Part shown: piece by piece, positions 1 to 39,839 of the stretch | Layout of the letters: each line of letters starts with the position of its first letter | Position numbering within the stretch: position 1 is the stretch's first letter | Notes under the pieces: generated by a model | What the model was told of the DNA's origin: nothing | Database searches by the model: none | Seen by the model: the letters and a program-made list of their open reading frames with translations, nothing else | NCBI GenBank assembly: GCA_945897985.1 | Contig: CAMDGN010000004.1 | Coordinates: forward strand, 1 to 39,839 | Source of the DNA: a candidate division WWE3 bacterium | Lineage (GTDB): Bacteria > Patescibacteriota > WWE3 > UBA101185 > UBA10185 | Length of the DNA: 39,839 nucleotides | Direction of reading: 5' to 3' | Made by a program: the position numbers and the translations under genes

Positions 1-54
1 AGTAAGTTTAAAAAAATAGAAAGAAAATTATAAATTTAAAGGAGGTGAATAAAT

Positions 55-243
55 ATGTGTTTAAATTGTGGATGTAAAATGTATGAAAATGATATGGGAT
101 CAACTGACACCATAACAACGGAAACTCTTGTTAAAGCTGCTAAGGCTATGAATCAAAATGCTGAAGTAACTTTAAAAAACATGCAGGAAGCTATTGAGGC
201 AATCTCGGTGGAGGATCTTCAAAAAGAAATCGACAAAGAATAA
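55..243 (+). CDS. small Cys-containing hypothetical protein (62 aa)
   Basis: ORF with strong SD (aaaggaggtgaataaatATG); N-terminus MCLNCGCKM. Confidence 0.65.
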   Translation: MCLNCGCKMYENDMGSTDTITTETLVKAAKAMNQNAEVTLKNMQEAIEAISVEDLQKEIDKE

Positions 244-248
244 ATAAA

Positions 249-325
249 TGGTGTGTCCGGCAGGAGTCGAACCCGCGACCTCAACTTCCGCAAAGTTGCA
301 TTCTATCCAACTGAACTACGGACAC
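249..325 (-). tRNA. tRNA-Arg(GCG), CCA encoded
   Basis: Reverse complement GTGTCCGTAGTTCAGTTGGATAGAATGCAACTTTGCGGAAGTTGAGGTCGCGGGTTCGACTCCTGCCGGACACACCA folds as a cloverleaf; anticodon loop TTGCGGA. Confidence 0.93.
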
Positions 326-346
326 ATCTTAAAATTAAATAGCAAA

Positions 347-958
347 TTACTTTTCGTCAGTTAAATTTAAATAAGGTTTTAGTTTAAAAATTATTATTTC
401 AAAAAAATCTTTGGGATGGAAATTCTTTTTATCTAAGTATTTATTTAACATCTCATCAATTTTAAATTTATTTGTATCATCAACGTAAACATAAACTCTA
501 CCAGGAATAGTATCTTTTGTGGTTATGATTATTAAATTTGGATTGTCTTCATAGAAAAAGAAATGATTAAACTCACCCCATCCAAAAAACATACCATCGT
601 ACTCAAAACCATTACTAAAAATTTTATATTCAATTTTTTTAGCCGGAGAATTTACAATTAGATTAAATAAAAATGCGAAACCAAGAATTAAGAATAGAAA
701 CATCCAGTCTCTAACAAGGATTAAAAATATTACAAATAAAATAACAAAAACCATTGCAGATCTAATAATTCTTTTTGGCATCTTATATGGAGCGATTGTT
801 ACATCCCAATTAAAGAGCTCTTCTTGAGGAACCTGCTTTACTCTCTTATCTTTATCTTCTGGAGTAACCTCTTCGTCATTTTTTACAACCTTGCTTGTAA
901 CATCATCGGTATACGGGGTTGTTAATTTTAGTAAATCTGTAAATTTTTTAATATCCAT
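347..958 (-). CDS. hypothetical membrane protein (2 TM segments); start trimmed to MDIKKF because the ORF-track N-terminus overlaps tRNA-Ser
   Basis: ORF; hydrophobic stretch IIRSAMVFVILFVIFLILVRDWMFLFLILGFAFLF. Confidence 0.6.
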   Translation of the reverse strand: MDIKKFTDLLKLTTPYTDDVTSKVVKNDEEVTPEDKDKRVKQVPQEELFNWDVTIAPYKMPKRIIRSAMVFVILFVIFLILVRDWMFLFLILGFAFLFNLIVNSPAKKIEYKIFSNGFEYDGMFFGWGEFNHFFFYEDNPNLIIITTKDTIPGRVYVYVDDTNKFKIDEMLNKYLDKKNFHPKDFFEIIIFKLKPYLNLTDEK

Positions 959-978
959 ACCTATATTGTAATTTAATT

Positions 979-1066
979 TGGCGGAGAGTACAGGATTCGA
1001 ACCTGTGGACGGGTATTCCCCGTCACGGATTAGCAATCCGCTGCATTGCCGCTCTGCCAACTCTCC
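979..1066 (-). tRNA. tRNA-Ser(GCT), CCA encoded
   Basis: Reverse complement GGAGAGTTGGCAGAGCGGCAATGCAGCGGATTGCTAATCCGTGACGGGGAATACCCGTCCACAGGTTCGAATCCTGTACTCTCCGCCA; long variable arm; loop TTGCTAA. Confidence 0.95.
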
Positions 1067-1118
1067 AAATCAAATCAATTAATATGAATTATACGACAAA
1101 TATAGCTGTTTTATCAAC

Positions 1119-1724
1119 CTAAGTTGTAAATAGAGTCAGTGACTTCACATCCTTATAACCTGCCGTAGCCAAAGCTTGTTTGGCCTGCCTAAGTGTTTCT
1201 CCAGTGGTTCGTAAGTCATCAACTAGAACAATATTTTGAAACTTGTTGGCTAAAAATTTTCCCAATCTAGTGGTGCAGAAAATGTCCTCTAGTTCTAACT
1301 CTCTCTGCCTCTTTCCAAGCGAAAAGAGAGGTTTAGTGTCAGTTTTGCGTTTTAAAATTTCATGACTGCTTACACCTAATTTCTTGGCAAATTCAGTGGA
1401 AATTAGGTCAGCTTGATTGAATTTTCTCTCAAACATTTTAAGTGAACTAATAGGAATAGGGCAGAGAAGAGTGTTTGCTGTGAACGAAAAATCGAGAATG
1501 GGCCGTCTTATAAGATACTTTAGGATATAGAAATTATAGGGAGGATACTTTGACATAAGCAGAATCTTAGACGCAGTCTCGTTATATTTATAAAGAGCTA
1601 TATCAAGCGAGAATCGTTCAGAAGTAGGAATTAAGCTATTGAAACACCTGTCACAAATAACATCGGTTTTTCTTCTACTACAGATATAGCAACTACTACT
1701 CAAAAATTTAGCAAAGTTATCCAT
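1119..1724 (-). CDS. comF: ComF family amidophosphoribosyltransferase-like protein
   Basis: N-terminal CxxC-type Cys pairs (CYICSRRKTDVICDRC) and PRPP motif IVLVDDLRTTGETL. Confidence 0.85.
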   Translation of the reverse strand: MDNFAKFLSSSCYICSRRKTDVICDRCFNSLIPTSERFSLDIALYKYNETASKILLMSKYPPYNFYILKYLIRRPILDFSFTANTLLCPIPISSLKMFERKFNQADLISTEFAKKLGVSSHEILKRKTDTKPLFSLGKRQRELELEDIFCTTRLGKFLANKFQNIVLVDDLRTTGETLRQAKQALATAGYKDVKSLTLFTT

Positions 1725-1738
1725 AAGTTATCCTACAC

Positions 1739-1747
1739 TTATCCACA
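1739..1747 (+). promoter_or_regulatory. perfect consensus DnaA box TTATCCACA upstream of comF
   Basis: Exact match TTATCCACA. Confidence 0.55.
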
Positions 1748-1786
1748 ATCGCTTAAACGTTGTTATTTCAATTTATAATAGACACA

Positions 1787-1826
1787 TAACCTATATTATT
1801 TACTATATATTAACCTATATTATTTA
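1787..1826. repeat. 24-bp period direct repeat: two copies of TAACCTATATTATTTA
   Basis: Exact 16-bp copies at 1787-1802 and 1811-1826. Confidence 0.8.
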
Positions 1827-1852
1827 GTACGGAATTTTGAGGGTTTAATGCA

Positions 1853-1886
1853 AAGAAAAGGGCTCCCTTGCGGGAGCCCTTTTCTT
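1853..1886 (-). terminator. Rho-independent terminator of ssrA
   Basis: 15-bp perfect stem AAGAAAAGGGCTCCC-ttgc-GGGAGCCCTTTTCTT; on the minus strand the loop is GCAA and a T-run follows. Confidence 0.9.
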
Positions 1887-1902
1887 CATTGATGATTATA
1901 TA

Positions 1903-2289
1903 TGGTGGAGATGGCGAGAATCGAACTCGCGTGTTAAGTACCAATCAATAAACCAGTTTACAAGCTTTGAAAGTTAAGTTGTCTCGAAGTAGGAATAACT
2001 AACAATTCCTATTTACACTTCAAAGCTTTTTATTTTTCCCTTTTTCGGGAGTAAAAAATTAAATCAAAAGCAAATTTAATTTCGGCACCTTAATTTTATA
2101 AAGCCTTACTAAACCCTCTTAAGGTAAAAATTTAGAGACTTTTAGCCGTTATTAATTAAGCTAAAGCACCAACTAAAGCTGGTTCAAAAGAGTATTCTTC
2201 TGCATTTATGTTTTTGATATTTTTGAAAGGTATTATCAACCTTGCCTGCTAGCCTACCTTGATAAATAATCAAAGCCAAATACATCCCC
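1903..2289 (-). ncRNA. ssrA: tmRNA (single-piece), tag peptide AEEYSFEPALVGALA
   Basis: 5' GGGGATG pairs with 3' CATCTCC-ACCA; T-arm GGTTCGATTCTCGCC-like 3' end; tag ORF GCAGAAGAATACTCTTTTGAACCAGCTTTAGTTGGTGCTTTAGCTTAA at 2203-2156; adjacent to smpB. Confidence 0.92.
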
Positions 2290-2302
2290 TCTATAGAGCT
2301 AT

Positions 2303-2331
2303 ATTATACTGTTTTAATTGATAAAAATCAA
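2303..2331 (-). promoter_or_regulatory. sigma70-type promoter for ssrA
   Basis: Minus strand TTGATT - 17 bp - TATAAT just upstream of the tmRNA 5' end. Confidence 0.8.
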
Positions 2332-2334
2332 AAT

Positions 2335-2793
2335 TTAGACCCAAGTCCCAGCCTGCTTCTTCTCTCGCTCAAGCTCTCTTTTAAGCTGTCTTTCTTTGGT
2401 GACAACCTTTTTTTCAAACTCCTTTTTTCCTTTGACAACAGCTATCTCTAGTTTAAATAGACCATGCTCCATTCGTAGATTTAAAGGAATACAACTTTTT
2501 CCTTTTTGAGAAATCTCTGAAACAATGTTTGAGATTTCCTTCTTATTTAGAAGCAGTATTTTAGTTTTGGAAAGATCTTGGTCTTCAATTTTTTGAGAAA
2601 TTTTGGAATACCTGCCTATGTAAAAATTAATTACTTGAAGCTTTTTATCAATAACGTTGACATAGGAACCTTCAAGTCTCCCTTTTCCCTCCCTCAATGC
2701 TTTCGCCTCATAACCTAAAAGTTTTATTCCGCAGGTGTATTTATCAAGAATCTGATACTCAAAATAGGCTTTTTTGTTTGTCAAAATAATCAT
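2335..2793 (-). CDS. smpB: SsrA-binding protein SmpB
   Basis: GIKLLGYEAKALREGKGRLEGSYV...RQLKRELEREKKQ; adjacent to ssrA. Confidence 0.95.
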   Translation of the reverse strand: MIILTNKKAYFEYQILDKYTCGIKLLGYEAKALREGKGRLEGSYVNVIDKKLQVINFYIGRYSKISQKIEDQDLSKTKILLLNKKEISNIVSEISQKGKSCIPLNLRMEHGLFKLEIAVVKGKKEFEKKVVTKERQLKRELEREKKQAGTWV

Positions 2794-4478
2794 AAATCCA
2801 ATTCTACTAATTTAGAGTTAGAAATAAAGATTATCTTTTTGTCTTTTAGAATTACAAAATCAGTAATTTTTTCATTAAATGAAGGGTCAGAATAAATGTT
2901 CTTTAAGTCCCCCTCTTTTGAGTATTGGAAAATTTTATTCTCAGAAACAAAATAATTGTTGGAAAGATTTGAATCTATAAACATTTTGTTAAAAGTATAT
3001 TTTGAATTATTAAATTTAAGATCTTGTAGAATTCCTTTAGTAAATTTCAATAAATTTGAATCTTTATCCAAGACATAAATATCGTAATCAATTGCTAAGT
3101 CTCTGGCATCCTTAATCTTGTCACTTTCAGCCCAAAGCTCCCTTGCTGGCGTATCTGAATTAGAGTCAACTCTAGTAATTTTGTTATCCTTTAATTCATA
3201 AATAAACCCCATGTAAACTCTAGGAATTCCAATCTCACCTAATTTAATTTCAGCATCATTTTTATTCATATCGGGTGCAAAATAATAAACAGTTGAATTA
3301 TTGATTACAGTAAGTGATTTGGTAAATCTGTCTATATGAATTGGTTTATCAATTTTAGTTTCATAGGAATCAAACTTCAATTCAGAAACTTTTGATGAGT
3401 ACACCTTTGAAGTATCTTGATCCAAAATATAATAGTTATCATTAAAAATAATAAATGAATTTAATTTAATTCTTGGGTTTACTTCTTTGAAATCATATAG
3501 AACTTTATAGGTAACCTCTTTTACATTATTAACTTGGTTATACTTTGATTTTAATTTAGTTAACAATTCTTCTTTAGAATTAACATTTGAATCATTAACT
3601 TTTTGAATTTGAGTTAATAATTTTTCGCTAAAAGAACTTGGTTCTTCCCCGGTAGTTTGAATCAAAAAATTTGTTTCGGAAATAAGACCATTAAAATACT
3701 CAAGATTTTTTCTTTCTTGATAGCCTTGATAATATCTATATCCAAAAAATGAAAAGGAAATAAGAGACACCAGTAAAATGAAGTTGATATTTTTAGAAAT
3801 AAATTTTGAAGTTTGTTTGGCGTATTTTTTTGACCTGGTTCCTACAACGGTTTTTACATTTTGTGTGGCACCTTTGAAAAACATGAATATTAAGGAACTG
3901 CTTGTTGGTTCTAAATCCTCTTCATCAAATTTTAGATTTCTGGATAGAAGATCTTGATTAATAAATTTCTCATAAAATTTTTCAGTTGAAAAAATCAAAA
4001 CATCGCTGTGTTTTACATTTCCTTGAGTACTTCCAAAATAACCTTCGGATGCAAATTCTAAATCATTAATCGCACCGTCACGAACCAAAGTTGCATAGGT
4101 TTTTCCATATCTCACAATTGAAAGTTTATTTTCAAAAAATATTCCACAAATTAAATTTAGATCTAATTTATTTTTTTCAGAAGCTTTTAAGATTTTGATT
4201 AGTTTATGTTTAATACTTAAAATTGCTTCCTCAGCAACTTGATTATTTGATTGAAACTCCTTTTTAAAAAAGTAGTCATGAAATACATCTTTAATAAGTT
4301 GTGATACTAACCTACTTTCAAAAATCTCTTCAGAGTTTAATTCATAAACAATTAAAATTTGAGGCAGATCAACATCCTCTTCGTGAAAATTTAAAACCTC
4401 CACTCCTGAAAATCTATTTAATTTTTCTGGTAATTTTGGCGAAAAAATTTGAGTTCGAAAATCGAGTAGGTGTTTCAT
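2790..4478 (-). CDS. membrane protein: N-terminal phosphatase(PP2C)-like region, single TM, C-terminal repeat/propeller-like domain
   Basis: LICGIFFENKLSIVRYGKTYATLVRDGAIND resembles a degenerate PP2C core; TM INFILLVSLISFSFFGYRYY; repeated Y/F-x-LD-like blades toward the C-terminus. Confidence 0.45.
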   Translation of the reverse strand: MKHLLDFRTQIFSPKLPEKLNRFSGVEVLNFHEEDVDLPQILIVYELNSEEIFESRLVSQLIKDVFHDYFFKKEFQSNNQVAEEAILSIKHKLIKILKASEKNKLDLNLICGIFFENKLSIVRYGKTYATLVRDGAINDLEFASEGYFGSTQGNVKHSDVLIFSTEKFYEKFINQDLLSRNLKFDEEDLEPTSSSLIFMFFKGATQNVKTVVGTRSKKYAKQTSKFISKNINFILLVSLISFSFFGYRYYQGYQERKNLEYFNGLISETNFLIQTTGEEPSSFSEKLLTQIQKVNDSNVNSKEELLTKLKSKYNQVNNVKEVTYKVLYDFKEVNPRIKLNSFIIFNDNYYILDQDTSKVYSSKVSELKFDSYETKIDKPIHIDRFTKSLTVINNSTVYYFAPDMNKNDAEIKLGEIGIPRVYMGFIYELKDNKITRVDSNSDTPARELWAESDKIKDARDLAIDYDIYVLDKDSNLLKFTKGILQDLKFNNSKYTFNKMFIDSNLSNNYFVSENKIFQYSKEGDLKNIYSDPSFNEKITDFVILKDKKIIFISNSKLVELDL

Positions 4479-4501
4479 ATTATTAGTTATATTTTAGCAA
4501 T

Positions 4502-4717
4502 TTAATTGAAAAAGAATTGTAGTAAAAAACTTCCTGAGATGAAAACCAGGATTGCGATTAAGATTAAAAATAACGGATAAGCTTTTGATTTATAATTATC
4601 TTGTAAATCAACTAAGTTTCTTAAAACTAAAAGAGTAAAAATTAAGCTAAATAAAGCAATAATAATTTTCACTATTCTAAAAACATTTTCGATTGTAATT
4701 AAATTTATGAAATCCAT
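4502..4717 (-). CDS. small two-TM membrane protein (71 aa)
   Basis: ORF with two hydrophobic segments. Confidence 0.6.
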   Translation of the reverse strand: MDFINLITIENVFRIVKIIIALFSLIFTLLVLRNLVDLQDNYKSKAYPLFLILIAILVFISGSFLLQFFFN

Positions 4718-4718
4718 A

Positions 4719-5252
4719 TTATTTATGATGTGCTCCTCTAGTTAAATCTGAAATTACGTCTTGAATTTCGTTTGAATTATAAATATATTCAAAATCAATA
4801 TTTGGATTATCTCCTGAAGTTAAAATATTTAAAGTTGCAAGGCCAAATAAGAAAGAAAGAAAACCTTCATTCTTAATATTAACGCTTTGAATATTTTTAA
4901 TTTGACACTCGGTTATGCTTTTAATTCCCAATTCACTAAACTCAAAATCAAGTAACCTTTGGTCAGAAATTATATTTACAGAATAAAACCAGTTGAAGTA
5001 TCTATTAAGACCATAAGCTAGAGCCATGATTGTAAGTGAAATTCTAGAAAAATCTAAAACCGAAGCTAAGTCTTTATTTGTCACAAAGCTAGGAATATAA
5101 TCTCCCAAAAAGATTAATAGCCCTATTACTAATGTAAATAATATCAACCAAGGAAGCTCTAAAACAAAACCTCTTCGAAGTATTTTAAGAACTTTTTCAT
5201 CTGGATTTTGAGTACAGAAAAGTTGCGGCTCGACTCTTTGATCGTTAATCAT
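4719..5252 (-). CDS. PH-like (bPH2/YdbT-type) membrane protein; start trimmed to MINDQRVEPQLF
   Basis: Paired TM then SVNIISDQRLLDFEFSELGIKSITECQIKNIQSVNIKNEGFLSFLFGLATLNI, typical of membrane-flanked PH-like domains. Confidence 0.65.
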   Translation of the reverse strand: MINDQRVEPQLFCTQNPDEKVLKILRRGFVLELPWLILFTLVIGLLIFLGDYIPSFVTNKDLASVLDFSRISLTIMALAYGLNRYFNWFYSVNIISDQRLLDFEFSELGIKSITECQIKNIQSVNIKNEGFLSFLFGLATLNILTSGDNPNIDFEYIYNSNEIQDVISDLTRGAHHK

Positions 5253-5289
5253 ATTGGATAGATTATAGCCTAGAATTTTAACTGAAACA

Positions 5290-7098
5290 TTACTTTTTAA
5301 CTTCAATATCAAAAAGTCTTGATTTGAATGAAATATAACCAGGAGCTCTTAAATTTGCGACTGTTTTAAAAACGCCTCCTTCAATTGAAACCGAGCCTCT
5401 ATTGGTTTGAAGTTTTACAAGTGAAGTCTGTCCATTACTTCCAATATCAACTGAAACATCGCTAACTGAGCTATAACTCTCACCAAGCTCTTCCGCTCGA
5501 TCCTTCATGGCTGCTGTTGAATAAGGATTTCCACCAAAGCAGTTATTAACTGAAGGAGAAATTCTATCTTTATCACTTGAATTTCCTTTTCTCCAAACTA
5601 CCCATGCGTTAAGAATGTCAGCCATCTCTTTTTCGGAAAGCCATGGGGTCGATCTTCCGCAAGTGCTAGAAGTTGTGGAGTAACTCTGGGTATACCAAGC
5701 CTTATAAAACCACGGCGATCCCGCAACTTTTTCGTAAGCAGCTCCAGGCCAAGATCCGCTTTTTGTATCCCACCCAGTACCATTAACATAGCCGCCAGTA
5801 GTTGAAGAAAATTGAGATGTTACTGGATTATTTAAAATCTCATCTTTGGTCTCGTCAACAGCTTGCTTCCATTTACTTGGAACATTTTTAGCTTTTGAAG
5901 CGTTATAAACCTGACAAGCCTCGGTAATACAAATAGGTTTAGATGATTTATAAGCATAAGTTCTAGCAGCAATAGCTTGAGCTTTTAGAGCTTCTAATGG
6001 CCAATCACTAGGCATTTCGGCAATTCCATATAAGTAATATTGAAAATCTAAGGTTCCTACACCTTTAACTGAGATTGTTTTGGGGAAATCTTCTTTTTCT
6101 ACAACATCGACTTTGTAATAGTACTTAAGAATATCTTTGTATTTCTGTCCAGAGTTGGCTCTACCCAAAGCCCCATACTGACTCATTCCATTATAGTGAG
6201 TGAAAGCTCCATAAGACATTAAAGCAAAAGCCGGAGTATAAGGAGGGGTTGGGAGTGAATAACTTGGAGGAGCGTAATCACCAATTGAACCAGACACATC
6301 GTCACCATTTTTTTCTCTTAAGATTGATTGTTGTTTATCAGATAAAGCCTGAATTGAAGCACTAATATCTTTTAACTCATCTTCGACATCCGATTGCTTA
6401 TCTTTCAAATTGGACAGGGTTCCAGAAAGATTGCTCTTCTGGGAATTTAACTTGGTCTTCGCTGCAAGAAATTTTTGAAAGCTAGCCTCAAGATCTTTTT
6501 TTGCCTTCTCAGCTTCATTTTTGTTATTCTCATAATCAACAATTTCTTTGGATAAAATTTTAATCGTATCCACAATCAATGAATTTATTTTTTCTTGAGC
6601 AGTTAGCTCAACAGAAATTTGTGAGAACGAAGCTTCATCTGCTCCTATTAAAAACTCCAAGTCATTAGATGTTTTTGAATAATAATAAGATTTAATAATT
6701 GAATCTCTTAATGAAAATTTTTGATTTAAAATATCCCTTCTATCATTTAAATTCTTTTCAATTTTTGTAATTTCAGTAGATATTTTATTCAAAGTGGTTT
6801 CAATTTGATTAATTTGAGAAACAGTAGTTGAGAGTTGTGAAGACAAATTATTTATTTGAGAATTAACAGCATCTTTTTGAGAAAGAATTTCTTCTAACTG
6901 GTCTGTGAATTCATTTTTTGATTTAGTTAAACTTTCTTTCTTTTTTTCATAGCAAGACAGCTTTTCATCTAGATTTGAAATTGATTCGCAGGCGTCTTTT
7001 GCTGAAACAAAGTCTAGAAAATAAGCTGAGAAAATAAAAACATTAACAAGTATCAAAAAATATCTTAGTATATAAGAGTTAGAGAATAACTTGCCCAT
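5290..7098 (-). CDS. secreted coiled-coil protein with C-terminal SpoIID/LytB domain
   Basis: Signal peptide, long coiled coil (QLEEILSQKDAVNSQINNLSSQL...), then SHYNGMSQYGALGRANSG...EMPSDWPLEALKAQAIAARTYA. Confidence 0.8.
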   Translation of the reverse strand: MGKLFSNSYILRYFLILVNVFIFSAYFLDFVSAKDACESISNLDEKLSCYEKKKESLTKSKNEFTDQLEEILSQKDAVNSQINNLSSQLSTTVSQINQIETTLNKISTEITKIEKNLNDRRDILNQKFSLRDSIIKSYYYSKTSNDLEFLIGADEASFSQISVELTAQEKINSLIVDTIKILSKEIVDYENNKNEAEKAKKDLEASFQKFLAAKTKLNSQKSNLSGTLSNLKDKQSDVEDELKDISASIQALSDKQQSILREKNGDDVSGSIGDYAPPSYSLPTPPYTPAFALMSYGAFTHYNGMSQYGALGRANSGQKYKDILKYYYKVDVVEKEDFPKTISVKGVGTLDFQYYLYGIAEMPSDWPLEALKAQAIAARTYAYKSSKPICITEACQVYNASKAKNVPSKWKQAVDETKDEILNNPVTSQFSSTTGGYVNGTGWDTKSGSWPGAAYEKVAGSPWFYKAWYTQSYSTTSSTCGRSTPWLSEKEMADILNAWVVWRKGNSSDKDRISPSVNNCFGGNPYSTAAMKDRAEELGESYSSVSDVSVDIGSNGQTSLVKLQTNRGSVSIEGGVFKTVANLRAPGYISFKSRLFDIEVKK

Positions 7099-8524
7099 GA
7101 AAAAATTATATCAATATAACAAAATTTTAATTGTTTTCATTTTCTTTCTTTTACCATTTAAAGTAAATGCGATAATTGAGGATGTACCAGGATCAACATG
7201 TAAGTTTGCCACACCTGGAGAAAAAGTAACTCTAAGTTCTCTAGAAATAGTTTATACAGGTGGAACCTATATAGACTACTTTGTCCCGGTGGGAACTAGA
7301 TCTAGAGTTTATAATTTAGTATGTGTTGAAGCTCCAAAGTACGATATATCCGGACGTACCCTAGTATTAGCAACAGGAAAAATTTACTACCCAATTAAAG
7401 ATGCTGGCTCTCGTTCACAATTTAGGTGTTATGAGGGCGACTGCCGCTCCCCTAGTGCTACTAGTTATACTTCACTAGATGCTTGTATGAGCAGTATTAC
7501 TCAAAAATACTACTCCGTCACCAATAATGATTTCTACGCAACACAAGCAGCTTGTGTTGATTCAGAATCTACTTCAGGCACAGGAGGAACATTAGAGTCC
7601 GGGGGTTGTTATTATGCCTCACCATATTCAGGTAGACAGACAAGTCTTGTAGCAAAAAATAGTATTTTGGGTTCAGACCCAGATATTAGATGCTCATGTG
7701 CCACTAATGCAAACGCAAGGGTAGCGTGGGATGTCTTTATTGAAGGTCCCGATGGTTCAATAATTAGAAGTTACTACGTAGGACCAGGTTCTCCGGGAGT
7801 ACCTGGATATGATGCAACTGCCTTTAATGCAGCAAAAAACAGATGCTTTGATGAAAACACTAACAGATTTTATAGCCCAACAACCAGTAGTTGTTATAGC
7901 TCACTAGACGCCTGTAAAACAGCTACAGCTACTGCAACAGATTTGGAATGTACTGAAACACAGAAAAACAACTTATTTTTAAAACTACCACCAACTAAAA
8001 TAGAGTATACTGCTACTCAAGAAGGGGATAAAAGAACCCAATTTTTAAGATGCGTCGCGAGATCTAGAACCAACACCGATAAGATGTGTATAAATGAAGT
8101 TTTTGGTTCCGGATTAACCAGCACTACTTACGATAATTCTAATTTCTATAGATGCCGTTGTCAGCCAAACACATCTGGAATTCTTTGCACAATTAGAGGT
8201 CTTGGTAGTTATCCTTGCACGGAAATATGCTCTCTTACACCTTCAGGTTTTAGTACAACAACACGTACTCAAGAGGTAGTGATTAGCTCCCCACTTATAT
8301 TCATTAAAGTCTTAAGCAATTTCCTTTTCTATGCTGCAATTGTTCTTTTTATAATAAATTTCCTAATAGCTGGTCTTGCTTATGTAAAATCAAAGGGAGA
8401 TCCTACTGCTTTAAAAGCCGCCCAGGCTAGAATCACAAACTCAATCGGAGGATTTGTCTTCATCTTGCTAGTTGGAGCTCTTCTTAACTACCTAGTCGCA
8501 AGACTCACAGCTGCCGGGTTCTAA
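7097..8524 (+). CDS. signal peptide + Cys-rich ectodomain + C-terminal two-TM VirB2/TrbC-like pilin domain
   Basis: MKKLYQYNKILIVFIFFLLPFKVNA signal; many Cys; C-terminus SPLIFIKVLSNFLFYAAIVLFIINFLIAGLAYVKSKGDPTALKAAQARITNSIGGFVFILLVGALLNYL. Confidence 0.7.
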   Translation: MKKLYQYNKILIVFIFFLLPFKVNAIIEDVPGSTCKFATPGEKVTLSSLEIVYTGGTYIDYFVPVGTRSRVYNLVCVEAPKYDISGRTLVLATGKIYYPIKDAGSRSQFRCYEGDCRSPSATSYTSLDACMSSITQKYYSVTNNDFYATQAACVDSESTSGTGGTLESGGCYYASPYSGRQTSLVAKNSILGSDPDIRCSCATNANARVAWDVFIEGPDGSIIRSYYVGPGSPGVPGYDATAFNAAKNRCFDENTNRFYSPTTSSCYSSLDACKTATATATDLECTETQKNNLFLKLPPTKIEYTATQEGDKRTQFLRCVARSRTNTDKMCINEVFGSGLTSTTYDNSNFYRCRCQPNTSGILCTIRGLGSYPCTEICSLTPSGFSTTTRTQEVVISSPLIFIKVLSNFLFYAAIVLFIINFLIAGLAYVKSKGDPTALKAAQARITNSIGGFVFILLVGALLNYLVARLTAAGF

Positions 8525-8573
8525 GCTTAAAGATTGAAATAATACGCAACCTATAATATACTTACCACCTATT

Positions 8574-9389
8574 ATGGTATATACAAAGGTAATCAAAAAA
8601 GGCATAGTTTCAATAACTTTCTTCCTTATATTAATATTAAACTTAACCAACCCGGCTTTAGCAGATGAGTCTAAGAATAGTTGTAAAAATATAAATGGAA
8701 AATTCTATATTGTTACAGAATACGCACAAAAATGTGGGGTATTAGACTTTGGTTGTCCCTTTATAAACCAAGTCCAATCCTACGATAACGTTCTAAGCTG
8801 TAGTAATGCAGCTATCGAAAAGTACGGATGTATTCCAGCTTTAGAAGATAGAGTTTTTTACGGAACCGGAAACACTAGAATAAATTTTAATACTAATACA
8901 GTTTCACTCGCAGACGCAAAATCATGTCTAACTAATCTGGCTCAAAGTAGTTTAAATAGAAATAATAATGCTCTTGGGACAAACAGCTATTGCTCTACAG
9001 AAACTAAATTTTTCCAATGCAAATGTTCAACTAACCTTCTTGGAACTGTCGGGGTGTTAGGAGATTTTGTTGCTTGGAGTACTGGAAATAAAACATATAA
9101 CTGTTATCTAAACCCAGTATCAGGACCTCAACTCATAAAACTACAAGAAGTAATTCCTCAATCACCTCTAGCCTTCATTAAAACCATGGCTGATATATTC
9201 CTATATTTTGCAGTTTTTCTTTTTGTAATTAATTTCTTAAGGATTGGGACGCTATATATCAGATCTCAAGGAAGCCCCGACGATCTAAAAAAAGCTAGAG
9301 CGCTATTATTTAATAATATTTCAGGTATGGTATTCTTATTATTAGTATCAGGTCTAATAATTTTTACCAATAATGAATTCAGTTTATAA
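8574..9389 (+). CDS. paralogue of the preceding gene: signal peptide + shorter Cys-rich ectodomain + VirB2-like two-TM domain
   Basis: C-terminus SPLAFIKTMADIFLYFAVFLFVINFLRIGTLYIRSQGSPDDLKKARALLFNNISGMVFLLLVSGL aligns with the 7097-8524 C-terminus. Confidence 0.7.
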   Translation: MVYTKVIKKGIVSITFFLILILNLTNPALADESKNSCKNINGKFYIVTEYAQKCGVLDFGCPFINQVQSYDNVLSCSNAAIEKYGCIPALEDRVFYGTGNTRINFNTNTVSLADAKSCLTNLAQSSLNRNNNALGTNSYCSTETKFFQCKCSTNLLGTVGVLGDFVAWSTGNKTYNCYLNPVSGPQLIKLQEVIPQSPLAFIKTMADIFLYFAVFLFVINFLRIGTLYIRSQGSPDDLKKARALLFNNISGMVFLLLVSGLIIFTNNEFSL

Positions 9390-9744
9390 CATTTTAATAA
9401 GACAAGTTTCCGCAGCTACAGCCTCTGCTACACCTCCATCATATGACGGTTCTGCAGAAAGAAGCTGGGGACAAGATGTTTTAAAATTCGGTTCTAGGAC
9501 TGGACCTGGTACTGGTTCAACCATTGGATCCGTTTTAGTTGCAACTATAAATTGGACTTTAGGAGTTGCAGTAGTTGTAGTTGCAATATTCTTAGTAAAT
9601 GGGGCAATTCAGTATATTACCTCAGCTGGAAATAAAGATAAAGCAAAAGAAGCCACAACTACAATCAAAAATGCACTTATAGCTTTAATTGGCATTTTAA
9701 TTTTAGGCAGTCTTCTCACTTATTTAAATTCAATTATTCAGTAA
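9373..9744 (+). CDS. VirB2/TrbC-like pilin
   Basis: NWTLGVAVVVVAIFLVNGAIQYITSAGNKDKAKEATTTIKNALIALIGILILGSLLTYL. Confidence 0.7.
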   Translation: MNSVYNILIRQVSAATASATPPSYDGSAERSWGQDVLKFGSRTGPGTGSTIGSVLVATINWTLGVAVVVVAIFLVNGAIQYITSAGNKDKAKEATTTIKNALIALIGILILGSLLTYLNSIIQ

Positions 9745-9811
9745 ATACTTGAAATTTAAGTTGAGTAGTTAGATAATATTTATAGTAATTTATTTAGAAG
9801 GGATTTAGTTT

Positions 9812-10183
9812 ATGTTTCAAGTTTTTGCACAAGTAATACCATCCACAGGAACAACAAAAGTAGGTGCAAATGAATGCGGAGCTTTCGCTTTCCGATGTTC
9901 TGCGGTTGTTGGCAACGACGGTTACCTTACTGCTATTTTAGAGACAGTGTTGTTTCTCGGATGGATTATTGCTGCTATATTCTTAGCAGTTGGAGCTATT
10001 CAGTATATAACTTCCGCGGGAGACAAAGTTAAAGCTACTGAAGCTAAAGGCACTCTTACTAACGCTTTAATTGGAATAGTTATCTTGCTTGTAATTGGTT
10101 CAATTCTCACAATAGTCTCAAACGTGTTTGGAGGACCTTCTGCAATTGTATTACCAGGAGCACCAACAGTTACTACTACTTAA
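9812..10183 (+). CDS. VirB2/TrbC-like pilin
   Basis: LFLGWIIAAIFLAVGAIQYITSAGDKVKATEAKGTLTNALIGIVILLVIGSIL; SD-like AGAAGGG upstream. Confidence 0.72.
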   Translation: MFQVFAQVIPSTGTTKVGANECGAFAFRCSAVVGNDGYLTAILETVLFLGWIIAAIFLAVGAIQYITSAGDKVKATEAKGTLTNALIGIVILLVIGSILTIVSNVFGGPSAIVLPGAPTVTTT

Positions 10184-10188
10184 TTTAA

Positions 10189-10608
10189 ATGAAAAACTGC
10201 GATTTAGCTAAAATTAAATCAATGTTACCGCTAACAAGCCTGCTTTTAACAGCAGGCTTGTTTTCAAAAAAAGCACTAGCTGCCTGCCCTTCTGGAAGAT
10301 TAATCACAGATATAAAAGATGCATCTTTCCCCACCTTAGTTGATTGCGCGGTCCCTTCCGCTGCTAGAACAGCAGCCATTTCTCCATATGGGATTATAGT
10401 TTTAATTATCAATTTTATCTCAGGAATTGCTATAGCCCTCTCTGTTTTAGGAATCGTATTAGGCCTACTTTGGATTGCCACAAGCGCTGGTGACAAAACA
10501 AAGTATCAAAACGCCACTAGCACTCTTAAAAATTCTGTAATTGCTCTTGTAGTCACAATTCTAGCCAATAGGATTCTAACTTTACTCTTAACCCAATTCG
10601 GATTTTAA
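10189..10608 (+). CDS. VirB2/TrbC-like pilin with signal peptide
   Basis: Signal ...SLLLTAGLFSKKALA; GIVLGLLWIATSAGDKTKYQNATSTLKNSVIALVVTILANRIL. Confidence 0.7.
   Translation: MKNCDLAKIKSMLPLTSLLLTAGLFSKKALAACPSGRLITDIKDASFPTLVDCAVPSAARTAAISPYGIIVLIINFISGIAIALSVLGIVLGLLWIATSAGDKTKYQNATSTLKNSVIALVVTILANRILTLLLTQFGF
10233..10265 (+). terminator. intragenic terminator-like hairpin in the signal-peptide coding region of the fifth pilin-like gene
   Basis: Perfect 11-bp inverted repeat AACAAGCCTGC-ttttaaca-GCAGGCTTGTT followed by TTC AAAA; T-rich right arm. Confidence 0.5.
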
Positions 10609-10636
10609 TCCCAATCAAAACTGGTATAATTTATTT

Positions 10637-10990
10637 ATGTTTACAGTTCTCGCAGCAGCACCAACAATCACAGTCAAATGGGGAGACTTACTCAATACAA
10701 CAGTTGGAATATTATTCAGTTTAGTAATTGGATTTTTTATTCTTGAATTTATAATTGGGGCATTGACTCTAGCTACAGATTACAGTAATCCAAAAGCGTT
10801 GGAGACAGCAAAGAGTACTTTTACTTCAGCTATAAAGGGTTTGGTTATTTCATTGGGAGCTATAATTGTTATGAACTCACTCCTAAAAGCTCTTGACCTT
10901 CCAGGAATCTCAAACCCAGTAACAAATTTAGCAACTCAATTGACTAATCTGGAAAAGTGTATTAGAAATTATTCTTCTTGCAAACCTTAA
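10637..10990 (+). CDS. VirB2-like small membrane protein
   Basis: VGILFSLVIGFFILEFIIGALTLATDYSNPKALETAKSTFTSAIKGLVISLGAIIVMNSL; upstream TGGTATAAT. Confidence 0.65.
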   Translation: MFTVLAAAPTITVKWGDLLNTTVGILFSLVIGFFILEFIIGALTLATDYSNPKALETAKSTFTSAIKGLVISLGAIIVMNSLLKALDLPGISNPVTNLATQLTNLEKCIRNYSSCKP

Positions 10991-10991
10991 A

Positions 10992-11504
10992 TTACTCAGT
11001 TATAACTGGGCCATCATTCAAATTCTCAAGGTAGCTTTCAGTATAAGTAGTATTGTTAAAAACTATTGAGTAAACAAGTTCATCGTTTAAGAGAATCAAA
11101 AAAGAGTTTGAATTATTATTTAACTGCATCTTATTTGCAAATCTAACCTTAATTGTTCGTTCATCAAAGTACTCAACTTTAATATCATCCTTTGGTTTAA
11201 TTTCAAAAACTAACTGCTCAAAAGCTTCTCTATCGAGATTGGTGCTTAATTTTATAATTAAAGTGTCATCAATTATAAGCCTTTCCCTAAAGCCAGAATT
11301 AAAACTATAACTTGCAACATTTAATTTAAAAGTTGAAGGGTTTCTTAACTTAATTGCACTACTAAGCGAGGGCCCTTTACTTCCAGGAATAAAATTTTGG
11401 TATACAAAAAAAATGGATCCAACTGTTAAAACTATTAATATAACTTTAGAAAAATTATCTAATTTTTTAAGAAACTTGAAAGTATTATCTATTTTGGTTT
11501 TCAT
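10992..11504 (-). CDS. hypothetical single-TM protein with extracytoplasmic domain, in T4SS-like locus
   Basis: ORF; N-terminal TM VILIVLTVGSIFFVYQNFI. Confidence 0.6.
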   Translation of the reverse strand: MKTKIDNTFKFLKKLDNFSKVILIVLTVGSIFFVYQNFIPGSKGPSLSSAIKLRNPSTFKLNVASYSFNSGFRERLIIDDTLIIKLSTNLDREAFEQLVFEIKPKDDIKVEYFDERTIKVRFANKMQLNNNSNSFLILLNDELVYSIVFNNTTYTESYLENLNDGPVITE

Positions 11505-11546
11505 ATAAGTTACCTTTCTTTTATAAACTAATGAATTAATAATAAG

Positions 11547-14500
11547 CTACCGTGCATCTGCATAATTATTAGCTGGAATATCACATCTTGAAGGACAGGT
11601 ATATGAACCTGAAGTATTTTTAAATTGATACATTCTACAAAGGTACATAGGATACTTTTGATTTTCTATATACCCTGATGATTTTCCAGTAACCTTAACT
11701 TTACCTGGAGCACAACCGGCAGTACTAACATTATATGCTAGTTTTTTTAATACATTATTAGCTGAGATGGTGATTAGCTGGGTATCTGTTAGTTTTAAAA
11801 CTAACTCAGTGTGACCGTTTGTGATTGGCTTGACCACCCCGTCATTCAGAAGTGTTTTATATCCACCAGGCTCTCTTGTATCGTTGCATGTATTAATTCT
11901 AAAAATAATTGGGTTTCCGGATTGGAAATTTGCTTTATCAACACAAAGACTATTGTATTGGCTCAAATTAGCGGAATCTGAAGCACTATTTGGAATTGCT
12001 AAGTCACTCATCTCATACAATGTAGGTTTTGATTTCATATAGTTATCCAATCCCATTACCAGTCTATTATCTGAAGTAAGTATCGAAGGGTCGTCGTCCT
12101 TAAGAGCCTCCATAACTAAATTTGTACACCAAAACTGCTGGCTGTTTGCAACAACCTCATTACCCTTTGCGTTTATTGTAGTTTTATACATATCAGGGTA
12201 GTTGTAATTACAGTTTAAACTTCCGTCAGTACCTGGCATCAAACCTCCTAAAATTCTTCTCGCGTTACACATAATTTTACAATTATTAGAATTATCAGTT
12301 CCTTCAAAATCAGAGATTTTAAGATTATTCCAGTTAGATCTTAATGGGGTATACATCGCTGATGTTTGTGTAGATACACAAACATTCCCTGAAGTAGTTA
12401 TTGATCCTCCTCTTGCAATAACATTAGGGTTAATACTTTGATATGTTGCAAAAGTTACATCCGAGAAACTTCCTGGAAGATATGGTGTTGAGGAATTACT
12501 TGAAAAAGCTCCTAAAATGACCTGAATAACTCCTAAAATTGCTATTACATATAGACCCACAAATAGTAAACATGACGTTAGAATAACTTTCTTAATATCA
12601 TCAAAAAAAGTTCCACCCTTTTTTTTACCTCCAACCACCCATCTAAAAAAATTCCCAATTCCAGAAAAAGCTCTTTTAATTAAAACAGAGGATCCTCCAA
12701 ATTTATTAAATAATTTCTTTATTGAGTCTCCAAGAGGTCCTGAAAATTTCTTTAAACCTAATTTAGCTAATTGCTCAAGATATCTAACATTCTTACCAAA
12801 CTTCAGTTTTAAACCAGCTCTAAACTTCTTGTATAGGTAAGAATCAAAGAAACTTTTAACAGTTAAATCCATTCCAAATCTTTTTTTCACAAAAGATTTA
12901 AAACCATTACTTAAAAAATTTTTAATCTGTGTTTTCGGGTCCTTGTAAAAATTTAAAACGCTTTGAAGGTCTCCTTCACTTACCTTTTTTCCGTTTATAG
13001 TTATACTAGTAAAAGCTTTAAAAATTAAAGCCTTACCTGTGGCTTTCGCATCAAAATTCTTAAAAGTTGCGAACTGAAATTTATCTTTAAGCCTTTGCTT
13101 TATTTCACTAAATGCGTATCCAGGGTCATAGGCCAATTGAGCTGCATAAATGTATTGATTTAATAAATTCCTTTTAAAAGCGTTTTCGTTGTTTTGAAAG
13201 TTTAATCCTCTGGAAGTTAATCCAATTGAATTTGTTGCACCGCCTAAATCGATATTCTCGTCATTAGCATCTTTGATAAATTTAGCAAAAGTTGAAGTTC
13301 CTAGAAGTCCAGGTTTAACAAAACTCTCTAAGTATCTAGAATCATTACTTCTAAGAGCATTAAAAAATCTTTCCTTCTCAGCTTCAGACCCAAAAGACAT
13401 TACTCCAGAATTGATTGATTTCTCGATATTTGATTTTAATAGATTTAACTTAGAAAGAGCGTTAGTATTAAGTTTAGCAGAATATCTAATTGCGCTAGAG
13501 GCATTTAAGATATCATTAGCTAATTTATTTTTTTCCAAAAGTTGAGAAACTGTTGTTCCTTTTGAAGTCTTTGCACTAGGAGATGTTGCGGCGAGAACGG
13601 CTAAATCACTAATATTAGCTTGAAGATGGGTTAGCTGTACACCTCTTATATATTTGTATGGGCTTCCATCAAGTTTTTTTCCACTTGTTGCCATTCCTTG
13701 AGTGAACTGATTTTTAAAGCCATCCCCGCTAGTGAAAACTTTTCCAGAAGAGTCAACTGAAATTTTGGTATGAACCGCTGCCATTTCAGCCATTAATCCT
13801 GCTGAGTTAGCTCGATTTTTTTTCTGAACATATTTAGAAAAAGTAGTAACATCTCCAGCAACAATTGCAGAATGTAAAGTCGCTCTATCTCTAGAGTTTG
13901 TAACCTTCAATGTGCCATTTTTTATACCTTCTTCTATTTTAGAGCTAATTAAATTTTCTTTATGATCTTGAAAATTTAAAGTGCTGGTATCAAAGTTCGA
14001 ATCGTAAAGATGATCGCTGATTGAAGTTTCAATTTGATAAGTTCTTCTGTTAGCATCGGTTTGAGTAATTTTTCCATTATTAAAATCAGCTGCAATGGAG
14101 TCTATTTCTGACTTATAATTACTCTTATTAGAATCACTATCTACAACATCTTCAGCAACTCTAACCTCAGGAAAAAATAAACCGACGAAATTTTCCCTAT
14201 ATTTTTTATAATCCTTGCCTCTAGGATCCAAAACTTGAAAATAATTCTCTTTGTAATTATTTGTAATTTTTTGATGAACTTCTCTTTTGATATTTTCAGT
14301 TTCAATATCAATTTCTCTTTTAATATACTGTCTTAAAAAAGACCTTATTATAGTTTCCCTTTCAGTGGGAGATGCTGTTGCAAAGGAACTAGTAAATGAA
14401 GGATCGAATTGGTAAGAAGCTGAAATTGTTGCGTAGACATTATCAGCTATAATTTGGGCTTTTTCTACGGGAAGATTGTATGAGGCAACCTCTCTTTGAA

Positions 14501-14576
14501 TTGCCTGCTCGATATAATCAGGTAATTTAGAATATAAATTTGGGAACCATCCAACTGTTAGGTGCTCTTTATCCAT
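11547..14576 (-). CDS. 1009-aa membrane protein with C-terminal CHAP-like (Cys/His peptidase/amidase) region, in T4SS-like locus
   Basis: Long N-terminal alpha-rich region, TM SCLLFVGLYVIAILGVIQVILGAF, then QFWCTNLVMEAL ... NGHTELVLKL ... ISANNV, matching the Cys-His-Asn order of CHAP domains. Confidence 0.6.
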   Translation of the reverse strand: MDKEHLTVGWFPNLYSKLPDYIEQAIQREVASYNLPVEKAQIIADNVYATISASYQFDPSFTSSFATASPTERETIIRSFLRQYIKREIDIETENIKREVHQKITNNYKENYFQVLDPRGKDYKKYRENFVGLFFPEVRVAEDVVDSDSNKSNYKSEIDSIAADFNNGKITQTDANRRTYQIETSISDHLYDSNFDTSTLNFQDHKENLISSKIEEGIKNGTLKVTNSRDRATLHSAIVAGDVTTFSKYVQKKNRANSAGLMAEMAAVHTKISVDSSGKVFTSGDGFKNQFTQGMATSGKKLDGSPYKYIRGVQLTHLQANISDLAVLAATSPSAKTSKGTTVSQLLEKNKLANDILNASSAIRYSAKLNTNALSKLNLLKSNIEKSINSGVMSFGSEAEKERFFNALRSNDSRYLESFVKPGLLGTSTFAKFIKDANDENIDLGGATNSIGLTSRGLNFQNNENAFKRNLLNQYIYAAQLAYDPGYAFSEIKQRLKDKFQFATFKNFDAKATGKALIFKAFTSITINGKKVSEGDLQSVLNFYKDPKTQIKNFLSNGFKSFVKKRFGMDLTVKSFFDSYLYKKFRAGLKLKFGKNVRYLEQLAKLGLKKFSGPLGDSIKKLFNKFGGSSVLIKRAFSGIGNFFRWVVGGKKKGGTFFDDIKKVILTSCLLFVGLYVIAILGVIQVILGAFSSNSSTPYLPGSFSDVTFATYQSINPNVIARGGSITTSGNVCVSTQTSAMYTPLRSNWNNLKISDFEGTDNSNNCKIMCNARRILGGLMPGTDGSLNCNYNYPDMYKTTINAKGNEVVANSQQFWCTNLVMEALKDDDPSILTSDNRLVMGLDNYMKSKPTLYEMSDLAIPNSASDSANLSQYNSLCVDKANFQSGNPIIFRINTCNDTREPGGYKTLLNDGVVKPITNGHTELVLKLTDTQLITISANNVLKKLAYNVSTAGCAPGKVKVTGKSSGYIENQKYPMYLCRMYQFKNTSGSYTCPSRCDIPANNYADAR

Positions 14577-14652
14577 AACTCTATTTTACTTTATAATATG
14601 AGATTTGAAATAAAATGGTATTAAAAAAAATTTGTTGTTGTAAAATATAAAT

Positions 14653-16053
14653 ATGATTAAAAATCTGAAATTTTATTTATTTATGGTATTTATTCTAGGG
14701 CTGTCATCAGCAGGGCTTGCAGTTACACCAGTTTCAAACTATTACGAAAACACAGTTGCTACAAATGTTTGTGAAGGTGACTCAAATATTATTAAAGCAG
14801 GATGCTCTGTTGCTGTAGGACAAGTTGTTAGAGTAACTCCAGGAATTTTAACCGGGGTTACTATAGATAAAATGGGGTCTTGTTTTGAAAAATACAAAAC
14901 AACAAATCTCGGAACCGCTAGCGCAATTATCGATCTAAACGACCCATGTAATCAAATTGCAATGTTTAACCCAGAAATGAAAAAAGAAAACTATGCCTAC
15001 ATCCAACCAAATGATGAAGAAATAACAAAACAAAGTAGGGGTGGTTTCACAGCTTTCACAACTCAGATGGAAATTTTTGGTAAGAATGCAACATCAGGAA
15101 AAATGCTGATGGATAGAGAATATTATGCTGCAAAAACTTTCAAAGAGGTGCCAATCTTGGGAACAGCTCTTGCAGCAACTACACCATCAACTGGTGTGGA
15201 TAGAATTAAAGACTTTATTTATAACGTTTGGCAATTATCCAGAAACATAGCTTACCTAGTACTGCTGTTAACAGCCCTTGGTCTTGGAATCTATATTATG
15301 GGAGGATTCACAGATAAAGATGGAAAAATTAAATTAACAGTTGAAAGAGCAATACCTAGAGTAGTTATTGCTGTTGTATTAATATCAAGTTCCTACTGGA
15401 TTGGAGAACTTGTACTTACATCCTTACTTGGTCAAGGATTAATCCAAGGTTTTGCGGCATTCCTTTCCCAAGCCATATTCACATCATCAGCTATTTCTAC
15501 AAATCCTTTAGAGTCTCAGTTCTGGTTAGGGTTCCCTGCTTCGATTATAGTTATGGCAGTTGTTTCAGTACTTCTGGGTACGATCAGTTCAGGCGGTTCA
15601 TTAATTGTAGTCATTGTATTTGCAATTGCTGCAGCTGTATGGAGAATATTTGTCGTCAACTTCTTAATCCTAAAAAATATTTTTGATTTAATGGTCTATA
15701 TAATTTACTCACCATTCATAATTGTTGGAGGTGTATCCCCATCAGATAATAATGGAGAAGCTTTTAGAAATTACGGAGCTAAGATGCTCAAGTTTATCAC
15801 TGTTGGATTTATGTTGAATCTTATAAACTACGGATCTAAAGCACTACTTGCTTACTCAGTTCTACAAGATACAGTCGGTGATGATGCAAAGATCTTTGGG
15901 GGTTTTGGATCACTTTATGGAAACGGAGGCCTTTCTTATGCGATTGTTTATATTATTGGACTGGTCGCTTACATATATATTCTGTACCTTGCGGATAAGG
16001 TAGAAGAAACTGCTGAAAAATTTGTTAAAAACTTAACCGGTATAGGTAAGTAA
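14653..16053 (+). CDS. VirB6/TrbL-like polytopic membrane protein
   Basis: Signal peptide plus multiple TM segments (NIAYLVLLLTALGLGIYIMGG ... RVVIAVVLISSSYWIGELVL); locus context. Confidence 0.65.
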   Translation: MIKNLKFYLFMVFILGLSSAGLAVTPVSNYYENTVATNVCEGDSNIIKAGCSVAVGQVVRVTPGILTGVTIDKMGSCFEKYKTTNLGTASAIIDLNDPCNQIAMFNPEMKKENYAYIQPNDEEITKQSRGGFTAFTTQMEIFGKNATSGKMLMDREYYAAKTFKEVPILGTALAATTPSTGVDRIKDFIYNVWQLSRNIAYLVLLLTALGLGIYIMGGFTDKDGKIKLTVERAIPRVVIAVVLISSSYWIGELVLTSLLGQGLIQGFAAFLSQAIFTSSAISTNPLESQFWLGFPASIIVMAVVSVLLGTISSGGSLIVVIVFAIAAAVWRIFVVNFLILKNIFDLMVYIIYSPFIIVGGVSPSDNNGEAFRNYGAKMLKFITVGFMLNLINYGSKALLAYSVLQDTVGDDAKIFGGFGSLYGNGGLSYAIVYIIGLVAYIYILYLADKVEETAEKFVKNLTGIGK

Positions 16054-16118
16054 CACACAAAAAGTGATTAAACTAGATATTTAATCCTAAATTAATTTAA
16101 ATAAGTTAGAATAAATGT

Positions 16119-17456
16119 ATGAACGAAGCCCAGATTTCAAAGCAACATCCTATTCCCCAAAACTTTATGGATGTCGAATTTAAAATCGTAGGAGATTTCA
16201 CTGTTAGACAGTTCACATATCTCTGCGCTACAGGTTTCCCAATGTATTTATTGTTCCAGTCCCCAATCCAAGGCTTCATTAAGTCTGTTCTTCTAATAGT
16301 GCTAGGACTTTTAGGTTTTCTGCTAGTTTTTGTACCAATTGACGACCGGGGAATGGATGTTTGGATTGTTAATTTTTTTAGAGCAATATACGCAAATAAC
16401 AGAAGAGTTTGGAGAAAAACCCCTTTTGTACCTAAATCACTATCAATGGATGCAATCAAACTTGTTCAAGGTGAGATGATTACACTAGCTCCCACTGCTT
16501 CTAGAAGAAAGTTAGAAAATTACCTTAAAGGAATTAAATCAGAAGAGGTTGATGAATTTGACTTTAACTTTAGTCAATTTAAATACTCATTTATTGAACC
16601 AACTATTACAACTGAAACTTCTATTCAATCCTCTGCCTATGAGGCAGAACCTTCGTTCACCTCGACAATCATTTCAACACCACAGGTTCCAGATGAAAAC
16701 CAGGTAATCAAAGAAGAATTAAAAGAAGAAATAAAAGTTACAGAACCAGCAGCTGTTCAAGAAGTTGTTCTCAGAGCTCCTATACTAACCCCAAGTATCC
16801 CTGCCCCAAAAACAGCGACACCAGTTTTCCAAATACCAAAGAGAATTATCCCTGACTTTAAAAAAATTATTCCAACTAGAATTCAAGAAATTGTTAAACC
16901 AAAAGCTATAGTATCTATTGATGTACATGAAAATTTTAGAACTTCAGAAGCAGGAATACCTGGAAGAAAATTTGTTAGCTTCTCAAAACCAGAACAAGAA
17001 TTAATCCTACCCGTTAGAGGAGAAAGGATAATAAATATTGTAGGAAACAACCAATCACAACAATCAAGAAAAGATATTAGTTCTATTACCAGAGAGTTAC
17101 GAACTTTAGTTAGAGAAATTAAAACTGAAATACCTTCTCAAGAAGAAGAAAGTTTCTCTAATCAGTCAACTACTTCAAATACAGAAGTATCGCCAAATTT
17201 TATCACCGGAATTGTTTTTGATTCCGAAAATAATTCTCTTTCAAACGCAACACTAGCTTTACTAGACGAAAATAATAATGAATTAAAATATTCGCGAACT
17301 GATAATTCAGGTAGATTTATTTTCAAAGGAACTGATACTGGAAAATGTAAAATTAAAATTTTAAACCAAGAAATTTTTGGCCTTAATTTTGATATAATAA
17401 ATTTAAATATTGAGAGATACCCCTATCCTCTTATTCAAATTATTGGAAAAAAATAA
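16119..17456 (+). CDS. PrgI-family protein with C-terminal carboxypeptidase-regulatory/Ig-like domain
   Basis: N-terminus HPIPQNFMDVEFKIVGDFTVRQFTYLCATGFPMYLLF typical of PrgI; C-terminus ITGIVFDSENNSLSNATLALLDENNNELKYSRTDNSGRFIFKGTDTGKCKIKI. Confidence 0.78.
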   Translation: MNEAQISKQHPIPQNFMDVEFKIVGDFTVRQFTYLCATGFPMYLLFQSPIQGFIKSVLLIVLGLLGFLLVFVPIDDRGMDVWIVNFFRAIYANNRRVWRKTPFVPKSLSMDAIKLVQGEMITLAPTASRRKLENYLKGIKSEEVDEFDFNFSQFKYSFIEPTITTETSIQSSAYEAEPSFTSTIISTPQVPDENQVIKEELKEEIKVTEPAAVQEVVLRAPILTPSIPAPKTATPVFQIPKRIIPDFKKIIPTRIQEIVKPKAIVSIDVHENFRTSEAGIPGRKFVSFSKPEQELILPVRGERIINIVGNNQSQQSRKDISSITRELRTLVREIKTEIPSQEEESFSNQSTTSNTEVSPNFITGIVFDSENNSLSNATLALLDENNNELKYSRTDNSGRFIFKGTDTGKCKIKILNQEIFGLNFDIINLNIERYPYPLIQIIGKK

Positions 17457-18152
17457 ATGGCAACAAATAACTACGCAACAACTCAAGACTTTCTAGATAT
17501 TTTAGAAGTTAAAAACGATATGGTTATTTTGAAAAATGGAAAAGTTTCAGCTGTATTACAACTCAATTCTATTAACTTTGAATTACTTTCAGCCAGAGAA
17601 CAAGATTCAGTTATCTCTGCATTTGCCGGAATTCTAAACTCACTCAACTTCCCACTCCAAGTTGTAGTTAAATCTAGGGCTATGAACATTGAAAAATATA
17701 TTAATAAATTACAAAAAATAGAAACTAAAATCACTGACCCATTACTTAAAAAACAAGCTGTAGCTTATCGAAACTTTGTTTCCAATACAATTGTTGTAAA
17801 TAAAGTCCTTGATAAGAAATTTTACTTGGTAGTTCCTTCAGGATATTCAGAATACGAAAATCTTGGATCAGGTCCTTTTGAATTCTTCTCAAGACTATTA
17901 GGAAATCAAAATAAAAGAGCAACTTATGTTGATATTGATGGAGCTATTCAAAGAGCAAGAGCGGATTTAACTCCAAAAATTGATACACTAGTTAGAGAAT
18001 TTGAAAAAATCCATATCAATTGTAGAAAACTTGGAACTGAAGAACTGATAAAACTTTATTACGAGTGCTTTAAAGAAGGTGTTGAGAAATCAAGATTAAG
18101 TACCAATTTCGAAGACTATAAAACACCAATAGTGCAACCAGCAACTTTATGA
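17457..18152 (+). CDS. VirB4/TraC N-terminal domain-like protein
   Basis: DFLDILEVKNDMVILKNGKVSAVLQLNSINFELLSAREQDSVISAFAGILNSLNFPLQVVVKSR resembles the N-terminal region of TraC-type ATPases; 4-nt ATGA overlap with the ATPase ORF. Confidence 0.7.
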   Translation: MATNNYATTQDFLDILEVKNDMVILKNGKVSAVLQLNSINFELLSAREQDSVISAFAGILNSLNFPLQVVVKSRAMNIEKYINKLQKIETKITDPLLKKQAVAYRNFVSNTIVVNKVLDKKFYLVVPSGYSEYENLGSGPFEFFSRLLGNQNKRATYVDIDGAIQRARADLTPKIDTLVREFEKIHINCRKLGTEELIKLYYECFKEGVEKSRLSTNFEDYKTPIVQPATL

Positions 18153-20080
18153 ATTTACTAGACAACTTGATGGGGAAAAAAGAAGAACCAAAGGTAGTTT
18201 CTGCCTCAGAGCAGGCTGCTTTAGATTTAGCAAAAGGAATGATTGATATCCAAGACGCAATAGCTCCAGGAGCTATTGAAGTGGATTTCTCATACATCAT
18301 TGTTGACGGTTGGTATTACAGAACTTTATTTATCTCGGGATACCCTAGATTTGTAGGAGCTAACTGGCTTTCATCAATAATTAACTTCGAACATTCTCTT
18401 GATATCTCAATGTTCTACTACCCTATCAAATCAAAAGATATATTAGATGACCTTAGGAAAAAAATTACAGAACTGGAAACACAAAGATCAATCGACAAAG
18501 AAGCAGGTAAAATTCCAGATGCTGCTGTCGAAGCTGCACTTTCTGACGCCCAAAGTCTACAAGACCAACTTGTTAAAGGCGTTGAAAAATTCTTCCAACT
18601 TTCATTTTACTTGACTATCCCGGCTCAATCTTTGGAAGAATTAAACTATGTGACAGCTGACTTAATGCAAAGTTTAGCTACGCTACTTCTAATACCTAAA
18701 GTTGCTTCATTGCAAATGGAGGATGCTTTTGCTTCATGTATTCCACAAGGTCTAGATAAATTAATGATTACTAGAAACATGGATACTACAAGTATTGCTA
18801 CTACATTCCCATTTACCTCATCAATGCTTTCATCAGAAGATGGAATTATGTACGGAATCAATAAACTAAATAACTCCTTAGTTATTTTTGATAGATTCTC
18901 AATGCCAAATTCAAACTCAGTAGTGTTTGCAACATCAGGTTCTGGTAAATCATACATGGTAAAACTTGAGGCATTAAGATACCTTGTCCAAGGTGTGGAG
19001 GTTATGATTATTGACCCTGAATCAGAGTATAAAGCTCTCTGTGACGTAGTTGGAGGTAACTTCATATCATTCTCATCCAAGTCACCTAATAAATTAAATC
19101 CATTTGATTTATCTCTAAGTATTGAAGAAAATGAAGATGTTTTAGATTCAAAAATCACAATTCTTCACGCCATGATTAAACTTATGGTCGGAGAACTATC
19201 ACCTACAGAAGAAGCTGTTTTAGATAGAGCTCTAACTGAAACATACCGAATTAAAGGAATCACAAAGGACCCTGAAACTCAAGTCAGAAATGAACCCCCT
19301 CTTATGGAAGATCTATATAAAATCCTGCAGGGATCAAACGAGCCTGAAGCAAAACTTCTAACAGACAAATTAGAGAGATATGTAAAAGGATCCCTAGGAG
19401 GAATCTTCAATGCGCAATCTAATGTCAGAATCGACTCTAAGATGACTGTATTCTCAGTTCAAAACCTAGAGGATGTTCTAAAACCGCTGGCCTTCTTCTT
19501 AATTCTTGATTTTATTTGGACTAAGGTTAAAAAAGATTTAAAAAAGAGAATTTTAATTGTGGAAGAGGCTTGGTACTTAATGCAAAGGGAAGACTCTGCT
19601 AAATTCCTATATGGTCTTGTTAAAAGAGCTAGAAAATACTTTTTAGGAGTAACTTGTATCACCCAAGACGTAGATGACTTCTTAAGAACACCTCAAGGCC
19701 TTGCAGTTATAACAAACTCAGCAATTGTTATTTTATTTAAACAAGTTGACGCTTCAATTGATAATGTAGGGAAAGTATTTAACCTATCAGAAGGTGAGAA
19801 GAGAAAACTCCTTTCAGCTGGTGTGGGGGAAGGAATATTTTTTGCTGGAAGAAACCATGTATGGATTCAAGTGAAGGCTTCTGAAGAAGAACATATAATG
19901 ATTACAACCAACCCAGAGGAAATTACAAGAAGAACTCAACCAGCCCCTACTGAAACCGCTAAAATTACTTTAGATCCAGCACCTACTCTAGCCCCCCAAC
20001 CAACCCAAAACCCAAGCGACAGCTTTAGACTTACAGCCCAAAATTTTGGGCAAGTTACAACAGAGCAACCAAAACTTTAA
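18149..20080 (+). CDS. virB4: VirB4/TraC-like conjugation ATPase
   Basis: Walker A FATSGSGKSYMVKLE, VMIIDPESEYKALCDVVGG, Walker B RILIVEEAWYLMQ, TCITQDVDDFL. Confidence 0.88.
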   Translation: MNLLDNLMGKKEEPKVVSASEQAALDLAKGMIDIQDAIAPGAIEVDFSYIIVDGWYYRTLFISGYPRFVGANWLSSIINFEHSLDISMFYYPIKSKDILDDLRKKITELETQRSIDKEAGKIPDAAVEAALSDAQSLQDQLVKGVEKFFQLSFYLTIPAQSLEELNYVTADLMQSLATLLLIPKVASLQMEDAFASCIPQGLDKLMITRNMDTTSIATTFPFTSSMLSSEDGIMYGINKLNNSLVIFDRFSMPNSNSVVFATSGSGKSYMVKLEALRYLVQGVEVMIIDPESEYKALCDVVGGNFISFSSKSPNKLNPFDLSLSIEENEDVLDSKITILHAMIKLMVGELSPTEEAVLDRALTETYRIKGITKDPETQVRNEPPLMEDLYKILQGSNEPEAKLLTDKLERYVKGSLGGIFNAQSNVRIDSKMTVFSVQNLEDVLKPLAFFLILDFIWTKVKKDLKKRILIVEEAWYLMQREDSAKFLYGLVKRARKYFLGVTCITQDVDDFLRTPQGLAVITNSAIVILFKQVDASIDNVGKVFNLSEGEKRKLLSAGVGEGIFFAGRNHVWIQVKASEEEHIMITTNPEEITRRTQPAPTETAKITLDPAPTLAPQPTQNPSDSFRLTAQNFGQVTTEQPKL

Positions 20081-20090
20081 AGTTTTGAAA

Positions 20091-21200
20091 TTAAATTTTC
20101 ATTGGCATGATTATATGAATAAAGTTCTCTAAAGAGTCACTTTTAAAAACAGCTGGGGTTACACCACCATTTGACTCAATCAATAAGTCTTCAGTTTTAA
20201 TATTATTAAGAAAATCGGATAAGTATTTTGAATTAAAGGAAAGAGTTAAAGGACCTCCTGAAACAATACCTTCGAACTCAGAAACGTGTTCTCCTGAGTC
20301 CTGAGTATTTGAGTAAACTCTTATAATACCTTCTTCTGAAAATTCTATTTTTACAGGAGAATTAGCTTCTTTAGAAAATACGTTTGTTAACTTAACTGCA
20401 TTTAATAGTTCGGCAGATTTTAACTCCGCTCTAAACGTATTTGATGAAGGGATAATTCTCTTATAATCTGGGAAATTTCCATCAATAACTCTAATAGCAA
20501 CCGAAGTATCCCCTGATTGAAAAAATAATAAGTTATCAGATTGGTTATAAACTACTGAAATAAGGTTCTCAGCACTTGAAAATATCTTTGATACATCAAG
20601 TAATGTCTTTGTAGGAGCCACAACAGTGAATTCTTTAAATTCCCCTTCCAAAGGTAGTGATTTTTCAGAAAGTCTGAAACCATCAGTTGTTACAAAATCC
20701 AATTTATTGTTTGAAAAGTTGATTAAAGTTCCAGTTAAAACAGGCCTTGTTACATCCGGAGAACTTGAAAAATGGGTATGAGAAACTAGATTTGACAATA
20801 TTTTAGGGCTAATTTGAATATAACTACTGGATTCTTTTACATAAGGAATTTCAGGAAACTCTATGGAGGACATTCCGTTAAATTTAGCTTTAGATTTAGG
20901 AAAAGATGTTAGGTTTAAAATATTCTTGTCAGAGCTGATTAGTAATTTTCCAGAATCTAAGTTGGATACAAACTCGTGTAACATTTTGGCAGGAACAGTT
21001 ATAGACCCTTCCTCTTGAACTGAGGCCCCTAAAATAACACTTATTACAGTATCCAAATTAGTAGCAGTTAATTTTATCTTTCCGCTCTCAGCTGTTATTA
21101 AAACATTTGAAAGTACAGGAAGAGAACCCTTTACCGGAACTGCTCTAACAACAGTTCCAAGACCTTTATTTAAGTATTCTTGTAAGCACTCAAAAATCAT
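20091..21200 (-). CDS. dnaN: DNA polymerase III beta subunit
   Basis: AVPVKGSLPVLSNVLITAESGKIKLTATNLDTVI ... IHIIMPMKI. Confidence 0.93.
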   Translation of the reverse strand: MIFECLQEYLNKGLGTVVRAVPVKGSLPVLSNVLITAESGKIKLTATNLDTVISVILGASVQEEGSITVPAKMLHEFVSNLDSGKLLISSDKNILNLTSFPKSKAKFNGMSSIEFPEIPYVKESSSYIQISPKILSNLVSHTHFSSSPDVTRPVLTGTLINFSNNKLDFVTTDGFRLSEKSLPLEGEFKEFTVVAPTKTLLDVSKIFSSAENLISVVYNQSDNLLFFQSGDTSVAIRVIDGNFPDYKRIIPSSNTFRAELKSAELLNAVKLTNVFSKEANSPVKIEFSEEGIIRVYSNTQDSGEHVSEFEGIVSGGPLTLSFNSKYLSDFLNNIKTEDLLIESNGGVTPAVFKSDSLENFIHIIMPMKI

Positions 21201-21973
21201 CGATTAAGCTTCTTTTTAGCCAAGTTTATATATGGTATCAATCCGCCCCAGCTTCCTAACATAAAATATTGTTGGAATACTCCAAATAGAGATGATACAA
21301 AGATATATAAAGTAAGGGCAGATGGTAATGAGAGTGCAACCATAAAGGTCATAACAGGTGCAATAATTGTCATTTGTTGTTGCATTGAGTAAGCCATATC
21401 CTCCATATCGCTTGAACCCTTCTTAGCCGCTTTTTCTGCTTCAGTTAATTCAGGAAGCATCATAGCGGAGGATATTAAAGTAGCTATACCTGTAATTAGA
21501 GGAAGAATATAAGTTGCATCAGGCTTAGACATATCTAAAAACCAAAACATAGTGTTTGTTTTTAGTCCTTCCGAAAATTTTAAGAAATCAAAATAGAAGT
21601 TAGAGTTTAAATCAGAAAGTAGTTGGGCTGTAGAGAAATTCTGTACTACTTGATAAAGACCAATTAGGACAAAAATCATCACAACTTGAGATAGACATCC
21701 GGACGTAGGATTTATACCGTGCTCTTTAAACAATTTCATTTGTTCTTCCGCAAACTTCTGCTTATCAGTCTTGTATTTCTCTTTTAGCTTATCTAACTGA
21801 GGTTTGATATCTTTCTGCTTCTTCATGTTTTTGTAAGTAGGTATTACGAAAGGGATAAGAATTAATTTAATAAAAATTGTAAGAATAATAATTGACCAAC
21901 CAAGATTTGAGGTTAGTTTGTAAAATAAAGCTAAAATATTTAAAATTGGGTGTACTAGTAATGTATCTAACAT
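21197..21973 (-). CDS. yidC: membrane protein insertase YidC/Oxa1
   Basis: GWSIIILTIFIKLILIPFVIPTYKNMKKQKDIKPQLDKLKEKYK. Confidence 0.93.
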   Translation of the reverse strand: MLDTLLVHPILNILALFYKLTSNLGWSIIILTIFIKLILIPFVIPTYKNMKKQKDIKPQLDKLKEKYKTDKQKFAEEQMKLFKEHGINPTSGCLSQVVMIFVLIGLYQVVQNFSTAQLLSDLNSNFYFDFLKFSEGLKTNTMFWFLDMSKPDATYILPLITGIATLISSAMMLPELTEAEKAAKKGSSDMEDMAYSMQQQMTIIAPVMTFMVALSLPSALTLYIFVSSLFGVFQQYFMLGSWGGLIPYINLAKKKLNR

Positions 21974-21981
21974 AAGTCTAA

Positions 21982-22203
21982 TTATCTTTCTGGTACGGGA
22001 TCGTAACCACCTTTACTAAACGGATTACATCTAATTATACGGTAAGTTGCTAAATATAGGCCCTTTACTACACCGAATTTCTCTAACGCTTCAATTGAAT
22101 ATCTTGAACAAGATGGTTCAAAAATGCAAATTTTAATACCAAAATTTCCAGGTGATAAATATTTTTTATAAAACTTTATCGGTAAGATTAGTAACTTTTT
22201 CAT
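21982..22203 (-). CDS. yidD: membrane protein insertion efficiency factor YidD
   Basis: [34 protein letters not shown]...[14 protein letters not shown]. Confidence 0.95.
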
Positions 22204-22212
22204 CCTATGATT

Positions 22213-22548
22213 TTATGCCTTTATTTCATTAATTAAAGTATTAAATTCTTTTAATAATAGGGAATAAGGGCTATTTAAAATTTTAGTTTTTGGAAAAATA
22301 ATCGCCAAGGTACCTTTAGGAAAATTAGAAAGATTTTCTCTGGTTAAGGCTCTAGATAATCTCTTAATTCTATTCCTATCTGAAGCCTTAGGGGAGTATT
22401 TCTTAGCAATTGTAAAACTAAATTTGGAGTCTTTATTTGAATCAATAATAAATAAAATGCTAAAGAAACTGTTAGAAATCTTCTTACCAAATTTTTTAAT
22501 TTGATAAAACTCAGATGGAGTAGTAATTCTGTTCTCTATAGAAAGCAT
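22213..22548 (-). CDS. rnpA: ribonuclease P protein component
   Basis: FTIAKKYSPKASDRNRIKRLSRA; synteny yidD-rnpA-rpmH. Confidence 0.9.
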   Translation of the reverse strand: MLSIENRITTPSEFYQIKKFGKKISNSFFSILFIIDSNKDSKFSFTIAKKYSPKASDRNRIKRLSRALTRENLSNFPKGTLAIIFPKTKILNSPYSLLLKEFNTLINEIKA

Positions 22549-22562
22549 TTATAAATAAGAGT

Positions 22563-22715
22563 TTACTTTTTGAAAAGAGCTCTAGCAAGAACTTTTCGTC
22601 CTTTAGCTATTCTTCTCTTCAATACGTTTCTTCCTCCAACTGTAAGCATTCTTTGAAAGAATCCGTGTTTCTTAACTCTTTTTCTCTTTTTTGGTTGCCA
22701 AACTCTTTTAACCAT
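22563..22715 (-). CDS. rpmH: 50S ribosomal protein L34 (absent from the supplied ORF track)
   Basis: Manual translation [50 protein letters not shown]. Confidence 0.96.
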
Positions 22716-22724
22716 ATATTGTGG

Positions 22725-22767
22725 AATATACCTTAATTTGAGGGATTAGTCAATTGAGTGGTATAAT
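22725..22767. promoter_or_regulatory. overlapping divergent promoters for rpmH (minus) and the 93-aa ORF (plus)
   Basis: Minus: TTGACT-17 bp-TATATT (22753-22725). Plus: TTGAGG-18 bp-TATAAT (22738-22767) with extended TGG-TATAAT. Confidence 0.65.
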
Positions 22768-22823
22768 TTTTATCGCTCAGTGTTGAGCCGTAGACTAAAG
22801 GAATATTTAAGGAGGAAGAGAAA

Positions 22824-23105
22824 GTGAGTCCGAGAATGAAGGGAGTAGAAGCGTGTTTTTTGGGGACGGAAGAGGACAACGCGGACCTTCTCAAGTCAAT
22901 CAAATGGGTAGCTAACCCGGAGCTTGAGTTCTTTAGGGAAAAAAAGACCGAAGAGGTCATAGCTATTGTTCGTGGAAATGCGGAGGTTGGTGGCAACCGA
23001 GTATACCGGGTACAGGATGTAAGATTAATCCAGGTATTAAGACTTTACGCTGAAGCGTCTAAATCCTGGATAACCTTTTACAAAAAGAAGCTTGGCAGTA
23101 AGTAA
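22824..23105 (+). CDS. 93-aa hypothetical protein, GTG start
   Basis: Strong SD (aaGGAGGaagagaaaGTG), own promoter and terminator; codon usage distinct from neighbours. Confidence 0.6.
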   Translation: MSPRMKGVEACFLGTEEDNADLLKSIKWVANPELEFFREKKTEEVIAIVRGNAEVGGNRVYRVQDVRLIQVLRLYAEASKSWITFYKKKLGSK

Positions 23106-23120
23106 GGAATTGGGAGAGAT

Positions 23121-23157
23121 GGCAGGAAGAAGTTTTTTAACTTTTTCCTGCCTTTTT
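23121..23157 (+). terminator. Rho-independent terminator of the 93-aa ORF unit
   Basis: GGCAGGAAGAAG-ttttttaa-CTTTTTCCTGCC then TTTTTC; 12-bp stem. Confidence 0.85.
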
Positions 23158-23263
23158 CATTTGTATTTCAACAATTAAAAATTAGATACCAAAATACCTA
23201 TTGCTGGATTAAAACCTGTATTTTAACTTTAATCTAGTAAGTTAAATCCTGCCCCTGCCACTT

Positions 23264-24664
23264 ATGAATAATAACGAATGGAAATCTGTCACGCAGTTAT
23301 TCAAAACTAAGATATCAGGCGAGCTGGGAGGAAGTCCCTTAGTTCAAAACGAGATAATAAACTCTACTGCCGAAATTCTAGCTGAAGATAACCTAATAAA
23401 TATCTACGTAAAGAACCCGGTTCTGGTTGGAAAAATGGGAGACTACAAGTCTCTTGTTGAAGAGTGCGTCCAAGAGGTATTTAAACAAAATTTTGATTTA
23501 AAATTTAATGTAGGAAAAATCCAAACCAGAAGTGAGACCAACGATCTTCCAATGTTTCACACCATATCTTCAGAACAACCCACTGGAAATCAAAACTTAG
23601 ATTCTTTAATCAAGAAAGCTAATCTTAGAAAAGAGTTTACGATGGAGAGCTTTATTAGAAGCGGAAGTAATGATCTAGCTTATGCCGCAGCTAGAAGTAT
23701 ATCGGACGCTCCAGGCACTCAATTCAACCCATTCTTTGTTTATGGAAATTCTGGGCTAGGCAAAACTCACCTAATCAACGCGATCGGGATAGAAATCCTT
23801 AAGAAATTTCCAAATTATAAAATTCTATATACCCCATTCGAAACTTTCTTTAATGATTTCTTAGAAACCTTCAACTCACCAACCAAAAGGGCGACAATAA
23901 ATAAACAAGATTTTAGAACTAAATATCGTGCAATAGATGTCCTTATTATCGATGATATTCAAGGTATCTCTGGTAGAGAAGGAACTGAGAATGAGTTCTT
24001 CAATATATTCAACGAATTATATAAAGAAAACAAACAAATCATCCTAACCTCTGACGTTCACCCAAATGAATTTAAGCAGCTTCCTGATAGGATTAAATCA
24101 AGATTTAACCAGGGCCTAGTTATCGACCTAAGAAATCCAGATTACGAACTTAGGTTTAACTTGATAAAAAGAAAAGCTATTGAAGATAGAATAATACTGG
24201 AAAATGATGCGATTGATTTTATTGTCTCAAATGTAAACCGAAATATGAGAGAGCTCGAAGGAGCTTATGCCAGAGTTAAAATTTTCCTTCAAACTTCCAA
24301 AGAGATAGGAAATAGAGATAATGTCTTAAAAGCCCTTAGAGATTTAAGTGGCTTTATTAAAGTCGATGAAAACCTAAGCCCTTCAAAAATCATCGACTTA
24401 GTTTGTTCCCATTTCAAAGTTAAAAAAGAGGAACTTAAGAAGCAGGACCGATCTAAAAGAATTGCCTACCCTAGACAAATCTGTATGTACCTTCTTAGAA
24501 AACATACCGACCTAAACTACACAGATATAGCTCACTTACTTGGAAGAAAAGACCACACTACAATCATGCATGGGGTGGAAAAAATCACACAAGACCTTAT
24601 TGAAGGCGTTAACGATATCAACGCACATATCTCAACTCTTAAAGATTCAATTTTTAAAAAATAA
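23264..24664 (+). CDS. dnaA: chromosomal replication initiator DnaA
   Basis: FNPFFVYGNSGLGKTHLINAIG, VLIIDDIQ, C-terminal YPRQICMYLLRKHTDLNYTDIAHLLGRKDHTTIMHGVEKI. Confidence 0.97.
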   Translation: MNNNEWKSVTQLFKTKISGELGGSPLVQNEIINSTAEILAEDNLINIYVKNPVLVGKMGDYKSLVEECVQEVFKQNFDLKFNVGKIQTRSETNDLPMFHTISSEQPTGNQNLDSLIKKANLRKEFTMESFIRSGSNDLAYAAARSISDAPGTQFNPFFVYGNSGLGKTHLINAIGIEILKKFPNYKILYTPFETFFNDFLETFNSPTKRATINKQDFRTKYRAIDVLIIDDIQGISGREGTENEFFNIFNELYKENKQIILTSDVHPNEFKQLPDRIKSRFNQGLVIDLRNPDYELRFNLIKRKAIEDRIILENDAIDFIVSNVNRNMRELEGAYARVKIFLQTSKEIGNRDNVLKALRDLSGFIKVDENLSPSKIIDLVCSHFKVKKEELKKQDRSKRIAYPRQICMYLLRKHTDLNYTDIAHLLGRKDHTTIMHGVEKITQDLIEGVNDINAHISTLKDSIFKK

Positions 24665-25010
24665 AAAACTATCCCTACTTTATTGATATTTCAACATGAC
24701 CTATATTATTTTTTGGCTCTATTTCTGTATTTTTATGTGGATAACATAGTTTATTTGTATAAGTTATGTGGATAAGTCCAAAAGATACCCACAATGTAAT
24801 CCACAATATTCAGGAGAATTAATAGGAACTTTACTCAGTGGAATAGGGGTGGAGAGCTTTAAATAGTTGAAAAATTAACAAAAAATCCTATCTACATAAA
24901 ATCAAACTAAAAATATAAGACGCGACAACAAAAACTTCTGTTATACACTTAACCACAGATATAGATATTAAATAATGTTTTTATAAATGAAATAAATATA
25001 AGACCAAAAA
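24665..25010. other. putative oriC (intergenic region with DnaA boxes)
   Basis: TGTGGATAA at 24736-24744 and 24768-24776, TAATCCACA (1 mismatch) at 24797-24805; AT-rich flank; adjacent to dnaA. Confidence 0.6.
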
Positions 25011-26261
25011 GTGGATACATTAAAACTTGGAAAAAATAAATATGCAGAGAAAATCAGAAGCCTTATTTTATTAGGATTAACCTGTTTATTTCCACTTAAC
25101 CAGCAACTACATCTGAAGCCTTTCCCGAGTGTGGATGGCTTTATTATTGATTACTTGATAGTGAAGATCTCCCTGCCCGAATTATTGTTAGTCCTACTTA
25201 CAGTTCTTCAGATAGGTGCGATTCGAGAATTTTTACGAAACTCCATTCTAACTAGATACACCTCTACCGGATTCTTAATTCTTTCTGTTTTAACTACAAT
25301 TTTTAGCAACTACAAACTACTCTCCATTTATGAAAATTTGATTATTTTGCTACTAATTTTAAACCTTGGGGTTTTTTTGAAGTATTCGAAAGACCTAAAA
25401 TTAGACTTATTTGTTAAATCAGTTAAATTTTGGCTGATTTTACTTTCAATACTTGGGTTTTTCCAATTTTTTCTGCAAAAATCGGTACTCAATAATTACG
25501 CCCTGTTTGGAGAATTTCCTTACAGTGAGGATTACTATCACGTTAAGCAAAAAGGTTTCTTATTTGAGGATTTAATCCCTCCATACGCCATATTTAGTCA
25601 CTCCAATATCTTTGGTGGTTTTGTTCTTCTAGCAATTATGTTTTTAGGTATTTCTAAAAAGGATTCCTTTTATTTCCATACACTTACAGTAGTTTTGCTA
25701 CTGATTATAGGTAGTTTGAATATTTTTCTTTGTTACCTACTTTGGGTTGTTCTAACAAAGCTGCCTAAGCTAAAGAATTTATATGTCTCGTTTAGTAAAA
25801 CTGTTTTCCTGCTATTTATTATCTACTTTCTCCAGCTGTTTTTATCTTTGAATTACTTTAGTTACTCCGGAAACTTTTCACTATACCGAAGGTTGTACAT
25901 GTTTGACTTGTCCATTAATCTGTTAGTTGAAAATCCTAAGTATCTTTTTTTCTCTGGTTACTATAACTATTTTGGTATAGCTAAAGAGTCCTTGTACATC
26001 TATGAAATTGTGAGATTTTTTCAACCACCCCACAATCTGTTTAATTTACTCATTTGGCAATACGGGATTGTTTTTTTAATAAGCTTTTTAGTTTTACTTA
26101 ATAAAGCCTTTCAGAAAATTCCTCAAGATTTAGTCAAATTTCTTTCAGTCATATTGGTGGCTTCCATGTTTGACCACTTTTTTTTAACCAATCACCAGCT
26201 TAAGTTTTTTGTTTTCTTAATAATTCCCTATTCCCTAATCGCTAAAAATAGTATTAAATAA
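25011..26261 (+). CDS. polytopic membrane protein, O-antigen ligase/Wzy-like; GTG start uncertain
   Basis: About 10 hydrophobic segments; FSHSNIFGGFVLLAIMFL and RFFQPPHNLFNLLIWQYGIVFLI resemble the WaaL/Wzy PHN-type motif. Confidence 0.6.
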   Translation: MDTLKLGKNKYAEKIRSLILLGLTCLFPLNQQLHLKPFPSVDGFIIDYLIVKISLPELLLVLLTVLQIGAIREFLRNSILTRYTSTGFLILSVLTTIFSNYKLLSIYENLIILLLILNLGVFLKYSKDLKLDLFVKSVKFWLILLSILGFFQFFLQKSVLNNYALFGEFPYSEDYYHVKQKGFLFEDLIPPYAIFSHSNIFGGFVLLAIMFLGISKKDSFYFHTLTVVLLLIIGSLNIFLCYLLWVVLTKLPKLKNLYVSFSKTVFLLFIIYFLQLFLSLNYFSYSGNFSLYRRLYMFDLSINLLVENPKYLFFSGYYNYFGIAKESLYIYEIVRFFQPPHNLFNLLIWQYGIVFLISFLVLLNKAFQKIPQDLVKFLSVILVASMFDHFFLTNHQLKFFVFLIIPYSLIAKNSIK

Positions 26262-26266
26262 AAATA

Positions 26267-27589
26267 ATGCGAAAACCTAAGAATAAAATTGAAAATAATT
26301 ATTATAAGTACCTCACCTTATCTGCTCTTTCATTCTGTCTTTACTTTATGACAGGATGCACTATTCCTTTTCTTTCCTCAAAACCTTCCGATATAACATT
26401 AGTTTATGAGAGCTTGTGGGAAAAATCTGGAACTTACGAGGATGTTTTTGCAAATTACAAAAAAGACAATTCATATGCAACTATCGACTTTCAAGATAGA
26501 TCCGCAACTGATATCTCAGCTTACAAATCCGATCTTTTAGATCGATTAAAGAATAATAGAAATGTTCCTGATGTAATTAGAATTCACGTAAGTTGGTTAC
26601 CTGAATTTAAAGATTACCTTGCTCCAGCACCAACTGATTATTTTACAAAAGAAACAATAGACTCAAACTATTACCCTTCAGTTAGTTCTTTAGTTGTTTA
26701 TAAGAATGCTGATAGCTCAAACTACTTTATTTACGGTATTCCTTTTTATTACGATCAGTTAAATTTGGTTTACAACACAGCTCACTTTAACGAAGCTGGT
26801 TTTAAAGCAGCTCCTACAACTTGGGAACAATTCTTTAGAGACTCTTACTTCCTGACTAAAAAGGATGCATCTAATCAAATCATTAGATCTGGAGCAGCTT
26901 TTGGAAATAAAGATTTAGAGTTTTACAGCGATATTTTTGGCCTACTTCTTGGAAATGCTAACTTAGAGTTCCCTGATGCTATTGAGTCAGAGTCAGACTC
27001 ACTTCAAAGTGTGGTTAGAGTTTTAAACAGGCAAACTGACTGGAATCCAGCGTTCCAAAATTCTGGCAACGCTTTTGTTTCAAGAAGAACTTCCATGGCT
27101 ATTCTTCCAACCTGGAGGGTTAATGATATTCTTTCCGCTAATAAAGACATTGAGTTAGGTGTCGCACCTGTTCCTTCTTCAAGACAAGACAGGCCTATGA
27201 ATTGGCCAACCTTCTTTGTTGAAGCAGTTCCAGCTTCAGCTAAAAATACCAACGAATCTTGGAAGTTGATAAAGTATATGGCCTCTGAGGACAGCGCAAA
27301 GAGCATTTATTCAAAACAAGCTAGTGTTAGAAGACTTCCTTCCCTACCTGCTCTAAAGAATCTTGCTTCTACACTCGACATTGACCCTATTCTTAAAAGC
27401 GTTGCTCTTGATGCTGCAAACTCAAATCCTGGTACAGGATCTAAGTATTCATTTGCTATGTCTGACAGATCTGGAAACACCCCTTGTGTTGATGGGATTA
27501 GAACTGTGTTAGGTCAAAACGATATCAAAATTCTTATCGAAGCGAGGGAATCTATCCTTCAGGCCTGCTCTCTAAAATTAACAAAATAG
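26267..27589 (+). CDS. extracellular solute-binding lipoprotein (family 1 type)
   Basis: Lipobox-like YFMTGC; GIPFYYDQLNLVYNTAHFNEAGFKAAPTTWEQF; APVPSSRQDRPMNWPTFFVEAVPASAKNTNESWKLIKYMAS. Confidence 0.8.
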   Translation: MRKPKNKIENNYYKYLTLSALSFCLYFMTGCTIPFLSSKPSDITLVYESLWEKSGTYEDVFANYKKDNSYATIDFQDRSATDISAYKSDLLDRLKNNRNVPDVIRIHVSWLPEFKDYLAPAPTDYFTKETIDSNYYPSVSSLVVYKNADSSNYFIYGIPFYYDQLNLVYNTAHFNEAGFKAAPTTWEQFFRDSYFLTKKDASNQIIRSGAAFGNKDLEFYSDIFGLLLGNANLEFPDAIESESDSLQSVVRVLNRQTDWNPAFQNSGNAFVSRRTSMAILPTWRVNDILSANKDIELGVAPVPSSRQDRPMNWPTFFVEAVPASAKNTNESWKLIKYMASEDSAKSIYSKQASVRRLPSLPALKNLASTLDIDPILKSVALDAANSNPGTGSKYSFAMSDRSGNTPCVDGIRTVLGQNDIKILIEARESILQACSLKLTK

Positions 27590-27607
27590 TGTAAAATTCC
27601 TTGTAAT

Positions 27608-29716
27608 ATGGATAAAAATTATAATTTTACTCAGGTTGAAGACAGGGTTTCAAAACTGTGGGATGAGTCAAAATGTTTTATAGCAGATTCAAAATCAACT
27701 AAACCCCCGTTTTCCATTATCCTACCCCCTCCAAATGCTAATGCTCAACTTCACCTAGGACATGCTTTGTATACAGTTGAAGACGCTCTAATTCGTTATA
27801 AAAGAATGAAAGGGTTCGAAGTTTTGTGGGTTCCTGGTGCTGATCATGCTGGATTTGAAACTCAGGTAGTTTATGAAAAAAACCTATCAAAAGAAGGTAA
27901 ATCCAGGTTTGATTTCGAAAGAAATGAATTTTATACCAATATTTACAACTTTGTTCTTCAAAATAAATCAGTAATGCAGCAGCAATTAAAATCTTTAGGT
28001 TTTAGCTTAGATTGGTCGAGAGATGCTTTCACTCTGGATGAAAAAGTTATTAAGACTGTCTATAACACTTTTGAAAATCTTTATAATGACGGATTAATTT
28101 ATAGAGGTAACAGACTTGTAAACTACTGTACTAAACACGGGACAGGGTTTTCGGATCTTGAAGTAGCTTATCAAACAAAAAACGATTTTCTTTATTATAT
28201 TAAATATCAAATAGTCGGAATGGATGGATTTTTAACTGTAGCTACAGCTAGACCTGAAACTATTTTTGTCGATGTTGCCTTATGTGTAAATCCCAATGAT
28301 GAGAGATTTAAAAACCTAATTGGTAAGCAGGTTATAAACCCTCTAACTAACCAAAAAATGCCTATAATTTCGGACGAAGATGTAGAAATAGAGTTTGGTA
28401 CGGGTGTACTTAAAATTACTCCCCTACACGATTTTAAAGACTACGAAATTGCTAAAAGAAATAATCTCGAAGGTAAATCAGTTGTAAATAAAAATGGAAA
28501 ATTAAATAACAATGCCAATGAGTATGAAGGATTAAAAGTTGTTGAGGCAAGAGAAAAAGTGACTCAAAAGCTTGAAGAGCTAGGTGCTTTGATGTCTAAA
28601 AAAGAATATGAACACCAAGTCCCTTGTTGTTATAAGTGCGAAACTGCACTTGAACCAATCTTACTTCCTCAATGGTTTGTTAAAACTAAACCTTTAGCTG
28701 AAAAAGCAATAAATGCTGTTAAAAACGGTGAAATAAAAATTCATCCTGCAAGATTCGAAAAAGCTTATTTTGATTGGCTTGATAATATTACTGACTGGAA
28801 CATCTCTAGACAAATTGTGTGGGGAATTAGAATCCCTGCTTTTGAATGCCAGATTTGTAATAAATGGGTAATTTCCAAAGACTTAAACCCTGGAAAGTGT
28901 GTTTGTGGTTCTACAGAATTTAAACAGGATGACGATACGTTTGATACTTGGTTTAGTTCTGGGCAATGGCCTTTTGCTGCACTAGGTTATCCAGATAGTG
29001 ATGATTTTAAGAAGTTTTACCCTGTTACAGTCATGGAAACCGCTTACGATATTTTATTCTTTTGGGTTGCCAGGATGGTAATGCTTGGTATTTATGTAAC
29101 CGGCAAATCTCCATTCGAGCATATTTACTTACATGGACTTGTTAGAGACTCTAAGGGACAAAAGATGAGCAAATCAAAAGGAAATGTTGTAAATCCAAAT
29201 GATATCATCCAAAAATTTGGAGTTGACTCACTTAGAATGTCTCTGATTATGAGTGCCCCGGCAGGTAATGATCAGAATTTTTCTGAATCTAAACTTGTGG
29301 GTAGTAGAAACTTTGGAAATAAGGTTTGGAACATGGCTCGATTTTTATCTATGCTCTCAGAAGATTCTTATATCTTAGCCAACGAGGAGGCTAATAATGA
29401 TCTTGAAAGTATCGACTCTCAGATTTTCAATGCCCACAAAGAATTTATACAGGAAGTTAACTCTAAGTTAGATAAGTTTCTTCTTTCAGAAGTTGCCGAA
29501 ATGGCCCATTCCTATGTTTGGCATCAAGTAGCTGACATTTATATTGAAAAAGCTAAAAACCAAAAAGAATTACTCCCTTTAATTAATCATATTTTTAGAG
29601 ATTGCTTAAAAGTGCTTCATCCATTTATGCCTTTTGTAACTGAATAGATTTGGCAACAAATTTATTCTTCAGATAAACAGCCTTTAATTGCTAAATCTCA
29701 ATTTCCTGAATATTAA
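27608..29716 (+). CDS. valS: valyl-tRNA synthetase, interrupted by an in-frame TAG at 29645-29647; the reading frame then continues to TAA at 29714-29716
   Basis: PPPNANAQLHLGHAL (HIGH), GADHAGFETQ, GQKMSKSKGNVVNP; post-TAG translation IWQQIYSSDKQPLIAKSQFPEY continues the conserved ...FVTEEIW... motif. Confidence 0.85.
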
Positions 29717-29821
29717 TAACGGCTTTAACTATTCGTAAAACGGAAGCTAGGTTAAGTTTTAAAATACTTATGTTTACCACCGTATTTAATTTAATTTAAT
29801 TTGCGGATTGTGTAGGGGGAA

Positions 29822-30481
29822 TTATTTTTCTTCTTCTGAAGCGGTTTCTTCAGGTTTTTCAGATGAAGCCTCTAATTGAGCAATTCTTTCCTCTTCAGTT
29901 AGAGTTACTTCTTCGGCGGTTTCTTCTTGAGGCCTATCGATGTTTAAGATTAAATCTTCTTCTGTAGCGTTAACAAGCTCGACTTTTGATCTATCGAATT
30001 CAATTTGAGAGATTTTAACTTCGTCCCCAATGTTCTCTAGATTTGAGATATTAACATGGAATTCATGTGGAAGATCTGTAGGTAAGGCCTCAACTTCAAT
30101 TTCTTGTTTGATAAAGTTAAGTATACCGGTTCCTGATTTGATAACAGGTGCTTCTTCAGCTCCTTCAACAATAACAGGGATACTAGCTTTAATTTTTTGT
30201 TTAAGGTTAACTTCAATAAATGAAATGTGGATAGCTCTCCCAGATACTGGGTCTTTTTGAATATCTTTAATAAGAACTTTTTTAGTTTTTTCGTCAAAAT
30301 TTAAATCAACAAGAGAAGTTTCTCCTGATGCTACGAAAACTTTAACGAAATCATTGTAGGCAACTTCAAGGGATATGCTTGGGTTACCAAGACCATATAC
30401 CACAGCAGGGATAATGAATTCGCTTCTTAGCTTCTTTGCGTGGTTTCCTGTAAGTTGTCTTAGATTCGCGTTTAGTTTCAT
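29822..30481 (-). CDS. rplY: 50S ribosomal protein L25/Ctc family
   Basis: RQLTGNHAKKLRSEFIIPAVVYGLGNPSISLEVAYNDF...VLIKDIQKDPVSGRAIHISFIEVNLKQKIKASIPV; acidic C-terminal tail. Confidence 0.92.
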   Translation of the reverse strand: MKLNANLRQLTGNHAKKLRSEFIIPAVVYGLGNPSISLEVAYNDFVKVFVASGETSLVDLNFDEKTKKVLIKDIQKDPVSGRAIHISFIEVNLKQKIKASIPVIVEGAEEAPVIKSGTGILNFIKQEIEVEALPTDLPHEFHVNISNLENIGDEVKISQIEFDRSKVELVNATEEDLILNIDRPQEETAEEVTLTEEERIAQLEASSEKPEETASEEEK

Positions 30482-30493
30482 AGGATATTGGCT

Positions 30494-30522
30494 ATTTTAA
30501 CTTTATATGCCGTATTAGTCAA
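30494..30522 (-). promoter_or_regulatory. sigma70-type promoter for rplY
   Basis: Minus strand TTGACT-17 bp-TAAAAT; the -35 extended core TTGACTAAT is identical to that of the rpmH promoter. Confidence 0.65.
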
Positions 30523-30541
30523 GGAAAATAGGGTCTTAATC

Positions 30542-33469
30542 CTATTTTAATCCGATACTAAACTTAAAGTTGGATGAAAGAGGTCCTGATGAGATATAAG
30601 TACCTTCTGATTGCCCGACTTGTCTATTAGAGATTGCATTTTCACCCTTAAACCCAGTTAGAGGTGTAAATTCAAAAGAATAAGTATCTTCTTCTCCGGA
30701 TTGTTTTTGCCAAAGTAGTGAGTATTTTGTGTTTTTATTCTTAATTAAGCCTAAAGATTCTGGTAAGTCGTACTCAATTATTAAGGTTTTGGTACTCATT
30801 GGTTCAATAGTTATGCTGGTTTCAAAGGATTGGTAAAGGCTTTCGCTTCCTAATATTACGTTATTTAGAATTGAAATCTCTTTTCCATCTGGGTTAACAA
30901 TTTTGGCGTTAGTTAGTTTCGCTCCAACAGGTGTTAACACTTTGACGTAATTTACAAAATTTCCGTATGGCCAAGCGTTGTTTTTAGCATTGTTCCTATA
31001 CTCTAAGGCTAGGGTTCCTCTTAAAATTCCGTCTCTAGTCATCGAGCTAATTGAGTATTTATAATTACTTTGAGTTACGTAATTAACCTTATTTCCACCG
31101 TAATTAGAGTTAACAACTTTCAGATAATCTCCTTTGGTTGGGATTAAAGCCCCATCCCATTCTAGGTTTCCAAGCGACCTATTCAAGAAAGGCATTTGTG
31201 TATAAATTTGAATATCTTTATTTTCTAGTAACTCGTAAATAGAGTCAGCAAAGGTACTTATTTCGTTTTCTTTCAAACTAAAGAACTTTTCTAGAACCTT
31301 AGAACCTAAGGTAGTTAGGAAGCTTTTCTTTTCAGAAATTCCTTCCTGATAATTAACTTCGCTGTGAAATTGCGCTCTTTCTGTGAAGTTACCTGCATTA
31401 ATTTCTTCTTGATAAGTATTCAAGTAAATTCCGCCGAATTTTTCTAGGAACTTGCTGATAAAAGAGGAGTCTATAGCTATGATGGTTTGGAAACTCTCGC
31501 CGGTGGCTTTTGAGAACAGGTCGTCTATACTTTTAGCCGAACTTGGGAAATCTGAATTGAAATTAGCATTTCTGATGTATAGTTTGTTTTCCTTTAAAAA
31601 GTATTTAATAACTTCTGGTGGTGCAACTGAGATTCTTTTCACATCTAACTGACCATCCGGGTTGTATATGTCGTCTATTTTTATTGAAAGTATTTTGCCT
31701 TTTGATAGTTCCACTACGCCATAGGAACCGATGAAGCCGCCAGTCGGTCTGATTTCAGCTTGATTTTGGAATAAGATCAAAATCTTTTTAGGCTCGTTAA
31801 ATCCTAGTAATTCCTTAGCATCCCTAGCTGACGCTAAAAGAATTTCGTTAACTTTAACTAGTTTTGGAAGTTTGTTTTTATAGTTTTCAAATTCAGGATA
31901 CTTAATATCGACACTCTCAATTAAATTTTGAGCTTTAATGAAATTTTGTAAACTATTGTTTAGTGGGGAAATACTGGAATTAAACTCTGTAGGGTCTATC
32001 TCTTTACCCTCTTTTAGGCTTTTTGAGAAGCTCAAGAACGGCTTAACTCCGTCAGTAAAATCTACTAATCCCTGAGAAAGGTACTTAATTGAAAGTAACG
32101 TGTTTGAGTAATCTTCAAAAGTTTTTTCACTTTGAATTGTTGTGATAATGAACTTAAACTTCTGTAAGTTGTTGTAGGTTCCGTCAATTTTTATAACCAA
32201 TTCTCCAGCTTCAACTTTACTTTCGTCTAAATTTCCGGAACCAATGTTTTGTTGGATGCTTTGAAAAGAGCTCTTAATTGATAGTAAATTGTAATATAAA
32301 GTTCCCAAAGGCAGGAATATAAAAATTAAGGCAAAGGTTAGGGTAATAGTTAAAAAGGAATAGAAGAGATCTTTTTTGGTTTTTGGCATCAAGCTTCCAG
32401 ACCTTTTTGTACTTTTATATCTTTCATAAGAAATTTTAGGCTTCTTTTCAACTTCTTTATTTCTGGAATCTTCTTGTTGGGACTTTCTCAGATTATTTAA
32501 AGCGCTTTCATTGTTATCTTGAGCCAGTTTTTCAGGTTTAAATGAATAGGTATTAGTTTCGTGTCCAAAATAACTTAAGGTTTTAACCAAGCCGTTTCTA
32601 AGCGTAACTTTTGGTGCAAAGCTAATTAGAAATAGATTTTTTTCTTCAGGCAGGATCCACTTAAGGTATTTATCATCTTCAACATACTTTATTTCTATAG
32701 ACCTTGGGGAGATAGATTTCATGATCGAGCCTATCTCTAGCTCGGAAAAACTCTCACCCTCAAGAACACTTATAACCTTTTGTTGAGTTTTTTCAGAGAA
32801 TATTGTTCTAATAATTGCTTCTACAGCATCCTCGACAAATAGAAAGTAATTTCTATGGTTGTTATCATCATCTATCGAGATATTGTCTTTGTTTAAGTAA
32901 TTATCTAGGATTTTCATCAATCCTCCGGAGTTTTCCAGAGACATTCTTGGTCCATATACAATTGGCAACTTGATCTGTCTAAAATTTAAATTTTTAGATT
33001 CTTCGGATTCGTTAACAATTTCTTCAATCAACTTTTGCGTATCAACAGTCTTTCTAAAGAAATCATTTTTAATCTCAACATTAGAGATAAAGACAACTTT
33101 AGCTTGAGATTTAAGTGAGAAGTTGATTATATTTTTTGTAAATTGGGTAGTTTCGACAATTTTAAATTTATCTACTGGGTTGTAGTAGTCTTGATGGTTT
33201 AAGAAGTATACATAGTCACAACTTGAGATTTCAGGTGGAATTCCTTTTTCGATTTCACAATTAACAATTAAAAGTTTTGGGTTGTTTCGAAGATTAATGT
33301 AGTAGTTTTCTTTTTGAGAGTCGAATTTATCGACAACAATAACTCTACTTTCTTTCTCTAATAGTTTTTCAACTAATTTTGAACCTAAATAACTACCTCC
33401 AAAGAATACAATTGACGAGGGCGCGAGTGAAGATTTCTTTATTTCTATCTTTGGGGCAAGATCAGGCAT
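30542..33469 (-). CDS. fusion of NAD-dependent epimerase/dehydratase (SDR)-like domain to a DUF4012 domain
   Basis: N-terminus IVFFGGSYLGSKLVEKLLEKESRVIVVDKF...LPIVYGPRMSL; C-terminus ILILFQNQAEIRPTGGFIGSYGVVELSKGKI. Confidence 0.8.
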   Translation of the reverse strand: MPDLAPKIEIKKSSLAPSSIVFFGGSYLGSKLVEKLLEKESRVIVVDKFDSQKENYYINLRNNPKLLIVNCEIEKGIPPEISSCDYVYFLNHQDYYNPVDKFKIVETTQFTKNIINFSLKSQAKVVFISNVEIKNDFFRKTVDTQKLIEEIVNESEESKNLNFRQIKLPIVYGPRMSLENSGGLMKILDNYLNKDNISIDDDNNHRNYFLFVEDAVEAIIRTIFSEKTQQKVISVLEGESFSELEIGSIMKSISPRSIEIKYVEDDKYLKWILPEEKNLFLISFAPKVTLRNGLVKTLSYFGHETNTYSFKPEKLAQDNNESALNNLRKSQQEDSRNKEVEKKPKISYERYKSTKRSGSLMPKTKKDLFYSFLTITLTFALIFIFLPLGTLYYNLLSIKSSFQSIQQNIGSGNLDESKVEAGELVIKIDGTYNNLQKFKFIITTIQSEKTFEDYSNTLLSIKYLSQGLVDFTDGVKPFLSFSKSLKEGKEIDPTEFNSSISPLNNSLQNFIKAQNLIESVDIKYPEFENYKNKLPKLVKVNEILLASARDAKELLGFNEPKKILILFQNQAEIRPTGGFIGSYGVVELSKGKILSIKIDDIYNPDGQLDVKRISVAPPEVIKYFLKENKLYIRNANFNSDFPSSAKSIDDLFSKATGESFQTIIAIDSSFISKFLEKFGGIYLNTYQEEINAGNFTERAQFHSEVNYQEGISEKKSFLTTLGSKVLEKFFSLKENEISTFADSIYELLENKDIQIYTQMPFLNRSLGNLEWDGALIPTKGDYLKVVNSNYGGNKVNYVTQSNYKYSISSMTRDGILRGTLALEYRNNAKNNAWPYGNFVNYVKVLTPVGAKLTNAKIVNPDGKEISILNNVILGSESLYQSFETSITIEPMSTKTLIIEYDLPESLGLIKNKNTKYSLLWQKQSGEEDTYSFEFTPLTGFKGENAISNRQVGQSEGTYISSGPLSSNFKFSIGLK

Positions 33470-33490
33470 ATTTATATTATAATGCTTTTT
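33470..33490. promoter_or_regulatory. bidirectional core promoter with overlapping -10 boxes
   Basis: ATTATAAT at 33476-33483 holds TATAAT on both strands, 6 nt before the minus ATG and 7 nt before the plus ATG at 33491. Confidence 0.55.
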
Positions 33491-34075
33491 ATGGAGTATG
33501 TGGAGTTACATTTATTATTAAAAAAGAATTACATTAAAATTATAGTTAGTTCTTTGCTCGGGTTTGCGGTTTCTCTTTCTTATTTTTTTATATCTGCAGA
33601 AAGTTATATTACTGAAGGTACTTTATATATCTACCCAACAAATTCATTTTCACAAAAACAAGAAGTTGCTTCCGATATGAACTTTGCCAGAAATATTATC
33701 GGCCTTTCAGAATCCCCCGAATTTAGAGATTTTATTTTATCTAAAATGGGAACAGAGGTAAGTTATGTTCCTATGATTGGTCTCTCAGTTGGTACAAAAA
33801 TTAAAGAGGTTACTCCAAATTTAATTTCACTTAGTATTAAGGATGACTCGAAAGATAGATCTCAAAAGAAATTCATAACCTACAGAGATTCCTTAATTGA
33901 GTTCGGGCAGAAGCTTAAAAAGGGTAATTCAAATTTTGAAATTGAACCGCTTGATTCAAATTTGTTATCCTATAAGTCTCAAAAAAATATTTATCTATTT
34001 TCTATTGTTGGTTTATTTATAGGGTTTGCTATTAGTTTTATTTATTATTATTTGAGAAAGGTAAACCAAGGATGA
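33491..34075 (+). CDS. Wzz/chain-length-determinant-like protein with two TM segments; start likely 33491 rather than 33482
   Basis: IIVSSLLGFAVSLSYFFISAESYITEGTLYIYPT ... IYLFSIVGLFIGFAISFIYYYL. Confidence 0.6.
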   Translation: MEYVELHLLLKKNYIKIIVSSLLGFAVSLSYFFISAESYITEGTLYIYPTNSFSQKQEVASDMNFARNIIGLSESPEFRDFILSKMGTEVSYVPMIGLSVGTKIKEVTPNLISLSIKDDSKDRSQKKFITYRDSLIEFGQKLKKGNSNFEIEPLDSNLLSYKSQKNIYLFSIVGLFIGFAISFIYYYLRKVNQG

Positions 34076-34464
34076 TTGAAGTTTTTACTGACGGAGGTTC
34101 TAGAGGTAATCCAGGAGATTCCGCTTGTGCGTTTGTTGTATTAAAAAATAAAGTTGAAATATATACAAATTATTCTTACTTAGGAAAGAAAACTAATAAT
34201 CAAGCAGAGTATGAAGGCTTGATCCATGGTTTGGAGTACTTAATCAAATCAGAAATGTACGAAGCTAAGTTTTATTCCGATTCTGAATTAATGGTTAAGC
34301 AGATTAAGAAACTTTACCGAGTAAAGGACGAGGGTTTAAAGGTTTTGTATGAAAAAGCAAATTCTTTTATCAATAGATTCAAAAGTTTTGAGATAATACA
34401 TGTAAGAAGAGAATTAAATAAAAACGCGGACTTATTAGTTAATAAATGTTTAGATGAACAATAA
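34072..34464 (+). CDS. rnhA: ribonuclease HI family protein
   Basis: IEVFTDGGSRGNPGDSACAFVV ... NNQAEYEGLIHGLEY ... FYSDSELMVKQI ... RRELNKNADLLVNKCLDE. Confidence 0.9.
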   Translation: MIEVFTDGGSRGNPGDSACAFVVLKNKVEIYTNYSYLGKKTNNQAEYEGLIHGLEYLIKSEMYEAKFYSDSELMVKQIKKLYRVKDEGLKVLYEKANSFINRFKSFEIIHVRRELNKNADLLVNKCLDEQ

Positions 34465-35305
34465 AATTTATGATCCAAAAAGAGATATTGTAAATACTCT
34501 CTCATATAAAAAAATCTTCAATCAGCCATTGAGTATCTATCAGATTATTTATTACGGGCATTGCTATTTTATGGATTTAAGAGAAGTTGAGGAATCAATC
34601 TCTGAACTACTTAAAAGAAATAAAATTAAGTTTAAAAATAATAAATATTTTTTGAACAATACCAAAATAAAAGAATCAGAGAATTTTTATGAAGATTCTG
34701 TAGATCATTTTAATAAGTTACAGGATTTAAATTTTATTTTCCAAGGTATTCCCTTTATACAAATGGTAGGAGTAACTGGAACATTAGCCTCCTATCACTT
34801 TAATCAGGAAACTGAAGATGTGGATCTATTTATAATTTGTTCAAGAAATAGACTTTGGATCACAAGATTAGTTTTAGTTTTAGTTTTTAAAATACTAAAT
34901 ATTTATGTAAATAATAAAAATCCAAATATTAAATTGTGCCCAAATCTTTATATTTCAGATCACAATCTCTCTTGGGAAACTGGGAAAAGAAATATTTATG
35001 TCGCAAATGAAATTGCAATGCTTCAACCAGTTTTTCAGAGAAATGATGCTTACTTTAAATTTTTATCTGAAAATAAATGGGTTAGTGACTACTTACCAAA
35101 TATAAATATTAATGACGTTTCAAAAAATAATAACTTTGATGAACTAACAGTACTAGATTTTTTTGAAAGTTTTTTAATGTTCATACAAAAAAGATTTATG
35201 AAAGTAAGAAGCGGCGCTGAAATTTTAAATAAAAATTTTATTCATTTTCTTAAAACAGATCACTCAACTAGAATTCTAGACTCGTTTTCTAAAATGAAAA
35301 GTTAA
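34454..35305 (+). CDS. nucleotidyltransferase-like protein
   Basis: GVTGTLASYHFNQETEDVDLFIICSRNRLWITR resembles a G-[ST]-x(n)-DxD nucleotidyltransferase core. Confidence 0.55.
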   Translation: MNNKIYDPKRDIVNTLSYKKIFNQPLSIYQIIYYGHCYFMDLREVEESISELLKRNKIKFKNNKYFLNNTKIKESENFYEDSVDHFNKLQDLNFIFQGIPFIQMVGVTGTLASYHFNQETEDVDLFIICSRNRLWITRLVLVLVFKILNIYVNNKNPNIKLCPNLYISDHNLSWETGKRNIYVANEIAMLQPVFQRNDAYFKFLSENKWVSDYLPNININDVSKNNNFDELTVLDFFESFLMFIQKRFMKVRSGAEILNKNFIHFLKTDHSTRILDSFSKMKS

Positions 35306-35308
35306 CAA

Positions 35309-35332
35309 AAAGGGAGGCTTGCGCCTCCCTTT
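35309..35332. terminator. bidirectional terminator between convergent 34454+ gene and groEL
   Basis: AAAGGGAGGC-ttgc-GCCTCCCTTT perfect 10-bp stem. Confidence 0.88.
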
Positions 35333-35351
35333 AGTATTTGGCTTCTAATTC

Positions 35352-36989
35352 TTACATCATCCCCATGTCAGGAAGATTTTGATTCATCGAATCTTTTTCT
35401 GCTTTTGGTGTATCTGTAATGAGGCACTCGGTTGTTAAGATCATTGTTGCTACAGAAACGGCGTTTTGAAGCGCACTTCTTGTAACTTTGGCTGGATCTA
35501 AAATTCCTTCTGAGATCATATCAGAGTATTCCATTGTCATAACATTAAAACCAATATTATGATTCTTTTTCTCTTCTTGGATCCTTTCAATATTAGAAAG
35601 TATTCTTCCTGAATCTTCTCCAGCATTTTCAACAATAACCCTAAGTGGTTTTTCTAAGGCATCCCTTAAAATACTTGCTCCAACCTTCTCTTCCCCTTCG
35701 AGTTTTAGATTATCAATCGCTTTTCTAATTCTAAGAAGAGTAACCCCTCCTCCAGCAACAATTCCTTCTTCTACTGCCGCTTTTGTTGCATTAACCGCAT
35801 CCTCAACTCTAAGTTTCTTTTCTTTTAGCTCAGCTTCAGTATTTGCTCCCACTGAAATTACCGCAACTCCTCCTGATAGTTTTGCAATTCTTTCTGATAA
35901 TTTTTCCTTATCATAATCTGATTCTGAAGTCTCAAGTTGTTTTTTAATTAGTGATATCCTCTCTTTTACTTTTTTCTTTTCTCCATGTCCTCCAACAATA
36001 ACTGTTTCATCTTTTGAAACTGATATCTTTTCAGCTCTCCCTAGATCTTCCATTGAAGCCGCGTCAAGTTTTTTACCAGTTTCTGTTGAGATAACTGTTG
36101 CTCCAGTTAAAGCTGCAAGATCTTCTAGCATCTCTTTTCTTCTATCTCCAAATCCTGGAGCTTTGATTGCAACCGGGTTAAAAGTACCTCTTATTTTATT
36201 AACAACTAGAGTAGTTAAAGCATCTCCCTCGATATCATCGGCAATGATTACTAAATTTTTAGATACTTTCATTAACTGTTCTAGTAATGGAAGGATTTCC
36301 TGGATAGATGAAATTTTAGAATCCGTAATTAAGAAATATGGATTTTCTAAAAGAGCTTCCATTCTTTCAGGGTTAGTAATAAAGTACGGTGAGATATAGC
36401 CTTTATCGAACTGCATTCCTTCTTTGTAATTTAATTCTAATTCTAGACCTCTGGATTCCTCGACAGTTATAACCCCATCATTTCCAACTTTTTCCATAGC
36501 TTCTGCAATTAGATTTCCAATCTCAACATCCTGAGCTGAATTAATAGCTACCTGAGCTTTTTCTTCTTTGGTTGAAACTTTTTTGGATAGTTTTTTAATT
36601 TCAGAAATTGATGCTTCAGAAGCTTTTTCTAAACCTTTTCTTAAGGTCATAGGGTTAACTCCAGTTGAGATCACCCTCATTCCGGCTTCAATAATTGCTT
36701 GAGCCAGCATTGTTGAGGTTGTTGTTCCGTCTCCAGCAACGTCGTTTGTTTTAGAAGCTGCTTCTTTTACAAGTTGTGCCCCCATATTTTCAAATTTATC
36801 TTCAAGTTCAATTTCTTTTGCAATTGAGACGCCGTCGTGAATAACTTGAGGAACTCCCCAATTTTTATCAATTCCAACATTTCTTCCCTTAGGTCCTAAG
36901 GTTGTGACAACTGCTCTAGCAAGCTTATCCACACCAGCTTTTAATTTCTTTCTAGCCTCATCTCCATAAATTATTTGTTTAGCTGCCAT
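35352..36989 (-). CDS. groEL: chaperonin GroEL
   Basis: [37 protein letters not shown] ... [16 protein letters not shown]. Confidence 0.98.
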
Positions 36990-37003
36990 ATTTATTCCTT
37001 TCT

Positions 37004-37303
37004 TTACTCCTTAATTACAGCAATAATATCGTCTTCTCTCATCATAAGAAGATCCTTACCAGCTACTTTTAATTCTGTTCCACCCCATTTTTTATAAAGC
37101 ACTAGATCCCCAACCTTAACAACAAGTTTTTTAATTTCCCCATTGTCTTTAGTTTTACCAGTACCTGCGGCTACAATTTTACCTCTTTGAGGTTTCTCTT
37201 TAGCTGAATCTGGTATTACAAGTCCTGATGGAAGGGTTGTTTCCTGTTCTTCAGGTTCAATAAGTACGAAATCGTGAAGGGGCTTTATGTTTTCTATTTT
37301 CAT
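37004..37303 (-). CDS. groES: co-chaperonin GroES
   Basis: [42 protein letters not shown]. Confidence 0.97.
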
Positions 37304-37400
37304 TTATTCTCCATAACTAAATTAATACTTTTTGTCGATTAAATTATACAGCCCTATAAATTATGTAAGATGGCAGAAATCTACTTTAAATAGATATATT

Positions 37401-37475
37401 TGGAGGCGCAAGAGGGAATCGAACCCTCGCATGTCAGTTTTGCAGACTGCTGCGTTTCCACTTCGCCACTGCGCC
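37401..37475 (-). tRNA. tRNA-Cys(GCA), CCA encoded
   Basis: Reverse complement GGCGCAGTGGCGAAGTGGAAACGCAGCAGTCTGCAAAACTGACATGCGAGGGTTCGATTCCCTCTTGCGCCTCCA; anticodon loop CTGCAAA. Confidence 0.95.
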
Positions 37476-37550
37476 AAATATTGAACCTATTCTATCATTT
37501 ATTTAGGTAAAATTTATTCGTTTATAAGGTATTATAATTAATCTACATAT

Positions 37551-38840
37551 ATGAGTATTACCAGTATTAGACCTTCCAGAAGAATGCCCAACCTTAAGAA
37601 ATATTTCATTTTTGGAAGTGTTTCCTTAATTTTATTCCTAGTTCTTTATTTAAACCAAGAAAAAATTCCTGAAATATTAGGGATAGCTAAAAAGGCAAAA
37701 ATCTCTATTATCGCTTCTGAAAATGGAGCTAAAGTTTATGCTGGAGCTAAATATCTTGGGGAAACTCCTATTGATTCTCAGGAAATTAGAGCTGGTCTGA
37801 CCAACATTTCTATTAAAGGAGTTAAAAATAGCTATACAACTTCCCTAAATATTATTGATAAATCAGAAAATACTCTTTATAGAGATCTTGGAATCAATAA
37901 AGACCTAAATTCTGGAATTAACATTTGGGAGGGTACTCCGGATGATAAAAAAGTTGAGTTATTTTTAAATCCTGAAAATTCTAAAGTTACAGTAAATGAA
38001 AAAGAAGTTACATTAGACGAAATTGCTGGTTTAGATGAGGGTTCTTACAAATTTAACATTTCCTCAGAAGGGTTTAGGGATTCAGCCTTCACAATAAATG
38101 TTAGAAGAAACTACAAAACAAATATTGACGTTAAATTAGCGCCCTTACCAAATACAAAAGATGTCGAGAATTTTGCGAGTTACGAAAACATTTATGCAAT
38201 CTACTCAAACAACTCTGACGTTTTTTACAATTCAAAAGATTGGTTGGACTATTTCTTATATGTTTCAAAGAAAAAAGGATTCACTCTTAAAAGCCAAGGT
38301 TTGATTAAAGAACAGTTTTTTGACTATTTTGTAGATTACGATGGGAGAATTTTTGACAGAAATGGAGTTCAAATTGAAACTCTAGATTCAATAGATATTC
38401 CTGAAAGTAAAAAGGTTGGATTACTTCTTAGAAGTGTTGATAAAAGCAAATTAAATGACAGAAGTTTTAAATCACTACTATTCTTCAACTCAAAAGTTAA
38501 TTTAACTGACTCAATAACTTCTAAAGACGAGAAATTTTCAGCTAAAGTAGCTTCTTTAACAAATCAAAATATTTCAATTAATTCACCCAAAGAAGTACTC
38601 TCAGTAACTACTTCAGCGCCGGTTTCGACACTACCTTCTATAAAGGTTATAAATAAAACTGTTGTAATCAATAACGAGTGGTTAAGAGTTAGAAAAATTC
38701 CTAATGGAGAAGAGATTGCAAAAGTTAACCAAGGTGAAACCTATGAATATATCTCAGAGACTGCCGAAGGTTGGGTAAAGATAAAATTGAAAAACCAATC
38801 TGAAGGTTACGTCTCAAAACAATTTGTAACAATTAATTAA
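37551..38840 (+). CDS. membrane-anchored PEGA-domain protein with C-terminal bacterial SH3 domain
   Basis: AKISIIASENGAKVYAGAKYLGETPIDSQEIRAG (PEGA); NNEWLRVRKIPNGEEIAKVNQGETYEYISETAEGWVKIKL (SH3b). Confidence 0.8.
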   Translation: MSITSIRPSRRMPNLKKYFIFGSVSLILFLVLYLNQEKIPEILGIAKKAKISIIASENGAKVYAGAKYLGETPIDSQEIRAGLTNISIKGVKNSYTTSLNIIDKSENTLYRDLGINKDLNSGINIWEGTPDDKKVELFLNPENSKVTVNEKEVTLDEIAGLDEGSYKFNISSEGFRDSAFTINVRRNYKTNIDVKLAPLPNTKDVENFASYENIYAIYSNNSDVFYNSKDWLDYFLYVSKKKGFTLKSQGLIKEQFFDYFVDYDGRIFDRNGVQIETLDSIDIPESKKVGLLLRSVDKSKLNDRSFKSLLFFNSKVNLTDSITSKDEKFSAKVASLTNQNISINSPKEVLSVTTSAPVSTLPSIKVINKTVVINNEWLRVRKIPNGEEIAKVNQGETYEYISETAEGWVKIKLKNQSEGYVSKQFVTIN

Positions 38841-38843
38841 ATT

Positions 38844-39839
38844 TTACTTAGCATTTTCAACTAATATTTTTATTGGTAAGTTATTTGGATAATCTTTCAT
38901 CAAATGTATTTTAAATTCTTCCAGCTTCTGTCCTTTATAAAGTTGTAGCCCCTCAATTTTAATCAATGGATTTTGATTCTTAAAGAAGAAATCATTTGAA
39001 TTTTCATTTTTTGATATTAAATATTGGGCTTTATAGGTGTCGTTAAAAGGCATTAATTTTACTGCGGTTTGGTAATCTCTTTCATAAAATTTAGCATCAG
39101 CAAATAAAAATATTCCCGAAACTACTACAAGAAAAAAGTATATTACTGCGATAACTTTTAGGTTATCACTTTTAAATTCCTCTTTTTTCAAATTTAGAGA
39201 AATTAAACTGAATAAAATTAACCTTGAATAAATATCTAACCAGTTAAAAGCTATAAAAAATAAAATAACTACTATATAAATAGAGTTATCATTTTTACTT
39301 TTTAAAGATTTATAAGTTATAAATAGAAATAATATTAATGAAAAAACCCCATTTGAATAAATAATTTCAAGAAAGTAGTTGTGAGGTTTATCATAAAATA
39401 AGTAATATTCAGAATAGATATCTAGTTTAGTATTTCTATTTTTCTCGAATTCAATAGCAAAGGTATTTGATCCAGATCCTAGTAAGAAGTGTTTAGAATC
39501 TGTTGTAATAAGCTTGGTAGTACTTTCCCAGATTGCAAATCTAATTAACAGGCTATCTGAGATTGTTGTTTGTTTTCTATCTACAAGCTGAAAGTAGATG
39601 TCTTTAATTTTAGGAAATAAAATACTGCCTTGTGAAATTAATAACGCTGAGAGAAGAATAATTATAAAAATAAGTTTCGGTTTTCCTATAACAATTTTTT
39701 TGGACCATAGGAGGTAACTTATAACTACTCCTAAAGCTATAAAAGCTGTTAGAGAGGCGCTCTTAATAAGGACATAAGTTTGAATAACAAGGATTGCGTA
39801 TTTTAGGTAAAGCTTTAACTTTATTTTTTGAAAATTTAG
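38844..39839 (-). CDS. O-antigen ligase/Wzy-like membrane protein, 5' end beyond window (ORF track shows only 38844-39191)
   Basis: Frame open from window edge by manual translation: ...TDSKHFLLGSGSNTFAIEFEKNRNTKLDIYSEYYLFYDKPHNYFLEIIYSNGVFSLILFLF..., typical Wzy-C/WaaL GxGxxxF and PHN motifs. Confidence 0.75.
   Translation of the reverse strand, partial: LNFQKIKLKLYLKYAILVIQTYVLIKSASLTAFIALGVVISYLLWSKKIVIGKPKLIFIIILLSALLISQGSILFPKIKDIYFQLVDRKQTTISDSLLIRFAIWESTTKLITTDSKHFLLGSGSNTFAIEFEKNRNTKLDIYSEYYLFYDKPHNYFLEIIYSNGVFSLILFLFITYKSLKSKNDNSIYIVVILFFIAFNWLDIYSRLILFSLISLNLKKEEFKSDNLKVIAVIYFFLVVVSGIFLFADAKFYERDYQTAVKLMPFNDTYKAQYLISKNENSNDFFFKNQNPLIKIEGLQLYKGQKLEEFKIHLMKDYPNNLPIKILVENAK

Follow-up and report, generated by a model that had tools for sequence, protein, structure and literature searches.

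An in-frame TAG codon within a hairpin near the end of the single-copy valyl-tRNA synthetase gene of a candidate division WWE3 bacterium

The valS gene and its interruption

The analyzed window, a 39,839-nucleotide stretch that spans positions 1 to 39,839 of contig CAMDGN010000004.1 in the metagenome-assembled genome (MAG) of a candidate division WWE3 bacterium (GenBank assembly GCA_945897985.1), includes the gene for valyl-tRNA synthetase, valS. This gene is interrupted, by a single base, by an in-frame TAG codon and is otherwise intact. The features of the locus are as follows.

27608..29713, + strand: valS in its natural extent, as judged by the TIGR00422 score and by the corresponding end points of relatives; about 702 codons with the TAG counted, a short form lacking the C-terminal coiled-coil arm
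27608..29647, + strand: open frame of 679 codons before the TAG, read from the ATG at 27608
29645..29647, + strand: in-frame TAG, codon 680, within the final helix of the anticodon-binding domain (predicted helix, residues 675-685)
29648..29713, + strand: 22 codons past the TAG, which encode the conserved terminal part of the anticodon-binding domain according to the profile score and the Anticodon_1 match
29714..29719, + strand: TAA TAA, the probable natural end of valS, based on the sequence and the end points of relatives
29642..29667, no strand assigned: perfect 11-bp hairpin, GAATAGATTTG-GCAA-CAAATTTATTC; one of the pairs is G-U, and the first base of the TAG, T, completes the stem

When the alignment was read through the stop, the valS product scored 862.7 bits against TIGR00422, well past the curated cutoff of 612.1. 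It contains the catalytic domain with the HLGH and KMSKS motifs, the editing domain, and the anticodon-binding domain, the same set as in other members of TIGR00422, such as the structurally solved enzyme from Thermus thermophilus (1GAX), but carries the TAG at codon 680, reaches its natural end about 22 codons farther on, and has no coiled-coil arm. The catalytic and editing domains are whole, with the PF00133 match extending to residue 558, whereas the anticodon-binding domain is incomplete in the predicted product, as the open frame ends at residue 679 and the domain match, with the tail included, reaches residue 701. The TAG lies 23 codons ahead of the TAA TAA at position 29714, within the final 3% of valS. 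The TAG and its position had been reported in an earlier sequence-only reading of the window and were confirmed here; the frame continues past it for 22 codons, IWQQIYSSDKQPLIAKSQFPEY, up to the double TAA at 29714-29719.

That reading also regarded the downstream frame as a natural continuation of the gene, a view borne out by several lines of evidence. Reading through the TAG raised the score of the Pfam domain Anticodon_1 from 45.5 to 63.3 bits and extended its match to residue 701. Against a profile built from the tails of 135 relatives, the 22-codon tail scored 21.9 bits, and its shuffled versions (2,000 were made, of which 1,763 were reported by the search) scored 14.6 bits at most. The tail retains Trp682 (Trp in 124 of the 136 alignment rows), Ile694 (Leu or Ile in 134 rows), an aromatic residue at position 699 (aromatic in 133 rows), and Pro700 (conserved in 133 rows). 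Its codon usage score, 0.116 per codon, resembles that of the valS body (0.134) and so gives no sign of decay. Of the approximately 135 relatives, 48 end 15 to 29 residues past the column of the TAG and represent the same short, arm-less form; together with the conservation of the tail, this indicates that the intact valS gene ends at position 29713.

In-frame extensions past every stop were also scored in about 240 kb sampled from the same genome (203 genes, with the window included). Among those extensions that do not enter the next gene, the one in valS is the most coding-like, and no other short in-frame tail behind a TAG in this sample looks convincingly coding. A 342-codon TAG-ended gene elsewhere in the sample (L164:13540-14568) has a 56-codon in-frame extension that is weakly coding-like, at 0.04 per codon.

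The TAG column in relatives and the number of valS copies

At the position of the TAG, every one of the 135 alignable relatives, which were drawn from public contigs as well as whole genomes, carries a sense codon; the nearest of them is about 53% identical to this valS, and the set includes no genome of the same genus. The residues found in this column are Glu (34 sequences), Lys (24), Ala (20), Ser (15), Arg (12), and Gln (11), as well as Thr, Tyr, His, Val, Leu, and Asn. The suggestion that the TAG falls within the most conserved motif of the protein therefore holds for its flanks, Thr-Glu and Ile-Trp, which are nearly invariant, but not for the position of the stop itself, which is variable. 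The proposed GAG is likewise one of several candidates for the earlier codon, given that Lys, Gln, and other residues occur in this column as well. A search of IMG/VR with the TAG site produced no match.

The closest valS (G055, the 53%-identical sequence) comes from another family of the phylum. In genomes of the bacterium's own family, the match to this valS is broken into two parts near residue 436, a pattern that would fit an insertion at that place in those genomes. These two observations make horizontal transfer of the gene possible, judging from sequence comparison.

The assembly is a MAG of 584,298 bases in 37 contigs, with completeness given as 92.3%. It contains a single valS, and the sequence around the TAG occurs in it only once. 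Anticodon_1 sites were found in three genes only, those for ValRS, IleRS, and LeuRS. The remaining matches obtained in the search for a second valS, which the earlier reading had called for, turned out to be IleRS (contig C9), LeuRS (spread over contigs C29 and C30), and a weak match on contig C23 that was taken to be MetRS. The split of leuS between C29 and C30 (loci L004 and L005 of the same assembly) looks like a typical short-read assembly break, the two contig ends sharing exactly 149 bases.

Both release factors are encoded in the assembly. The translated RF1 contains GGQ and has PKT where the PxT motif sits, and the translated RF2 contains SPF; we take these to be the release-factor motifs of RF1 and RF2. 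A search for suppressor tRNAs, also proposed earlier, found no CUA anticodon among the 34 tRNA genes detected in this approximately 92% complete assembly. TAG serves as an ordinary gene end, closing 28 of the 203 sampled genes, and the four neighboring genes cited in the earlier reading as ending in TAG do so when their sequences are re-read. An in-frame TAG reported near the bacterium's own prfB sits two codons before its ATG and is thus outside the gene. With RF1 and RF2 both present, no CUA tRNA found, ordinary TAG stops, and one valS, neither reassignment of TAG nor a backup valS is supported. The single in-frame TAG of valS is the only observation that favors TAG as a sense codon in this genome, and such recoding, judged unlikely already in the sequence-only reading, can be practically discounted; neither a CUA tRNA nor a loss of RF1 or of the ordinary stop function of TAG was seen. 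It is also very improbable that this valS is a decaying spare copy, with the complete gene lying in sequence that the assembly lacks. The incompleteness and fragmentation of the assembly would leave room for such a gene, but the only valS found has a frame that is otherwise open, keeps its motifs and codon usage, and contains a site that is represented once in the assembly, all of which speaks against the decaying copy listed among the earlier options.

The hairpin at the TAG codon

The hairpin, which was absent from the first reading, is a fresh observation and relevant to the origin of the change. The TAG is located in its 5′ arm. With T at position 29645, the stem is 11 bp long; with any other base there, the longest stem at this place is 5 bp. 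If the earlier base was different, the change to T has therefore raised the complementarity of an inverted repeat, as expected from template switching. Among the possible nonsense substitutions in the 203 sampled genes, 18 of 31,986 (0.06%) fall in a stem of at least 11 bp, a statistic that was found post hoc and is to be discounted accordingly. An 11-bp hairpin was not seen in any of the relatives, in which the longest stem at the matching place is 8 bp. The folding energy around the TAG is not unusual compared with shuffled sequences (z values of -0.86 and -0.28), and the region has no match in Rfam.

Quasipalindrome template switching makes inverted repeats more perfect, which is a known mark of such mutations (PMC7202029). 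The valS site resembles these mutations in that an imperfect inverted repeat becomes more perfect; it differs in retaining a G-U pair, so that the arm is incompletely copied, and in that the earlier base is inferred. A complete copy of the 3′ arm would yield TAA, whereas the codon is TAG; copying would have to have been limited to a short patch. Inverted repeats and GGC have also been linked to Illumina miscalls in an earlier study, as cited in PMC3622629. Because the T at position 29645 perfects an imperfect inverted repeat, the evidence points to a hairpin-linked origin of this base, either by a quasipalindrome template switch or by a sequencing error.

Origin of the stop codon

The most plausible explanation, to which we assign a probability of roughly 0.72, is that the TAG is a one-off consensus error, a minority-strain base, or a recent nonsense mutation, hairpin-linked and not programmed, that interrupts an otherwise intact single-copy valS. 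The first position of a sense codon (GAG, AAG, or CAG are the options for such a change) would have become T at position 29645, and this T could stem from a faulty consensus or a minority-strain base in the fragmented MAG, or from a nonsense mutation that arose recently in the population sampled. The imperfect inverted repeat may have become the perfect 11-bp hairpin through quasipalindrome template switching within the cell; alternatively, an error associated with the hairpin may have occurred during amplification or sequencing. Most cells of the species would then be expected to carry a sense codon at valS position 680. Against this explanation stand the post hoc nature of the hairpin statistic and the need for a short patch, the position of the stop near the very end of valS, which favors finding a tolerated real truncation over a random error, and the control gene ileS, which shows no in-frame stops among the matches listed.

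The main rival reading is a fixed truncation, in which a 679-residue valyl-tRNA synthetase would work adequately although its anticodon-binding domain lacks one-half of the last helix as well as the terminal segment. It draws on the closeness of the stop to the gene end, on the intact catalytic and editing domains, and on the short-form relatives that already do without the C-terminal arm, but we consider it rather unlikely. A truncated enzyme would lose the widely conserved Trp682 and Pro700 and one-half of the predicted helix 675-685, and none of the relatives ends at this point. The lost tail is still family-like and coding-like in its codon usage, so any truncation would have to be recent. 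In the structural model of the read-through protein, built from an 18-sequence alignment (mean pLDDT, 74.5), the last helix spans residues 675 to 685 and is cut by the stop after residue 679; in the model of the 679-residue form (mean pLDDT, 71.7), only residues 675 to 678 of this helix remain. Being of moderate quality, these models leave the activity of the predicted truncated enzyme undecided.

Functional readthrough or low-level suppression of the TAG, perhaps aided by the hairpin or acting as a regulatory switch, might also supply enough full-length enzyme, and the conserved tail, the position of the stop within a hairpin, and the single copy of valS would fit such a mechanism. This appears quite improbable, however, considering the presence of RF1, the lack of a CUA tRNA among those found, the ordinary folding of the site, and its lack of an Rfam match. 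Neither the TAG nor the hairpin is seen in the 135 relatives, so that the stop and its context are not kept, albeit in a set with none closer than about 53% identity; programmed readthrough of the valS TAG is possible but unsupported. It is more doubtful still that the hairpin is a control element that sets the readthrough rate, with short and full-length ValS both made and the cell thereby tuning its own valine charging. A search of the literature on stop codons in MAGs, readthrough, and recoding in this group found nothing useful.

Should the TAG prove real and fixed, this essential synthetase, encoded by a single gene copy, would either work without near-universal residues or depend on readthrough. 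The likely alternative suggests a caution for similar cases: when an essential gene in a MAG is found to contain a nonsense codon, inverted repeats and reads should be checked before suppression or recoding is proposed.

Comparable stops were found in two other valS genes. Among the best valS matches listed from 380 genomes of the phylum, two have an internal stop, the gene described here and that of another MAG of the same phylum (G305:C14, locus L233), which carries an in-frame TAA near the gene start, at VEKKIQK*QGV. The set of relatives includes a MAG of the same class (G039:C12, locus L011) whose valS has an independent mid-gene TAG, at FYPT*VMNPAYD. Recoding of TAG in the latter genome was rejected: 26 of its 110 sampled genes end in TAG, no CUA tRNA was found in the scanned part of its 37 tRNA matches, and an in-frame TAG reported in its prfA looks, on reading the frame, like the end of the preceding gene, possibly rpmE. 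Nor could valS be regarded as a hot spot for stops, since two cases among the matches listed, compared to none for ileS, are too few to matter. The TAG of G039 and the TAA of G305, each a single nonsense codon, show that such events do occur in these assemblies. They are similar to the case described here in that one stop interrupts an otherwise open essential gene; however, theirs are located mid-gene or near the start, whereas the stop in the WWE3 valS lies close to the gene end, where it completes a hairpin.
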